Assembly: GCA_028867675.1 (NCBI GenBank)
Contig: JAGWGA010000008.1
Coordinates: forward strand, 1 to 56,117
Reading direction: 5' to 3'
Source of the DNA: Nitrososphaerota archaeon
Lineage (GTDB): Archaea > Thermoproteota > Nitrososphaeria > Nitrososphaerales > Nitrosopumilaceae
DNA length: 56,117 bases
The notes under the pieces are model-generated. The model saw only the letters and a program-made list of their open reading frames with translations. It was not told where the DNA came from and did not search any database. The position numbers were made by a program, and so were the translations under genes. Within the stretch, counting starts at the first letter, position 1. Each line of letters opens with the position of its first letter. Positions 1 through 56,117 of the stretch are shown here, one piece after another.

Positions 1-497
1 ATAAGCTTGAATTAAAATCATTAAAGTTATCGAAAACAAAAATAAAAGTAAATAGTCTCATGGATGACTGTATGGATCTTTTAAAACCGCTTATTGTTGA
101 AAAACAAATTGAATTAAAACTTGAAGTGGGATTACATGAATTCATAAATGCTGATAGGGGAAGAATAGAACAAGTCATTGTAAATTTAATAAAAAATTCT
201 ATAGACTTTGTTCCTCAAGATGATGGCAAGATTACTATAAGAGTTGAAAAATATGGATCCTCGTTATTATTCACTGTTGAGGATAATGGTCCGGGCATAA
301 AATCTGAGGATCTAGAAAAAATATTTGATAAGTTTTTCAAGAGTGGCATAAAGTCTGATAGGAAATATGGGGGATCCGGATTAGGATTGGCTATCTGCAA
401 GAGTATTGTTGAAGAACATGGAGGTAAAATCTGGGTTGATTCAAAACATCATCCTGGATGTTTGTTCAAATTCACTATCCCCATAATGCAGTCTTAG
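1..497 (+). CDS. Sensor histidine kinase, C-terminal part (5' end outside window)
   Basis: This is the ATP-binding end of a two-component sensor kinase, which would phosphorylate a histidine and pass the phosphate to a response regulator. The frame is open from base 3 to the window edge, so the ATG at 60 is internal and the sensor and His-box regions lie upstream. Visible HATPase_c motifs are the N box (NLIKNS), the G1 box (DNGPGI), the F box region (EKIFDKFFK) and the G2 box (GGSGLGLAI), in the usual order and spacing, ending with the typical GGKIWVDS segment. No response regulator gene follows; the next genes are on the other strand. The family is certain; the signal sensed cannot be told from this fragment. 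Confidence 0.93.
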   Translation, partial: KLELKSLKLSKTKIKVNSLMDDCMDLLKPLIVEKQIELKLEVGLHEFINADRGRIEQVIVNLIKNSIDFVPQDDGKITIRVEKYGSSLLFTVEDNGPGIKSEDLEKIFDKFFKSGIKSDRKYGGSGLGLAICKSIVEEHGGKIWVDSKHHPGCLFKFTIPIMQS

Positions 498-525
498 ATT
501 AACTAGTTTTCTCTTTGTAATCTTC

Positions 526-825
526 TTAGCTAGATTTTGAAATAGCGTTTCTTATCTCATTTGATTTTTCAAAGATTGTTTTTCCAATCTCATCTACCTC
601 AATATTGTTTGGCTTTTTTCCTGAATGAACAACAAAATAATAAGTTTCAAACTTGCCAACTATGGAACCATGTGTGTAGCCATAGACATACTCTGATTCG
701 TTTTTTATTTGAAATGCCTCTTGGAATTGAGGCAAACGTAAATTTCTGACCAGTCCTGGAATCTTCGATATCTCTTCTTCTATCATGGAATCTAAAATTT
801 TTTTATCTTTTTTATCTAATGTCAT
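526..825 (-). CDS. Small hypothetical protein, paralogue of its neighbour
   Basis: A 99-residue soluble protein that I do not recognise. The N-terminal half is charged and helical, followed by a glycine and aromatic core (YVYGYTHGSIVGKF) and then HSGKKPNNIEVDEIGK. The gene directly upstream on the same strand, ending at 859, has the same arrangement: YGYLVGQMEGY, then GKHGKIPDAEESKEIRK. The two are therefore diverged tandem duplicates of one small family. There is no signal peptide, membrane segment or zinc motif. The 33-base gap suggests one operon. No function is proposed. Confidence 0.7.
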   Translation of the reverse strand: MTLDKKDKKILDSMIEEEISKIPGLVRNLRLPQFQEAFQIKNESEYVYGYTHGSIVGKFETYYFVVHSGKKPNNIEVDEIGKTIFEKSNEIRNAISKSS

Positions 826-858
826 ACGTGTTACGTAATCTGGTTCAATAAAAACATG

Positions 859-1182
859 CTATGTTGTAAAAATGCAATCATCTTTGCCTTTTTTCTCATG
901 TTTCGACATTACCTGTCTGATTTCTTTTGCACGTATCTCTACCATTTTTCTTATTTCTTTGCTTTCCTCTGCATCAGGAATCTTACCATGTTTTCCCACA
1001 ATGAGTCCTGCAATGTATCCCTCCATTTGACCTACTAGATAACCATATATGAAATCAGAACCACTTTTAAATTTCCATACTTTCTGTGCTCTGGATTCCT
1101 CTTTTTTTAAAAGGGTAACATTAGGGCACCAATTCTTTATTGCGTCATCCATCTCTTTTCTAATCTGTTGATTCAATACCAT
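859..1182 (-). CDS. Small hypothetical protein, paralogue of its neighbour
   Basis: A 107-residue protein of the same unrecognised family as the following gene on this strand. The shared part is a YGYxxGxxxG core near residues 46-57, a GKxGKIP turn and a C-terminal helix containing ExxEIRK. It has a longer lysine-rich tail and two cysteines (residues 19 and 104) that its paralogue lacks. It is probably the first gene of a two-gene unit reading leftwards, as its start is followed upstream by an AT-rich stretch. Both copies keep the frame and the core, which argues for real genes. Confidence 0.7.
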   Translation of the reverse strand: MVLNQQIRKEMDDAIKNWCPNVTLLKKEESRAQKVWKFKSGSDFIYGYLVGQMEGYIAGLIVGKHGKIPDAEESKEIRKMVEIRAKEIRQVMSKHEKKGKDDCIFTT

Positions 1183-1245
1183 GAAATCTATTTTTTGTTT
1201 GCGCTCTAAAAGGTTATTGAATTATGAAATAGAGTTATAATGTTT

Positions 1246-1806
1246 TCAAATATTGTTAAAAATAATTGGTCTCAACCCATATTCTGAAATCATGTCGTTG
1301 ATTCCGTTAATTAAACTAATAATGCCTGGTACTTGCGATTTATTTTTACTTAAATCTGATTTTATTACATTTAGATAGAATAATTTCTTTTTTACTTCTT
1401 TTGTTTTCTTTGTCTTTGAAATCGAGGCATTCTTCAAATCCCTCATGCTTGCAGAAATCTCGCATAATTTGATTAGTTTTGCATCAAATGGAGATTCCTT
1501 TAACTGTTTTATGTATTGCTCTTCTTGTTTTGCTCTTGGTAGGCTCTTGTCTTTTGATATTGACAAGACCAAAACTGCAACCTTGGAGCCAAATCTCTGA
1601 TCTATTTCATCAAAACTTGTTTTTGTATCATCGATAATATCATGTAGCCATGCAGATGATAATACTTCCTCATCTGTTATTCCAAGGTTTTTGAGTCTAG
1701 CTACGACTCCTCCTAGATGCTCATAATGAGGAGTAATACCGTTTTTTCTTATCATGCCTGAATATCTTTCTTTAGCAAAATTCTCAGCAAATTGTAGTTT
1801 TGACAA
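1246..1806 (-). CDS. HD-domain protein, ppGpp-hydrolase (MESH1/SpoT)-like
   Basis: A 186-residue protein starting at a TTG codon. It resembles the small HD hydrolases related to the ppGpp hydrolase half of SpoT and to MESH1. His30 sits in the HYEH segment and the HD pair is His55-Asp56 in AWLHDIIDD, followed by the conserved FDEIDQRFG segment. In that family the last metal ligand is Asp in a LADKL-type motif; here the matching segment reads KLCEISAS, so the ligand would be Glu116. This could alter or abolish activity. Family members remove phosphate groups from nucleotides; the substrate here is unknown. It is monocistronic by appearance. Confidence 0.8.
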   Translation of the reverse strand: MSKLQFAENFAKERYSGMIRKNGITPHYEHLGGVVARLKNLGITDEEVLSSAWLHDIIDDTKTSFDEIDQRFGSKVAVLVLSISKDKSLPRAKQEEQYIKQLKESPFDAKLIKLCEISASMRDLKNASISKTKKTKEVKKKLFYLNVIKSDLSKNKSQVPGIISLINGINDMISEYGLRPIIFNNI

Positions 1807-1895
1807 TTATTACAAACTCTTCTGAAAAGGACTTAATCTTTCTGATTTCACAATATTGGATAAGATCAAAAAAATTTTTTTAAGCGTTTTTCAGC

Positions 1896-2039
1896 CTAAA
1901 ATCTGCGTGCTGGACGATGTTTTGGTAAACATTCTTTGCAATATACTGGTCTTCCTTCTGCTGGTTTGAAGGGAACCTGTGTTTCTTTTTTACAATCTGC
2001 GCATGTGGCAGGAAACATTTGTCTGTCGTCTGTTGACAT
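1896..2039 (-). CDS. CxxC-x17-CxxC zinc-binding small protein
   Basis: A 47-residue protein. Four cysteines form two pairs, Cys13/Cys16 and Cys34/Cys37, separated by exactly 17 residues, with the segment VPFKPAEGRPVYCKEC between and across them. This matches the known CxxC-x17-CxxC domain, a probable zinc ribbon found as short proteins in archaea and some bacteria. A basic tail (KHRPARRF) could contact nucleic acid. The start ATG at 2039 gives a complete domain. The function of the family is not established. The strand and position suggest its own transcript. Confidence 0.85.
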   Translation of the reverse strand: MSTDDRQMFPATCADCKKETQVPFKPAEGRPVYCKECLPKHRPARRF

Positions 2040-2186
2040 AGTTTTGCTTGTTAAATGCTACATAATAACTGTTCACTCAGGATTTTTAGACCTTTATCGC
2101 ACGTTTGTCTATATTTCTTCTATTTAGGTACAAGGTAGCAGTCGTGATCCTACTGATTTTTCTTCATGTATGTCTCGATTTAAAAA

Positions 2187-2912
2187 TTATTTATTTGAAA
2201 TTCTAATATCTTTTATTTTAGAAATAATAATGATTGAAAACATTGCCGTTATCAATACGATGAGGGAGGTAGGAAATTCTGGAATTGGATTAGTTTGGTT
2301 TACTAGAAATGTGCTTACTGAATCTTCAAACAATTGCGAATTTTTATCAATATTACTTGGATTTGATGTAAGATCAAATGTGTACTGATCTCCACTATCT
2401 AGAAAATATATTATATTCTCACTCAGTGTTGTAGAATTGTCTGAAGTATATCGTGTAGCTGAACTGATTGCAACTCGTAGACCGTCATTGTATCTATCCA
2501 CAACTCCATTGTATACAATGGTTTGAGAATCTGAACTTTGATCTGTTGCTTGCATCTCTTGGGCGATTGTGGCAAGAACGTCCTTGTCAAGATGATGGTT
2601 TAATGCATCTAATACATTCTGATCTATATGTCTATGATATATCCCAAATGTAGCAAGCTGACTTTTATCATTATTTGAAAATACTGCCAAAGCATTATTT
2701 GATATGTTGGATGGTAAGTTGTTCAAAACCGACCAATTAAGAGGAGGCTGAATTGAAAAAGTATGATTGGCATCTACGTATGCGTTTGAACTTGCATATT
2801 TCAGAGCACCAGAAAATATTGAAGTATCATTATAATTTGTAGCATATACCGAGTTGGTGGAAATCAAGATTAGACTGACTACTACCATGCTTATTGGAAA
2901 AATTTTATCCAT
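2187..2912 (-). CDS. Exported protein with PEF-type C-terminal sorting signal
   Basis: A 241-residue secreted protein. Residues 1-24 form a signal peptide (hydrophobic core, cleavage near VYATNYN). The middle, about residues 45-205, has the look of a PsbP-like fold as found in many thaumarchaeal exported proteins (it begins FSIQPPLNWSV), but I cannot confirm this. The C-terminus reads IPEFPTSL, then a hydrophobic segment and a basic tail (KIKDIRISNK). That is the tripartite PEF(G/P)-CTERM signal handled by an archaeosortase. The mature protein is expected on the cell surface. Several potential N-glycosylation sites (NxS/T) are present. Confidence 0.82.
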   Translation of the reverse strand: MDKIFPISMVVVSLILISTNSVYATNYNDTSIFSGALKYASSNAYVDANHTFSIQPPLNWSVLNNLPSNISNNALAVFSNNDKSQLATFGIYHRHIDQNVLDALNHHLDKDVLATIAQEMQATDQSSDSQTIVYNGVVDRYNDGLRVAISSATRYTSDNSTTLSENIIYFLDSGDQYTFDLTSNPSNIDKNSQLFEDSVSTFLVNQTNPIPEFPTSLIVLITAMFSIIIISKIKDIRISNK

Positions 2913-2967
2913 GATTGGACTTAATTGTACGGTTATTTATTGTTCCAGATTTTATTTAGGGTTATTT

Positions 2968-3345
2968 TTATGAGAAGTGCTTTACAATAGGCAAACAACT
3001 GTCAATTATCCTTAGTACCTCAGAGCGAATTACTTTTTTATCAATTGATACCCAAACTGTATTTTTTGCTAATGCAAAAGATATGGTCTGAACTTTCTCT
3101 CTTTCTTCCCACATGAATTGTACATCGCCAAGCTGTTTGTTAAATTGTGATGCCATACGTGTCTTGATTGCAAGATGAGAAAACTGATCTGAAGTATGTT
3201 TTATGTTCAATAATGGCTCATGTCCTGGTCTTCTAGCATATGCTACAACCTTGCCTTTACTATCTATCACTCCTGCAAATCTGACATATGGGCTGATAGC
3301 CAGAATCTCTTTTACTATCTCCTGAGCATCTTTCTTGTTCAACAA
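2968..3345 (-). CDS. Small roadblock-like protein of a thaumarchaeal family
   Basis: A 125-residue soluble protein. The pattern of an N-terminal helix, then RFAGVIDSKGKVVAYARRPG, a long helix, a second strand pair (KVQTISFALAKNTVWVSID) and a final helix resembles the roadblock/LC7-like fold. It has a clear relative in this window at 55163-55525, which shares the RFxGxIxxxKxxxxARRP core and the later strand pattern. I recall such proteins being listed as DUF6659 in this phylum, but cannot check it. The function is unknown; roadblock proteins often work with small GTPases or as scaffolds. Confidence 0.75.
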   Translation of the reverse strand: MLNKKDAQEIVKEILAISPYVRFAGVIDSKGKVVAYARRPGHEPLLNIKHTSDQFSHLAIKTRMASQFNKQLGDVQFMWEEREKVQTISFALAKNTVWVSIDKKVIRSEVLRIIDSCLPIVKHFS

Positions 3346-3496
3346 ACAACTTCTAATTTTTTGCTATTTAACCATTGATGTAACTGAACCTTTTATGATG
3401 TCTGTTGCTAGTTTCCCAATTTTTTCTAATTTCATATTGCACTGAATAAGTAAAATTTGAATAATTCTGTCATTTAATCAGATAGTGGTTTAATAT

Positions 3497-4111
3497 CTAA
3501 CGCAAAAAATCTCTTCTCATGCTTTTTATTGCTTCTTGTTTTAATTGCGTTGCAAAAAAATTGTTTGGTTCATAATCTAATACTGTATCAAAATATGCAA
3601 TAGCTTCATCATATTTTCCAAGATGGGATAATGCAAGACCCTTGTTTACTAGTATGTTTGATTCTTTTGGTTGTGTTTCAAGAACTTTGTCAAAACAATC
3701 TATAGCTTCACGATATCTTCCTATGCTATCAAGTGCATAGCCTCTCAATGATAGTGCTCCAAGATCATTTGGTACAAGTAATAGCGCATTATCAAAACAT
3801 GCTAGCGCATCTTCTTGCCTGTTTATATTTGGGCTTGAAAGGCATAATCCTTTGTTAATGAATGCTCCAAAATTATTAGGATCAATCTTTAGTGACTTGT
3901 TGTAATACTCTATCGCGTCATCAAATCTTGGAAGCATCTGAAACGATATTGCCTTATCATATAACAACTCGGCATTGTTTGGCTCAAATTCTAAGGCTTT
4001 GTCTAAATACTCTATCGCCTTATTCTGTTTCCCAATTTTTTGTAATTCTAACGCTTTTTTATGTAGCGCCTTGGAATTGTTTTTGGTATGGGGAACCGAT
4101 GAGTTACTCAA
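3497..4111 (-). CDS. Tetratricopeptide repeat protein
   Basis: A 204-residue protein made almost wholly of TPR units, each about 34 residues. The repeats start near residues 15, 49, 83 (slightly longer, containing NINRQED), 120 and 154, each ending with the proline-asparagine turn typical of the family (FEPNNAELL, IDPNNFGAF, LVPNDLGAL, TQPKESNIL, YEPNNFFAT). TPR arrays form curved helical scaffolds that bind other proteins. There is no signal peptide, so it should be cytoplasmic. No partner gene can be named from the neighbours. Confidence 0.92.
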   Translation of the reverse strand: MSNSSVPHTKNNSKALHKKALELQKIGKQNKAIEYLDKALEFEPNNAELLYDKAISFQMLPRFDDAIEYYNKSLKIDPNNFGAFINKGLCLSSPNINRQEDALACFDNALLLVPNDLGALSLRGYALDSIGRYREAIDCFDKVLETQPKESNILVNKGLALSHLGKYDEAIAYFDTVLDYEPNNFFATQLKQEAIKSMRRDFLR

Positions 4112-4232
4112 TATTGTAACTAGACAATTCTACCTGATAAAGATTCAAAAAATATAATTCGCTTGTAATACTATTCCTTAATTGCTAAGACTGATAATAT
4201 CCCTGACGATTATATTTGTCTAAATTAAAAAA

Positions 4233-4520
4233 GTGATTGCCTTGAATTCTAATCGTAAAAAAACAATTAACTTCTTTGCAATTGGGATAATATTGTTAGT
4301 AGCAGTACCTGAAATTGTAGGCCACTCTCTCTTTGAAAAATCTCATCCTGCAAACTCGTCCGTTGTTGCCGCAATGACACTTGCAAATAAAATTGGAACC
4401 AGTAAGAATCTTAGTCCTTCTTGCCAACTTACGATTCAAAATGATCCCTCTGGAGCTAAAATTGCAAGAGTGGCTGGTCTCTATGGGCAATATGGGAATT
4501 TTACATGTGTTAGCCCATGA
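4233..4520 (+). CDS. Small exported protein with CopC-like mature N-terminus
   Basis: A 95-residue protein starting at GTG (a TTG at 4242 is possible). The N-terminal 30 residues are a signal peptide. If cleaved before His31, the mature protein would begin HSLFEKSHPANSSVV, which resembles the start of CopC copper proteins (H-A-x-L-x-x-S-x-P-x-x-G/S-x-V). The rest does not follow CopC and contains two cysteines (SCQL, FTCVS) that could form a disulfide. It is much shorter than CopC, about 65 mature residues. It is convergent with the membrane protein that follows. A copper role is only a suggestion. Confidence 0.6.
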   Translation: MIALNSNRKKTINFFAIGIILLVAVPEIVGHSLFEKSHPANSSVVAAMTLANKIGTSKNLSPSCQLTIQNDPSGAKIARVAGLYGQYGNFTCVSP

Positions 4521-4575
4521 TTTAATCATAAAAAGTCAAAATTACAAATTGGTATAAAGTATCCGATACTGGAAA

Positions 4576-5058
4576 TTACTTGAGAATTTTACATTGAGAT
4601 GTTATGCTTTTGACTGATACATAACATGCATAACACAATATTGCAATTGATATCATTCTCAATGGTGTTTCATAATTTGTTAGAAATGAGGTGGCAGTTC
4701 CTCCTACAGTCCCAAAGGCTGAAACCGCTACAAAACCAAATGAACCACAACCACATGCTCCTGCACTAGCGCCAATTAATGAACCGAAAAATCCTGTTCC
4801 TGATTTTTTTATTGTATTGCCTAACATGCGTATACGATATGTGCTTAAACTTGTCACAATCCCGGATAGGGCTGCAATTATGACAATTAATGTAAAGTCT
4901 AAAATTGCACTTGTTGGAACATGAAAAACAAAAATGGGTGATAAGAAAATAAACTCAGAAACTATGGACAGGGAAATTAACAATCCTACAAATATCATAA
5001 TGGATAAGACTAGATATTTTTTATATGAAAAAACCGTCTTGAATACTTCTTTGTACAA
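4576..5058 (-). CDS. Multi-pass membrane protein with a GACGCG motif
   Basis: A 160-residue integral membrane protein with about four hydrophobic segments (near residues 15-35, 42-68, 88-116 and 128-148). The third carries an unusual glycine- and cysteine-rich stretch (ASAGACGCGSFGFVAVS) followed by FGTVGG. Such a Cys pair in a membrane could bind a metal or be redox active. I do not recognise the family. The start ATG at 5058 is preceded by an AT-rich TATA-like region. It stands alone between two exported-protein genes. Confidence 0.72.
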   Translation of the reverse strand: MYKEVFKTVFSYKKYLVLSIMIFVGLLISLSIVSEFIFLSPIFVFHVPTSAILDFTLIVIIAALSGIVTSLSTYRIRMLGNTIKKSGTGFFGSLIGASAGACGCGSFGFVAVSAFGTVGGTATSFLTNYETPLRMISIAILCYACYVSVKSITSQCKILK

Positions 5059-5131
5059 TGTATAATCAAATACTCTAACAATTATTTAATTATACTTCTA
5101 AATTTATGCATGGTACGTAAAATTTGAGATG

Positions 5132-6379
5132 TTATCTTGGTAGCACTTGAATTGGTAGTGATAACGGAGGTGATAATGCATTTGGATTAGTTATGCTCTG
5201 CCAAACAAAGATTTGTGCTGTGTATGTTCCAGCAGTGGTTGGTAGCCATGATTGGCCAAGGTTTAGAGTCTGTTTTGGAACTATGGAACCTGTTATCCAA
5301 GACAATGACAGGGTTATCCCGTTGCTATCTTGTATTTGTACTAGATATGCAAAAGGCTGTTCTTTATTTTCTTGATTTGTTACATCTGAAACAATCTGTA
5401 TTTGTTGGTCTACATTGATTCTATCTAATGAATTTCCAGCAGAATCTAAAACTCTTGGATTGCTTGCAGGGGTCTGCTCTAATGGGGGAATGATTGTACC
5501 GGCAGTTGTTGTTGCAATTAAGCGAACTTGATCAGATGGGGAATGTGGCAGTGGAAGCGTAGTGTCAGTATATTCTGCTGTAACTGTATCTCCTGGTGAA
5601 ACATGTAGCCTACCTCCAGCTGAACTCAAATCTGAAGTAAAATATAATGTTCCTTGAAAGATGCCCGTACCTGGACCTGTTTCAGTCATTGTAAGTTTAA
5701 TTCCGCCTGAATCAGAATCTGACCAAACATTTGTATCAAATTTGTTAATTGCATCTGGATTGAGACTCATATCTGGATCTGTTATCTGTACTACTGCTGG
5801 GCCATTTACGGGATAACTTGGTTGCAACCATTGCACATTTCCAACATTCCACCGAATTAAGCCAGATCCGGTGACAACTCGGTCCCGGGTATATTCAAAG
5901 GATACTGTAATTCCGTCATTTCTACTAGCTGGAAGAAATCCGTTTGTAGGACCACATGTTGGATTACATGTGGATATAATTCCTGTGGGATTTGTTCCTT
6001 GACCATCAACTCCAGTTGGACCCTTCAGTGATGGATCGCCAGTAAGTGTTACGTATCCACTAAAAATTCCCGTGTTTGGACCTGTCTCAACTAAACGATA
6101 TGGGATACTATTACCGCTTGTAGATACTGTAATTTTGTCATCTGTCGTAACTCCTATCTCATCAATGATGTTAGGATCTGAGTTAAAATCTGGCGCATAG
6201 ATTGTAATGTATACACGGTCTGTCCAACTAAACACTTTTTTATTTAGGTGAATCGGTGACGATGCATCACTTTCTGCGATGGTTATTCCCTGACTAGTTT
6301 GAGCAGACGCTGAATAAAATGAACTTTGAGGAATTATCATGAAAATAGCAATTATTGTAATTATGAGAATTTTTTTCAA
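5132..6379 (-). CDS. Exported S-layer-like protein with two repeat domains
   Basis: A 415-residue secreted protein with a clear signal peptide (residues 1-26, cleavage after SASA). Two related domains follow, at about 30-135 and 180-290. Each has a D-P or D-P-D turn, an acidic loop and the signature ETGPNTGIFSG / ETGPGTGIFQG. These ETGxxTGxF repeats occur in the large S-layer proteins of ammonia-oxidising archaea. The last 100 residues form a third beta-rich, Ig-like domain ending without a membrane anchor. It is probably a secreted or S-layer-associated cell-envelope protein. There is no PEFG signal. Confidence 0.83.
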   Translation of the reverse strand: MKKILIITIIAIFMIIPQSSFYSASAQTSQGITIAESDASSPIHLNKKVFSWTDRVYITIYAPDFNSDPNIIDEIGVTTDDKITVSTSGNSIPYRLVETGPNTGIFSGYVTLTGDPSLKGPTGVDGQGTNPTGIISTCNPTCGPTNGFLPASRNDGITVSFEYTRDRVVTGSGLIRWNVGNVQWLQPSYPVNGPAVVQITDPDMSLNPDAINKFDTNVWSDSDSGGIKLTMTETGPGTGIFQGTLYFTSDLSSAGGRLHVSPGDTVTAEYTDTTLPLPHSPSDQVRLIATTTAGTIIPPLEQTPASNPRVLDSAGNSLDRINVDQQIQIVSDVTNQENKEQPFAYLVQIQDSNGITLSLSWITGSIVPKQTLNLGQSWLPTTAGTYTAQIFVWQSITNPNALSPPLSLPIQVLPR

Positions 6380-6496
6380 ATTCTACTCTCTAGTACTGTA
6401 AATGGGCCGTCATAAACATTGAGATGCATGTTATCTATGAATTAATTTACTACTTGACATAGTTTGTATGATTTTACATGTGTTTACTGAAATTCA

Positions 6497-6509
6497 TTGG
6501 TAATACCAA
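6497..6509. promoter_or_regulatory. 13-bp perfect palindrome upstream of RAM gene
   Basis: TTGGTAATACCAA is a perfect inverted repeat around a central A, in the promoter region between the divergent S-layer-like gene and the RAM-domain gene. Its half-site TTGGTAAT also occurs in the palindrome overlapping the AbrB-phasin start codon at 21148. It could be an operator; no protein is assigned. Confidence 0.4.
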
Positions 6510-6564
6510 GTGACCCGTAAAAACTATAGACAATTCTTAGATATGAAAATTTTAGTGTACTAAC

Positions 6565-6858
6565 ATGCATGAGGAATTTGATACTGGATCTTCTCACGAA
6601 ATGGCCACTGCTCATATTGTGATAAAATGCAAGCCTGATTCTCTAAAAGATGTCTTGGAACATCTCAAATCAATTGAGGGAGTTGTAGAGGTTTTGGAAA
6701 TTGTTGGTGAATATGATATATTGGCCAAAGTTGAAGCCGAATCTTCAGAATCTCTAAAACGGATCATAAAATGGAAGATATCTCATAACAATGAGAAAAT
6801 CTTGTCTGTTACTACCTTACTTTGTATGAGAAGACCATTGTGCATAACTGTGAAATGA
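6565..6858 (+). CDS. Stand-alone RAM domain protein (Lrp/AsnC effector domain)
   Basis: A 97-residue protein that contains the ligand-binding RAM domain of Lrp/AsnC regulators without their helix-turn-helix. The domain covers about residues 14-90: ATAHIVIKCKPDSLKDV, a helix, then EVLEIVGEYDILAKVEAES, with the conserved GxYD motif, and a last strand (SVTTLLCM). Such stand-alone proteins bind amino acids or other small effectors and may assemble with full-length Lrp proteins. A second copy of the type lies at 30455-30685. The 14 residues before the domain are acidic and unstructured. Confidence 0.88.
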   Translation: MHEEFDTGSSHEMATAHIVIKCKPDSLKDVLEHLKSIEGVVEVLEIVGEYDILAKVEAESSESLKRIIKWKISHNNEKILSVTTLLCMRRPLCITVK

Positions 6859-6952
6859 TATTGTATCAAAATTGAGTCTATAATCGTGAAAAACTATCTG
6901 TACGCTAGTTTACTGCAAGTTTCTTATTAGGTACTTTGAAAGTTTTCAACAC

Positions 6953-7522
6953 TTGATAAAATCGTCTCTTGCTCGAGGCCCAATCATTGCAGCAATTGGT
7001 CTTTTTGTAGTTATAATTGGGGCTAATTTCTTTGATATGTCTTATCAATCTGTGGAATCAATTCTTAAAACTAAATCTGTTATAATGTCTAATAAAGAAA
7101 TTATGCCAAGTCAATTTGTTAATTTTACAGTTCGTTCAGAACATCTCCAGGAACACAATGTCGTTGTAGTAAGTGCAATCCCTACATCCGGTCTAGTCAG
7201 ACTTGAGGGGATGGAACCAAACGGCATGATCTTTGAAAAAGAAAGTACTAATGGATTTTTGTATCATATAATACAGAGAAACAATCAAGGCGGAACATAT
7301 GCAATTAAAATTTCTGATATTGGTAGTAATCCTGTAAAAATTAATGTTGTAATGGGAGAGGACCCATTCTTGAGCAAAAATTGTGATATGTCATACGGGA
7401 TAAAATGTAATCTAGTCCAGGTGTCTATGAGTATGGTGGCAATTGGTATAGTTGCATTTATTGTTGGAATTTTGATTGGAATTTTTGATTTTAAAAAAGA
7501 AAGACAACTTCAGAATAAATAA
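6953..7522 (+). CDS. Membrane-anchored extracytoplasmic protein, two TM segments
   Basis: A 189-residue protein starting at TTG. A membrane segment lies at about residues 10-28 (PIIAAIGLFVVIIGANFF) and a second at 158-180, followed by a lysine-rich cytoplasmic tail. The 125 residues between are beta-rich and presumably face outside. This hairpin topology is common among unnamed thaumarchaeal envelope proteins. No catalytic or metal motif is evident, though two cysteines (in KNCDMSYGIKCN) could pair. It is convergent with the PEBP gene. Confidence 0.72.
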   Translation: MIKSSLARGPIIAAIGLFVVIIGANFFDMSYQSVESILKTKSVIMSNKEIMPSQFVNFTVRSEHLQEHNVVVVSAIPTSGLVRLEGMEPNGMIFEKESTNGFLYHIIQRNNQGGTYAIKISDIGSNPVKINVVMGEDPFLSKNCDMSYGIKCNLVQVSMSMVAIGIVAFIVGILIGIFDFKKERQLQNK

Positions 7523-7541
7523 ATTAATTTTTCACTCTGAT

Positions 7542-8027
7542 TTATGCTCTAGAATATTTTCCCATCAGTACTGATTCTGCAACAACATGTCCTTTGATTG
7601 CCTTTTCTAGATCCTTTACACTTGAACCTTGTTTTAGTTCCAGTTTTGTATCTAATGCATAAATTTTGAAAAAATATCTATGTGTTCCAGAAGGGGGACA
7701 CGGTCCTCCATATGATTGACTTCCAAAACTTGTACGTCCTTGTACAAAATCTATCTTTTCACCTTTTGCAAATTGAGTCTTATCTGATGGGATATTCCAA
7801 ACAAGCCAATGTGTGAAAGTTCCCATCGGCGCATCAGGATCATCCATTATAATTGCTATAGTTTTTGTTTCTTTTGGCACATCTGTTATGCTAAGAGGTG
7901 GCGAGATATCTTGTCCATCACAAGTAAACTCTGATGGAATCACACCTTCATTTTCAAAGGCAGAACTGGATACTTTCAATACTTGGATTGTGTTTGAATT
8001 GATTTTATCTATTGTGCTAAATCTCAA
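7542..8027 (-). CDS. PEBP / YbhB family protein
   Basis: A 161-residue member of the phosphatidylethanolamine-binding protein family (the YbhB/YbcL branch). Signature segments are FTCDGQDISPPL, IAIIMDDPDAPMGTFTHWLVWNI (the DPDAP and HW ligand-pocket residues) and GPCPPSGTHRYFFKIYALD. All of the pocket residues that bind an anionic ligand are present. The encoded start is TTG at 8027. There is no signal peptide. The biochemical role of the archaeal members is not known; family proteins bind phospholipid-like or nucleotide ligands. Confidence 0.93.
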   Translation of the reverse strand: MRFSTIDKINSNTIQVLKVSSSAFENEGVIPSEFTCDGQDISPPLSITDVPKETKTIAIIMDDPDAPMGTFTHWLVWNIPSDKTQFAKGEKIDFVQGRTSFGSQSYGGPCPPSGTHRYFFKIYALDTKLELKQGSSVKDLEKAIKGHVVAESVLMGKYSRA

Positions 8028-8098
8028 CTTTGGTTTGAACTGTCTCTAAATTTGATAATGAACAATAGTCTTATCAAGTAATAATACAATACTTGTCT

Positions 8099-8449
8099 AT
8101 GTCAAAAGAGACACCGCCTAAGGATTGGGACAAATTGTGGATAGAATATAACAAAGCACTCAAGGAATGGATGGAAGCCTTTGAATCTCTTCAAGGGGCA
8201 ACCAAGAATGTCCAATCAAAGTATAATGATGTAATGGCCAAGGCACTAAAAGAGTCCAGTGATAAAACAATGCATCAATTTACTGAGAACTGGCAAAAAT
8301 CTATGAGTGATGCAGGAATTAAAACATTCAAACAATTTGGAGATAATTGGCAGAAAATATTGAATCAATCTGGCATGGATCAGGTACAAACCTATGGCGA
8401 TATGATGAATAAATTTGCCGAAACATGGCAAAAGATGTGGAGCAAATAA
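8099..8449 (+). CDS. Phasin-like helical protein
   Basis: A 116-residue, wholly helical protein (an in-frame TTG two codons upstream is less likely than this ATG). It contains two imperfect repeats, QFTENWQKSMSDAG and QFGDNWQKILNQSG, followed by NKFAETWQKMW. The amphipathic, tryptophan-bearing helices and lack of any catalytic motif are typical of phasins, which coat PHA granules. The same style is seen in the N-terminal part of the AbrB fusion at 20729-21148 (FMRTFGDMMNRSN compared with QTYGDMMNKFAE here). It lies 10 kb from the PHA synthase genes, so it is a probable extra granule protein. Confidence 0.62.
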   Translation: MSKETPPKDWDKLWIEYNKALKEWMEAFESLQGATKNVQSKYNDVMAKALKESSDKTMHQFTENWQKSMSDAGIKTFKQFGDNWQKILNQSGMDQVQTYGDMMNKFAETWQKMWSK

Positions 8450-8664
8450 GCCTCTACAATTATTTTATTTTGTACAAACGAAGTAAAAATCGTATTCTCA
8501 TGATCCGACACCTATTATTTGCTAGTTTTTAGTGTAAATTGTGATCATTTCGAGCTCAAAAAACCGTTTTCAAATAAAATTACTTGCCAACTTTCTTAGC
8601 GATCCTAGCTAACAAATCATTTAAGAGAAAGGTTTTTAATATTCGGAAAATTAGAACACACAAG

Positions 8665-9927
8665 TTGAATTCAAAGGCAATTTTTGCAATATTATCAGTT
8701 ACAATATTTGCGCTGGCTTTATCATCAGTATCTGCTTACGGTGAAACCTCTCCGGTAACAACTTCAAGTGCAGCTACAGTTAATGAACAAACCACTGTTA
8801 CACTATCAGGTGAACAATCATCTGATCCACACAATCAAAATGTTTCATATACTTGGCAACAAATGTCTGGTGAACCAGTAACATTGTCATCAACTACTGA
8901 TGTTGATGTCACCTTTACAACACCGGCAGTTCCAGCAGGTCAGACAAAAGACCTCAACTTTGCATTGACTGTAGTTAATCCTCAAGGACTTACAAGCATT
9001 ACATCATTTACACTTCATGTAATTCATAATAATCATCCTCCAGTAGTTACAACTGATCATGAATTGACTGTTATGGAGGGAAGTCCAGTTACTTTGATGG
9101 CAACGGCAACTGATCCAGATAATGATGCAATGACTTATGCATGGACTCAAGATGGCGGTTCTGCTGTTACTTTATCAAATCCTACTGAACTTACTACCAT
9201 GTTTACCGCACCATCTGCGGGCTCTGATGGTAATACAACTTTACACTTTACAATTACTGCAAATGATGGCAACGGTGGAACCGGCTCTGATTCTGTACTT
9301 GTTCATATCATCAGCGCATCTGCTTACAAGGTTGCTACACTAAGCTGTGGTCCTATAATTAGATCACATGAAGGTGGTAGTACAACACTCACAGAAGCAG
9401 TTGACAATCCATCTAATACTCCTCTTACATACCAATGGGACCAGATATCTGGTATCACAATTCCAATTTCATCATCAACTAATCCTGCACCAACCGTAAC
9501 ACTTCCTACTGGATCCGGTGGTAGTGTATTTGCTTTCGAATTAACACTTAGTCAAGGCGGCTCAATTGTAGGAAATTGTGAACAATATGTTTATGCTGCA
9601 TATCCTGAACCAGGAGCACCACCGGTTGCAGATGCAGGTCCATACCAAGTAGTCAATGCCGCAGACCAAGTGACACTTGACGGTACAAAGAGTACTGGTG
9701 GATACTTGAAGTTTAATTGGGTACAAATTGCAGGAGAACCAGTACAATTACTCTATTCCTATACTGCCAAACCCGTATTCACTGCACCAGATGTAGCACT
9801 TGGTTCATCTAAGGAACTGGTATTCACTAATACAGTTAGCAATGTATTTGGTAAAGATGCAGCAGTAGTACACATTACAGTGGTACATCCATCATTACCA
9901 CCAAACGCTGTAATCACACTAAAGTAA
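8665..9927 (+). CDS. Large exported protein with PKD/Ig-like repeats
   Basis: An exported beta-sandwich protein of 420 residues. The TTG at 8665 is chosen because it opens directly on a signal peptide (LNSKAIFAILSV to VSAYG) and lies 28 bases after a TATA-like TTTTTAATATT; a TTG at 8584 would add 27 residues. Four PKD-like or cadherin-like domains of about 90 residues follow, each with a YTWQQMSGEPV / YAWTQDGGSAV / YQWDQISG / FNWVQIAGEPV strand and an FTTPAV / FTAPS / FTAPDV turn. There is no C-terminal anchor. It is likely to be secreted or held in the S-layer and to mediate adhesion or envelope structure. Confidence 0.85.
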   Translation: MNSKAIFAILSVTIFALALSSVSAYGETSPVTTSSAATVNEQTTVTLSGEQSSDPHNQNVSYTWQQMSGEPVTLSSTTDVDVTFTTPAVPAGQTKDLNFALTVVNPQGLTSITSFTLHVIHNNHPPVVTTDHELTVMEGSPVTLMATATDPDNDAMTYAWTQDGGSAVTLSNPTELTTMFTAPSAGSDGNTTLHFTITANDGNGGTGSDSVLVHIISASAYKVATLSCGPIIRSHEGGSTTLTEAVDNPSNTPLTYQWDQISGITIPISSSTNPAPTVTLPTGSGGSVFAFELTLSQGGSIVGNCEQYVYAAYPEPGAPPVADAGPYQVVNAADQVTLDGTKSTGGYLKFNWVQIAGEPVQLLYSYTAKPVFTAPDVALGSSKELVFTNTVSNVFGKDAAVVHITVVHPSLPPNAVITLK

Positions 9928-9930
9928 TTC

Positions 9931-9949
9931 TGTAGAATTTTTTTCTACA
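9931..9949 (+). terminator. Hairpin after PKD protein gene
   Basis: TGTAGAA and TTCTACA form a perfect 7-bp stem around a five-T loop, beginning four bases after the stop codon at 9925-9927. The T tract inside the loop and the position suit a transcription terminator. Confidence 0.6.
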
Positions 9950-9984
9950 ATAAAATTTCTATTTTCTGATACCATTCTACATGA

Positions 9985-10526
9985 TTACTCAAAAAATATG
10001 GATTAGGCAAATTCCTCAATGAGAGAATATTTCCTGTAACTGGTGTTGCTCAGAATTTTAATCTAAACCCAAAGTCCACATCTGGTACACATGAGGTGGT
10101 AGTTTGTACTTTTCAGACTCTTGGAAACCAGAAGAATACTGACTTGCAAGTGGACATGCTAAAATCTATGAAGAGACTTGCCATGCCTAATGGAACCATT
10201 CTAGTTTCAGTATTTAATAAAAAATTATTCAAAGACTTTGGACTAAAGAAATTCTATGGAAGGGAAGTCAAGCGAACAGTAGGGGAAATAATGATTTCAA
10301 AACAAGACGAGGAAAATGCCATACTGAGAACATCCAAAGGTGTCTATTCAAAATGGTTCTCAAAAGATGATTTGGACGACCTATTCAAACGAGCAAAGAT
10401 CTCAAAATACAAAATAATGGATGAAAAGTCATTACGACCATTGGGGATTATGAAGAATGTCTAAAATCCGAAGAACAAATCAAAGATGTCTTTCCGCGTG
10501 CTATGGTGGGAATGGCTGAAGTCTAA
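9985..10526 (+). pseudogene. Remnant of a SAM-dependent methyltransferase
   Basis: The C-terminal half of a class I methyltransferase. The open frame from 9985 reads LLKKYGLGKF, then the segment GTHEVVVCTFQTLGNQ, which is the motif after the SAM-binding loop, and continues to a stop at 10462-10464. The N-terminal part with the glycine-rich SAM loop is missing; a stop precedes 9985. After the stop, another frame continues sensibly as DYEECLKSEEQIKDVF and PRAMVGMAEV, ending at 10524-10526. Adding one G in the GGGG run at 10443-10446 would join the two frames. So the gene shows both a 5' deletion and a one-base frameshift. Confidence 0.68.
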
Positions 10527-10570
10527 CTGTTCTATTATAAGATAGTTAATGCCTTTTATCTGGGCAAATT

Positions 10571-11128
10571 TTGAAATGGTTGTTGTCAGAAGATCTAATT
10601 TCAGCAATTCAGCAACTATTGATTCTTGGTAAAGGAGATCAGGGAAGACTTGAAAATCTTGTAGAAATATTACAAAAGGGGAAAAGTCTTCATGATTCTG
10701 ATATGCAATATCTAAAAATGATGATTCCACTATATCTTGGATCAAAAGAACAAGAATCTTATCAAAAAAACACTGAAAACGCAATAGAGCAATTACATAA
10801 TGAGATTAATCATCTAAGACAACAAATTGACAAAACTCAAAGAAGTGGATTTGAAAAGTATGTTGGAAGAAAAGCAGTATTGTTTTTTGTTACCGTCTTT
10901 GTAGGCTGGAATGCACTACAATCTTACATTCAAACTATGTTATCTGATATTATTCCAAGTAGTGTTATGCAGTATGTATTTCCTTTGAACCTGCTTGCAA
11001 ATTATCTTGATTATGGTCAGGTGGTTTGGTTTGGATTTTTACTACTGTTGATATCCTGGCCATTTATTGGTGCTATACATATTGCAAAATTCATTAAATC
11101 CAGAAAAATCTCAATAAATTCCAATTGA
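10571..11128 (+). CDS. Membrane protein with coiled coil
   Basis: A 185-residue protein, start TTG. Residues 1-70 are helical and probably cytoplasmic, 75-95 form a short coiled coil (ENAIEQLHNEINHLRQQIDK), and two membrane segments follow at about 103-122 and 152-175, with a basic tail. I do not recognise the family. Its end is 13 bases from the end of the convergent HD/acetyltransferase-like gene. Nothing suggests an enzyme. Confidence 0.7.
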   Translation: MKWLLSEDLISAIQQLLILGKGDQGRLENLVEILQKGKSLHDSDMQYLKMMIPLYLGSKEQESYQKNTENAIEQLHNEINHLRQQIDKTQRSGFEKYVGRKAVLFFVTVFVGWNALQSYIQTMLSDIIPSSVMQYVFPLNLLANYLDYGQVVWFGFLLLLISWPFIGAIHIAKFIKSRKISINSN

Positions 11129-11141
11129 ATGGTGTAATTGT

Positions 11142-12473
11142 CTACTGTAACACCGAGCGATAATAATCCCAGCGTTCTGGGTCAAACTGCCTTACAAATT
11201 CAATTTGTTCTCTTCTTTTAATTCGGCTTGATATCACATCCCGTAATGCAAAACTTGTAAGATATTTGTACCCCTTTGCTTGGGCTTGCATGTTAAATAA
11301 CAACCTCATCTCTCTTCCACCGCTCTGCCCCCAGTATCCCATTCTTATTGCAAGGGGTTCCATAAATGCCGTATTGTTCAATCCATGATTTTCATCTTTA
11401 ATCTCAGGTCGTAACTTGTATGATTCTAATGGGCCTCCTTTTGTAAATCCAATGACTGGTCCATTATCGCTTCCAAGTCGTAATGTGTTAAGTATTGTAT
11501 CCTTTTCCATGACTGATTCTACAAAATCATTTTTTTTGAATTGAAGTGGTTTTGGTAGTTGTTGATGAATTTCTGATAATGTTTCTATAAACTCTTTATC
11601 CTGTCGTCTTGATATTGGTTCTATTACTGCAAAAAATTTTGCATTATCATAAACAAGTGAGCCCTCAATCTGAATTTCTTGTTCGCGTAATTTCATAAAA
11701 GACAAAACATTATCCGTGAAATTTTTTCTCATATCTCGTGGCAGTGCTCGTAAAACTCTCTGATACATCTCTGCATCATTATTGAGAAGATCCTCAAAAT
11801 ATGCAACAGATCTTCTTACAATGTAATATGGATGCCATGCTAATGCGTGAGCATTTTTCTGTGCCATCTCCAACGCTTTTGGGAAATCGCCCAGAGTATA
11901 TCCTGCAATTCTATCTGTTACTGAAAGAAACCATCCCATCTTCTTGATATGTTCTTTCTTGGTTTCATCTTCTCTTACGGCTTCTATTTGTGCAATACAG
12001 TCTTCGATTTTCTTTTCTGTGTTTTCTTTGATATCGCCACTCCAAGGATATGTTGTTCTGTGAATCAACGCTGCAATCAAATTTTTGTCAATACCTGCAT
12101 CCTCTAGTAACGAATTTAGTTTTTCGTCTGTCATGACAAATTTAATTGCGTCTTCTTCGTGTGGCTTGTCTACTTTTTTATGAGGATCATAATCGTGAAA
12201 AAGGGCTGCAACAAAAAGATATGGAAAATCTTCAGGTTTTAGTATGCCATGCATGCTTTCCCACTGTGCAGCAAGCAAGGTGACATAGGTTACTTCTAAC
12301 TCATGAATGATATTATGATATCCATAATACTCGATTCCTAAACCCTTTGACTCGAAAAGATCTATTGTATAATCTAAAATCTTGGAGAAACATTCTCGTT
12401 TAAAACCATTAGTTAGCATAATTTTTTGAATTTCTTCACGTAATGCCACTGGGTCTTGGCTCTGTAGCAACAT
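11142..12473 (-). CDS. HD-domain phosphohydrolase fused to acetyltransferase-like domain
   Basis: A 443-residue protein; the start is the ATG at 12473, since the frame upstream overlaps the preceding gene. The N-terminal half has a full HD signature in the cyclic-nucleotide phosphodiesterase style: H in GYHNIIHELEV, HD in ALFHDYDPHKK, H in LIHRTTYPW and D in SVTDRIAGY. The last 170 residues look like a GNAT acetyltransferase: GPVIGFTKGGPLE, a strand with EPLAIRMGYWG, then a helix start (MQAQAKGYKYLTSFALRDV) as in the acetyl-CoA binding region, and a final RQFDPERWDYYRSVL. The HD part is sure; the GNAT part is an inference from pattern. A cyclic nucleotide is a possible substrate. Confidence 0.8.
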   Translation of the reverse strand: MLLQSQDPVALREEIQKIMLTNGFKRECFSKILDYTIDLFESKGLGIEYYGYHNIIHELEVTYVTLLAAQWESMHGILKPEDFPYLFVAALFHDYDPHKKVDKPHEEDAIKFVMTDEKLNSLLEDAGIDKNLIAALIHRTTYPWSGDIKENTEKKIEDCIAQIEAVREDETKKEHIKKMGWFLSVTDRIAGYTLGDFPKALEMAQKNAHALAWHPYYIVRRSVAYFEDLLNNDAEMYQRVLRALPRDMRKNFTDNVLSFMKLREQEIQIEGSLVYDNAKFFAVIEPISRRQDKEFIETLSEIHQQLPKPLQFKKNDFVESVMEKDTILNTLRLGSDNGPVIGFTKGGPLESYKLRPEIKDENHGLNNTAFMEPLAIRMGYWGQSGGREMRLLFNMQAQAKGYKYLTSFALRDVISSRIKRREQIEFVRQFDPERWDYYRSVLQ

Positions 12474-12529
12474 CAAGTTAATCGAGGAGCGTGGTTTTAA
12501 GTTCTTGCTCGGATTTTTATTAATGATGC

Positions 12530-13459
12530 TTACGACCCTCTCCTTTTTTGATAGACGGTAAATGAAACTAAAACTGCTATTACTATTATCGAAATTATGC
12601 TGACATTTGTATAATCTATAATCCAATTGGCCACAATGGTTTTTGGCGAGTCTGAAAAGACATTTACAGATTCTTGATTTCCACTCCCTATTACAGATCC
12701 TTGCCATCCTGTAAAGACATGACTGACCAGAATATCATCCCCTGGAATGACTGACAAATTTATTATGGTTCCAGAATCATACCATCCTGTACCAAGGGCT
12801 CGTCCGAAATTTGAAATTACTTTGATATAATACTGTGTTGTATATTTTAGATCAATTTTCTGTGTACTTGACATATGGATCACAGGGGATTTGTAATCTC
12901 CTGATTCTTGTCTTGAAATTATATTGATGTAAGAGATATCTGATGACCACCCACTAAGTTGTTGTCTGGTATCTTCCTGAGATGATTGTATCACATGAGG
13001 TGCAATGAATTGTACGTCGGAACCGGCATCAAACCAGTTATCATTTGTGGGAGATGGGGGTGAGAAATTTATCTTGTCAGTCCCCGATGTAATGATCTTG
13101 AGTTGAGGTTTTGCCAAAAATATTACTGCATGACTAGAATTTGTTTCAATTTCTAATGTGAAATTGCCACTAGATTCTCTTGGGATGCTGACAAACGAAT
13201 CCCCATCAATTGAATAAGACTGTAAATTGAATCTGGTAAAATTATCATCTGCCCAAGAATATTGCTGTGAGATAGTATACTTTTGATTACTCTGTGTGAT
13301 AATTTGATATGCGTTTGATGTGTCATTTGCATAACTTACTTTGATGCTAACCTTTGATTGACTGTCTTGATAGCTTGATGCTGGATGATTTCCAAAAAAT
13401 GCAATAGATAGCATGCCTAAACTCATGATTAAAAAGAATAAAGTATGATTTTTTACCAA
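12530..13459 (-). CDS. Exported, membrane-anchored protein with GWYDSG repeats
   Basis: A 309-residue protein starting at TTG, with a signal peptide (residues 1-30). Two related beta domains carry the motif NWFDAGSDVQFIAP (about residue 140) and GTGWYDSGTIINLSVIPG (about residue 225); such GWYDxG repeats recur in archaeal surface proteins. A membrane helix at about 285-303 is followed by a short basic end (YQKRRGS), so the protein is held in the cytoplasmic membrane facing outwards. The motif before the anchor is not PEFG. It is divergent from the PEFG protein gene at 13558. Confidence 0.8.
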   Translation of the reverse strand: MVKNHTLFFLIMSLGMLSIAFFGNHPASSYQDSQSKVSIKVSYANDTSNAYQIITQSNQKYTISQQYSWADDNFTRFNLQSYSIDGDSFVSIPRESSGNFTLEIETNSSHAVIFLAKPQLKIITSGTDKINFSPPSPTNDNWFDAGSDVQFIAPHVIQSSQEDTRQQLSGWSSDISYINIISRQESGDYKSPVIHMSSTQKIDLKYTTQYYIKVISNFGRALGTGWYDSGTIINLSVIPGDDILVSHVFTGWQGSVIGSGNQESVNVFSDSPKTIVANWIIDYTNVSIISIIVIAVLVSFTVYQKRRGS

Positions 13460-13557
13460 AGTGAATATGCCTGGTATTTTCTCAGAATGCCTCTATTTTC
13501 AATTTTCTAAAGCCAAAAATTGCTATTACTAGCAAAAGTCAAATACGACATAAAAAA

Positions 13558-14070
13558 ATGAAATCTATGCATTGGTTTTCATACGTACTGATGGCTACTA
13601 TGGTTTTTTCAATAGGTATAGCACCAGTTTTTGCACAAACCCAACAACAATTTGCTGTAAAGGATGTACAGAGTGGTAAATCGTACACTGTAAATTACAA
13701 CGTAAATGGCGCAACAGTGGATGATATCTCCATTAGTCCACAAGATACATCTCTTCTGGTGTCACTCAAGTCATCTGATGACGGTAATCTGACAATGACA
13801 ATGCCAAGGTCTCTGATTGATGCTAAAACAAGTACTGGAGACGATCAGTTCTTTGTTCTAGTTGATGGCGCTGATACTGACTTTACTGAAAATAAAACTG
13901 ATGCAGATAGAACTGTAACAATGTCAATTCCTGCAGGCACTCAGCAGGTTGAAGTGATTGGAACCCAAGTTGTTCCAGAGTTTGGCGGATTATCATTTGT
14001 AGTTCTTGTAATTGCAATAATCTCTATAGTTGTAATATCTTCAAAAACTAGACTGAAGTTTGGGCAATAA
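13558..14070 (+). CDS. PEFG-CTERM surface protein
   Basis: A 170-residue exported protein. Residues 1-26 are a signal peptide ending VFAQ. The mature part is a single beta-rich domain (the YTVNYNVNGATVDDISISPQ region) without known catalytic residues. It ends VVPEFGGLSFVVLV, a hydrophobic stretch and SSKTRLKFGQ: the classic PEFG-CTERM signal of Nitrososphaerota, removed or lipid-anchored by an archaeosortase. It probably sits on the surface or in the S-layer. The same organisation is seen in the proteins at 42639-43139 and, with PEFP, at 2187, 31738 and 37585. Confidence 0.87.
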   Translation: MKSMHWFSYVLMATMVFSIGIAPVFAQTQQQFAVKDVQSGKSYTVNYNVNGATVDDISISPQDTSLLVSLKSSDDGNLTMTMPRSLIDAKTSTGDDQFFVLVDGADTDFTENKTDADRTVTMSIPAGTQQVEVIGTQVVPEFGGLSFVVLVIAIISIVVISSKTRLKFGQ

Positions 14071-14112
14071 ACCCATCTTCATAATCTTATTCTTTTGTAA
14101 CGTATGTTTCAC

Positions 14113-14379
14113 TTAGCTAAATCCGGCACCGAACTGGTCGCCATTTTGAAGAGGATCTGCTGAATCCGAACCCTTGAGTTTCAAATATAAAAATGCCTCA
14201 TTTACAATCTGAGCTGCTGGTTCTTCGTTTAGGTGAAATTGTTTTTTTGCAAAATCATGATATTTTTTTAATTTGTTTTCATCTTGTTCATCTAAAGATA
14301 TCTTGTCTGCAAGGATCATGGATGCAATTTCTTCAATTTGAGAATCATGTTGAGAATCGCTCATAACACTTTTAGACAA
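14113..14379 (-). CDS. Small hypothetical acidic protein
   Basis: An 88-residue soluble, acidic, helical protein (LDEQDENKLKKYHDFAKKQFHLNE section) with a flexible glycine-rich end. It is not recognised. An ATG five codons into the frame (MSDSQHD) is an alternative start. It is the downstream partner of the acidic microprotein at 14418-14543, with a 38-base gap on the same strand. Confidence 0.6.
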   Translation of the reverse strand: MSKSVMSDSQHDSQIEEIASMILADKISLDEQDENKLKKYHDFAKKQFHLNEEPAAQIVNEAFLYLKLKGSDSADPLQNGDQFGAGFS

Positions 14380-14417
14380 TTTCTTGCTATTAAGTGATTG
14401 TTATATTTATAAAATCA

Positions 14418-14543
14418 TTATTTTTCTGAACTTGAATCTTCGTCAAACTCATCATCTAAAAATTCATCAAGTTCATCTTCATTATTTTCTGTTGACTCGT
14501 CTAGAAAATCTTCGTTATCCTTAGTTTTCTTCTTGTCGCTCAT
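14418..14543 (-). CDS. Very acidic 41-residue microprotein
   Basis: The frame runs from an ATG at 14543 to TAA followed at once by TGA. It begins MSDKKKTKDNEDFLDE and then is almost entirely Asp, Glu and Ser (about 18 of 41 residues are Asp or Glu). The composition is disordered and could bind a basic protein or metal ions. The frame is open and A+T bias does not explain so many GAN codons, but a 41-codon frame is weak evidence alone. Confidence 0.5.
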   Translation of the reverse strand: MSDKKKTKDNEDFLDESTENNEDELDEFLDDEFDEDSSSEK

Positions 14544-14613
14544 ATTGCAATCACTTTTTACTATTACTCTTTACTTATAACTTTTGAAAATGAATCTGTG
14601 ATTTGATTTAAAT

Positions 14614-15702
14614 CTAAATGGAACTGTTTTTACCGAAGTTTACGAGGGTTTTTTCTGCATCTTTTTCTCCATTTCTTATTAATTTTTTTACCGTCTCACT
14701 TGAGAAGTCTGCATCTTCAAATAAATAATGGGTTTCCTCTTTTCTCTCAACTCGTACCATCTCTTTAATGATCGCACCTCTCTCACATGCAAGTTTATGA
14801 TATTCTTGTTCTAATTCATCAAATCTTTTTTTGCCTTTTTCATCCAGAGCCGAGGTTTCTAAAATGTCATGCATCTTTTTTATCACTAGCAGATATCTTG
14901 AAATTATTTTTGACATTCTGACTGACTGGTCTGTTTTGTCTGTATGCATTATGTCTCTTGCTCTGTGCCAAGATTCTGACATGTTACGGGGAAGTTCCTC
15001 TTGAATACGTGGAAAAAGATTCACGATGATGACTTTTTTATCACAGATTGGGGATGCATCAATGACTTCTCTTAGAGGTGTATTACTCAAAAGTGTCCCA
15101 TCCCATAGGTATCTGTTGCCTACTTTTGTCCAAGAAATTCCATAAAAAGGATATCCTGCACTTGCAAGTACATGGTCTGATGTAAAGTTGTCATATTTAC
15201 TATCAAATGTGGATGGTTTTCCATTTTGAACATCAGTCGAAGTAACAATCAATCTTGGTCTTGATGCTTCTTTAAGCTTGGAATAATCTACAAATTTTTC
15301 CAAGGTTTTCTTTAAAGGTGAAATATCGTAAAGATATGGTGCATTATATGTAAAACCAAAAGATGGTCTTAACCAAAGAGGAAGAAATGCATTTGAATTT
15401 CCCCACATTGCAGAATAAATTGAAGATGATATCTCACGCATCTTCACTGGAAGAAATTGGGGTGTTGCAGTCTCTGCCAGGGTGAGCCAAAATTCTTCAA
15501 GGTCTTTTGCTGGCTCTCCGCTTTTACTTGCAGCAATAATTGATGAATTTATTCCTCCAATTGAAGTTCCAGCGACTACATCTAATTTTATTTTGAGTTT
15601 ATTGATGGCCTTGTAAACTCCACACTCGTATGCTCCAAGAGAGCCACCGCCTTGAAGGACAAGGACATTTTCTTCACAGTTTTTCTCTTTTTTAATAGAC
15701 AA
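14614..15702 (-). CDS. Patatin-like phospholipase
   Basis: A 362-residue lipid acyl hydrolase of the patatin family. The oxyanion loop is GGGSLGAYECGV (residues 18-29), the nucleophile is Ser47 in GTSIGG, and the catalytic Asp201 is in the DGTLL motif, making the Ser-Asp dyad complete. The C-terminal third (the LFPRIQEELP and WHRARDIM region) matches the extension that accompanies bacterial patatin-like proteins (DUF3734-type). It has no signal peptide, so it acts inside the cell on phospholipids or, speculatively, on PHA-granule esters. It lies upstream of the PHA island on the opposite strand to phaEC. Confidence 0.93.
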   Translation of the reverse strand: MSIKKEKNCEENVLVLQGGGSLGAYECGVYKAINKLKIKLDVVAGTSIGGINSSIIAASKSGEPAKDLEEFWLTLAETATPQFLPVKMREISSSIYSAMWGNSNAFLPLWLRPSFGFTYNAPYLYDISPLKKTLEKFVDYSKLKEASRPRLIVTSTDVQNGKPSTFDSKYDNFTSDHVLASAGYPFYGISWTKVGNRYLWDGTLLSNTPLREVIDASPICDKKVIIVNLFPRIQEELPRNMSESWHRARDIMHTDKTDQSVRMSKIISRYLLVIKKMHDILETSALDEKGKKRFDELEQEYHKLACERGAIIKEMVRVERKEETHYLFEDADFSSETVKKLIRNGEKDAEKTLVNFGKNSSI

Positions 15703-15889
15703 TGGTATTCTAATACATTTACCTCATCATAGGATTATGATGTTTTCGATTATTTTCATACATGGATAAAATGATGAATTTATTGTATACCTGTACTATC
15801 TATACTGTAGAAAGTATCTTTGCAAGCTCTGTTATGCTTAGATCTTGAGATTCTGTAGTGTCAAGACCATGATCTTTTTTATCCTCAAT

Positions 15890-16303
15890 TCAAACAGGTC
15901 TATCTTTTTTTTGATAATCTCTAATTTTGTGAAATCCGTTATGCGATGCTATGATTGCAAGTGATGCAATTACTGTTCCCGCAAAGTTTTTAATTATAAT
16001 ATTTGTGCTTGGTTCTGATGCAATTAATGATTTATGAAATACGAATGAATAGTTATCCAGTAACCAAAATGCAAGTGTGCCCCAGGCTAGTAATCCTGCA
16101 ATCAAGTATCCAAGTCTGATCTTTTTAATGACAAGTGAAATGGCAACTATTGTTATTATGTACCAAAGCACAGATCCTATCAACCAGAATGGCTGGTGAG
16201 TATCTTTGCGATTGTCTAACCAGTAATGGGTTATGCCAATAATCAACATTGCGACTAATGAAATCACGAGTAGTTTTTGATTAAAGATAAAACTAGTTTT
16301 CAA
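15890..16303 (-). CDS. Four-TM membrane protein, possibly truncated by TGA
   Basis: A 137-residue protein with four membrane segments (about 12-28, 40-58, 64-82 and 104-120), unrecognised. The coding frame does not end convincingly at its TGA (15890-15892). It stays open for 29 further codons to a TAG at 15800-15802, and the extra peptide (DKKDHGLDTTESQDLSITE, then LAKILSTV) has normal coding character as a cytosolic tail. The TGA may be a recent nonsense mutation, a sequencing error or a boundary with a non-ATG-started small gene. The start is the ATG at 16303, 14 bases from the stop of the CBS gene upstream, so the two form an operon. Confidence 0.7.
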   Translation of the reverse strand: MKTSFIFNQKLLVISLVAMLIIGITHYWLDNRKDTHQPFWLIGSVLWYIITIVAISLVIKKIRLGYLIAGLLAWGTLAFWLLDNYSFVFHKSLIASEPSTNIIIKNFAGTVIASLAIIASHNGFHKIRDYQKKDRPV

Positions 16304-16317
16304 GTCTGTTGTTTTAA

Positions 16318-17124
16318 TTACGATAATTTTTCAGAAGCAAATGTCATTATGATATCCCATGAACTGATGACTTTGCCATCTATCATGAGATACGGCGACT
16401 TCATATCTTGCATGATTTTACATGCGTCTGAAATTGTAATGTTATCTGATACTTTCTTGGCATGATCTAGGCTGAAAATGTCTGAATCTGTTCCTAAAAA
16501 ATCTCTTCCATCTCTTAGGCAATCAAATTCTCTAGTTAGTTTCTCTATGACTATTCTGTCATTTATGAAAGAAGCGGTTCCTTCTAAAACTAGTTTGCGG
16601 GTTTTGTTGTCAAACATACGTTGAACTATGTCTCTCACCTTGTCCTTTTTCTGAAATGTAACCATCTTTTTTGTAGGGATTGCAGAAATTTGGGTATTGA
16701 TTTTAAATGTGGATCCCACTCCGAGAATCTTTCTTGCAGAAATTGCAGAATAGCCATGATATTGATTTGGTAATATGGTAAACGCCCTTCTAGTCTGTGA
16801 CCATGTGTCTATCAACTCTGAAAATCTGTTATTTGGATTCATGATGACAATCTTACTCATTACCTCTCCAATCTTTGTATTGTCGAGAAATCCTGCAGTT
16901 TGATTTTTTAGGATGCCTTCTAAAACTTCGATTCCACCTACTATGCCAACTGGTTTATCATTACTTGTAACAACTAGGGAGTCTGTTAATGTTTCAAGAT
17001 GGTGAGGAAGAAGCAATGCCGCATCAGCTAGCGTATCTTCAACTCTGATACTTACTGCTGGGGTGGACAGTATTGAACCTGGTAAGATCTCTTCCAATGT
17101 TTTATCTTTCAAAAATGCATTCAA
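16318..17124 (-). CDS. CBS-domain protein
   Basis: A 268-residue soluble protein with four CBS-type units in two pairs. The first begins at about residue 12 (LPGSILSTPAVSIRVEDTLADAALLL), the second near 85 (KIGEVMSKIVIMNPNNRFSELID), and two more degenerate units follow near 145 and 215. CBS pairs bind adenine nucleotides such as AMP or ATP and regulate attached or partner proteins. No other domain is present, so it would act as a separate sensor, perhaps of the membrane protein encoded 14 bases downstream. The start ATG is preceded by an AT-rich stretch. Confidence 0.86.
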   Translation of the reverse strand: MNAFLKDKTLEEILPGSILSTPAVSIRVEDTLADAALLLPHHLETLTDSLVVTSNDKPVGIVGGIEVLEGILKNQTAGFLDNTKIGEVMSKIVIMNPNNRFSELIDTWSQTRRAFTILPNQYHGYSAISARKILGVGSTFKINTQISAIPTKKMVTFQKKDKVRDIVQRMFDNKTRKLVLEGTASFINDRIVIEKLTREFDCLRDGRDFLGTDSDIFSLDHAKKVSDNITISDACKIMQDMKSPYLMIDGKVISSWDIIMTFASEKLS

Positions 17125-17232
17125 ATGCGATACCTCTTTAGTAAAATGTTATTCCACATGTTAAAACATACAGGATTATCCTTATTTACATTGATTGTGA
17201 TTCCCACATCTGATTTTGTTATATGTGATAAA

Positions 17233-18021
17233 TTATTTTGAGAGAAATCTAATCACCAACTCTGATAGTTTTTCTGGGTCTTCAACATATGGAGAATGTC
17301 CACATCCTTCCATTGGGATGAATTCACAGTTATTAATCGATGAAACAAATTGTTGAGAATATTCAAAGGGTATGAGATTGTCTTCTTTCCCCCAGATTAG
17401 TAAAACTGGGGTAGTAATTTTTCCTAGTTTTTCGCAAATATCTGGTGCATTCTTTAACCCTAAAAGTGTAGATAGAAATACCATCTTTGCGTTTGGTCTA
17501 GACATGTTGTTTACAAATCTCTCAATTGATATCTCTGATACCTGTTTGCCTGGTCCAACCATCATTTGATATGCCGTTTTTACAGATTCCTTGGTAGGAT
17601 AGAGTGCAGCCATGGTATACGCATCTAATGTTGGTGTTGACTTTCTCATAATTCCTGCAGGAGATATGAGAACTATTTTTTCTATAATTGAACTCTGAGT
17701 TGCGGCACATTCTGCAACTATCTGACCTCCAAGCGATGTTCCAATCATGTATGTTTTCTTTATTCCAAGAGTCTCCATAAAATCAAAAACAAATTTTACA
17801 AAGAATTCTGGAGTATAGTCTACAGAAGGCTTGTCACTTTGACCATATCCAATAAGATCTGGTGCAAAAATGTGATATTTTCTACTCAAATGAGGTATTA
17901 GATTACTCCATCTCTCTGCATATCCTCCAAGTCCGTGCATTAAAATTAGATTTTGATTGGAGTGACCCTCTTCCAAATATCTTATTTTATTTCTATTAAC
18001 TGTGAGGAATTTCTCATCCAT
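17233..18021 (-). CDS. Alpha/beta hydrolase
   Basis: A 262-residue serine hydrolase. The oxyanion motif is MHGLGGYAERW, the nucleophile Ser96 is in the elbow GTSLGG, the acid is about Asp214 (WGKEDNLIP) and His242 lies in GCGHSPYVEDPEKL: a complete triad in the usual order. It is the size and layout of esterases and haloperoxidase-like hydrolases. Its gene is next to the phasin and phaEC genes, so a role in hydrolysing PHA oligomers is possible, but sequence alone does not show substrate. Its start is at ATG 18021. Confidence 0.92.
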   Translation of the reverse strand: MDEKFLTVNRNKIRYLEEGHSNQNLILMHGLGGYAERWSNLIPHLSRKYHIFAPDLIGYGQSDKPSVDYTPEFFVKFVFDFMETLGIKKTYMIGTSLGGQIVAECAATQSSIIEKIVLISPAGIMRKSTPTLDAYTMAALYPTKESVKTAYQMMVGPGKQVSEISIERFVNNMSRPNAKMVFLSTLLGLKNAPDICEKLGKITTPVLLIWGKEDNLIPFEYSQQFVSSINNCEFIPMEGCGHSPYVEDPEKLSELVIRFLSK

Positions 18022-18117
18022 CTGTCATTTTTGGGGTTTTACAAACGAAATAAGTTTTTAGCGATATTAGTTATGACTATATCGATAAAGCCTTCTAACT
18101 AAAAAGATCGATAATCT

Positions 18118-18558
18118 TTAAGCTCTCTTTGGAATTAAGGCCGAAGTGTACTCTAACATCTTGGCATATGATGATAGCATAAGTTTCACATAATCATCAT
18201 ATGTTTTCATTGCTGACATGGTGTTGTTAACAACCATCTTTTGAAAATTGTTTACCATGTCGATATCTGAGATCGCAGACTTTGTGAAGACTCTGAGATA
18301 TTTATCAAAACCTTCAATTGCTTTTTGATCCACTCCCATCTTGTCAAGCAATTCTTTTTCAGCAATATAGCATGTCCCAAAAAAGTCTCTTGCAATACGC
18401 AAATATTCTGCTTGTAAATCTGCAAAACTTTCAATATATGACGGCAGAAGACTCTCAATTTTCATTATTACCTCATTTGTATTATCTCTCAATACATCAC
18501 ACACTGACAATGTAGGAGTATTCTCAGTCTTTTTTTCTTGGGATTCTGCTTGATACAA
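18118..18558 (-). CDS. Phasin-like PHA granule protein
   Basis: A 146-residue, wholly helical protein with long amphipathic helices and no catalytic motif (for example LPSYIESFADLQAEYLRIAR and FQKMVVNNTMSAMKTYDDYV). This matches the phasin fold, which coats polyhydroxyalkanoate granules. It is divergent from phaE, sharing an 86-98 base promoter region, which supports the assignment. The first 25 residues are polar and disordered. Its TATA-like box (TTGTTAAAAGG on this strand) is about 30 bases before the start. Confidence 0.72.
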   Translation of the reverse strand: MYQAESQEKKTENTPTLSVCDVLRDNTNEVIMKIESLLPSYIESFADLQAEYLRIARDFFGTCYIAEKELLDKMGVDQKAIEGFDKYLRVFTKSAISDIDMVNNFQKMVVNNTMSAMKTYDDYVKLMLSSYAKMLEYTSALIPKRA

Positions 18559-18656
18559 TGATTAAATTACACATTTCGTCCTTTTAACAATTTGTTTACC
18601 AGCATTGATAACGAGCAATCTCTATATGTATAGAAATCTATTTTATGCTACTATCT

Positions 18657-19223
18657 ATGTCTCTTCCTCAAGATGTAAAAAAGTCACTTGCTGAGTACAA
18701 GCACACATCCTTATTCTGGACTGACTTGCTATACTTGATGTCAAATAGACAACAAACTATCACTGCCACAGGTCCCTTTAGAAAACTGGCCGTTAATGCC
18801 AAAAAGATATCCACTGAAACAATTGAGATGAACGAAGACATGACTGAGTTTAACACTAGGCTTTCTGAATATTATAAACAGCTAAATGATACATGGAATG
18901 AAGCTCAAAAAGAGTATACAAGAAAAGTACCAGAACTTCCAAATGATACTGAAAATATGGAAGCATCCAAGCGTATATGGATTGATATATTTGAAAATTA
19001 CTTTACAAGGCTCTTTGACTCGGCTAATTTTTCTGAAAACTTTGGCAAGCTTGTAACCGGCGAACTTGAAATCGCAAAGCATTGGAATAACATGACTTCA
19101 ACACTTCTTGAAAGCGCAAACATGCCCACTAAGAAGGATATGGATGAAGTGTACAAAGAATTACACTCTTTGCGAAAAAGAGTTGCCAAACTTGAAAAAA
19201 TATCCAATAAAGGAGGGATTTAA
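18657..19223 (+). CDS. phaE: Class III PHA synthase subunit PhaE
   Basis: A helical protein of 188 residues, partner of PhaC in the class III/archaeal PHA synthase. The start at 18657 fits a TATA box (CTATATGTATAG, centre about 18626); an ATG at 18645 in the same frame would place the start too close to it. The body contains the FENYFTRLFDSANFSENFGKL region and ends in a coiled coil (MDEVYKELHSLRKRVAKLEK), the typical PhaE tail. It stops three bases before phaC, so the two are translated together. PhaE is needed for activity and granule attachment in known class III systems. Confidence 0.87.
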   Translation: MSLPQDVKKSLAEYKHTSLFWTDLLYLMSNRQQTITATGPFRKLAVNAKKISTETIEMNEDMTEFNTRLSEYYKQLNDTWNEAQKEYTRKVPELPNDTENMEASKRIWIDIFENYFTRLFDSANFSENFGKLVTGELEIAKHWNNMTSTLLESANMPTKKDMDEVYKELHSLRKRVAKLEKISNKGGI

Positions 19224-19226
19224 CAA

Positions 19227-20297
19227 ATGGCAAACGAGATTAGGGTAGACGCAAAATTATTGGCAGAATTTATCAAACTAAACAAGAATATAATGGAGGC
19301 TCCTAGTCTTGCACAATCTCTTGAAGAGATTGATCTTGAGATTACACCATACGAAGTTGTATATTCGGAAGGTAAAGTTAGATTACTTCACTTTAGTCCA
19401 CTAGCTACCAAACAAGTCAAAACTCCGCTGGTTATTGCATATGCTTTGATCAATCGGTTTCACATTTTGGATATACATCCAAAAAAGAGTTGGGTTAGAA
19501 GTCTACTAAATCAGGGAATCGATCTATATTTGATTGACTGGGGAACGCCAACTCAAATTAATCGACATGAAGGATTTGATGATTATGTAAATGGTTACAT
19601 GGATAACTGCATAGATTTTGTTAGAAAAGAATCCATGTCTGATAAAGTATCATTGCAGGGATATTGTACTGGAGGAACGCTTGCTACTGTATATGCCTCA
19701 CTTTATCCTGAAAAAATTAAAAATCTAATTCTTACTGCTCCTGTAATTGATGGAAGAAGAGATAGTACAGTTGTATCAAATCTTGCAAAACACATGGATG
19801 TTGACAAGCTAGTAGAAACTGTAGGAAACATGCCTCCTGAATTGATGTACTATGTGTTCTCAATTCTCAAACCTTTTGAGCAGGGTTTTGAAAAATATCT
19901 CAATTTCTTCAAAAATATCCATGATAAAGACTATGTTGAGAACTTTATTCGCGTAGAAAAATGGGTTTCAGATACCCCTCCAATTCCTGGAGAACTATTT
20001 CGGCAATGGATAAAGGATGTTTATCAAGAAAATCTCCTAATCAATAACCGCATGTATGTTGGAGGAAAAATTGTATCTTTGAAAAACATTACGATGCCTC
20101 TTCTGACCCAGGTTGCTGTAGGTGATCACCTTGTATCTCCTGAGTGTAGCATGCCTATTCATTATGCAGTATCAAGTGAAGATAAAACTCTGAAAATATA
20201 CCCAACAGGACATGTTGGTATGATAGCAAGTTCGTTTTCTCAAAAAAAAGTTCTTCCTGAATTTGCTCAATGGCTAACTGAAAGATCTGATAAATAA
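19227..20297 (+). CDS. phaC: Class III poly(hydroxyalkanoate) synthase PhaC
   Basis: A 356-residue synthase that polymerises (R)-3-hydroxyacyl-CoA into PHA storage polyester at granule surfaces. The lipase-box-like motif is GYCTGG with the nucleophile Cys147; the acid is Asp300 (VGDHLVSPE) and the base His329 (TGHVGM), matching the Cys-Asp-His triad of class III enzymes of similar length. A conserved LIDWGTP and DDYVNGYMDNCID stretch is present. It follows phaE by three bases, with the SD-like AGGAGG in the end of phaE. The monomer supply genes (ketothiolase, acetoacetyl-CoA reductase) are not here; the 3HP/4HB carbon cycle of these archaea could supply 3-hydroxybutyryl-CoA. Confidence 0.95.
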   Translation: MANEIRVDAKLLAEFIKLNKNIMEAPSLAQSLEEIDLEITPYEVVYSEGKVRLLHFSPLATKQVKTPLVIAYALINRFHILDIHPKKSWVRSLLNQGIDLYLIDWGTPTQINRHEGFDDYVNGYMDNCIDFVRKESMSDKVSLQGYCTGGTLATVYASLYPEKIKNLILTAPVIDGRRDSTVVSNLAKHMDVDKLVETVGNMPPELMYYVFSILKPFEQGFEKYLNFFKNIHDKDYVENFIRVEKWVSDTPPIPGELFRQWIKDVYQENLLINNRMYVGGKIVSLKNITMPLLTQVAVGDHLVSPECSMPIHYAVSSEDKTLKIYPTGHVGMIASSFSQKKVLPEFAQWLTERSDK

Positions 20298-20301
20298 AAA
20301 A

Positions 20302-20319
20302 GAAAAAAGATTATTTTTC
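20302..20319. terminator. Bidirectional terminator between phaC and phasin gene
   Basis: GAAAAA and TTTTTC form a 6-bp stem with a 6-base loop between the convergent phaC and phasin genes. It gives an oligo-T run on either strand, which suits termination from both sides. Confidence 0.5.
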
Positions 20320-20732
20320 TAGTTCCTGCTTGGTGTCCATGCGGAGAACCATGATTGCAATATACTTGCATCCATATTTGTGAATGCTTTTAGGTTATCA
20401 TTGAATGTCTTAATGTTTTGTCTTGCTGCTTCCATTGCTGCTAGTACTGCCTTGTTTTGTACAGAGCTAGTTTTTACGATTTCCTCTGTTGCGTCATTGA
20501 TTGCTTTGAGGTATGTTGGTGGAAGATTTGCATTAAAGCCACTCTTTGTTGCTGTTTCTTGCTGGAATTCAAGTGCTGTTTCTACTGCATTTCTGTACGC
20601 ACTTGCGAATTCTTGCTGAAGATTAGAGATTGCTTGAATGTATTGTGTTACATTTTTCTCTGCTTCTTCGAAATAACGATTTACATTCTGCTTGTATACT
20701 GTGTATGCTTCTTTTGTTTCTGCTTTGCTCAT
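20319..20732 (-). CDS. Phasin (PhaP-like)
   Basis: A 137-residue alpha-helical protein, SKAETKEAYTVYKQNVNRY at the start, with regular amphipathic spacing and the FQQETATKSGF region, lacking Cys and any motif for catalysis. Its start overlaps the end of the AbrB-phasin gene by four bases (ATGA-type coupling), so both are made from one message. In haloarchaea the AbrB-like regulator phaR and the phasin phaP form such an operon next to phaEC; the same arrangement is seen here. The position and helix content make a granule protein the best call. Confidence 0.8.
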   Translation of the reverse strand: MSKAETKEAYTVYKQNVNRYFEEAEKNVTQYIQAISNLQQEFASAYRNAVETALEFQQETATKSGFNANLPPTYLKAINDATEEIVKTSSVQNKAVLAAMEAARQNIKTFNDNLKAFTNMDASILQSWFSAWTPSRN

Positions 20733-21148
20733 TTTTTCACCTCCGGGTGTGATTTGCTTTTGTGAATTGGAACTACAATTACTTGGACCAAATCATTTTC
20801 TTTAATTCCGATTGCCTCTCTTTCTGCTTCAGGTATGGAAATGCGTCCATTACTTCCAACTGAGGTTTTGAATGCCCCCCAAGATGAAAATTGTGGTAGA
20901 TTCTGTGCAAGGTTGAACCAATTGTACATTGCCTTTGATCCAGACTCTGCAAAATTTTGTACCAAATCTGATTGTGCACGAGTAGTTTTATCGGCCATCT
21001 CTTTTAATGTCTCAAGTGGATTGGATTGATTTGAACGGTTCATCATATCGCCAAATGTTCTCATAAAGTCCATCTGGGCTTTGCCGCTTCGTTGAATCCA
21101 TTCTCTGAACATAATGGTTGGGTCGGGTTGGTCGTAGTTACCAGTCAT
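20729..21148 (-). CDS. AbrB-domain granule protein, PhaR-like (phasin-AbrB fusion)
   Basis: A 139-residue protein in two parts. Residues 1-88 are helical and phasin-like (MDFMRTFGDMMNRSN, MYNWFNLAQNLPQF). Residues 93-130 are a SpoVT-AbrB swapped-hairpin DNA-binding domain, with the conserved VGSNGRISIPEAEREAIGIK core. In Haloferax mediterranei PhaR is an AbrB-type protein that binds both PHA granules and the promoter of its own operon with phaP; the domain make-up and operon here suggest the same dual role. A palindrome overlaps the start codon and could be its operator. The AbrB domain is at the C-terminal end here. Confidence 0.85.
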   Translation of the reverse strand: MTGNYDQPDPTIMFREWIQRSGKAQMDFMRTFGDMMNRSNQSNPLETLKEMADKTTRAQSDLVQNFAESGSKAMYNWFNLAQNLPQFSSWGAFKTSVGSNGRISIPEAEREAIGIKENDLVQVIVVPIHKSKSHPEVKK

Positions 21149-21164
21149 TGGTAATGATAACCAA
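21148..21164. promoter_or_regulatory. Imperfect palindrome over the AbrB-phasin start
   Basis: TTGGTAATGATAACCAA has 7 of 8 base pairs matched around a central G. It overlaps the start codon of the AbrB-phasin gene (21146-21148) and lies downstream of the shared TATA box, where a bound repressor would block that gene. It is a candidate self-regulatory site. Confidence 0.5.
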
Positions 21165-21169
21165 CCAAA

Positions 21170-21180
21170 GGTATATAACC
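21170..21180. promoter_or_regulatory. Symmetric TATA box shared by two divergent genes
   Basis: GGTATATAACC is nearly its own reverse complement. Its centre is about 27 bases from the ATG of the AbrB-phasin gene on the minus strand and about 28 bases from the ATG of the aldehyde dehydrogenase on the plus strand. Both distances fit leaderless archaeal transcription, so one TATA box may serve both directions. Confidence 0.65.
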
Positions 21181-21202
21181 GTATTGCTTAGAATCACATT
21201 TG

Positions 21203-22591
21203 ATGTCTATTAAGACAATCAATCCTGCCACTGAAGAGATAATCAAAGAGTATCCTGTCATTACAGAATCTGAACTTAAAAATAAAATTACAAAGTCACG
21301 AGAGGCATTTTCAAAATGGAAAGTTGATCCAAAGAAAAGATCAATGTTTTTACATCTTCTTTCTGAAGAACTTAGAAAAAATAAAGAATATCTTGCAAAG
21401 ATAGCTACGCAAGAGATGGGCAAGCCACTAAAAGAATCTCTAGCAGAAGTAGAGAAATGTGCTTGGGCCATGGAGTTTTACGGAGATAACGGTGAAGTCT
21501 TTCTAAATCAAGAAGTAATTAACACAGATGCACGAAAGAGTTTCATTTCTTTTGAACCAATAGGAATTATTGCAAGTATCATGCCATGGAACTTTCCATA
21601 CTGGCAAGCATTACGATTTGCAGCTCCATCGCTTATGGCTGGAAATACTATCGTTCTCAAGCCTGCAAGTGTAACTATGCAATGTGGAATTGAAATGGAA
21701 AACATGTTTGTAAAAGCAGGATTTCCAGAAGGAATTTTTCAAACTTTGATTAGTGATTCAAAGATGGCTGAAAAATTAATTGATTCAGATGTTAATGCAG
21801 TAACATTTACTGGAAGTAATTTGGTAGGAGCCAAAGTTGCTCAAAGAGCATCCTCACAAATTAAAAAATGTGTCTTGGAATTGGGAGGAAGTGATCCGTT
21901 CATTGTCTGCTCTGACGCTGATGTGGAAAAGGCTTCTACCGGTGCTGTCAAGGGAAGATTCATCAATTGCGGTCAAAGTTGTATTGCATCAAAGAGATTT
22001 TTTGTTGTAAAAAACGCAGCAGCAGAATTTATTGAAAAGTTTGTTCAAAAAGTTGAAAAGCTAAACGTTGGAGATCCGATGTCTGATACAACTGACATGG
22101 GACCACTTGTTAATGCTGATGGGTTACATAGAATTGAAGAACTTGTAAAAGATGCCGTTAACAAGGGTGCCAATGTTCTCACAGGTGGAAAACGACTCAA
22201 AAGTAAGGGCTATTTTTACGCACCCACTGTTATTGACAAAGTCACTCCTGACATGCTAGTGGCTCATGAGGAGACCTTTGGACCAGTAGCACCTGTTACT
22301 ATAGTAGAAGATGAGGCTGAAGCAATTAAACTGGCAAACTCGTCTCAGTATGGGCTTGGGGCAAGCATCTGGACCAAAAATTTGGACAAGGCAGAAAAAC
22401 TATCAAGACAGGTAGAATCTGGCATTGTTACCGTAAACAATGTGGTAATATCTGATCCCAGGATTCCATTTGGTGGAGTAAAACAAAGTGGCTTTGGACG
22501 AGAATTATCAAGATATGGAATGCTGGAATTTGTTAACATGAAATCTGTAAGATATTATGATCAGCTTGTTTTGCATCACCGCGTAGAATAA
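21203..22591 (+). CDS. NAD(P)-dependent aldehyde dehydrogenase, succinate-semialdehyde type
   Basis: A 462-residue aldehyde dehydrogenase. Catalytic Cys260 is in the GQSCIASKR motif, the general base Glu226 in LELGGSDP, the cofactor segment is MPWNFPYW with VLKPA, and the NAD loop TFTGSN is present. The length and motifs fit the succinate-semialdehyde dehydrogenase group. In ammonia-oxidising archaea a protein of this type has been proposed for a step of the hydroxypropionate/hydroxybutyrate cycle (succinyl-CoA reduction), a role I recall but cannot test here. It uses the ATG at 21203, one codon after a TTG. It shares its promoter with the phasin operon. Confidence 0.9.
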   Translation: MSIKTINPATEEIIKEYPVITESELKNKITKSREAFSKWKVDPKKRSMFLHLLSEELRKNKEYLAKIATQEMGKPLKESLAEVEKCAWAMEFYGDNGEVFLNQEVINTDARKSFISFEPIGIIASIMPWNFPYWQALRFAAPSLMAGNTIVLKPASVTMQCGIEMENMFVKAGFPEGIFQTLISDSKMAEKLIDSDVNAVTFTGSNLVGAKVAQRASSQIKKCVLELGGSDPFIVCSDADVEKASTGAVKGRFINCGQSCIASKRFFVVKNAAAEFIEKFVQKVEKLNVGDPMSDTTDMGPLVNADGLHRIEELVKDAVNKGANVLTGGKRLKSKGYFYAPTVIDKVTPDMLVAHEETFGPVAPVTIVEDEAEAIKLANSSQYGLGASIWTKNLDKAEKLSRQVESGIVTVNNVVISDPRIPFGGVKQSGFGRELSRYGMLEFVNMKSVRYYDQLVLHHRVE

Positions 22592-22670
22592 TTTTAAAAA
22601 AACAATTCTAAACCCCTAGAATAATAAATTAGCTTGTCCTACTGCATGTTAACCCTATGATGTATTGTAG

Positions 22671-22699
22671 AATTGTTAAATATTTTAATTGTTAAATAT
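22671..22699. promoter_or_regulatory. Direct repeat over the promoter of a zinc-ribbon gene
   Basis: AATTGTTAAATAT occurs twice, at 22671-22683 and 22687-22699 (16-base period). The first copy includes a TATA-like element about 28 bases before the ATG at 22708. Such a tandem site could bind a regulator, perhaps the HxlR protein encoded just downstream. Confidence 0.45.
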
Positions 22700-22707
22700 A
22701 TGCGCAA

Positions 22708-22854
22708 ATGAGATTTGATACTTGTCGTCACTGTGGATATGAACTTCAAGCCTTGAAGACTTGTCTTGTATGTAGCAAACCATACAAGTTTTACTGCAAA
22801 TCATGTCTTAGAGAGAGTGAAGAACAGGTACACGATCTTTGCCTTGGCAAGTAA
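22708..22854 (+). CDS. Cysteine-rich small zinc-ribbon protein
   Basis: A 48-residue protein with CRHC (Cys6, Cys9), CLVC (Cys19, Cys22), CKSC (Cys30, Cys33) and a final Cys46. The spacing gives up to three metal knuckles: two sites of four cysteines would need eight, so one site may use His8 or His43. It resembles small stand-alone zinc fingers of archaea. It lies 78 bases before the HxlR gene on the same strand. The ATG at 22708 is well placed after the TATA-like repeat. Confidence 0.75.
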   Translation: MRFDTCRHCGYELQALKTCLVCSKPYKFYCKSCLRESEEQVHDLCLGK

Positions 22855-22932
22855 ATCTGTGATTTATTTTATTACATACTGAAAACTTCAAAAGATTAAT
22901 CAATGATGACAAGTACATAATTACTACTAGGT

Positions 22933-23292
22933 ATGAAAACAAGACTTCAAGAAGACCGTAAAGAAAACATGGATGTATCTTGTAGAGTCTTGAATATATG
23001 GCAAGTTCTAGGAAAAAGATGGGCCTTGCCAATATTGAAAAATCTTAGTACAAAAGAAGTGATAAGATTCAACGAATTAAAAAGAACGTTATCTGGAATT
23101 AGTAGTACTGCATTATCTGATAGGCTTGCAGATCTTGAAAAGGAAGGTCTAGTTTACAAAAAAATCTATCCTGAAGTTCCACTAAGGGTAGAGTACAGCA
23201 TGACAAAGCAAGCAAGAGAGCTTGAATCAATACTTGAAATTCTTGGCAAGTGGGCTGACAAGTGGGAATCTCACTCCAGAACAAAATCTTGA
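22933..23292 (+). CDS. HxlR-family winged-helix regulator
   Basis: A 119-residue transcription regulator. The HxlR signature is clear: CRVLNIWQVLGKRWALPIL, then the recognition region FNELKRTLSGISSTALSDRLADLEKEGL and the wing VPLRVEYSMT. The conserved Cys17 at the start is the redox-sensing residue in thiol-responsive HxlR proteins such as YodB/QorR. It could control the adjoining pirin, nitroreductase or zinc-ribbon genes, which fits a redox or quinone stress theme. It ends directly next to the convergent pirin stop. Confidence 0.93.
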   Translation: MKTRLQEDRKENMDVSCRVLNIWQVLGKRWALPILKNLSTKEVIRFNELKRTLSGISSTALSDRLADLEKEGLVYKKIYPEVPLRVEYSMTKQARELESILEILGKWADKWESHSRTKS

Positions 23293-24015
23293 CTATTGAT
23301 TTACTAGAAAATTTTCAGGCAAATCTATTAGAATAATCTCTGAAGGTTTTTGTGCAACGATGGAAATATTTTCATTTTCAATCATTGCAGAATCTCTAGT
23401 CTCCAAAGCTTGGTCATTTACTTTTACAGATCCATCTATTACAAACATATATGATTTTCTGTTTTCTTGTAATTTGTAATCTAGATGTTTGTTATTCTCT
23501 AATGAAGATGTGTACACCTTGACATCCTGATTTATTCTCAAGGTGTTTTCAACATTGGAATTTATTCCAGTTACAATAGGAAGTAGACTATTGAGCCTCT
23601 CGTCATTTGTAAATTTCCTCTGGTTCCATGAAGGTTTTAGACCTTTTTTCTCCGAGAGGATCCAGATTTGTAGCAATCTCAAAGGTTCAGTTTGAGAGGG
23701 ATTGTATTCAGAATGCATGATGCCAGAACCTGCAGTCATCGTTTGAATCTCGCCTTTTTTTATGATTCCGTGATTTCCTTGATTATCTTTGTGCTCAAGC
23801 TTCCCCTGTATCACATAGGTTATGATCTCCATGTCTCTGTGTGAATGTAAATCAAAGCCTGTGGCGGGTTGTACTATATCGTCATTGAAGACACGTAGTG
23901 GGCCGTAATTCATCTTGGTTGGATCAAAATAGTTTGCAAATGAAAAGTGATGGATAGTATCAAGCCAGTCCGTAACATTCCTATAATGTTGGTTTGATTT
24001 TGTAATTTTTATCAT
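23293..24015 (-). CDS. Pirin family protein
   Basis: A 240-residue bicupin of the pirin/YhhW group. The N-terminal cupin carries the metal motif DLHSHRDMEIITYVIQGKLEHKD with the ligands H-S-H and E, plus the later MTAGSGIMHSE motif. The C-terminal cupin is the degenerate one. YhhW and pirin can act as quercetin 2,3-dioxygenases or redox sensors; the natural substrate of archaeal members is not known. It is convergent with HxlR, with stop codons touching, and divergent from the nitroreductase gene. Confidence 0.93.
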   Translation of the reverse strand: MIKITKSNQHYRNVTDWLDTIHHFSFANYFDPTKMNYGPLRVFNDDIVQPATGFDLHSHRDMEIITYVIQGKLEHKDNQGNHGIIKKGEIQTMTAGSGIMHSEYNPSQTEPLRLLQIWILSEKKGLKPSWNQRKFTNDERLNSLLPIVTGINSNVENTLRINQDVKVYTSSLENNKHLDYKLQENRKSYMFVIDGSVKVNDQALETRDSAMIENENISIVAQKPSEIILIDLPENFLVNQ

Positions 24016-24179
24016 GAGTATATTACGTGATATTGATTATTAAATATGGTAGTAAAATTATACCTAGTGGCTTTTGTATACTATACTGAGTAAAAATTTC
24101 TCTACCGAGTAAACAATGATCTAGTCGTTTATTAGAAAATACTGCTAAACTTAAGTATCAAAGACTGTATTCGTAATTT

Positions 24180-24788
24180 ATGATAGATCCTAATGTGCAA
24201 AAAACAAGAAGCACAACATTTGAAATTAATGATCTTATAGTAAACAGATGGTCTCCAAGATCATTTTTGCCTGAAGAATTAAGTGATGAAACACTTTTTT
24301 CATTATTTGAAGCTGCAAGATGGGCTCCATCTTCATCAAATGGCCAACCTTGGAGATTTATCTTTGCAAAAAGAAATTCACAACACTGGAATGGTCTTTT
24401 CAATTTGCTTGTTGATTTTAACAAACAGTGGTGTGTAAATGCCTCTGCTTTGGTTGTTGTACTTGCAAAAAAAACCTTTGAACACAATGGCCAACCGATT
24501 AGTACAAGACAATTTGATACAGGCGCCGCATGGGAAAATCTTGCATTACAAGCAGTATCTGAAGGACTGATTACTCATGGTATGGCTGGATTTGATTATG
24601 AAAAAGCAAGAAAGGACTTGGCAGTACCTGATGATTATGAGGTTGTTGCAATGATTGCAATCGGAAAAGTTGGTCCAAAGGAAAAGTTATCTCCAGAACT
24701 TCAGACCCGTGAAGTTCCAAGTACTAGAAAACCATTATCAGAATTAGTGATGGAAGGCAAGTTTGGAAACAAGGCACAGTTGCCATGA
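24180..24788 (+). CDS. Nitroreductase family FMN-dependent oxidoreductase
   Basis: A 202-residue protein of the nitroreductase fold. The FMN-binding N-terminal signature is RWSPRSF followed by ARWAPSSSNGQPWRF. A second part has FDTGAAWENLALQA and VAMIAIGKV. These enzymes use NAD(P)H and FMN to reduce nitro compounds, quinones or enones. Its last four bases overlap the start of the next gene (ATGA), giving an operon with an F420-type oxidoreductase. A second nitroreductase lies at 51046. The gene has a likely promoter in the 165-base divergent gap before it. Confidence 0.93.
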   Translation: MIDPNVQKTRSTTFEINDLIVNRWSPRSFLPEELSDETLFSLFEAARWAPSSSNGQPWRFIFAKRNSQHWNGLFNLLVDFNKQWCVNASALVVVLAKKTFEHNGQPISTRQFDTGAAWENLALQAVSEGLITHGMAGFDYEKARKDLAVPDDYEVVAMIAIGKVGPKEKLSPELQTREVPSTRKPLSELVMEGKFGNKAQLP

Positions 24789-25198
24789 CTGATGTAGTAC
24801 AAATATCTCCAGATGTGACAAGACTCCTTGAGGACAAGAACTTGGCTTTTGTGGCTACCTTGATGAAAGATGGTTCTCCTCAGATAACTCCTACTTGGAT
24901 TGATCTGGTTGATGAAATGATTATTGTAAATACTGCTGAAGGTAGAACAAAACAAAAAAATGTTTCAAGGGATCCACGTGTTGGCATATCTATAGTTGAT
25001 AGAAATAATCCATACAACATGGTTACAATACATGGTAAAGTCATTGAACAGACAACTGTTGGTGCTGACAAACATGCAGACAAGATGGCAAAAAAATACC
25101 TTGAAGTTGACAAGTATCCATTTGCTGCGCCGGGAGAAAAGCGAATTCTTTTAAAAATTATTCCACAAAAAATATTCCACATGCCACCTCGATTGTAA
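24785..25198 (+). CDS. PPOX-class F420-dependent oxidoreductase
   Basis: A 137-residue split-barrel flavin/F420 protein. It begins with VTRLLEDKNLAFVATLMKDG, the usual first strands, and continues PQITPTWIDLV, TAEGRTKQKNV and DPRVGISIVDRNNPY, the cofactor-binding order of the F420-dependent PPOX family. Archaea of this group make F420, so F420H2 is a probable electron donor. Its start overlaps the nitroreductase end by four bases, so both are produced together. The substrate is unknown. Confidence 0.9.
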   Translation: MTDVVQISPDVTRLLEDKNLAFVATLMKDGSPQITPTWIDLVDEMIIVNTAEGRTKQKNVSRDPRVGISIVDRNNPYNMVTIHGKVIEQTTVGADKHADKMAKKYLEVDKYPFAAPGEKRILLKIIPQKIFHMPPRL

Positions 25199-25273
25199 TT
25201 GGCACTGCAGATCATTTCTTTTGTGCTAGTCTAGAAAATGATTAATACCTCCATATTGTGAGGTAATTTCATC

Positions 25274-26530
25274 TTGCCAATTCCGATTAATACGGGTGAT
25301 ACAGCGTGGCTTATGATCGCATCTAGCCTTGTATTACTTATGATTCCTGCATTGGGGATGTTTGAAGCAGGACTTCTAAGGCAAAAGAATGCAGTTTCAG
25401 TTTTCATGCAGATCTTCTTTGGACTTGCATTGCTTAGCGTGATGTGGTTTACTGTTGGATTTAGTCTAACATTTGGTCCTGATACTGGTGAAGGGCTAAC
25501 CGGAAATATGGATTGGAGATTTCTCAAAGGCGTATCTCAGAATGTAGGATTACATTATGCTCCAACAGTACCAGGAGTTTCATTTGCAATGTTCCAGATG
25601 ATGTTTGCAGTAATTACACCATTAATCATTACCGGTGCTATTGCAGAGAGGATGAAGTTCTCTGCATATGTTTTGTTTATCGTAGCTTGGAGTGCACTGA
25701 TTTACTATCCTCTTGTCCACTGGATTTGGGGAGAAGGATGGTTACACAAACTTGGTGTTGCAGACTTTGCAGGAGGTATGATAATTCACACTACAACAGG
25801 TGTTGGTGGAATTGCCGCTGCATTGGTACTTGGTAGAAGACTTGGATTTGGTCCTGGAATAATGGTGCCACATAATATTCCTCTTGCTGTTCTTGGGTCT
25901 TCATTAATTTGGCTTGGATGGTTTGGATTTAATGCTGGAAGTGCGTATTCTGCAGGTTCTCTCTCAGGTGTTACAATAGTTAATACGCAAATGGCATCAG
26001 CCGTTTCAGCTCTAATCTGGGTTACAGTATTTTGGCTAAGGACTAGGAAATCCAGTGTTATAGCAGCAATCAACGGTGCAGTTGCAGGTCTTGCAGGAAT
26101 TACTGCGGCTTCTGGATATGTCAGTGTGGAATATGCTGTGGTAATTGGAATAATTGTAGGCTTTGCATCATCGTTAATGGTTCCAGTATTCAAAGAAAAA
26201 TTAAAGATAGATGATGCTCTTGATATTGGAGCAGTTCATGGAGTTTCGGGAATTATTGGCTCATTATTGGTAGGTGTATTTGCAAATGATGCAGTTAATC
26301 ACCTTGGAGTAAACGGCTGGTTATTTGGAAATCCGGGTCAGCTTGGAGCCCAAGCAATTGGAGTCAGTATTGCAGTATTGATGGGATTTGGAGGTACTTG
26401 GCTAATTCTAAAAATTATCAAGTCTTTGATTCCAATTAGAGTGTCACCAGAGGTAGAAGAAGCCGGATTGGATATTGAGGAACACGCAGAACGAGCATAT
26501 TCTGACGAAGAAGAATATGGTAAACTCTAG
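25274..26530 (+). CDS. amt: Ammonium transporter Amt
   Basis: A 418-residue transporter with about 11 membrane helices, starting at TTG. Signature parts are DTAWLMIASSLVLLMIPALGMFEAGL at the start, DFAGGMIIHTTTGVGG with the pore Asp and first His, and GAVHGVSGIIGS with the second pore His. The twin-His pore of AmtB is therefore kept. It imports ammonium, the energy substrate and nitrogen source of ammonia-oxidising archaea. The C-terminal cytosolic tail is acidic (VEEAGLDIEEHAE). The end overlaps the next small zinc-finger gene by 14 bases, suggesting coupled expression. No GlnK gene is adjacent. Confidence 0.96.
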   Translation: MPIPINTGDTAWLMIASSLVLLMIPALGMFEAGLLRQKNAVSVFMQIFFGLALLSVMWFTVGFSLTFGPDTGEGLTGNMDWRFLKGVSQNVGLHYAPTVPGVSFAMFQMMFAVITPLIITGAIAERMKFSAYVLFIVAWSALIYYPLVHWIWGEGWLHKLGVADFAGGMIIHTTTGVGGIAAALVLGRRLGFGPGIMVPHNIPLAVLGSSLIWLGWFGFNAGSAYSAGSLSGVTIVNTQMASAVSALIWVTVFWLRTRKSSVIAAINGAVAGLAGITAASGYVSVEYAVVIGIIVGFASSLMVPVFKEKLKIDDALDIGAVHGVSGIIGSLLVGVFANDAVNHLGVNGWLFGNPGQLGAQAIGVSIAVLMGFGGTWLILKIIKSLIPIRVSPEVEEAGLDIEEHAERAYSDEEEYGKL

Positions 26531-26735
26531 TGTTGATAATCTAGAATATCTTAAAATACAAAATTCATCACTGGATTACATGGCTGGTTTTGAAAAGGAT
26601 TGTCCTGTATGCAAGAAAAAATTCACCAGTCTTTTAGAGTACACCAATCACATTGGTATTGATCACAAGGACATATCTCCTGAACAAATATTGAAAATGA
26701 ATACGGAACAAAAATGGACATTTTCAAACAAATAA
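26517..26735 (+). CDS. C2H2-type zinc finger small protein
   Basis: A 72-residue protein. The start is the ATG at 26517; a GTG-like in-frame extension to 26475 lies in the amt gene and is not needed. One C2H2 finger is visible: CPVC, then 12 residues including FTSLLEYTN, then His and His in HIGIDH, followed by ISPEQ. Archaeal proteins of this kind are thought to bind nucleic acid or proteins. It overlaps amt by 14 bases, so it is likely co-translated with it and may be linked to ammonium-related control. Confidence 0.78.
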   Translation: MVNSSVDNLEYLKIQNSSLDYMAGFEKDCPVCKKKFTSLLEYTNHIGIDHKDISPEQILKMNTEQKWTFSNK

Positions 26736-26818
26736 TATTCTGATGTGCAGACATAGCTGAGATCTTTTTCAGGGCTATGTTATAATATGGCTATCAAAAA
26801 GGAAATAATGAAAGACTC

Positions 26819-27628
26819 TTGGTAAATATTTTGTATTCTGTTATAGTTGGAATAGTTCAGGGCGTAGCAGAATGGTTGCCTATTAGCAGCAAGACCCAAG
26901 TCCTTCTAGTTTCTAATGCTTTGTTTGCATTACCTTTGGCAGTAGCTTATGCATTTGGTTTGTTCATGGAAATAGGTTCCGTGGGCTCTGCTCTCATTTA
27001 TTTTAGAAAAGATGTTTTTTCCCTGTTTAAAAACAGAAAACTCTTGATGTATCTTTTAGTAGTGACTATAGTTACCGCACTGATAGGTGCACCAATTTAT
27101 CTTATGGTTGAACGCACCCTGCAAGGATCTTACAACGTGGGAATTCCAATGTTGATTTTAGGTGCAGTGTTGATATCTAACGGTTTTTACATCAGACGTT
27201 CTAGAACTAATCCAAAAATTGTTAATCTTGAGAACATGACATTGAAACATTATGTTATAGTAGGCATAGCACAAGGAATTGCAGCTCTTCCAGGTGTGAG
27301 CAGGTCTGGAATGACAACTTCGACAATGTTACTAATGGGTGTCAAACCAGATGTTGCTTTTAGACTCTCATTTCTTGCATACATTCCTGCAGCAATTGGT
27401 GCGTTCATGATTACTGTTTTGTTTAGCAAAACAGAGGTAAAATCTGCAGTAGCAACTATTGATTCAACTGGAATAATGATAGCAATCGCATCATCAGTCA
27501 TAATTGGATTACTTGTTATATCTTCTCTTCTAAAAATTGCAAAGAGCAACAAAATATACCTAATTAATTTCATACTTGGAGCAATAGCTCTTACAATAGG
27601 TACTATTACCACAATAAAATTTGGCTAG
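26819..27628 (+). CDS. uppP: Undecaprenyl/dolichyl-diphosphatase UppP (BacA family)
   Basis: A 269-residue membrane protein with about eight helices, starting at TTG. Both catalytic loops of the family are present: GIVQGVAEWLPISSKTQ near residue 11 and GIAQGIAALPGVSRSG near residue 150. Family members remove a phosphate from polyprenyl diphosphate to recycle the lipid carrier for glycan building. In archaea the carrier is dolichol-like, used for S-layer and other N-glycosylation; this suits the many surface glycoprotein candidates here. A short AT-rich stretch precedes it. Confidence 0.93.
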   Translation: MVNILYSVIVGIVQGVAEWLPISSKTQVLLVSNALFALPLAVAYAFGLFMEIGSVGSALIYFRKDVFSLFKNRKLLMYLLVVTIVTALIGAPIYLMVERTLQGSYNVGIPMLILGAVLISNGFYIRRSRTNPKIVNLENMTLKHYVIVGIAQGIAALPGVSRSGMTTSTMLLMGVKPDVAFRLSFLAYIPAAIGAFMITVLFSKTEVKSAVATIDSTGIMIAIASSVIIGLLVISSLLKIAKSNKIYLINFILGAIALTIGTITTIKFG

Positions 27629-27650
27629 AGTTTCTTTAACTTCAAAAGTC

Positions 27651-28007
27651 CTATTTTGACTCGTCTTCTGATTTCTTTAATAATGCATCAATTTTTTTAT
27701 TGATTTCCTGTATTGCATCAAATGAAGACTCGTGTTTGTCATCAAAATCTTCAAGTTTCTTTAAAATATCTGTGTGATTCTCCTCCAGATCTTTAATTCG
27801 ACCTAAAATGTGGTCTTGCTTGATTGACGTGTATTTTTGTCTGTTGTAAATCCACCAGCTGACAATTGCTCCAATTACTGCGCCACCAACAATTCCAAGG
27901 TACGTGGAACTGGCATTAGTCATGTCAACACAATTCTTGGAAATCTCTGGCATACATCCCCAAATGTCTAAGACAAAAGGTATTGTCATGATATCTAGAA
28001 AGACCAT
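27651..28007 (-). CDS. Small membrane protein with coiled-coil tail
   Basis: A 118-residue protein with one strong membrane segment at about 36-54 (YLGIVGGAVIGAIVSWWIY). The remainder (LGRIKDLEENHTDILKKLEDF) is a charged coiled coil of about 50 residues in the cytoplasm. Two cysteines lie outside near the start. The family is unrecognised. It is convergent with uppP. Confidence 0.7.
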   Translation of the reverse strand: MVFLDIMTIPFVLDIWGCMPEISKNCVDMTNASSTYLGIVGGAVIGAIVSWWIYNRQKYTSIKQDHILGRIKDLEENHTDILKKLEDFDDKHESSFDAIQEINKKIDALLKKSEDESK

Positions 28008-28110
28008 TCATGTTATTTTTACATTGTCTATGAGTATCAATTAACGAGATGGTAAAATAGTGTACTCAAAAATTATGAAATTATGATTTGTTTGTTTTTT
28101 TATGATTGTG

Positions 28111-28395
28111 CTAATTGATTTTATCTAAAAATTCAACTATTGGTTTTTGATATGAAAAATCCTTTAGATAATCGCTTACGGATTTTACTATTTTTGGATA
28201 TGATTTACCAAATAGGCTTTTGAGCACTTTTACAAGATATTCTGGATGAGTGTAGCAATCAGACAGGCTACTATTGTACTCTTTTCGTAGCTTTGTCTGG
28301 ACTTTTTCTAATATACTCTTGTCCATTTGTAATAGCGTATGTTCGATAGCCAATACTATGACTATTTTATGCTCATTGCTGATGATGCTCATCAT
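28111..28395 (-). CDS. Small hypothetical helical protein
   Basis: A 94-residue soluble helical protein (LLQMDKSILEKVQTKL, then SDCYTHPEYLVKVLKSLFG). It is not recognised but looks coding, with a consistent frame and a two-methionine start at 28395. No motif of known function is seen. It is alone between a membrane protein and the HTH gene on the other strand. Confidence 0.62.
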   Translation of the reverse strand: MMSIISNEHKIVIVLAIEHTLLQMDKSILEKVQTKLRKEYNSSLSDCYTHPEYLVKVLKSLFGKSYPKIVKSVSDYLKDFSYQKPIVEFLDKIN

Positions 28396-28577
28396 TTTCT
28401 TTCCTTTGATATTGCTTGAAAAGAGTATGGCAAAAGTGTAGGATCATCGTTTCCAATTTGGTATTGATCCATGATTTACATGGCCATAATTTTGAAAATT
28501 GAGGTAAATGATGCTATGATCGCAAAATAAGAGTTGCGTAGGATTGTTTAGTCAAGAATATTGTTCAATTATATGGA

Positions 28578-29315
28578 ATGATGATGATTATCCAAATGAT
28601 GGCTGATAGCGATGATATTTCTGATTTTCTAGTAAAAGCACAAGAGCATATTGAGGTAATCAGTACTGAAGATGAAAGAATAAAGATCATTGGAGAAGAA
28701 CTTGCAAATGATACCGGGAGAGCAATATTTGGAAAAATATCTCAAGGTGTGGCAAGTATAAATGATCTGGCTAAATCCCTCAATATTTCATTACCCCTTG
28801 TTAATTGGCATATTAACAGATTACTTGATGTGGGATTGATTAAAATTGAAAAGATTGAGCTTAGCTCCAAAAATAAACAAATGAAGTATTATGGTCCAGT
28901 AAAAACTGCATTTGTAATTGTACCTCCAGGAAATCCATCTGAAAACAATGTATCAAAATCTAAAAAAGACGCAATATTTTTACAATTGCGCCATTATCTG
29001 GCAAGCATTACCGCATTTGTCATAACTAGTTCTACAATTTATCTTATGGAGAAAAATCAAATGGTAAATCAAAATATTCCTGAAATTGCAAGTAAGAGTA
29101 TTCCACATACAACTTCCTCGTTACGTGCAGCTGCCCCAATGTTGCAATCTACAACAACTGTACCTACTCAAATTACTCCTGAACCCTCAGGTTTGTTGAC
29201 AGAACCTTTGATGGTTTTGATTGCAGTCTTGGGTGCAACTGCGGCATTCTTTGGGGTGTTGCTTGGAATTAGAATATTTAGAAAATTTGAGAAAATAAAA
29301 AATAGTGTAAAATAA
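28578..29315 (+). CDS. Membrane-bound winged-helix regulator
   Basis: A 245-residue protein with an ArsR-like winged helix in residues 40-115 (AIFGKISQGVASINDLAKSL, then LVNWHINRLLDVGL), followed by two membrane segments at about 140-156 and 210-230. Cytoplasmic DNA-binding and a membrane anchor would let it react to an envelope signal. A TATA-like box at about 28571 suits a leaderless start at the ATG ATG pair, 28596 or 28599, rather than 28578. I have listed the longest frame. The region between the two TM segments is proline- and threonine-rich and probably outside. Confidence 0.8.
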   Translation: MMMIIQMMADSDDISDFLVKAQEHIEVISTEDERIKIIGEELANDTGRAIFGKISQGVASINDLAKSLNISLPLVNWHINRLLDVGLIKIEKIELSSKNKQMKYYGPVKTAFVIVPPGNPSENNVSKSKKDAIFLQLRHYLASITAFVITSSTIYLMEKNQMVNQNIPEIASKSIPHTTSSLRAAAPMLQSTTTVPTQITPEPSGLLTEPLMVLIAVLGATAAFFGVLLGIRIFRKFEKIKNSVK

Positions 29316-29439
29316 TACTTTTGTCAAATTTTGATAAAAAATACATCATATTGATTACTATAATCTAAATTTTTTAAAAAAGTTAAGTTAAAACCGAATT
29401 TAATCAAAGCCTATAAACTCTGTTAATATTATACTGTTC

Positions 29440-30225
29440 ATGACTCAGAAAAAAACAATACTTGCAACAATTGCTGCGATTCTAATCGTTTCAACTGCGA
29501 TATTTGCAAGCTTGGAAATTTCTCAAAAAGATGCCTATGGACAACAGATTAATGTAATTCCTGCATCACGTGAAAGAACAATATCAGTAACGGGTTCAGC
29601 AACTACGTCTGTATTGCCAGATTTGGTTACAGTCCAATTCGGTGTTGATACTGAAGCAAAGACTGCACAAGATGCAATCAGTACGAATTCACAGATGATG
29701 AATTCTATTGTTAGTGCAGTTGAAAACAGTGGGATAAGTAAAGATGAGATTAGCACATCAGGCTTCTCAATCTATCCAGTATACAATGACTCTGTACCTG
29801 ATCCGACAATTGGCATACACAAGAGTATTCTAACGGGATATAGAGCTTCAAATACATTGTATGTCAAGACTACAAAATTGGACTTGGCTGGTACTGTAAT
29901 TGATGCAGCAGTTGGGGCCGGAGCAAATAGAGTAGACAATGTATCATTTTCACTCTCTCCTACAAAACAACAAATCTTACAAGATGACTTGTTAGGAAAA
30001 GCAGTCCTCAATGCAAAATCTCGTGCAGAAAAAGCATTGGATCCATTAGGCCAAAAAATAATTGGTGTAAAGATGGTAAATCTGTCTGAATTCAATGCCC
30101 CACCACCAGGTCCAATGTACTATGGTGCAATGGCAAGCAGTATGGACAAATCCACACCAATATTTACTTCAAACCAAGATGTAACAACTACTGCAAGTGT
30201 AACCTTCTTAATTGGGGATCAGTAG
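29440..30225 (+). CDS. Exported SIMPL-domain protein
   Basis: A 261-residue secreted protein with a signal peptide (residues 1-33, cleavage near AYGQ). The SIMPL (DUF541) domain starts at about residue 46 with ISVTGSATTSVLPDLVTVQFGV and has the usual KAVLNAKSRAEKAL and LGQKI segments. SIMPL proteins of bacteria form oligomers in the envelope; the function in archaea is unknown. A TATA box (CCTATAAACTC, centre about 29414) is 26 bases upstream of the ATG. The gene is monocistronic. Confidence 0.92.
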   Translation: MTQKKTILATIAAILIVSTAIFASLEISQKDAYGQQINVIPASRERTISVTGSATTSVLPDLVTVQFGVDTEAKTAQDAISTNSQMMNSIVSAVENSGISKDEISTSGFSIYPVYNDSVPDPTIGIHKSILTGYRASNTLYVKTTKLDLAGTVIDAAVGAGANRVDNVSFSLSPTKQQILQDDLLGKAVLNAKSRAEKALDPLGQKIIGVKMVNLSEFNAPPPGPMYYGAMASSMDKSTPIFTSNQDVTTTASVTFLIGDQ

Positions 30226-30454
30226 TTTTACATTTTTTATTTTTATTCAATATACTATCTCCAAAAACAAAATGGCAACTGCTGAGATCAAAGAAATTGT
30301 ATCAAAGATTCTCTAAACAGTAGTCATAAAAATTATCAAATATGGCTTAAAACATCTGTGTTATAATACGATAAAATGAAAATTTTGAATTAAATATGTG
30401 ATAATTAAAACATATGATGAAAAATTTCATATATAATGAGCACGTAATATTTGA

Positions 30455-30685
30455 GTGGAAAAAGCATATGTCGTGATTAACTGTGAATTGGGAGCAGAGG
30501 GCGCAATAATTGAGGAGGCAAAATCTATTGATTGCGTAAAAGAAGCAATGGGTGTATTTGGTAACTATGACATCATACTCAAACTCGAAGGTCCAAATGT
30601 TGATGCAATTAGTGAGACAATTGCAAAAAAAATACGCAAACTTGAAAAAGTAAACTGTACTACAACTTTGATGTGCGCTAACTAA
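30455..30685 (+). CDS. Stand-alone RAM domain protein (Lrp/AsnC effector domain)
   Basis: A 76-residue protein, start GTG, that is essentially one RAM domain. It reads EKAYVVINCELGAEGAII, a helix, then AMGVFGNYDIILKLEGPN, with the GxYD effector motif, and finally VNCTTTLMCAN. No DNA-binding part is present. It is the second such protein in the window (first at 6565-6858) and the shorter form. It may bind amino acids and pair with Lrp proteins encoded elsewhere. Before it is a 230-base AT-rich gap with a TATA-like CATATATAATG. Confidence 0.88.
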   Translation: MEKAYVVINCELGAEGAIIEEAKSIDCVKEAMGVFGNYDIILKLEGPNVDAISETIAKKIRKLEKVNCTTTLMCAN

Positions 30686-30785
30686 TGTCTTCAAGGACAT
30701 AGAAAAAAATTAAAGCGCTTGGTTATTTTTGAATCTGATAAATATACTAAATGCATTTTAACCTGTAACTCGTATTTTACCCATA

Positions 30786-31736
30786 ATGGAAATAATGGGA
30801 AGGGGTCCTATTCAACTAATTCAAGAAATGCCCTATTACTTTCATATATTTAGCAAATTTGCAGGGTACAAATTATTTCATAGAAAAAGTCCATTGTATG
30901 GTTCTGCTGATATAATCAATGTGTGCAACTTGCACTGTACTCACTGTTATTGGTGGTTAAATCGAAAAGAAAATGAGGAACTGACTTTAGAACAATGGCA
31001 AAAAGTAATAGATGAAAAATTCAAGAAAAAACATGTCTTTATAATCACTCTAGTTGGGGGTGAGCCTACTCTTAGGCCTGAAGTAATAGATTTGTTTGTA
31101 AAACAATTCCCAAAAAGAATCTGTATTGTAACTAATGGCACCCTGCCACTGAAAAAAATCAAAAATCTTTACTTTTATTGGATCTCAATAGATGGCACAA
31201 AAGAAGTTCATGACAAAATACGCGGAACTGGTTCGTGGGATAAAACAAGAAAACATGTCCTAGATTATGTACAAACTAATGGTGAAAAAGCATGGAAAGA
31301 TATCTGGATTACCATGACAATCAATTCTCAAAATTATCATACTGTAAAAGATGTAATGGAAGAGTGGCATGACCATGCCAATAAAATTGGATTTCAGTTT
31401 CATACTCCATTTATGAAAAATGACCCTCTCTGGCTATCGTTTGGCCCTGAGAGGACAAAGGTAGTTGATGATATCATATTGGCAAGAGACAAGTTTGATG
31501 ATGACTATATCATAAATCCGGACAGTCAGCTCGAACTTATGAAGAAAAATTGGGGTGGAAAAGGCACTGTTCCTATAGATTGTCCCACCTGGGCAATTAT
31601 CTCAGTTGATCACATGGGACGAGAAAAGAAACCTTGCTGTATAGGCAGCGCCGAGAGTTCTGCAATGAAACCAATATGTGAAGAATGTGGTCTTGGTTGC
31701 TATTCTGTTCTGGTCGGATATGGAATGAAGGGATAA
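30786..31736 (+). CDS. Radical SAM protein
   Basis: A 316-residue radical SAM enzyme. The iron-sulfur motif CNLHCTHC has Cys47, Cys51 and Cys54 in CxxxCxxC order, and the GGEPTLRPE SAM-binding loop follows. Residues 116-125 (WISIDGTKEV) fit the next barrel strand. The C-terminus has more cysteines (CCIG, CEECGLGC), as in proteins with an additional cluster. Its layout resembles the SPASM or HpnH-type group, so the substrate could be a lipid, peptide or cofactor. The start is at the first ATG; a second one three codons later is possible. Confidence 0.88.
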   Translation: MEIMGRGPIQLIQEMPYYFHIFSKFAGYKLFHRKSPLYGSADIINVCNLHCTHCYWWLNRKENEELTLEQWQKVIDEKFKKKHVFIITLVGGEPTLRPEVIDLFVKQFPKRICIVTNGTLPLKKIKNLYFYWISIDGTKEVHDKIRGTGSWDKTRKHVLDYVQTNGEKAWKDIWITMTINSQNYHTVKDVMEEWHDHANKIGFQFHTPFMKNDPLWLSFGPERTKVVDDIILARDKFDDDYIINPDSQLELMKKNWGGKGTVPIDCPTWAIISVDHMGREKKPCCIGSAESSAMKPICEECGLGCYSVLVGYGMKG

Positions 31737-31737
31737 A

Positions 31738-33114
31738 CTAAATTCTATAATTCTTTCTTGGAAGAATTCTTGTCAGTATAATTGTAAATGAAAAAATTAA
31801 CAAAAGTACTAGAATTGAGGTATAAGGAAACTCTGGAACAACAGGTGGACTTGATACAACTCCTGGAAACTCTGACTCGGCAAAGCTGTTTCCATTTAGA
31901 TTCTCAAATGCTATAGTTATTGGCCCTGTATAGTTTGCTGGCATTGGGACACTTACTATGCTTGCAGAACCATCACTATTTGTTTGTCCACTGGTATGAA
32001 AGACCGAACCCATCTTTCCTGCAATTATAGAAAAGTCATAGCCTATCGAGTCTACTGTCTTGTTGATTAGATATGGATCTAAGACCTGAAATCTAAACTT
32101 TGTTGTAGTACCTGGTAGAATCTTTGGCGGATCCCAGCTTAGACTTACCTTGTACTGGGCATTTCTTGTATATTGTATAATTGGAAATCCTGTTTCATTA
32201 CTGGGCGATACTGTAAAGTCCATCTCTTGTTTTTGATTTTGTTGCATCTTTGCAACATTTGCTAAATCCTGCTTGTATAGTATCAAATGAACAATTCTCT
32301 CATCTGATGAATAATCATCGATGCTAATTGCTTTATCGTTTAATTTAACTCCATTAACCTGAGCATCATACTTTGTAACAATAAAATCACTAAATGTTCT
32401 TGGTATCTTGATTTCTTGGTGAACTACTGATACTTGCTTTACGTTATCGTCTGACCAATCAAATGGCATAGAAAAACTCATTACTTGTTTGTTTGAATCA
32501 TACTGGAAATTACCTATCTTATCATAAAATGCAATTATGGTGACATTTTGTTTTCCATACTGATTGTCATATGTCTGATAATACTTTGTTTCTGGAATGG
32601 ATATTGCGGCATTGTATGATTTGCTTACTTGGTTGTCATATGAGCCCATAGTAAGTATCTCGATTTTGAATCGATACAATCCACCTTCGTTAAAAATTGG
32701 ACCCTTTACATCATAGCTACCACTATGTGAGCCTGTAATGCCTGAAAGAATTCCTCCTGTTTCATCAACTGAAATATCTCCTGAGGGTTCGGGTGTCATA
32801 TTTATGAGGAAATTTCCATTATCGCTTTTGAAAATGTGACCAAAAAGAGAGTTGTCATCTTTGAATGCGGCAATTGAAAGCGTGACTCCTGGAATTGGTT
32901 GCTGACTATTTACATCTAATAGGGCAAAGTTGACTTGAGTCCCTACATGAAAGTTGTCAATTAAAAATGGCGATGAATTTATGGATAAAGTCACATTTCT
33001 ATTTCCAATTATTGATGGAGGGAGGGTCTCACTTGCTAAACCATCCCCATAAGCTGGTATTACTACAAAGCTTACTAGAACAAAAAATGCTACAATGAAT
33101 TTTAATCCCTTCAA
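31738..33114 (-). CDS. Large PEF-CTERM surface protein
   Basis: A 458-residue exported protein, starting at TTG. Residues 1-23 are a signal peptide (VIPAYG). Mature domains are beta-rich: a first domain to residue 150 with VTLSINSSPF, a middle part with VQVNGVKLNDKAIS-like strands, and an Ig-like domain near 340-410 (LSWDPPKILPGTTTKFRFQV). The end reads VVPEFPYTSILVLL, a membrane segment and a basic KNY tail, the archaeosortase-type signal. The protein is presumably anchored on the surface. It is convergent with the radical SAM gene at one base spacing. Confidence 0.85.
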   Translation of the reverse strand: MKGLKFIVAFFVLVSFVVIPAYGDGLASETLPPSIIGNRNVTLSINSSPFLIDNFHVGTQVNFALLDVNSQQPIPGVTLSIAAFKDDNSLFGHIFKSDNGNFLINMTPEPSGDISVDETGGILSGITGSHSGSYDVKGPIFNEGGLYRFKIEILTMGSYDNQVSKSYNAAISIPETKYYQTYDNQYGKQNVTIIAFYDKIGNFQYDSNKQVMSFSMPFDWSDDNVKQVSVVHQEIKIPRTFSDFIVTKYDAQVNGVKLNDKAISIDDYSSDERIVHLILYKQDLANVAKMQQNQKQEMDFTVSPSNETGFPIIQYTRNAQYKVSLSWDPPKILPGTTTKFRFQVLDPYLINKTVDSIGYDFSIIAGKMGSVFHTSGQTNSDGSASIVSVPMPANYTGPITIAFENLNGNSFAESEFPGVVSSPPVVPEFPYTSILVLLLIFSFTIILTRILPRKNYRI

Positions 33115-33177
33115 TTTGATTACCTACTCCAACTGTAATTATAGAAGCATGAAAACGTATCTCTACTCATGTTCATT

Positions 33178-33435
33178 TCAAGTTTTATTTGCTTTTCTTG
33201 TACTTTTTCTATCTATGAAAAAGACAAATATGCCTATTACAAAAATAATGATACCTATTTTTCCAAGTAGTAATAGAGAATTACTCCACCATACTAGATG
33301 ATAATTTGTATCTGCTACTAGGCTTGAATGTGTTGGATTATTTGTAACTATTAGGTTAAGTATGGAATTTCCAAAAAAATTTCCTACTATGAATAAAATC
33401 ACACCGCTGAGTAATATCGCATAGCTTCGTTGCAT
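33178..33435 (-). CDS. Small two-TM membrane protein
   Basis: An 85-residue membrane protein with hydrophobic segments at about 6-24 and 52-74 and a basic tail (DRKSTRKANKT). The short loop between them faces outside. I do not recognise it. It has its own start ATG with a TATA-like stretch upstream and is separated from its neighbours by 64 and 95 bases. Confidence 0.65.
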   Translation of the reverse strand: MQRSYAILLSGVILFIVGNFFGNSILNLIVTNNPTHSSLVADTNYHLVWWSNSLLLLGKIGIIIFVIGIFVFFIDRKSTRKANKT

Positions 33436-33529
33436 TTTATTTCCTATAAATTATCAAGTTGCGGTTAGAGACATAAATGTGATGATGTGGACTATAATTA
33501 TACGCTAATTTTTGATATGAATTCAATTT

Positions 33530-34027
33530 CTATAGATTTGAGAAAATATCTGCAAAATTGTATGCAGTTCTTTCAAGTATGAGCGGATTGTATTTTTGAA
33601 TTATCTCGTTTACCATACATTCATTTTTCAAAAAGTATAAGCGCTTTGACTCTATTATTCTGATTTCTATTATTTTATCTTCAACAAGTTTCCCAAGGAA
33701 TGTAGAAACAGTAGAAGGAGATTTTCTAACTTTTAGAACTATTTCATTAAATGAAAGTGTCTTGCCACCAAGTAGAGATAACAGGATATGTTTTTGGGTG
33801 TCTCGCCTAAGGCTTGAAATTAGGTTTGATTCATCCTCTGTAACACAGAGGGGGTAGAATCTAGTCTCACCTGACTTTCTATCTATTTTTATACTACCGT
33901 TTTCTTCTAACTTTCTAACATGATAACTCATGACCCCATTTTTCAATCCTGTCTTCCTCATTATTTCTCTAAATTTTATTCCTGGATTTTTTTCAATGAT
34001 GTTTGTGATTTCAAAACTTCTATCCAT
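33530..34027 (-). CDS. Two-domain winged-helix transcription regulator
   Basis: A 165-residue regulator with two winged helix domains. The first (ITNIIEKNPGIKFREIMRKT, then VMSYHVRKLEENG) is at the N-terminus, and the second (HILLSLLGGKTLSFNEIVLK, then STVSTFLGKLVEDK) is in the C-terminal half. The ATG at 34027 is chosen because it lies just after the stop of the upstream gene and behind a strong ribosome site (AGGAGAG). The longer frame from 34048 would overlap that gene by 20 bases. It is co-transcribed with the membrane protein upstream. Confidence 0.87.
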   Translation of the reverse strand: MDRSFEITNIIEKNPGIKFREIMRKTGLKNGVMSYHVRKLEENGSIKIDRKSGETRFYPLCVTEDESNLISSLRRDTQKHILLSLLGGKTLSFNEIVLKVRKSPSTVSTFLGKLVEDKIIEIRIIESKRLYFLKNECMVNEIIQKYNPLILERTAYNFADIFSNL

Positions 34028-34028
34028 C

Positions 34029-34421
34029 TTAATCTCTCCTAAAAACACTTAGTGCAAACATGCCTAATGTACATAATGCAAGAAGGTGTCCTATCTCATC
34101 AGCTGATACTGCACCAAGATAGTATGTATACTGCCATGCTGCATCAATTACTGAAAATACTTCTGATACTGCAAATAATGCAAATGCTATCATTGTAAAC
34201 AATAATCTTCTAGTTCTAATTCGTGTATATGCCAGCGCTGAAATTATTGTAAGAAAACTAGCAATTGAAACTCCGCTAAGGTGTAATAGTATGTGGAAAA
34301 CTTGGAATTTGTGAAATACATGTGGTAGTATAACTGGTATTGCCAAAATTCCGATTACAGAAAAAATAACAACTGCAAAGATCTTTGGTCTGTTTTCTAA
34401 AAGTTGACCCTCTCTTAACAT
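34029..34421 (-). CDS. Four-TM membrane protein paired with an HTH regulator
   Basis: A 130-residue membrane protein with four segments (about 12-30, 42-62, 70-88 and 104-123) and a short basic end. Several histidines lie near the membrane face (HVFHKFQVFHILLH). It is not recognised. Its stop codon is one base before the start of the winged-helix gene, so the pair probably works together, for instance as a sensor and its regulator. It is 75 bases downstream of the CopC-CopD gene on the same strand. Confidence 0.72.
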   Translation of the reverse strand: MLREGQLLENRPKIFAVVIFSVIGILAIPVILPHVFHKFQVFHILLHLSGVSIASFLTIISALAYTRIRTRRLLFTMIAFALFAVSEVFSVIDAAWQYTYYLGAVSADEIGHLLALCTLGMFALSVFRRD

Positions 34422-34496
34422 AGAAATTTTATGTCATTTAGAAATTTAAACGAACTGGTACAATCATAGAACAGAATTATAGTTTTTTGAAAATAT

Positions 34497-37424
34497 TTAG
34501 AATTCTTCTATCTTACGTATTTGGCCTGAGGCTTTTCTAAGATCAAATATGCCTTTACAATAGAAAAAGGCTACGACAACTAACAGTCCTGTAATGGCTG
34601 GAGCAACAATCTGGGCATAGTCAAAATCTAGTTTTGGAATCCCTGATGTAATGTTTGACTGGATGTTTTGTGGCTGTCCTGCACTAATTGTTATTGTTCC
34701 AAGTGCATTTGCTCTTTCTTCTGCAAATATTACATTTCCTTGTGAATCCAAAGTTAGCCATTGTATCCATGTGTTTGAAGATGGAATATTTTTCTCAAGT
34801 ATATTTCCAGTTCTAGGATCTATTATTGTAATTTTATCAATAGTGTGCTGAGCAACCCAGAGGTTGTTATACTTGTCAAAGACCATTCCATATGGCAAAT
34901 CATCTGGAGTGGGGTCAAGTTGTATTTTCTTGAATGTCTTTAGTAGTGGGTCAAAGACTGATACTGCATAGCCTTCATGCTCTGAAATGTAAATTTTGCC
35001 TGTTTGAGAATCAATGGCAATTCCAGTTGGACCTTTCATGGTGTAATTTCCTGATGGTGTGAATTCTGTTACTGTGTAATTTGAAATATCTACACTTGCA
35101 ACCTTTCCAATCCCCTCTGCAATCCATATTTTGCCAGCCGTATTGTCTATTGCAATTCCAAGAGGATCTGAAAATTTAGATAATTTTATTGAATCAAACT
35201 TTGTAGTCTTGGTATCAAATTTTAATAATTCATTTGTATTTGATGTAATCCAAACTGTATCGTTTTTATCAATTGCAATATTTGTAAGAATTCCTTGATT
35301 TGGAATGGGATAATCTTGATTTGAATTATCATCTGGGTTGTAATGTCCTAGAACTTTTCTTTGGTAATCGATATACCACAAGGTATTATGTGAATCCATT
35401 GCCATGTAGATGACACTATTCAAGCCGTCAATTTTATGTTCAGTATACTTGTTTGTAGTTAAATCAAAATCAAGTATCTTGCCACTTTTTATGGTGGTGT
35501 CACCAACCCATATCTTGTTTCTACTATTGTCGTATATTGGATACCTGGGAGTACTGCTATTTCCTGGAGTCTTGTATTCTTTGATGTCTAATTGCAGGTT
35601 GTCTAACTTTGGTTTTACAAACAAGTCGTAAGAAGATACCAAATTGAGAGTGTTTTCTTTATTTTGTACTCCTTCAACTCTGACAGTCCAGTGTCCTGGA
35701 AATCCAAAGTCTGTACTGGTAGAAAATACTCCAGTGGATGTCTTGTTGGTATCAATTGTGATTGGCCCTATTCCGCTATCTGTCTGTGTAAGTTTGAGCT
35801 GGACAGATTTCATATCAATTAGATTTTTACTTGAATCCAAAAATGATATTTTAAAGTCATTAGTTCCTGTTACAAATGGGCTCATTGAAAGAATTATTCT
35901 ACTTCCATTTTCAATAAATCTTGTTTGTGAGAATTCTTGTACTGTTGAGATATCGTTTGTGGTTAATGCAAATACTTTGTTTTGGAATGATTGTAGTTGA
36001 CTTTGGAACTCACTTGAGGGCAAGCCTGAATCTACTAATATGGCTACTGTGGCAACAAGTGCAATTCCGATAAATGCTGACATCTTTATGCTTTTGTTAA
36101 AATTATTTACAATTGATTTTGCATCCAAAGTAATACTTTGCATGTTTGTATTTTTAGAAATTGCAAAGTATGCTCTGTTACTGATGAACATATGGTCATA
36201 TGCGCCAAAGGCTATCATGACAGCAGCAAGTGAGAGTTTTATTATGAGGATTTTACCATAAAATGAAGCCAGGGTCAGAGCAAAATTTCCTTCTATTGAG
36301 TATAGCAAAAATGGACCTGTAATTGTAACTGCCCCCAAGACCGAAATTACAAGTGTTGAAAATCTTGGAATGACAAGTGAAAGAGTTGATAGGCTAAGAT
36401 TAGAACTTGTTATTTTTCTTAGATGTGGCATTACTACAAATGCAATATAGATTATTCCTCCAATCCACAATGATGCAAATACGTTGTGGACAAAATCAAG
36501 CAAAAGCGGAGCTATCTTGCCTGTAGCAGCCCCATGACTAATTAGGCTTGTAGTAAGTAGAACAAAAAAACTTACTCCGAGTAATATTGCACGATACCAT
36601 ATGGATATGATCGAAGGCGTTTTTTTTATTTTATGATATGCTGCAATTGTTAATCCGAACAATATCGATGATGCCATCATCCTTAGAATCCACATGTTTC
36701 CAAATTTTGTAGATATTGCATCTAAAATGCTAGCATTTATGGAATATGCTTGGACTATGATCATTGCAAAACCCGATGCTAAAATAACAATCGCGCCGAT
36801 AATTGATAATTTGACCATGGAACTTTCAATCTTGATTCTAGTTTCAGATAATGCATCTCTAAGATTGGAAATTCTGGATATTGGGCCCCATAACCACAAT
36901 GATGTTGCAGCAATTCCTGCTACTATGACTTGACCCAAAAGAGAGGGAAATCTGGCAACTGCTTCTGGTATTGAAATCTCTTGATAGTTGTTAGTAGTAG
37001 ATGTTACAATATTCTGAGGAACTGCTTGGCCTACTCCAAAGACATATGCATTTTCTGTAACATGCCCGTCTGTTTGATCAAGGACTTTGGTTGATACTGT
37101 ATAGATTCCATTCTTCAGATCTAGAGGAAGTGATACACTTAGTGTGGTCTGATCACCACTGATGTATTGTTGATCTGCTAACTGGATTTGTTTTCCATCT
37201 GAATCTAAAACTTTGAGCTGGCTAAATCTGATATCTACAGGATCACTAAAGTAAACATCCACTTTAGTTGGTGGAGTTGACAGCGATTGTGAAAATGCAG
37301 GATCACTTTTTGTTATAAATGCATGAGCATAAGATTTTGGAATACTTGGAATTACTATGATTGATGAAATTACTACAATGATCAACACTGCAAGTAATTT
37401 ATTTTTGTTATCTAGTTTGATCAT
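34497..37424 (-). CDS. CopC-CopD-beta-propeller fusion copper protein
   Basis: A 975-residue fusion; the start is the ATG at 37424 (a TTG at 37433 is also in frame). After a signal peptide ending SYA, the mature protein starts HAFITKSDPAFSQ, a CopC copper-binding domain whose other ligands are in TDGHV. A CopD-type membrane region of about eight helices spans residues 155-465. An Ig-like domain at 480-595 is followed by a Vgb-like beta-propeller (600-925) with repeats such as IWVGDTT, LWYIDYQ, VWITSNT and IWIAEG. The end is one more TM. CopC and CopD move copper across the envelope, as needed for copper enzymes. The propeller is an unusual addition. Confidence 0.9.
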   Translation of the reverse strand: MIKLDNKNKLLAVLIIVVISSIIVIPSIPKSYAHAFITKSDPAFSQSLSTPPTKVDVYFSDPVDIRFSQLKVLDSDGKQIQLADQQYISGDQTTLSVSLPLDLKNGIYTVSTKVLDQTDGHVTENAYVFGVGQAVPQNIVTSTTNNYQEISIPEAVARFPSLLGQVIVAGIAATSLWLWGPISRISNLRDALSETRIKIESSMVKLSIIGAIVILASGFAMIIVQAYSINASILDAISTKFGNMWILRMMASSILFGLTIAAYHKIKKTPSIISIWYRAILLGVSFFVLLTTSLISHGAATGKIAPLLLDFVHNVFASLWIGGIIYIAFVVMPHLRKITSSNLSLSTLSLVIPRFSTLVISVLGAVTITGPFLLYSIEGNFALTLASFYGKILIIKLSLAAVMIAFGAYDHMFISNRAYFAISKNTNMQSITLDAKSIVNNFNKSIKMSAFIGIALVATVAILVDSGLPSSEFQSQLQSFQNKVFALTTNDISTVQEFSQTRFIENGSRIILSMSPFVTGTNDFKISFLDSSKNLIDMKSVQLKLTQTDSGIGPITIDTNKTSTGVFSTSTDFGFPGHWTVRVEGVQNKENTLNLVSSYDLFVKPKLDNLQLDIKEYKTPGNSSTPRYPIYDNSRNKIWVGDTTIKSGKILDFDLTTNKYTEHKIDGLNSVIYMAMDSHNTLWYIDYQRKVLGHYNPDDNSNQDYPIPNQGILTNIAIDKNDTVWITSNTNELLKFDTKTTKFDSIKLSKFSDPLGIAIDNTAGKIWIAEGIGKVASVDISNYTVTEFTPSGNYTMKGPTGIAIDSQTGKIYISEHEGYAVSVFDPLLKTFKKIQLDPTPDDLPYGMVFDKYNNLWVAQHTIDKITIIDPRTGNILEKNIPSSNTWIQWLTLDSQGNVIFAEERANALGTITISAGQPQNIQSNITSGIPKLDFDYAQIVAPAITGLLVVVAFFYCKGIFDLRKASGQIRKIEEF

Positions 37425-37584
37425 TTGACGCAAGTTACAAATCTTTGATTTACTATATTGCTCTTGCTCAATTTATGGTACAAACATCGAATACAATTTT
37501 TTGATTTGAATTTTTTTAGAACTATGTCTCATATTCGACCCTTGTACTATAAGACTTTTAAATGACTAAACAAAATGCTTACTC

Positions 37585-38499
37585 GTGAATCATAAATTAG
37601 TTGCAGTATTCATAATTGGAATTATTGCATCTGGTTTAATCTATACTCATCCTGCTTATGCTCATAATTTTGGTGGAGATGAAAGTGCTTCATGGCTTGC
37701 TAAAGTGTCAGAGATAAAAACAGAAGCAAACTTAATTTCAAAACATGTTGGTCAAAAGGACGTGATTAGTTACTATTCTGATGCCTTGAGTGAATACTGG
37801 AATGCAAATGATACAAGGGAAATGGGTGAGCGAAATACTCTGTTGGCGACAGAGATTCCGACCACAATTAATGCTACTATCTCGGATGCACAAGCCGGAA
37901 ATCAAAGTTCAGTTAATGATGATGTTACAACACTTGGTGGCTATCTAGATGAATCTATTCCAGTTCGAGTTGATAGTGATAAACTTAACAATTCAACTGT
38001 ACAAGCATTATCTGTTACTTTTGTATTAAAGGAATCTTTGGAGAAATATGGCGATGCAATTAATGCAACTGTTGATCTTAACAACATGTCTCAGATGAAC
38101 ATGAATATGTCATCTGAAAGTACTATGAAAGGAATGTCATCTGGTACGTCAATGCCTGCTACTGTTGTAGACCAAAACAAGTACGAAAATGCTATAGGGC
38201 TTGCAACTGCCGCCCAAAATATGTTCACCGACGTCGCAGCAAAGAATCCTGACAAATCTGACGCTAATGGGAAAATATCAACTGCATTTACTACACTTCT
38301 TCAGGATCTAAATGGCAAAGCAGATGCGCAAACCATAATGAACGATGTACACGTTGGCATACATCCTGTATTCATTGATGGCTATGGATTAAAGCTAGTG
38401 TCTCCAATACCAGAATTCCCATTGCCTGCTGTATTGATTATAATATCAATTGCAGGTGTTGTGGTAGCAACTAGATTCAAATCAAACCTTGGATTCTAA
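37585..38499 (+). CDS. Exported PEF-CTERM protein with N-terminal His and Met-rich loop
   Basis: A 304-residue exported protein, GTG start 25 bases after a TATA-like box. A signal peptide ends PAYA, so the mature protein begins HNFGGDESASW. It is mostly helical, with a loop near residue 172 very rich in methionine (NNMSQMNMNMSS, then MKGMSSGTSM), as found in copper-binding proteins. The C-terminus is PEFPLPAVLI, a membrane segment and RFKSNLGF. It diverges from the CopC-CopD fusion and precedes another His-starting protein by 11 bases, so it likely takes part in copper handling. Confidence 0.78.
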   Translation: MNHKLVAVFIIGIIASGLIYTHPAYAHNFGGDESASWLAKVSEIKTEANLISKHVGQKDVISYYSDALSEYWNANDTREMGERNTLLATEIPTTINATISDAQAGNQSSVNDDVTTLGGYLDESIPVRVDSDKLNNSTVQALSVTFVLKESLEKYGDAINATVDLNNMSQMNMNMSSESTMKGMSSGTSMPATVVDQNKYENAIGLATAAQNMFTDVAAKNPDKSDANGKISTAFTTLLQDLNGKADAQTIMNDVHVGIHPVFIDGYGLKLVSPIPEFPLPAVLIIISIAGVVVATRFKSNLGF

Positions 38500-38510
38500 A
38501 TCCTATATAC

Positions 38511-39227
38511 ATGACTAGAAAATTCAAACAATTTCTTATTCCTTCTGTATTACTAGTGCTTGTTGCAACAATTGTATTTGTTTCGCCACTTTCTGTCAAA
38601 CCTGCAGAGGCTCATATCACCAAAATCTTTGGGAATTATCTAGTTGAGGTCGGATGGGATAACGAACCAGTATACACAGGATTAGTAAATGCAGCTCAGG
38701 TGACAATAAAGAAAGGAAGCGGAGATAGTGCAAAGCCTGTCATTAATGCTTTGAAAGATGTGCAAATTTCACTCAAGTATGGTAGTGTAACAAAACCTCT
38801 TGACTTTCTACCAAGCAGTACTGTGGATGGTCAGTATCATGCACCGCTGATTCCAACTAGGGTCGGAACATATAGTCTTGTATTCAAAGGTACTATAGAA
38901 AACCAAATTATTGATACCGAAATCCAGCTAGATGATGTTGCAAGTGTTGATGCGTTGAACTTTCCACCATCTACAGGCTCGTCAGCAGATAATGCAAATG
39001 TGGGCCAAGTGGGAACGGTACTAAATCAATTAACTAATGATATCGAAGAAGCAAAAAATAATGCAGATGCTGCAGCCAAGAGCGTCTCAAACGTGGCACA
39101 GTCTTTTCAGGAAGTAAAAGATACAACTGATAGATTATACATGATAAGCATGACTGGAATTGGTATTGGTATTGCCGGAATTGTGATTGCAGTAATATCG
39201 ATTACTCGTAATAAACAACAAAACTAA
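38511..39227 (+). CDS. Exported, membrane-anchored protein with N-terminal His
   Basis: A 238-residue protein with a signal peptide ending AEA, giving a mature start at HITKIFGNYLVEVGW. An Ig-like domain of about 110 residues (KDVQISLKYGSV, then VDGQYHAPLIPTRVGTYSL) follows, similar in pattern to YtkA-like proteins; a coiled coil (EEAKNNADAAAKSVSNVA) and a C-terminal TM (210-232) anchor it. The free N-terminal His could bind copper as in CopC. It is in one transcript with the Met-rich protein before it. Confidence 0.78.
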   Translation: MTRKFKQFLIPSVLLVLVATIVFVSPLSVKPAEAHITKIFGNYLVEVGWDNEPVYTGLVNAAQVTIKKGSGDSAKPVINALKDVQISLKYGSVTKPLDFLPSSTVDGQYHAPLIPTRVGTYSLVFKGTIENQIIDTEIQLDDVASVDALNFPPSTGSSADNANVGQVGTVLNQLTNDIEEAKNNADAAAKSVSNVAQSFQEVKDTTDRLYMISMTGIGIGIAGIVIAVISITRNKQQN

Positions 39228-39334
39228 TCTTTTAAAAATATTTTATAAAATCAGTTCATAGGTGTTATCATAAATCAATTATCAAAAATGATATTCTTCA
39301 AAGTCTATAATAATCTAAAAACCAACATTAGTAC

Positions 39335-39805
39335 ATGGCAAAAAATTATTCTAGCATACTGGTTCCACTAGACGGTTCCGAGTATTCTAAAAGAGCATTA
39401 GATGAAGCAATAGAAGTATCCAAAAGACTTGATTCGCAACTTGAACTTCTTCATGTTGTTTCAGCATCTGCAATACAGCCAACTGGGGTTGTTCTTTCAG
39501 GTGTAATCAAAGGAAAAGGAGCTTCCAAAGCAGTCGATGAATTTGTAAAAAAAGCACTCAGTGGAGCACATGGTTTCATGCAGGAATGTGTTGCATATTG
39601 TAAGAACAAGGGAGTAAAGGCAAGCTACAAAGTAGTAACTGAGAGTCCTGGTAAAGCAATACTTGATCAGGCAAAAAGAAGCGAGAGTGATCTCATTATA
39701 ATGGGAAGCCAAGGACTACGCGGAATTAAAAAAGTCAAAGTTCTTGGAAGTGTTAGTAGACAAGTATTGGAGAATGCTTCCTGTCCTGTAGTCGTAGTTC
39801 ACTAG
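39335..39805 (+). CDS. Universal stress protein (UspA family)
   Basis: A 156-residue protein of the UspA fold, beginning SILVPLDGSEYSKRALDEA and ending with the ATP-binding motif GSQGLRGIKKVKVLGSVSR and CPVVVVH. The nucleotide loop G-x2-G-x9-G-S is complete, so it should bind ATP. UspA proteins respond to stress and energy state. The start is 27 bases after the TATA-like box (CTATAATAATC), consistent with leaderless transcription. It is not in an operon with its neighbours. Confidence 0.94.
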   Translation: MAKNYSSILVPLDGSEYSKRALDEAIEVSKRLDSQLELLHVVSASAIQPTGVVLSGVIKGKGASKAVDEFVKKALSGAHGFMQECVAYCKNKGVKASYKVVTESPGKAILDQAKRSESDLIIMGSQGLRGIKKVKVLGSVSRQVLENASCPVVVVH

Positions 39806-39849
39806 ACTACAAATCTTATTTTATTTTTAATTCTGAATACAATAGGTGT

Positions 39850-39873
39850 GACTAGGTTTTGGAAATCCTAGTC
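39850..39873. promoter_or_regulatory. 24-bp near-perfect palindrome before a zinc-ribbon gene
   Basis: GACTAGG at 39850 and CCTAGTC at 39867 are perfect inverted copies, with TTT and AAA paired inside and one T-T mismatch. It stands just before a TATA-like CTATTTTATTT used by the zinc-ribbon gene, 45 bases after the stress protein gene. It could be an operator, or the RNA hairpin of a terminator. Confidence 0.5.
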
Positions 39874-39891
39874 TATTTTATTTAGAATGTT

Positions 39892-40224
39892 GTGTATTAT
39901 GTGATTAGTAAGAATTTGAAGTGCAAAGGAATTTGCTATAGGTTTGCGGCAAAAAAACCATTGGGAGGATATAGGTTTGCAGTGGGACAAAGGCCTTGTT
40001 CGGTATGTGGAATATTTGTGGATTCATTATTGATTGGGATACGCTGTCCATGTTGTAATAATAAATTAAGATTAAATTCAAGAAACGCAAAATCCAGAAA
40101 AAATAGATTCAATCTGCCTCATTTTCCAACTATACAAAATACAAGTAATTTAATAAAATCTACAAATTCTAATATATTAGAATCAGGTCAAGTGTTAACA
40201 GCTAAACTAGTTTTAAATAAGTAA
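39892..40224 (+). CDS. Cysteine-rich zinc-ribbon protein
   Basis: A 110-residue basic protein with three pairs of cysteines or similar knuckles: CKGIC (residues 11-15), CSVC (36-39) and CPCC (52-55). The KCKGICYRF start, GQRPCSVCGIF and IRCPCCNNKLRL segments follow the pattern of a small zinc-ribbon family common in Nitrososphaerota genomes. The start is GTG; a second GTG at 39901 fits the TATA spacing better. The last 50 residues are polar and disordered. It is likely to bind nucleic acid. It is followed after 24 bases by the HTH regulator. Confidence 0.75.
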   Translation: MYYVISKNLKCKGICYRFAAKKPLGGYRFAVGQRPCSVCGIFVDSLLIGIRCPCCNNKLRLNSRNAKSRKNRFNLPHFPTIQNTSNLIKSTNSNILESGQVLTAKLVLNK

Positions 40225-40248
40225 AAGAGGCTAATTGGAGTAGTATTA

Positions 40249-40980
40249 ATGCAAAACAAAGACTCGCACCAAAAAGAGGAAAAACCAGTTAACGAAAAAG
40301 AAGTAAAGGTAGATGAAAAACTAGTTCAGATTATCATCGATCATTCCTCCGATGTATCACTTGATGACTTTCAGACAAATGACAAGAAAGTTTTATCAAT
40401 ATTAAATCAAGACAGTGATCTTAACGGTAGTCAATATACATTCAACGGTCTTGTACGAAAACTTGGAATTCATCAGCAAAGCTTGGCCCGTTCATTGCAT
40501 AGGCTGGAAAGTGCAGGCCTAGTACAAAAAACAGATTATGGTTACAAGCTTACAAAGAATCTTGATTCAATTCTTGTTAAAAAGTCTAGAATTGACCTTG
40601 AGAATCTGTCAAAAAGGATCTCACACCAGTATACCCCGTTTGAACAGATTATTCAGCTATACCTCCCAACCACTATTCCAGTAGAAGATGTTGTGAACAA
40701 ATTGCTTGGAAAATGGTTTGGTACATTGCGCTGGATGGGGATAGTTGAAGGGGATGGAGGATATGTGTTACAATGGGCAAGTAATGACAAGTATCATGTC
40801 AACCTAAAACTGGTATCTCGATATGCTATAGTGGAAAGCGACGCTCAGGGAGCAGTACTAAAGTCCGAAGCTACTATTAACGCACACCGAATACTTGAGC
40901 AAATTACAAAACTACTCAAAGAGGGTCAAGGTAGACCTGATGAGAAAAATGACTTTGGTTCTTTTAGTCAGTATAATTAA
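40249..40980 (+). CDS. Winged-helix transcription regulator with C-terminal domain
   Basis: A 243-residue regulator. Residues 1-30 are charged, and the winged helix is at 45-105 (DKKVLSILNQDSDLNGSQYT, then QSLARSLHRLESAGLVQKT). The rest is an alpha/beta domain with the LGKWFGTLRWMGIVEGDGGYV region, of unknown ligand. It is in the same operon as the zinc ribbon, with an SD-like TTGGAG before the ATG. It is one of several regulators here, and its targets are unknown. Confidence 0.82.
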   Translation: MQNKDSHQKEEKPVNEKEVKVDEKLVQIIIDHSSDVSLDDFQTNDKKVLSILNQDSDLNGSQYTFNGLVRKLGIHQQSLARSLHRLESAGLVQKTDYGYKLTKNLDSILVKKSRIDLENLSKRISHQYTPFEQIIQLYLPTTIPVEDVVNKLLGKWFGTLRWMGIVEGDGGYVLQWASNDKYHVNLKLVSRYAIVESDAQGAVLKSEATINAHRILEQITKLLKEGQGRPDEKNDFGSFSQYN

Positions 40981-41011
40981 CTGCAATTCTATACTCTGTA
41001 ATTAAAATAAC

Positions 41012-41521
41012 TTAGTGCCATTTTGTGATAACATGTAACAGAACTAGTGTTACAAGCATCACACCTAGAATGAATTGAGAATGAACTAGTCTTACAAAGA
41101 ACTTTGTATTGTTTCCTGATGCATATTTGAGAATTATTCCACTTAGCATTGATACTGTCATTACGACAACTAATGATAATGATATGTAATCTAAACCTCG
41201 TAAAAGTAGATATCCATGAAATAGTCCTAAAAGAAAACCTATGGAATTTAGTATGATATGAAAGTTCAATATTTTGGAATACGTTGAAGCTAAATTTTGT
41301 GAACTACCAGAACCTACCAATACTTTCATTGGAATCATTTTTCTTGCCAACTTGAATGATGTCAGAGCAAGATTAGCTGCCAATCCGCATCCAATTGATG
41401 CCCAACCAATATTGACTGCAGTACTGGATGCTTTACCATTATCTGCAAATGCCATGGCCGGAACAAATACAAGTGCTGCTATCATTACTATTTTAAAATA
41501 TGAACTGGATGTGTAATGCAT
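41012..41521 (-). CDS. Membrane protein with histidine-rich helices
   Basis: A 169-residue membrane protein: a signal-like segment (residues 8-26) and four further helices. Histidines are placed inside or at the ends of the helices: LNFHIILNS, GLFHGYLL, RLVHSQF and LLHVITKWH. Such spacing could hold heme, as in cytochrome b-type bundles. The family is not recognised. It is the second gene of an operon with the exported protein at 41526-42176, four bases apart, under the shared operator at 42217. Confidence 0.7.
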   Translation of the reverse strand: MHYTSSSYFKIVMIAALVFVPAMAFADNGKASSTAVNIGWASIGCGLAANLALTSFKLARKMIPMKVLVGSGSSQNLASTYSKILNFHIILNSIGFLLGLFHGYLLLRGLDYISLSLVVVMTVSMLSGIILKYASGNNTKFFVRLVHSQFILGVMLVTLVLLHVITKWH

Positions 41522-41525
41522 AACG

Positions 41526-42176
41526 TTACACCGTTTTCTTCACTGCAAACTTTCTCCGAGTCTTGTAAACTTTCCATGCTGAATGAACTATGATACTTGT
41601 TATTGCAAAAATGGTAATCCATAGTACAAGATCTAATTTTGCAGGGTTCATTGTATTTTGATTATTTCCATTATATGCTACTTCAGACGATGCAGGATTA
41701 TTTGCAGTGATTCCATTTTCACCGTTTGCTTCACTTTCTGTTTCAGCATGTGCGATATTGGTTGAAACTCCTGAAAGCACTGAATTATCGTATGTAGTCA
41801 TGCTTGATGTGGTAGCGTTTGGGCCAGTATTGGATTGGAGATTAATTGAATTTCTGTTTGAAACTGCATTCTGGGCAATAATGGCGGAATTTGTCTGAGG
41901 TTTAATCTGAGACTGTGTTGGACCTTGATTATTCAGAGGTGTTCCTCCTGAACTAGGATTTTGCAAAATTGCCCCATGATGTAGACGAAAGTGATTGTGT
42001 ATGTGATATTGTACTGGAGAAATTGTATTTTGTACTGGTAATTGATTTTGTAATGCTTGCATTTGATTATCATCTGAATCTGCATATGCTGTAGATAATC
42101 CAATGGTGGAAAATGTTAGCACACTAAAAATTACAAGAAAGAGTTTTTTATTTTGGATTAGTTTGTTTATGTTCAT
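41526..42176 (-). CDS. Exported protein with C-terminal TM, operator-controlled
   Basis: A 216-residue exported protein. The ATG at 42176 (MNINKLIQNKK) is chosen because it is 27 bases after a TATA-like TTTATTAA and gives the same operator-to-start spacing as the other two sites; the earlier ATG at 42194 would lie almost on the TATA box. A signal peptide ends TAYA. The middle is low complexity, rich in Asn, Gln and Ser, with a HIHNHFRLHHG histidine cluster possibly binding metal. A TM lies at about 180-200 with a basic tail. Confidence 0.75.
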   Translation of the reverse strand: MNINKLIQNKKLFLVIFSVLTFSTIGLSTAYADSDDNQMQALQNQLPVQNTISPVQYHIHNHFRLHHGAILQNPSSGGTPLNNQGPTQSQIKPQTNSAIIAQNAVSNRNSINLQSNTGPNATTSSMTTYDNSVLSGVSTNIAHAETESEANGENGITANNPASSEVAYNGNNQNTMNPAKLDLVLWITIFAITSIIVHSAWKVYKTRRKFAVKKTV

Positions 42177-42216
42177 TTGGAATCCCTTTGACATTTCTTT
42201 AATAAAGAATTTCTAC

Positions 42217-42236
42217 ACATTGTTCAGTAACAATGT
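42217..42236. promoter_or_regulatory. Operator copy 1: 20-bp palindrome
   Basis: ACATTGTTCAGTAACAATGT has perfect 8-base arms around CAGT. It lies directly upstream of the TATA-like box for the minus-strand gene starting at 42176, its centre about 50 bases from that start. Two further copies lie at 43295 and 47326. Confidence 0.72.
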
Positions 42237-42370
42237 TGTTCAATTGTACAATTTTTTGTGTTGATATTTTCATTACATGTTAACTGAAGTTCTAATTTAA
42301 TTGCCTAACTACTATTCCTACAAATGGAAATGGTAGACAGTATATTATATCATAGAGAAAATAATTTGTC

Positions 42371-42589
42371 ATGAACAAAAAAGTTCTAATAGGAATTGCA
42401 ATTGTGGCGATAGCAAGTGCAATTGCTGTTGTAGGTCTTAAGGGAACTTTGGGAGACAAGGCAGTAGGATTGCCTGGTGAAGACAAGGTGGAAAACACTT
42501 TGAACATTCAAGAAAAAAATACCTCATCAAGTGCATCTCCACAACCAAACACACCTAGTACAAGTGAAGCAAAAGAATCTGGTCCATAG
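42371..42589 (+). CDS. Small secreted or membrane-anchored protein
   Basis: A 72-residue protein with an N-terminal hydrophobic segment (residues 5-22, ISSAI-like) and then a polar tail rich in Ser, Pro and Thr. It may be a membrane-bound small protein with an outer tail. A TATA-like TATATTATATC lies about 26 bases before the ATG, indicating a leaderless start. It is unrecognised. Confidence 0.68.
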   Translation: MNKKVLIGIAIVAIASAIAVVGLKGTLGDKAVGLPGEDKVENTLNIQEKNTSSSASPQPNTPSTSEAKESGP

Positions 42590-42638
42590 TACTGTCATTA
42601 CATGTAGATAACATGTTTGACAATGCCCAATTTTCTCA

Positions 42639-43139
42639 CTAAAATGTGGTCAGTACTCTTGTTTTAAAAGATAAAAGAATTATTGATAGAATCGAGATTA
42701 CAAGTACAACTGGTACAACAGGACCAAACTCTGGAACAGTTGCTGTAATTGCATTGGTTTGTGTAACAACGGATCCATTAATTTTTGCACTGGCTACAAT
42801 ATTGAACTCTCCAGATGTTGCTGTTGTGGGAATCTTAAACTGGAGCACAAAATTACCGTTTTGATCGGTCTGTATGGTTCTAATTATTATCAAGTTTCCA
42901 GTCAAATCTTTGACTTGGATGGCAACAAGTTGTCCCGGCTGGCCGCTTATCGTTCCCTTTAGTTCTACTGTATCGCCTGGAAGATAAGATGCCTTGTCTG
43001 TAGCCAAGGTGATTGTCTGACTCTCCTGTGCAAATGAATTTGAAAATGACAATGTTACTGTAAATACTACAACTAGGAACAAAGATGAAAAAATATTCAT
43101 ATTGTTTCCAGAGCGGTTTGTCAAAAAATAACATTTCAT
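42639..43139 (-). CDS. PEFG-CTERM surface protein with MG2-like domain
   Basis: An exported protein of about 166 residues. The mature part is one Ig-like domain of the macroglobulin MG2 type (LATDKASYLPGDTVELKGTI, then DQNGNFVLQFKIP). It ends TVPEFGPVVPVVLV, a TM and SFKTRVLTTF: a PEFG-CTERM signal. The start is uncertain: 43139 fits a TATA-like CTAAATATC, 43100 gives the shortest signal peptide, and a TTG at 43172 is also open. A related domain occurs near the end of the big repeat protein next door (TDKTSYVPGNTVTITV). Confidence 0.83.
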   Translation of the reverse strand: MKCYFLTNRSGNNMNIFSSLFLVVVFTVTLSFSNSFAQESQTITLATDKASYLPGDTVELKGTISGQPGQLVAIQVKDLTGNLIIIRTIQTDQNGNFVLQFKIPTTATSGEFNIVASAKINGSVVTQTNAITATVPEFGPVVPVVLVISILSIILLSFKTRVLTTF

Positions 43140-43294
43140 AAAATCATCCATGTCCATCTGATATTTAGCCAATCCGAATGATTGTTAACTTAAATTTTAG
43201 CTAGTCTATTTTTTGCATGAGTTTTTCTCTGCATTATTTAGAGTTTGGGTAGAATTGATTAGTTTCCTAATCATTTGTATACAAATCATCACTA

Positions 43295-43314
43295 ACAATG
43301 TTCCAGAACAAAGT
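43295..43314. promoter_or_regulatory. Operator copy 2: 20-bp palindrome
   Basis: ACAATGTTCCAGAACAAAGT matches the palindrome with 6 of 8 arm positions paired. Its centre is about 48 bases from the ATG at 43353, with a TATA-like TTTTTTATTAA between. The adjoining 27 bases, GAACAAAGTGTCACAATT and on to ATTAA, are identical to those beside operator copy 3 when read in the transcription direction. Confidence 0.7.
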
Positions 43315-43352
43315 GTCACAATTTTTTATTAATTCATTTGCATACTGAGAGC

Positions 43353-45560
43353 ATGAATACAAAAATAATATTCATTTTTTCACTTGCAACACTTTTAATT
43401 TTCTCACAGATCGCTCTTCCCAATTCTTTTGCAGATAATACTGGTATTATTTCTGGAACTCCAAATCAAAATGCAACTTCTACAACTGCAACTTCTACAA
43501 CTGCAACTTCTACAACTGCAACTTCTACAACTGCAACTTCTACAACTGCAACTTCTACAACTGCAACTTCTACAACTGCAACTTCTACAACTGCAACGAC
43601 CACATCTGCTCTACCTGTGACAGATCAATCTTCTACTAATCAATCAACTAATTCTTCAGCTCCAACTCAGCCAGCTCCAACTCAATGGTCCAGAGGTTCT
43701 ACATCATCATCTCAAACTCCATCAGATGGTAATACGTCTAACCAGAGTACATCAAATTCTAATAATTATATTCATACACATGGTCAAAATCCTCCATCTC
43801 GAACAACATCGGGACAAAGTCAAATGAATAATAATTCATTTGAAGCAAGAATCCAACACTGGCTCTTGGCTTATCACCAGTCTGCATATGATAACAGAGT
43901 TCCAAGTTACACCTCTCAATATCAACAATATTCTCCATCTCAAACAATGACCAGACCTACCAGTACTACTGTAGCACCAAATTCTGCAACATCAAATGGC
44001 GGTCAAGTAACATTTACTGCAACAGTTACTGATAGTTCTAGCTCTAATACTCCGACCGGCACTATATCCTGGAGTGACGGAGGTGTTGGAGGAACATTTG
44101 GCTCAACTACTTGTCCATTATACTCTGCAAGTTGTACAGTATCATACACTCCGTCTGTAAACTCCCCAAGTTTAGTAACAATTACTGCAACCTATGGTGG
44201 AGATAGTGTACACCAAGCCAGCTCTGGTTCATCATCTCTATCGGTGGATGTAACACATAGTACCTCTACAACTATCACACCAAACCCCGCAACTGTTACC
44301 TCCAATGGGCCAGTTACATTTACTGCAACAGTTACTGATATTTCGGAATATTCCAATACTCCTACTGGAACTATATCGTGGAGTGATGGAAATGCAGGTG
44401 GTGTATTTAGCCAAACTTACTGCTACATATCATCTAGCAGTTGTACTGTATCATACACTCCATCAATAAACTCACAAAATTCTGTTACCATTACTGCAAA
44501 CTATGCAGGAGATGGTATACACCAAGCCAGCTCTGGCACCACATATCTCTCAGTAAATGTAATTCACAGTACGACTACGACTATTGCACCAAACCCTGTA
44601 ACGATTACTTCTGGAAGTACCATCACCTTTACAGCTACGGTACATGATGTATCTAGTCCATATGCCACTTTACTTGGTATTGTATCCTGGAGTGATGGAA
44701 ACGCAGGTGGCGTGTTTAGTCCAAGTACTTGTATTCTTTCAAATAACAACTGTTCATTAACATATACTCCACCATCCAATCTACCAAGTGACATAACCAT
44801 AACTGCAAATTATGCTGGAGATTCGGCACACTCTGCAAGCTATGGGACATCATCGGTGATACCTTCATCATTGACTCCAACATCTTCTCTTACACTAGCG
44901 TCGTATACTTCATCGAACATTCAAACTGACAAGACATCATACGTCCCAGGAAACACTGTGACAATTACAGTAAATCCTCAAGGTGCACAAGAAGGACAAA
45001 ATGTTGCCATACTTGTAACTGATCCATTATCAAATATCGTTGCATCAAGAACAGCTCAAGTTGATTCTCAGGGTAATGCTAAACTTTCAATAGGTTTACC
45101 GTTTAATGCACAAGCGGGCATTTACAGAATTGTTGCAAGTGCCCTTGTTAGTGGGAATTATTTGAATTATCCTGCAGAATTTACGGTGGTATCTCAAACT
45201 TCCCAGTCTTCTGGAGTATCTATTGTATCTATACAACCAACAGACCAACAAGGAGACAAAACTGTAACAGCATTTAGCAAAGGTACCACTAGTTATGCTA
45301 AAGTTGTCTTGTCTTCAAATTCCACCCAGACTGCTCTCATTACAGTCAACCTTGTGGGCTCTGATGGGACTAGTCTAGGTGTAGGCTCTGTCAAGACATC
45401 GCTTGGTGCTGGAAATAGTGAAATTGTAATATCGTTTTACATTCCAAGCAATGCAAGCATTGGGACTGGGAACATCTATGCCGATGCATATTCAGACTGG
45501 CCAAGCAATGGTGGAATACCTCTCACAGCAGAGACTTCATCTTCTGTAAGTATTGGATGA
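43353..45560 (+). CDS. Large exported repeat protein with Ig-like domains
   Basis: A 735-residue secreted protein; the ATG at 43353 is the start (a TTG five codons earlier is open but unneeded). After a signal peptide (to about FADN) comes a stalk of eight identical ATSTT units, then a polar Ser/Thr/Asn/Gln-rich region, then three Ig-like repeats of about 95 residues (VAPNSATSNGGQVTFTATVTD, ITPNPATVTSNGPV, IAPNPVTITSGST types), an MG2-like domain (TDKTSYVPGN) and a last beta domain. It has no anchor, so it may be secreted or bound to the S-layer. Expression is probably controlled by operator copy 2. Confidence 0.86.
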   Translation: MNTKIIFIFSLATLLIFSQIALPNSFADNTGIISGTPNQNATSTTATSTTATSTTATSTTATSTTATSTTATSTTATSTTATTTSALPVTDQSSTNQSTNSSAPTQPAPTQWSRGSTSSSQTPSDGNTSNQSTSNSNNYIHTHGQNPPSRTTSGQSQMNNNSFEARIQHWLLAYHQSAYDNRVPSYTSQYQQYSPSQTMTRPTSTTVAPNSATSNGGQVTFTATVTDSSSSNTPTGTISWSDGGVGGTFGSTTCPLYSASCTVSYTPSVNSPSLVTITATYGGDSVHQASSGSSSLSVDVTHSTSTTITPNPATVTSNGPVTFTATVTDISEYSNTPTGTISWSDGNAGGVFSQTYCYISSSSCTVSYTPSINSQNSVTITANYAGDGIHQASSGTTYLSVNVIHSTTTTIAPNPVTITSGSTITFTATVHDVSSPYATLLGIVSWSDGNAGGVFSPSTCILSNNNCSLTYTPPSNLPSDITITANYAGDSAHSASYGTSSVIPSSLTPTSSLTLASYTSSNIQTDKTSYVPGNTVTITVNPQGAQEGQNVAILVTDPLSNIVASRTAQVDSQGNAKLSIGLPFNAQAGIYRIVASALVSGNYLNYPAEFTVVSQTSQSSGVSIVSIQPTDQQGDKTVTAFSKGTTSYAKVVLSSNSTQTALITVNLVGSDGTSLGVGSVKTSLGAGNSEIVISFYIPSNASIGTGNIYADAYSDWPSNGGIPLTAETSSSVSIG
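43473..43592. repeat. Eight identical 15-bp tandem repeats
   Basis: The unit GCAACTTCTACAACT is repeated eight times without a base change, then a degenerate ninth unit. Each codes for ATSTT in the surface protein. The perfect identity points to recent expansion, and 15-bp steps keep the frame. So the length of the stalk may differ between cells. Confidence 0.92.
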
Positions 45561-45640
45561 TGAACATTTTCTGCCAAATTTTACTAAAATTAATTTAACA
45601 TCTACTCATTTTGTATCAATCCCAGTCCTAATAATTTAAA

Positions 45641-46114
45641 ATGAAATTGTTATCTTACATGCAAGAATCTGCTGTTAGGGAAATAATGACGGAATTTGTT
45701 CAGACTATTCCAACTGGGTCTACTATAATGGAGGCAGCTCAAATAATGACAAAGGGAGGAATCGGATGTGTCGTTGTTACTGAGAAGGGAAATCCAATAG
45801 GAATGTTAACTGAGAGAGATATTGTATCTAAAGTAACATCACAGGATCTAAATTCTTCCAAAGTACTTGTGGAAAAAATAATGTCACGACCAATCATAAC
45901 TATTGATCCAAACGAGATTATTGATGAGGCGGCACTTATGATGTCCATCTATGGTATTAGGCGTCTCGTAGTTGTTGGAAAAGATGGTATATTGTCAGGA
46001 ATTATTACTACCACAGATATTGCATCATGGATTTCAAGAAACAAAGATTACAAAAATAATGCTCTAAATGCTATAGTAAAACTACATGATACAGAACATA
46101 TTCCGTATCAATAG
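45641..46114 (+). CDS. CBS-domain pair protein
   Basis: A 157-residue protein with two CBS domains, the typical stand-alone pair. The first begins AVREIMTEFVQTIPTGSTIMEA and has GIGCVVVTEKGNPIGMLTERDI; the second begins KIMSRPIITIDPNEIIDEA with IRRLVVVGKDGILSGIITTTDI. It likely binds adenine nucleotides and regulates partner proteins. Its position between a surface protein and an MscS channel suggests no clear partner, but the channel is convergent and close. Confidence 0.93.
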   Translation: MKLLSYMQESAVREIMTEFVQTIPTGSTIMEAAQIMTKGGIGCVVVTEKGNPIGMLTERDIVSKVTSQDLNSSKVLVEKIMSRPIITIDPNEIIDEAALMMSIYGIRRLVVVGKDGILSGIITTTDIASWISRNKDYKNNALNAIVKLHDTEHIPYQ

Positions 46115-46133
46115 GATGTAATTGAATTTACAT

Positions 46134-46955
46134 TCATGTGTTGGTATTTGATTTTTTTATTATTGTGATACCGCCATCGAAAATAGACTTGTTTGCAATA
46201 ATTATGTCACGGTCTCCATCTAGAATGGTTGTAAATCTTGGAGTTATTTTTACAACAGTGCCAGAAAATTTTTCTGAACTAGTTGACAATTCTATTCTAT
46301 CTCCTTCAACAAAAGGCAGTTCCGCCTTTAGTGGCCCTTCTCTTAGAATACGTACGTTTCCCTGAATTATTGCAGAATTTGGAACAAAATATTCTGTTCC
46401 TTGTTCTGTATCGATTTTTGTATAAAGCATGGTTATGTCAATAATCTCTCCATGCACGTTGTCATTTGCTATGAATACTGAATCTCCTATCTTTGCAGGA
46501 AATGTGGTAAGCATTAGTGCACCAGAAAAAATATTTCCAACTATGGTTGAAAATCCAATACCTACAACTATTGCTGCAACTCCACCTCCAATGAGAATTG
46601 TTTGAAGCTGTACATTCCATATGTATAGCAGTATTAGCGAGTCAACTAGTGAAATAATTACAATTGAAAAAAATGAGATGCTTGAAGTAAAATGACTTGG
46701 AATCTTTGTTGTAGCATTTTTCAAAATACTTCTAATTGCAGAAATTATTACAAATGATACTGCAATTGTGATTAATGTCTCTCCTATGATGATGTGATTG
46801 TGTTTTAATCCAAGGTCTGGAGCAAAAAAAATCTCAAATAATGCAATGCTTACTCTGACTGCAGCAATTAGTAGTATTGTCTTTAATACTAGATATTTGA
46901 TGTCTTTACCAAGTGATTTTTTATTTGGATCTAGATTCTGGTCTTGTTTAGTCAA
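46134..46955 (-). CDS. MscS-family mechanosensitive channel
   Basis: A 273-residue membrane channel. Three to four hydrophobic segments are followed by the pore helix and the GVAAIVVGIGFSTIVGNIFSGALM motif of MscS and the beta domain GDSVFIANDNVHGEIIDI. The C-terminal part (ELPFVEGDRIELSTSSEKFSG) looks like a second small beta domain instead of the usual MscS cytoplasmic end. Such channels open under membrane tension to release ions after osmotic shock. It is the second-to-last gene before the small HTH regulator on the same strand. Confidence 0.92.
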   Translation of the reverse strand: MTKQDQNLDPNKKSLGKDIKYLVLKTILLIAAVRVSIALFEIFFAPDLGLKHNHIIIGETLITIAVSFVIISAIRSILKNATTKIPSHFTSSISFFSIVIISLVDSLILLYIWNVQLQTILIGGGVAAIVVGIGFSTIVGNIFSGALMLTTFPAKIGDSVFIANDNVHGEIIDITMLYTKIDTEQGTEYFVPNSAIIQGNVRILREGPLKAELPFVEGDRIELSTSSEKFSGTVVKITPRFTTILDGDRDIIIANKSIFDGGITIIKKSNTNT

Positions 46956-46999
46956 TACTGGTTATATTTTCTTCAAAGTATTTGTATTTATCAAATACC

Positions 47000-47287
47000 T
47001 TAGATTCTGATCTTTAATGCCTGGATGTATTCCTCAAATCTCTGTAGTTCTCTAAAAAATATTATTCCTTTTTCTGTGATGGTGTAGACATGATTTCGCT
47101 TGTCCTTTCTTGACTCCATTAGACCAAAACTAATCAATTTTTCACACTTTTCAACTGCGGTATAGTGGGACAAGTTTGCAACTCTTGCTATGCTTGAAAT
47201 TCCTATTCCTTGATTGCCGTATTCTGTTGTTGCCTGCAGAATATCTGAGATTATTCCAATCTCTGCTCTATACTGTTGTTTTGACAT
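47000..47287 (-). CDS. Small winged-helix regulator, likely of the shared operator
   Basis: A 95-residue winged-helix protein of the archaeal HTH_45 type. It begins AEIGIISDILQATTEYGNQG, has the recognition region ISSIARVANLSHYTAVEKCEKL and the wing KRNHVYTITEKG, and ends with a helix for dimerisation. The start follows a TATA-like box and operator copy 3, which it probably binds itself. The same operator is upstream of 42176 and 43353, so it is the best candidate for the controller of this regulon. It is divergent from the membrane protein at 47388. Confidence 0.88.
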   Translation of the reverse strand: MSKQQYRAEIGIISDILQATTEYGNQGIGISSIARVANLSHYTAVEKCEKLISFGLMESRKDKRNHVYTITEKGIIFFRELQRFEEYIQALKIRI

Positions 47288-47325
47288 GAGGTGAGTTGGT
47301 GATTTGGTTAATAAAAAATTGTGAC

Positions 47326-47345
47326 ACTTTGTTCACTAACAAAGT
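47326..47345. promoter_or_regulatory. Operator copy 3: 20-bp perfect palindrome
   Basis: ACTTTGTTCACTAACAAAGT has perfect 8-base arms. It is between the divergent HTH_45 and membrane-protein genes, its centre about 48 bases from the HTH start. The 27 bases beside it on the HTH side match those beside copy 2. A TATA-like CATTATAATC (about 47359) serves the other gene. Confidence 0.75.
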
Positions 47346-47387
47346 TAGCTAAGGCATTATAATCCCCTGTTATACTGTTTTTTGAAG

Positions 47388-47918
47388 ATGAGCATAACTG
47401 TAAAAAAAGATAAGAAAATTTTGGTCTTATCCTTTGTAGCTGCGGCTGCTACTGTAATTGCTGGAATAATGCATCTACAAATGACTCCTGGTTCGTTATC
47501 TCATAATCTGGGAGAAGGAATTTTGTTTCTAGTTGGTGGCATACTCCAAGTCTTTTGGGCAGTTCCTGTCATAAAACGATGGGGAAGAATATGGCAAGTA
47601 ATTGGGATTGTAGGAACTACAGTATTTTTCATTTTATGGTTCTCAGATAGACTCCATCTCATGCCTGAAGGAAATGAAATGCATGGTGGCAACTTTCAAG
47701 GTCCGTCACACTCGGGTAATTTCTCCGGAGGTAATGTGCCTGAAGGAGGATTTTCAAGAGGTGGTCATGCACCTGTGGGAATTGGGGCCCAAATACTTAG
47801 ACAGCCAATTGAGATATGTCAGATCATATTCATTGGATCGTATATTTCTCTAAGTGTATTGCTTTCAAAACAGAAAAAAGCAGACAATAAGTCGCCTGAA
47901 AAGGTTACTGAAAAATAA
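47388..47918 (+). CDS. Four-TM membrane protein with Gly/His-rich loop
   Basis: A 176-residue membrane protein; the ATG at 47388 is used (a TTG two codons earlier is possible). Hydrophobic helices lie at about residues 14-30, 42-58, 70-86 and 137-156. The loop between the last two is rich in Gly, His and Ser (MHGGNFQGPSHSGNFSGG, and SRGGHAPVG) and may bind metal. It is divergent from the HTH regulator across operator copy 3. The family is not recognised. Confidence 0.75.
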   Translation: MSITVKKDKKILVLSFVAAAATVIAGIMHLQMTPGSLSHNLGEGILFLVGGILQVFWAVPVIKRWGRIWQVIGIVGTTVFFILWFSDRLHLMPEGNEMHGGNFQGPSHSGNFSGGNVPEGGFSRGGHAPVGIGAQILRQPIEICQIIFIGSYISLSVLLSKQKKADNKSPEKVTEK

Positions 47919-47988
47919 TCTAATGTAATAGTTCTATAATATCCCACGAAAGGTAAGTTCTTAGAGTTCTAGTTGTGTAGTATAACAA

Positions 47989-49167
47989 ATGAAGTCTAAA
48001 ATTGGAGACGAGGCAATCGCACTTCATAAAAAACTACGAGGAAAGATTATTGTCAAAGGCAAGATCTCTGTTTTAAAAAATAATAAAATTAAACTAATTT
48101 ACACTCCTGGAGTTGCAGCCGTCTGTGAAAAGATCTATCGCAATCCAAACCTAAAATATGAACTAACATCAAAATGGAATAATGTAGCTATAGTGACAGA
48201 TGGTACAAGAATTCTTGGTTTGGGAAACATAGGTCCTGATGCAGCTTTGCCTGTAATGGAGGGAAAGTCTGTTTTGTATCAAGAGTTTGGGGGAGTCAGT
48301 GCATTTCCAATCTGTCTTAATACTACAAAGAAAGATGAAATCATAACTACTATACGGGCAATCGAACCAGTATTTGGTGCAATAAATTTAGAAGATATTG
48401 AATCACCCAAAGTTTTAGAAATCTCCGAAGAGCTTGAAAAATTAATTTCAATTCCTGTATTCCATGATGATAGACATGGAACAGCGGTTGTTGTTCTTGC
48501 GGCATTGATAAATTCTTTTAGATTACTCAAAAAAGACATGTCTTCATCAAAGATTGTCATTGCTGGCGCAGGCTCGGCAGGATATGGTATTGCTAAATTG
48601 CTCACAGCTGCTGGCTGTAAAAACCTCCTGGTTACAGATTCAGGTGGTGTAATTTACAAAGGCAGAACCGAAAACATGAACAAATACAAAGATGAACTAG
48701 CTGATATAACAAATCCTAAAAAAGAGAAAGGAATGCTTGGGGATGTCTTGGTAAACGGTGATGTCTTCATAGGAGTATCAGGCAGAAGTAATCTTGTAAA
48801 TTCTATCATGATTCAAAAAATGAAACCTAATCCAATCGTATTTTCTCTGACAAATCCAAACCCTGAGATTCAGCCTGATGTTGCAAAAAAAGCGGGGGCT
48901 AAAATTATGGCAACTGGAAGTTACCTATATCCCAATAAAGTAAACAATGCTCTTGTCTTTCCACATTTAATGCGAGCCATCCTAGATAAAAGAATTAAAA
49001 AAATCACAACTGATATCTTACTTGTTGCAGCAAATGCTATTGCAAATACTGTATCCTCCAAAGACTTGGACTATGAGCATATACTCCCAGAGATGGAAGA
49101 CAAAAAAATCCAGAAAAACTTGTCAAAAGCATTAGCTGGTATATCTACAAAAAAATTAAAATCTTAA
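47989..49167 (+). CDS. NAD(P)-dependent malic enzyme
   Basis: A 392-residue enzyme that oxidatively decarboxylates malate to pyruvate. The motifs are IYTPGVAAVCE, VAIVTDGTRILGLGNIGP, LEDIESPKV, FHDDRHGTAVVVLAAL and the NAD(P) loop GAGSAGYGIAKLL. It has the short bacterial/archaeal size without the extra phosphotransacetylase-like part. It can supply pyruvate and NADPH in central metabolism, or work in the reverse direction under CO2-rich conditions. Its own promoter precedes it; it is convergent with the hypothetical gene that follows. Confidence 0.95.
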   Translation: MKSKIGDEAIALHKKLRGKIIVKGKISVLKNNKIKLIYTPGVAAVCEKIYRNPNLKYELTSKWNNVAIVTDGTRILGLGNIGPDAALPVMEGKSVLYQEFGGVSAFPICLNTTKKDEIITTIRAIEPVFGAINLEDIESPKVLEISEELEKLISIPVFHDDRHGTAVVVLAALINSFRLLKKDMSSSKIVIAGAGSAGYGIAKLLTAAGCKNLLVTDSGGVIYKGRTENMNKYKDELADITNPKKEKGMLGDVLVNGDVFIGVSGRSNLVNSIMIQKMKPNPIVFSLTNPNPEIQPDVAKKAGAKIMATGSYLYPNKVNNALVFPHLMRAILDKRIKKITTDILLVAANAIANTVSSKDLDYEHILPEMEDKKIQKNLSKALAGISTKKLKS

Positions 49168-49189
49168 TTCCATATTGAAGAGTCAATGA

Positions 49190-49585
49190 TTATTCCATTC
49201 TCTTGTAAATTGCTTTAAAATCTTCAGCAATTAGATATGCGGTATTTTCTATATGTGTAACTTCAGTCATATTTGACTTACCTCTTGCCATCTGTCTCAT
49301 TAGTGTCATACATTTGTGAATTTGATTGTGGTTAGGATTTTCTTCCCCAGACATGGCATTAAAGCACTCTATGAAATCAAGACAAAAATTCAAGATTATT
49401 AATTCCCAATTTTCTGTATTGGTTGGATATCCGACTCCTTTTGCAAGTATGCGAAATTCATTGCTCCTGTCAATGAGGAGCATCTTTAGAGACTTGTGGG
49501 CTTTTTTTAGGTCATAATTATCTAAAGCACTAGAGCCTTGCATGGGTAAATTTACAAAAGAATCATATTTTAAGATGGATCTCAA
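49190..49585 (-). CDS. Hypothetical helical protein
   Basis: A 131-residue soluble helical protein, not recognised. It contains LKKAHKSLKMLLIDRSNEF and MTLMRQMARGKSNMTE. An internal ATG (MQGSS, residue 15) is another possible start. There is no metal, membrane or signal motif. It stands between the malic enzyme and the oxidase, reading leftwards. Confidence 0.62.
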   Translation of the reverse strand: MRSILKYDSFVNLPMQGSSALDNYDLKKAHKSLKMLLIDRSNEFRILAKGVGYPTNTENWELIILNFCLDFIECFNAMSGEENPNHNQIHKCMTLMRQMARGKSNMTEVTHIENTAYLIAEDFKAIYKRME

Positions 49586-49708
49586 TTCTTATGATTGATA
49601 AATTGGCAATCTCCCAAATGGATCTAAATTTCACAATCTTCTAAATTATTAGAACAGAAATTTATTTTAAGAAATTGTGTTGATTGTGCAAGTTAAATGC
49701 ATCATACA

Positions 49709-49724
49709 ATTAGGCTAGCCTAAT
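49709..49724. promoter_or_regulatory. DtxR/IdeR-like 16-bp palindrome before the oxidase gene
   Basis: ATTAGGCTAGCCTAAT is a perfect 16-base palindrome. Its TTAGG...CCTAA half-sites resemble the DtxR/IdeR iron-repressor consensus (TTAGGTTAGSCTAACCTAA). It is about 40 bases before the start of the multicopper oxidase, just upstream of where the TATA box should be. It fits a metal-responsive operator, though the regulator is not encoded here. Confidence 0.6.
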
Positions 49725-49764
49725 GAATGAATTCTGTGTGATTTTACAAAAAAGTGAATAAACT

Positions 49765-50949
49765 ATGGAACTAATCAAAATATCTCTAATTGGACTTGCT
49801 GTATCATTCATAATATTTGCAGGAATCGTAGGTTACCAATTTTTTTCAGGTGAACATAACCACAATTCGAATTATGACGTAAACAGTGCTCCTGTTGATT
49901 TTACTACATCCAACTATCAAGGGCAGACACGTACCTACTATATCGCAGCAGATGAGGTAAAGTGGGATTTTGCGCCAACTGGAATTAATCAAATTACAGG
50001 AAAACCATTTGATGGTCATGACAAGTTGTATGTTGAAAATACACAAGATAGAATTGGCAAGGTGTATCTAAAAGCACAATATCGCGAATACACTGATGAT
50101 ACCTTTACTACACTAAAACCAATCTCGGACAAGTGGAAACATCTTGGTATACTAGGTCCTGTAATTCATGCCGAGGTTGGAGATACTATCAAAGTTATAT
50201 TCAAGAACAATGCACGATACCCATACAGTATTCATCCTCATGGCGTATTTTACCAGAAAGATTCTGAGGGTGCACTATACAACGATGGTGTACAAAACTC
50301 TGACAAAGGAGGAGATGCAGTACCGCCAGGTGGAAACTATACTTACATCTGGCAAGTGCCAGAACGTGCAGGACCCGGACCACATGATCCAAGTTCAATT
50401 GTCTGGATGTATCATTCACATGTCGATGAAGTAAGTGACACTTATGCAGGATTGGTAGGTCCTATGATTATAACAAGACATGGAGAGGCAAACCCTGATG
50501 GTACTCCAAAAGGTGTTGACCAGGAATTTGTAACCATGTTTACTATATTTGATGAGAGTCGCAGTCCATATCTTGATTATAACGCAAAGACATTTCCACA
50601 AAACGCTACTTCTGTAAATCTAGATGATCCAGATTTTCAAGAAAGCAACAAAAAACATTCCATTAACGGATATATCTTTGGGAATATTCCAGGGCTTGTA
50701 ATGAAGGCAAACACGCATGTTCGTTGGTATGTTGTTGGTATGGGAACAGAGACTGACTTGCACACTCCACACTGGCATGGAAATACGCTCCTAATGGACG
50801 GTATGAGAACAGACATGGTAGAACTACTTCCAATGAGCATGAAAACTCTTGACATGTATCCTGACAATGCTGGCACATGGTTGTACCACTGTCATGTTAA
50901 TGACCACATTCAAGCAGGAATGCTTGCATTGTATACTGTAACACCCTGA
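49765..50949 (+). CDS. Two-domain multicopper oxidase
   Basis: A 394-residue, membrane-anchored oxidase (TM at residues 5-27) facing outside. The trinuclear copper ligands are His157 and His159 (HPHG), His217 and His219 (YHSHV), His336 and His338 (HWHG), and His375 and His377. The type 1 copper site is only in the second domain: His333, Cys376, His381 and Met386. The first domain has HSH rather than HCH and so lacks type 1 copper. That pattern is a type B two-domain MCO, not a NirK nitrite reductase. Such proteins are numerous in ammonia-oxidising archaea and may oxidise copper, iron or N compounds. Confidence 0.92.
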   Translation: MELIKISLIGLAVSFIIFAGIVGYQFFSGEHNHNSNYDVNSAPVDFTTSNYQGQTRTYYIAADEVKWDFAPTGINQITGKPFDGHDKLYVENTQDRIGKVYLKAQYREYTDDTFTTLKPISDKWKHLGILGPVIHAEVGDTIKVIFKNNARYPYSIHPHGVFYQKDSEGALYNDGVQNSDKGGDAVPPGGNYTYIWQVPERAGPGPHDPSSIVWMYHSHVDEVSDTYAGLVGPMIITRHGEANPDGTPKGVDQEFVTMFTIFDESRSPYLDYNAKTFPQNATSVNLDDPDFQESNKKHSINGYIFGNIPGLVMKANTHVRWYVVGMGTETDLHTPHWHGNTLLMDGMRTDMVELLPMSMKTLDMYPDNAGTWLYHCHVNDHIQAGMLALYTVTP

Positions 50950-51045
50950 TGCACAAGTAACTTGCCGAATTTTAGTACCCAATCAGGTTATCATTTGTGA
51001 TATTTTTCGACTAGATTATAACAAATCTGTTTCATGTAACGCATA

Positions 51046-51567
51046 ATGAATGAAAAATCATTCTTGGAGTTTCTAAAAACTAGACGCTCGATTAGGGCGT
51101 TTAAAGAAAAGGGAATTGAAGAATCAAAACTAAATTTGATACTTGAGGCATGTAATTTGGCTCCATCGTCAGGGGGTCTGCAGACATTTGAAATTTATCA
51201 GATTAAAAACAAGGAAATGAGAGAAAAATTAGTTCCAGCTGCAAAAGACCAAACCATTGTGGTGCAAGCTCCCTTACTGCTTGTCTTCTGTACAAATCCC
51301 TCTCGTTCTGTTGAACGATTTGGAGAAAGATCACAGTTCTTTTCTGTTCAGGATGCCACTATTGCAACTGCTTATGCTCAACTTACAGTTCACGCATTAG
51401 GATTATCTGCAGTATGGATTGGCGCCTTTGATGAAAAGAAAGTGTCTGATATATTGAAACTGCCACAAGGACAAAGACCAGTATCTATTCTTCCTATAGG
51501 TTATGAAAATGAGACACCCAAGGAAAAGACAACAAGAGGAACTAGAGAACTTCTTCATGTAATCTAG
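51046..51567 (+). CDS. Nitroreductase family protein
   Basis: A 173-residue FMN oxidoreductase with the typical signature FLKTRRSIRAFKEKGIEESK and the ACNLAPSSGGLQTFE loop for FMN. The second half has DATIATAYAQLTVHALGLSAVWIGAF and RPVSILPIGYE. It is shorter than the one at 24180 and from another branch. The substrate is unknown. A small zinc ribbon begins 7 bases later on the same strand, so they are cotranscribed. Confidence 0.93.
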   Translation: MNEKSFLEFLKTRRSIRAFKEKGIEESKLNLILEACNLAPSSGGLQTFEIYQIKNKEMREKLVPAAKDQTIVVQAPLLLVFCTNPSRSVERFGERSQFFSVQDATIATAYAQLTVHALGLSAVWIGAFDEKKVSDILKLPQGQRPVSILPIGYENETPKEKTTRGTRELLHVI

Positions 51568-51574
51568 ATCTTAA

Positions 51575-51679
51575 TTGAAATCCAAAAAAATATGCAAAAG
51601 ATGTAAAACAGAATTTGATGAGGAAACAGGATTTCCAATCTGCAGTTACTGTCTAAAATATCTAGATAACTGGGAATAA
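51575..51679 (+). CDS. 34-residue zinc-ribbon peptide
   Basis: A 34-residue protein beginning at TTG 7 bases after the nitroreductase stop. It has two CxxC knuckles, Cys7/Cys10 (ICKRCKTEF) and Cys23/Cys26 (ICSYCLKY), giving one zinc site. The short linker is acidic (DEETGFP). The cysteine pattern and tight position make it likely to be real despite its size. Its role is unknown. Confidence 0.7.
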   Translation: MKSKKICKRCKTEFDEETGFPICSYCLKYLDNWE

Positions 51680-51703
51680 ATTTTGAAAATAAAAAAACAG
51701 GAA

Positions 51704-52604
51704 CTATTTCTCTATCTTGTATGTTCTTTTTCGTGTTCTTCGGATGTATATGAAAATTGATGCAATGACAACTGGGATTACTATGTATGGAATATAGAAT
51801 AGTTGTGAACTTATATCTGAAGGTGTATTTGGCACCATTGATTTTGGAACTATTCGGTAAATTGTTCCATCCGTTAAAGATACTATATACAAAAGACCGT
51901 CTGGTCCATTTGTGACATCTGAAACACAACCAAAATCTGTTCCAAATATTATTTCATCCATGGAATCTCCATAATTTACAACTTTATCCTGTAGTTGGGG
52001 TGAATTAAACACAAACCCGTCTCTGTTTTGGTTTAATTCAAATCTGTAAATATTTCCATTATTGCAATCCCCTACAAACAAATTATTTTGATATTTTCCA
52101 TATGTTGGAGATGTTGCAAAGGCAAGACCGGTAGACTGAACCATTATGATCAGTTGTCATTGCTCCTCCATTATGATATGTTTGTGTTCGTAACAGATTT
52201 TTAATCAGAGTTTTGTTTACTAGTTTCTGACCGTTCCAATCATAACTGTAAACGCGTTTTGCAAGTGGAGGTCCTCCCATGGTTGATGATTCTGTAAAGT
52301 AAAGGTAAACTTTGGTCCCAACAGTTGTAATTCCCAGCATTCCTTGTTCTCCAACACTTGTGACATTTTCCTGAAGCACAGCTTGATTTTGTAAAACTCC
52401 ATCTTTAATCAAGTGGACTTGACCTGAGGCTTTGGATAAAACAAGTATGTCTTTTCCTTCAAATGCCATTGTAGTCGGGCTGCAGCAAATGTCTGTAACA
52501 TATTTTTGAACAACAAAATCGTTGTCTTTTACAGTCGGCTCTGCATATGAAGGCAAAATGACAACTCCAACTAGTGTCAAAATTAGAAATACTAAAAACC
52601 TCAA
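51704..52604 (-). pseudogene. Broken PQQ-type sugar dehydrogenase-like protein
   Basis: A decayed member of the soluble aldose/glucose-sorbosone dehydrogenase family. The 5' part (from an ATG at 52604, with a signal peptide) runs to HNGGAMTTDHNGSVY and then leaves the frame. The 3' part, in another frame from about 52144, continues with STGLAFATSPTYGKYQNNLF, FVGDCNNGNIY, FGTDFG and GPDGLLYIVSLTDGTIYRIVP, then a C-terminal TM. Intact family members have well over 100 residues between these parts, so an internal deletion that also shifts frame is likely. The propeller cannot be complete. Confidence 0.8.
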
Positions 52605-52685
52605 TATTTTTCAGTAAAAATACCCATTAATAAATTCGGTTTTATTGGCTTTTGAAAAAAATAAAAAAAGGAACCTTGGGAAATC

Positions 52686-53354
52686 CTAGAACTTGTCAGT
52701 GCGTATTTTGCGAAATGGCTGACCCGGCTCGATAATTCCAGTCTCAACTATTGGTTTGTCTCCAAGTGCTTTCTCAATTGCCTTTCTTCCAAGTTCAATT
52801 GCTTGGTCTAGCTTGATGTCTTTACTGTATTCTTTAGTTATGACATCAAGTGCAATGTCTGATGCCTGACCGATTGCAAACCCTGAACCTCTAAAGAAAG
52901 TTCCACTTGGATCTACTTGGTACAATTGAATTCCTGTCTGGTCCTCTCCTGTTATTATGACAGATGCTGCTTGCGGTCTTACTGCATATGTTGTATAGTT
53001 GTGGAGAAAACTGCTGAGATGTTTTGCAAGCGAGTCCACATCAATTGGTGTTTCATATGTTAATCTGTGTTTTTGAGATTCTGTTCTCAATGTATCAATT
53101 AGTTGCAAGATGTCTCCGATATATCCCGAGCCTGTTGCACCAATGTGATAATCAATTGGGAAAATTTTTTCAGATGGTTCCATCAATGGATGCGTTGGTT
53201 TTATCTGACTTGCAATCATTGCAAAGTTTGGAGTCTTGATTCCTATTGTAGTAGAGCCACGACTTACAGCTTCCAATGCACTGTCTACTAGAACCAGTCT
53301 TCCTTGAGGACCATAAAATGGAAATCTTCCACTGTTTTGGCTCGAGTCTGACAT
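52686..53354 (-). CDS. Noncanonical proteasome alpha-like subunit
   Basis: A 222-residue protein of the proteasome alpha fold. The N-terminal signature is divergent: GRFPFYGPQGRLVLVDSALEAVSRG in place of the usual DRAxTxFSPDGRLFQVEYAxEAV. The rest follows the fold, including SEKIFPIDYHIGATGSG with the Lys that in archaeal alpha subunits lies in the pocket for ATPase tails, TTYAVRPQAASVIITG, and FFRGSGFAIGQAS. No N-terminal Thr is present, so it is non-catalytic. It follows the beta gene with no gap, so both form one operon. It may form a special 20S core. Confidence 0.85.
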   Translation of the reverse strand: MSDSSQNSGRFPFYGPQGRLVLVDSALEAVSRGSTTIGIKTPNFAMIASQIKPTHPLMEPSEKIFPIDYHIGATGSGYIGDILQLIDTLRTESQKHRLTYETPIDVDSLAKHLSSFLHNYTTYAVRPQAASVIITGEDQTGIQLYQVDPSGTFFRGSGFAIGQASDIALDVITKEYSKDIKLDQAIELGRKAIEKALGDKPIVETGIIEPGQPFRKIRTDKF

Positions 53355-53930
53355 TTATGCAACAACCTCCTTTTGCAAGTTCTTTATTGCAAGAATGTTT
53401 ATTCCGTTTCCAGAACCTGGATCTCTTTCCATTGCAGCAGATACTGCACGAGTTGCGATCTCACTTGCTTGGATGTTTGTTATGTCTTGATTGTACAAGC
53501 TTTCAAGAACACCATATGCGATAGGTGAGCCAGAACCTGAGGATGCAAAGTCTTCTTCCATTACTGCGCCGCTCATGTCCGCTGCAAAGATGTGAGCACC
53601 TTCACTGTCTACTCCTGCCACTAAAAGTTCCACATAGTATGGCTGGTAGTTCCTAAGACCAGAATATGCTATGTTTGCAATCAGCCTTGAAGACTCTCTT
53701 GTACTTAATGGAAAACCTCTTCGCAATTCCATCAGTCTCCGCTCGGCCTTTGCTATCTTGATGATGTACTCTGCATCTGATACTTGGCCTGCGATTGCAA
53801 CAGCTAGTGTGTCATCTATCTTTGCAATTTTTTGTACTATCTTAGAACCGATGAAAAAGCCTTTACTTGCCCTCTTATCGGATCCTAATACCACACCGTC
53901 TTTGGTTTTGATTCCAACTATTGTTGTCAT
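53355..53930 (-). CDS. psmB: Proteasome beta subunit
   Basis: A 191-residue beta subunit of the 20S proteasome. It begins MTTIVGIKTKDGVVLGSDKRASKGFFIGSKIVQKI, so removal of Met exposes Thr as the nucleophile; there is no longer propeptide. The Asp of GSDKRA and the Lys of SKIVQKI match the catalytic Asp17 and Lys33. The later part has FASSGSGSPIAYGVLES and MERDPGSGNGINILAI. It cleaves proteins in the central chamber. Its stop is adjacent to the start of the alpha-like gene. Confidence 0.94.
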   Translation of the reverse strand: MTTIVGIKTKDGVVLGSDKRASKGFFIGSKIVQKIAKIDDTLAVAIAGQVSDAEYIIKIAKAERRLMELRRGFPLSTRESSRLIANIAYSGLRNYQPYYVELLVAGVDSEGAHIFAADMSGAVMEEDFASSGSGSPIAYGVLESLYNQDITNIQASEIATRAVSAAMERDPGSGNGINILAIKNLQKEVVA

Positions 53931-54079
53931 TGCATTCTATACTGTACCCAAGAATTAATTGACTAGGGATATTGCAAATCAGTCACGTGGAAAATCATTC
54001 CTAGTAATTTTTAAAATAGTGTAATTTGTTATATGCAAATGGATAGTTTTTATCCTTTGATTTTATATTGTATTATATC

Positions 54080-54286
54080 ATGCGAGACATCAACGAAATA
54101 ATGCCCAAAGTTCCTAACATGAGGTGGGGTGCACTGACTAACGCATTTCCAACAAATGAGAAAGTAAAGGAAATGGATAATCTATTTCCACATGACGGCA
54201 GATGGCATACCGTCTTTGAGGAACCAGAACAGGTATTTGTTGATGGTGTAAGAATCTGGAAAAAAGATGCTAAAAAATTAAGCTAG
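54080..54286 (+). CDS. Small hypothetical protein
   Basis: A 68-residue soluble protein beginning MRDINEIMPKVPN, with the ATG at 54080 (a TTG four codons earlier is also open). It is tryptophan- and proline-containing (RWGALTNAFPTNEK, HDGRWHTVFEEPEQVF). It is unrecognised but compact and coding in look. Its stop overlaps the end of the convergent gene by four bases. Confidence 0.68.
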   Translation: MRDINEIMPKVPNMRWGALTNAFPTNEKVKEMDNLFPHDGRWHTVFEEPEQVFVDGVRIWKKDAKKLS

Positions 54287-55104
54287 TCTACATGAAATCT
54301 CTGATCTGCAATCCCCGTGATTTTTAATCCAGTCTGACCTTTCACTGGGTGGATTGTAAAATATGGCTCTCCCCATTTTCTGTAATGTAATAATTTTTCA
54401 TCTCCTGTCAAATGTACTGCAATAACATTTCCTTTGTCTGGAATATTTACTGTATGAAATGTGCATAGTTTCTCTGATCTTTTTCCATCGTATTCTGTCT
54501 GCATGAAAATAAAGTCTGTGCAACCATTCTCGTAAAGTGATATGACTGGCTCAAATGGGTCTGATAATTGTTTTTCTATTTCATTTATGACATAGCTGTT
54601 GAAATGGTATCTGGCATATTCTTCCATGTGTTCTACCTCGTTTCTATATGTCCAGGGAGAATCTCTATCAAATACTATATTGTAAGCAGGTTCACCGTAA
54701 GGGATCTCGTTTTTTTGACCCTGTAGGGAAGAATATAGTGCGGCAAGGCCAAATCTCTTTGCCTTGGCATTGGTCAATCCAAATACCTCGTGAATTATTT
54801 CATAATTTCCTGCCTTTTTGGACTTGAATATTGCTTCCATCATAGGGACACCCATTGATGCACAAAGTGATGTATGATATTTGTCTGCAAATGGCCTAAA
54901 TGCATCAGTTGCTTTATTCTTTAAGATGTTTAACTGTAGTAATCTTTTTTCAAATTCTTCTATTGGTTCGTATCTGAAAGTTTTTGATTCGTCTATTTTG
55001 TCTACTCTGCTAACTGATTCTCTTATGTGAGAACTTGTTCTCTCATCGATCTGATTTTTCGCTAAAATTTTGTCAAGTAATGTAAGATCTATATTTTCAG
55101 TCAT
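54283..55104 (-). CDS. Hypothetical 273-residue protein
   Basis: A soluble mixed alpha/beta protein that I do not recognise. The N-terminal 70 residues are helical (LLDKILAKNQIDERTSSHIR), the middle has several Tyr/His-rich parts (YEEFEKRLLQ-like and YRNEVEHMEEYARYHF), and the C-terminal strand part is VIAVHLTGDEKLLHYRK and VKGQTGLKITGI. No cysteine or metal motif is conserved. It is monocistronic and convergent with the small gene before it. No function is proposed. Confidence 0.72.
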   Translation of the reverse strand: MTENIDLTLLDKILAKNQIDERTSSHIRESVSRVDKIDESKTFRYEPIEEFEKRLLQLNILKNKATDAFRPFADKYHTSLCASMGVPMMEAIFKSKKAGNYEIIHEVFGLTNAKAKRFGLAALYSSLQGQKNEIPYGEPAYNIVFDRDSPWTYRNEVEHMEEYARYHFNSYVINEIEKQLSDPFEPVISLYENGCTDFIFMQTEYDGKRSEKLCTFHTVNIPDKGNVIAVHLTGDEKLLHYRKWGEPYFTIHPVKGQTGLKITGIADQRFHVD

Positions 55105-55162
55105 GAATTATTTGATTGGTGTTCAATAGAGTTAAATTTGCTTTGGAGGTCACTGGGAATAA

Positions 55163-55525
55163 TTGGCTCAGCGTATAAAGCAAGCAGATCCATGTACACA
55201 GATTCTAAATCTTCATGAAGACATTCGTTTTGTTGGCAGAATAAAGGATAGAAAATTGATAACATTTGCAAGAAGACCTACAGCCACTGCTTTGCTTGAC
55301 GAGGAGCTAAGTAACATGGCACACTATCAGGCATCTGTCAAGGCTTCATGGGATGAAATGTTCAATGAAAAACTAGGTAAGACAAACTGGATGATAACAT
55401 CAAAAGAAAAAGTAAAGCTTATCACACTATTTCTTGACGATGGGCTTCTGATACTCTCAACTCAGCCAGATGCAGACCACGATGATATCATTGCTCAAAT
55501 AAAAAGCTTAAACGCAAAAATCTGA
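55163..55525 (+). CDS. Small roadblock-like protein of a thaumarchaeal family
   Basis: A 120-residue soluble protein and relative of the one at 2968-3345: both have RFVGRIKDRKLITFARRP (RFAGVIDSKGKVVAYARRPG there), a helix and a KVKLITLFLDDGLLILST strand pair. It starts at TTG with a good ribosome site (GGAGGT, 12 bases before). The function is unknown. It faces the convergent-free gap that holds the structured RNA candidate. Confidence 0.75.
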   Translation: MAQRIKQADPCTQILNLHEDIRFVGRIKDRKLITFARRPTATALLDEELSNMAHYQASVKASWDEMFNEKLGKTNWMITSKEKVKLITLFLDDGLLILSTQPDADHDDIIAQIKSLNAKI

Positions 55526-55619
55526 TTTCCTTATTCAGCTGATGTTATGAAAACTAAGCTTGCATATTGAACGACTGCTATATCCTATCTTGATTATATG
55601 AATAATGAAAGTTAGGTCA

Positions 55620-55715
55620 TTTTGCAATTTATTTGTCTCTTAGTCAGCAGATGACCGGCAAGAAAGCTTTCTTGGAGGGGACTCCTACCAAAGGCACCTC
55701 TCCAACTTTTTTATT
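55620..55715 (+). ncRNA. Candidate structured RNA with terminator, or 26-codon peptide gene
   Basis: A TATA-like GATTATATGAA (centre about 55596) would start a transcript near 55620. It could form two hairpins: CAAGAA-AGCT-TTCTTG at 55659-55674 (a perfect 16-bp DNA palindrome) and GGAGGGG with CCTCTCC at 55674-55703 (7 pairs with one G-T), followed by AAC and six T, as in a terminator. Alternatively the ATG at 55651 opens 26 codons (MTGKKAFLEGTPTKG, stop at 55729). It lies about 95 bases before the transporter gene, so it may be a leader or a separate small RNA. It does not look like a tRNA. Confidence 0.45.
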
Positions 55716-55810
55716 ACCTGCATCAAGATAGTTTTTAAAAATTTCCGTTTTAAATTAAAGTGATTTTAAGGAGCAACACAAATTAAATCAGTTTTAAACT
55801 CAAGAGGCAA

Positions 55811-56117
55811 ATGTTTAGTTTATCAAGACCGCAAAAGATTGTAGCACTTGGCTCGTGGCTTGGGTGGTCACTTGACGGCTATGACCTTGTTCTTATGCTT
55901 CTAGTAATTCCATCTATTAGCCAGCTCTTCTTCCCGTCTACCAATGCAACTCTTAGTCTGATGGCAATCTTTGCAACTTATATCATAACTTTATTTATGC
56001 GCCCCTTTGGTGGGGCCTTCTTTGGAAACTTGGGTGACAAGTATGGGCGAAAAAAACCCATGATTATCACAATCTTGGGATTCTCTCTTGCAACCTTTGC
56101 AACAGGACTCTTGCCAA
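55811..56117 (+). CDS. MFS transporter, N-terminal part (3' end outside window)
   Basis: The first 102 residues of a major facilitator transporter, which moves small solutes using an ion gradient. It begins MFSLSRPQKIVALGSWLGWSLDGYDL, then has membrane helices and the loop FGNLGDKYGRKKP, the conserved G-x-L-x-D-K-Y-G-R-K-K motif between the second and third helices. The start and the DGYD motif suggest the metabolite:H+ symporter group. A leader of about 30 bases, with GAGG before the ATG and a TATA-like TTTTAAATTAAAG (about 55755), precedes it. The substrate is not known. Confidence 0.9.
   Translation, partial: MFSLSRPQKIVALGSWLGWSLDGYDLVLMLLVIPSISQLFFPSTNATLSLMAIFATYIITLFMRPFGGAFFGNLGDKYGRKKPMIITILGFSLATFATGLLP

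Follow-up and report, generated by a model that had tools for sequence, protein, structure and literature searches.

What are the three 20-bp palindromes that stand ahead of genes in this archaeal contig, and which protein would bind them? The stretch of DNA analysed here (the window) is 56,117 nt long and is the entire contig C213 of a 1.74-Mb genome; the host archaeon is Candidatus Nitrosotalea, an acid-soil ammonia oxidiser. A sequence-only reading of the window had taken the palindromes to be shared promoter elements of a local regulon and had proposed that a small winged-helix protein encoded beside one of them is the regulator.

The palindromes and the genes behind them

Most of the local description was borne out. 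The pattern ACWWTGTTNNNNAACAAWGT matches exactly at 42217, 43295 and 47326 and had 0 matches in 100 dinucleotide shuffles of the window. All three copies had been described as palindromic, which applies to copies 1 and 3, the latter being perfect, but copy 2 is imperfect. A TATA-like sequence, TTTATTAA, lies 10 nt beyond each palindrome, as had been noted, and ATG is the start codon at each of 42176 (–), 43353 (+) and 47287 (–), at distances of 50.5, 48.5 and 48.5 nt, respectively, from the palindrome centre, where 48–50 bases had been given. Copies 2 and 3 share exactly the 27 identical bases reported earlier, GAACAAAGTGTCACAATTTTTTATTAA, and this identity ends in the TATA box. The features are as follows, with the TATA boxes assigned from sequence.

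42217..42236, – strand: putative operator copy 1, ACATTGTTACTGAACAATGT on the – strand, made of unit 1 AACATTGTT and unit 2 AACAATGTG with a 13-bp period
42199..42206, – strand: TATA-like box TTTATTAA, 10 nt after operator 1
41526..42176, – strand: target gene 1, whose product is exported and has a single TM segment
43295..43314, + strand: putative operator copy 2, imperfect palindrome ACAATGTTCCAGAACAAAGT
43325..43332, + strand: TATA-like box TTTATTAA of operator 2
43353..45560, + strand: target gene 2, coding for a large exported protein that combines an MG2-like domain with three Ig-like repeats of the Big_3_5 type
47326..47345, no strand assigned: putative operator copy 3, perfect palindrome common to two divergent promoters
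47308..47315, – strand: TATA-like box TTTATTAA of the winged-helix gene wHTH-A
47000..47287, – strand: target gene 3, winged helix wHTH-A (PF14947 HTH_45, Sso10a-related), the regulator proposed earlier
47357..47363, + strand: TTATAAT, probably the TATA box for the divergently transcribed membrane gene
47388..47918, + strand: target gene 4, multi-pass membrane protein with a His/Gly-rich loop

The sequence-only reading also placed copy 3 before the divergent membrane protein with a His-rich loop, and a role for it there is supported by relatives, where the operator is kept 42–43 nt before the same gene. The product of target gene 1 resembles the PepSY-like exported proteins found behind other sites (47% over 53 aa to the one at locus L184), with the similarity limited to the N-terminal ~50 aa. 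Relatives of target gene 2 stand behind the same operator in 9 genomes. Within target gene 2, positions 43476-43599 hold about seven near-perfect 18-bp tandem repeats (ACTTCTACAACTGCA...) that encode a Thr/Ser/Ala-rich stretch after the signal peptide, a candidate for length variation. On the opposite strand, a gene at 42639-43172 (–) encodes an exported MG2-domain protein whose domain is similar to that of the neighbouring Ig-like protein (44% over 79 aa); it starts ~120 nt from operator 2 and may share it.

To describe the operator we aligned 67 promoter-proximal sites, which gave ACNWTGTTMNTGAACAANGTGTCRCAATTCTTTATTAA. In this alignment the site lies immediately upstream of BRE/TATA at a fixed spacing (columns 21-38), and the TATA column of the operator 1 promoter is conserved throughout. 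The dyad is carried by the invariant columns; at the variable columns (3/18 and 4/17) pairing is no more frequent than expected among the 67 sites, and covariation of the arms was dropped as proof of the dyad. Sites in other genera, where it often occurs singly, reveal a 13-bp dyad as the basic unit, GTAACNNNGTTAC, also written (G)TAACNNNGTTAC. In Nitrosotalea two units overlap with a 13-bp period and the 20-bp palindrome is their junction. The predicted operator would consist of two overlapping 13-bp dyads, AACNNNGTT-NNNN-AACAANGTG, and its end would be 10 nt short of the TATA box. The commonest spacing from operator to start codon is exactly 38 nt, and the TATA centre lies 24 nt ahead of the commonest ATG position. 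In archaea, a TATA box at such a distance from the ATG implies a leaderless transcript, and these promoters are probably leaderless. The fixed distance to the start codon would then follow from a fixed operator–TATA distance together with leaderless transcription.

Spread of the motif and its target families

The pattern was searched for in the host genome, and a refined form of it in relatives. With ≤2 mismatches allowed, the loose 20-bp pattern shows no enrichment in its own genome (27 matches vs 30 for the reversed control). At ≤1 mismatch it occurs at 10 places there, of which three are in the window, six lie within ~9 kb on contig C44 (locus L016) and one is inside a coding region. The refined motif AACNNTGTTNNNGAACAANGTG at ≤1 mismatch gave 159 matches in 35 of the 37 genomes of the genus, with 5 for the reversed control. 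It is also present in the sister genus (g6) and is almost absent elsewhere in the family and class. We took 60 regions, and these together with the window and C44 hold 88 sites. At 62 of them (70%) the first ORF start codon is 29–51 nt downstream, compared with 10% for random positions. A promoter-like site at C174:3454 has no clear ORF at the contig end. In a 3.2-Mb GC-rich member of the family (G023), a stretch of 6 kb (L260, G023:C1:458266-464004) has five tandem-unit sites that are nearly identical, CTAACYTTGTTAACTCACAATG, apparently in a repeated gene array.

Each genome has only a handful of sites, and in complete genomes they are scattered round the chromosome (e.g. G058 and G008). Because of this scatter, the term local regulon does not apply; the second cluster on C44 and the occurrence in 35 of 37 genomes also speak against it. 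Seven target families recur behind the sites, each in 5–15 genomes.

PepSY-like exported proteins: 25 sites, 15 genomes
Large Ig-like exported proteins: 13 sites, 9 genomes
wHTH-A: 9 sites, 8 genomes, all at 38 nt
MacB-type ABC: 8 sites, 8 genomes
76-aa protein: 8 sites, 8 genomes
DUF6659 protein: 7 sites, 7 genomes
His-rich membrane protein: 5 sites, 5 genomes

Every target in the window falls within one of these families, and the link between operator and promoter is preserved before orthologous genes in other species. The earlier claim that the palindromes are shared, fixed-distance promoter operators of the exported protein, Ig-repeat protein and winged-helix genes is supported. The cluster on C44 comprises a second winged helix (wHTH-B), two PepSY-like exported proteins, DUF6659, a MacB/FtsX-type ABC operon, the 76-aa protein and membrane proteins. 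In the same locus, a run of N at L016:12516-12614 interrupts the gene of a His-rich tandem-repeat exported protein and reflects either an assembly gap or masking. On the sequence evidence we think it probable that the palindromes are promoter operators and serve a regulon for the Nitrosotalea cell envelope that is dispersed and extends across the genus, with wHTH-B as the presumptive binder.

Two winged helices as candidate binders

The second HTH_45 winged helix, wHTH-B (L016:4245-4577; C44:31247-31576), is present in 36 of the 37 genomes of the genus and has a segment, NQTxLLSYCGLNxxKH, that is strongly conserved across genera. When wHTH-B loci were picked by protein similarity alone, the 20-bp core was found at 15 of 16 in Nitrosotalea and the sister genus, and the 13-bp unit at all 13 loci tested in other genera (23 units vs 0.8 expected). 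In those genera wHTH-B heads a conserved module with a small membrane protein, a unit at the 3' end of wHTH-B and a PepSY-like exported gene with units before its TATA box; the module sometimes includes a MacB-type operon or homologues of the window membrane protein (target gene 4), which adjoin wHTH-B. Outside the genus, 11 of the 12 genomes with a tandem site at ≤1 mismatch have a wHTH-B match, a set that includes paralogues (hypergeometric P ~5e-4). One motif-bearing genome (G142, 78% complete) gave no wHTH-B match. The distance from the site to the start of wHTH-B itself is variable (68–98 nt). In the AlphaFold model (pLDDT 80), wHTH-B folds as a winged helix of the MarR/PadR-like type and has a helix at its C terminus; the best PDB matches of the model are MarR and PadR/LmrR structures (TM 0.5-0.65). 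Pfam MarR/PadR sequence profiles were below cut-off, and a sequence search of solved structures gave weak matches only for both winged helices. Another paralogue, wHTH-C, was rejected as binder, with the core at none of 21 loci. A single operator-like site with two mismatches (L018:1440; C158:44939) precedes an exported 334-aa gene beside wHTH-C in the host genome; no such site was seen beside wHTH-C in other genomes.

The earlier proposal that the window winged helix binds the shared operators fares less well. The wHTH-A family occurs in 120 of 121 Nitrosopumilaceae genomes, most of them without the motif, and only about half of the genus carries the motif at the wHTH-A promoter. In favour of the proposal, wHTH-A is an HTH_45 winged helix, the site lies exactly 38 nt ahead of the ATG in all nine orthologues recovered by site (8 genomes), which also fits autoregulation, and further orthologue loci carry it. 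Elsewhere in the genus, however, wHTH-A homologues are without a site though the motif persists: eight high-quality, motif-bearing genomes (G079, G108, G067, G127, G135, G118, G138 and G085) have homologues at only 43–62%, and none of the recovered loci has the motif. Nor was any 13-bp unit found around wHTH-A homologues at 29 loci. We thus regard it as unlikely that wHTH-A is the protein bound at the three palindromes and at its own promoter while wHTH-B regulates something else or co-binds. Since the units track wHTH-B loci and not wHTH-A loci, wHTH-B is the better candidate; linkage and co-occurrence make it the likely operator binder, and wHTH-A is more likely a regulated target than the main binder. 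A broader reading, which we hold tentatively and at somewhat less than even confidence, is that the PF14947 protein wHTH-B, from a family known mainly for chromatin proteins, is throughout Nitrosopumilaceae a sequence-specific master regulator of an envelope module made up of PepSY-like exported proteins, His-rich membrane proteins and a MacB-type ABC transporter. It would act through overlapping 13-bp dyads in tandem, with the regulon expanded in acidophilic Nitrosotalea and a second winged helix placed downstream.

Proposed mode of action and comparison with known systems

We propose that a dimeric winged helix, most likely wHTH-B, occupies the tandem dyads directly upstream of BRE/TATA and, once bound, would most likely activate by aiding the binding of TBP or TFB. 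The wHTH-A gene would be switched by the operator as a target and is perhaps a second-tier regulator. We lean toward activation over repression because the site is just upstream of BRE, as in published archaeal activators. Such activators bind there and recruit TBP or TFB; archaeal repressors overlap the promoter or sit downstream (PMC5512572). Similarly, TrmBL1 activates from an upstream site and represses from a downstream one (PMC4706686). A hint of metal or envelope stress comes from the ABC module and from exported segments rich in His/Met, and there is a weak case for an envelope- or metal-related signal. By eye, genes near wHTH-B in other genera include a heavy-metal ATPase of the CopA type that is accompanied by an Lrp-like regulator (L263, G106) and DoxX-like genes (L267, G007; L270, G018), each a possible hint to the signal.

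The same regulon and binder could operate in the opposite sense, with a repressor blocking access of TFB/TBP until released by a signal. MarR/PadR-like folds are often repressors, and the operator ends 10 nt from the TATA box and abuts the BRE region. We consider this rather unlikely, as the site does not overlap TATA and, with its rigid spacing, lies upstream of BRE where archaeal activators are placed (cf. TrmBL1; PMC4706686). Rigid spacing, and the conservation of BRE/TATA columns along with the palindrome, could also indicate a core-promoter subtype for a particular TFB/TBP pair in place of a regulator-specific operator. However, the dyad symmetry is upstream of BRE, single 13-bp units adjoin wHTH-B in other genera, and the few sites per genome are tied to one functional set, all of which leave this reading very improbable. 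The 27 bases identical in copies 2 and 3 might point to coincidence or to the leftovers of a repeat or mobile element. We give this almost no credence; the identity stops at the TATA box, and in 35 genomes the sites retain their position and dyad amid differing flanks and genes.

In the open literature that we searched we found no regulator–operator pair described for these genes in ammonia-oxidising archaea, and the only promoter motif found for a related archaeon was that of copper-limited Nitrososphaera viennensis, TTCSGSMTTTGWACYANT, 35–70 nt before starts (PMC7785015). That motif likewise is shared by promoters of exported genes in an ammonia-oxidising archaeon, but it is unrelated in sequence to the operator here, and a link was rejected for this reason. 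The present system provides a definite operator, one candidate protein by name and a list of targets conserved in the cultured N. devanaterra and N. bavarica. In vitro tests of it need no genetics, and it gives a handle on how acidophilic archaea adjust their cell surface.

Both winged helices share the Sso10a/PF14947 profile family, wHTH-A scoring 36.3 bits and wHTH-B 28.4 bits (Pfam cut-off 25.5); with NCBIfam Sso10a_fam the two score 31.7 and 28.4 bits, below the cut-off of 60. Sso10a proteins have been described as chromatin-organising (PMC4941522), whereas a sequence-specific operator is predicted here and the wHTH-B model is closest to MarR/PadR winged helices. The glycolytic motif of TrmBL1 in Thermococcales is, like ours, a palindromic operator at dispersed promoters under a global regulator that activates from upstream (PMC4706686). 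It differs in its regulator (TrmB family with a sugar-binding domain), its sequence (TATCAC-N5-GTGATA) and its role in sugar metabolism. Repeated short sites directly upstream of BRE/TATA, served by a small regulator, are also known for EarA at fla of Methanococcus maripaludis and for Ptr2 at rubredoxin 2 of M. jannaschii (PMC5512572). In both the motif is different and the targets are archaellum or redox genes; Ptr2 is of the Lrp family, unlike the candidate here, and EarA uses four 6-bp sites at one operon, whereas in Nitrosotalea the tandem dyad spans 20 bp and recurs at many scattered genes. We take what is described here to be a regulator–operator system probably of the archaeal upstream-activator type, with a candidate regulator that had no earlier link to such a role in the literature searched.
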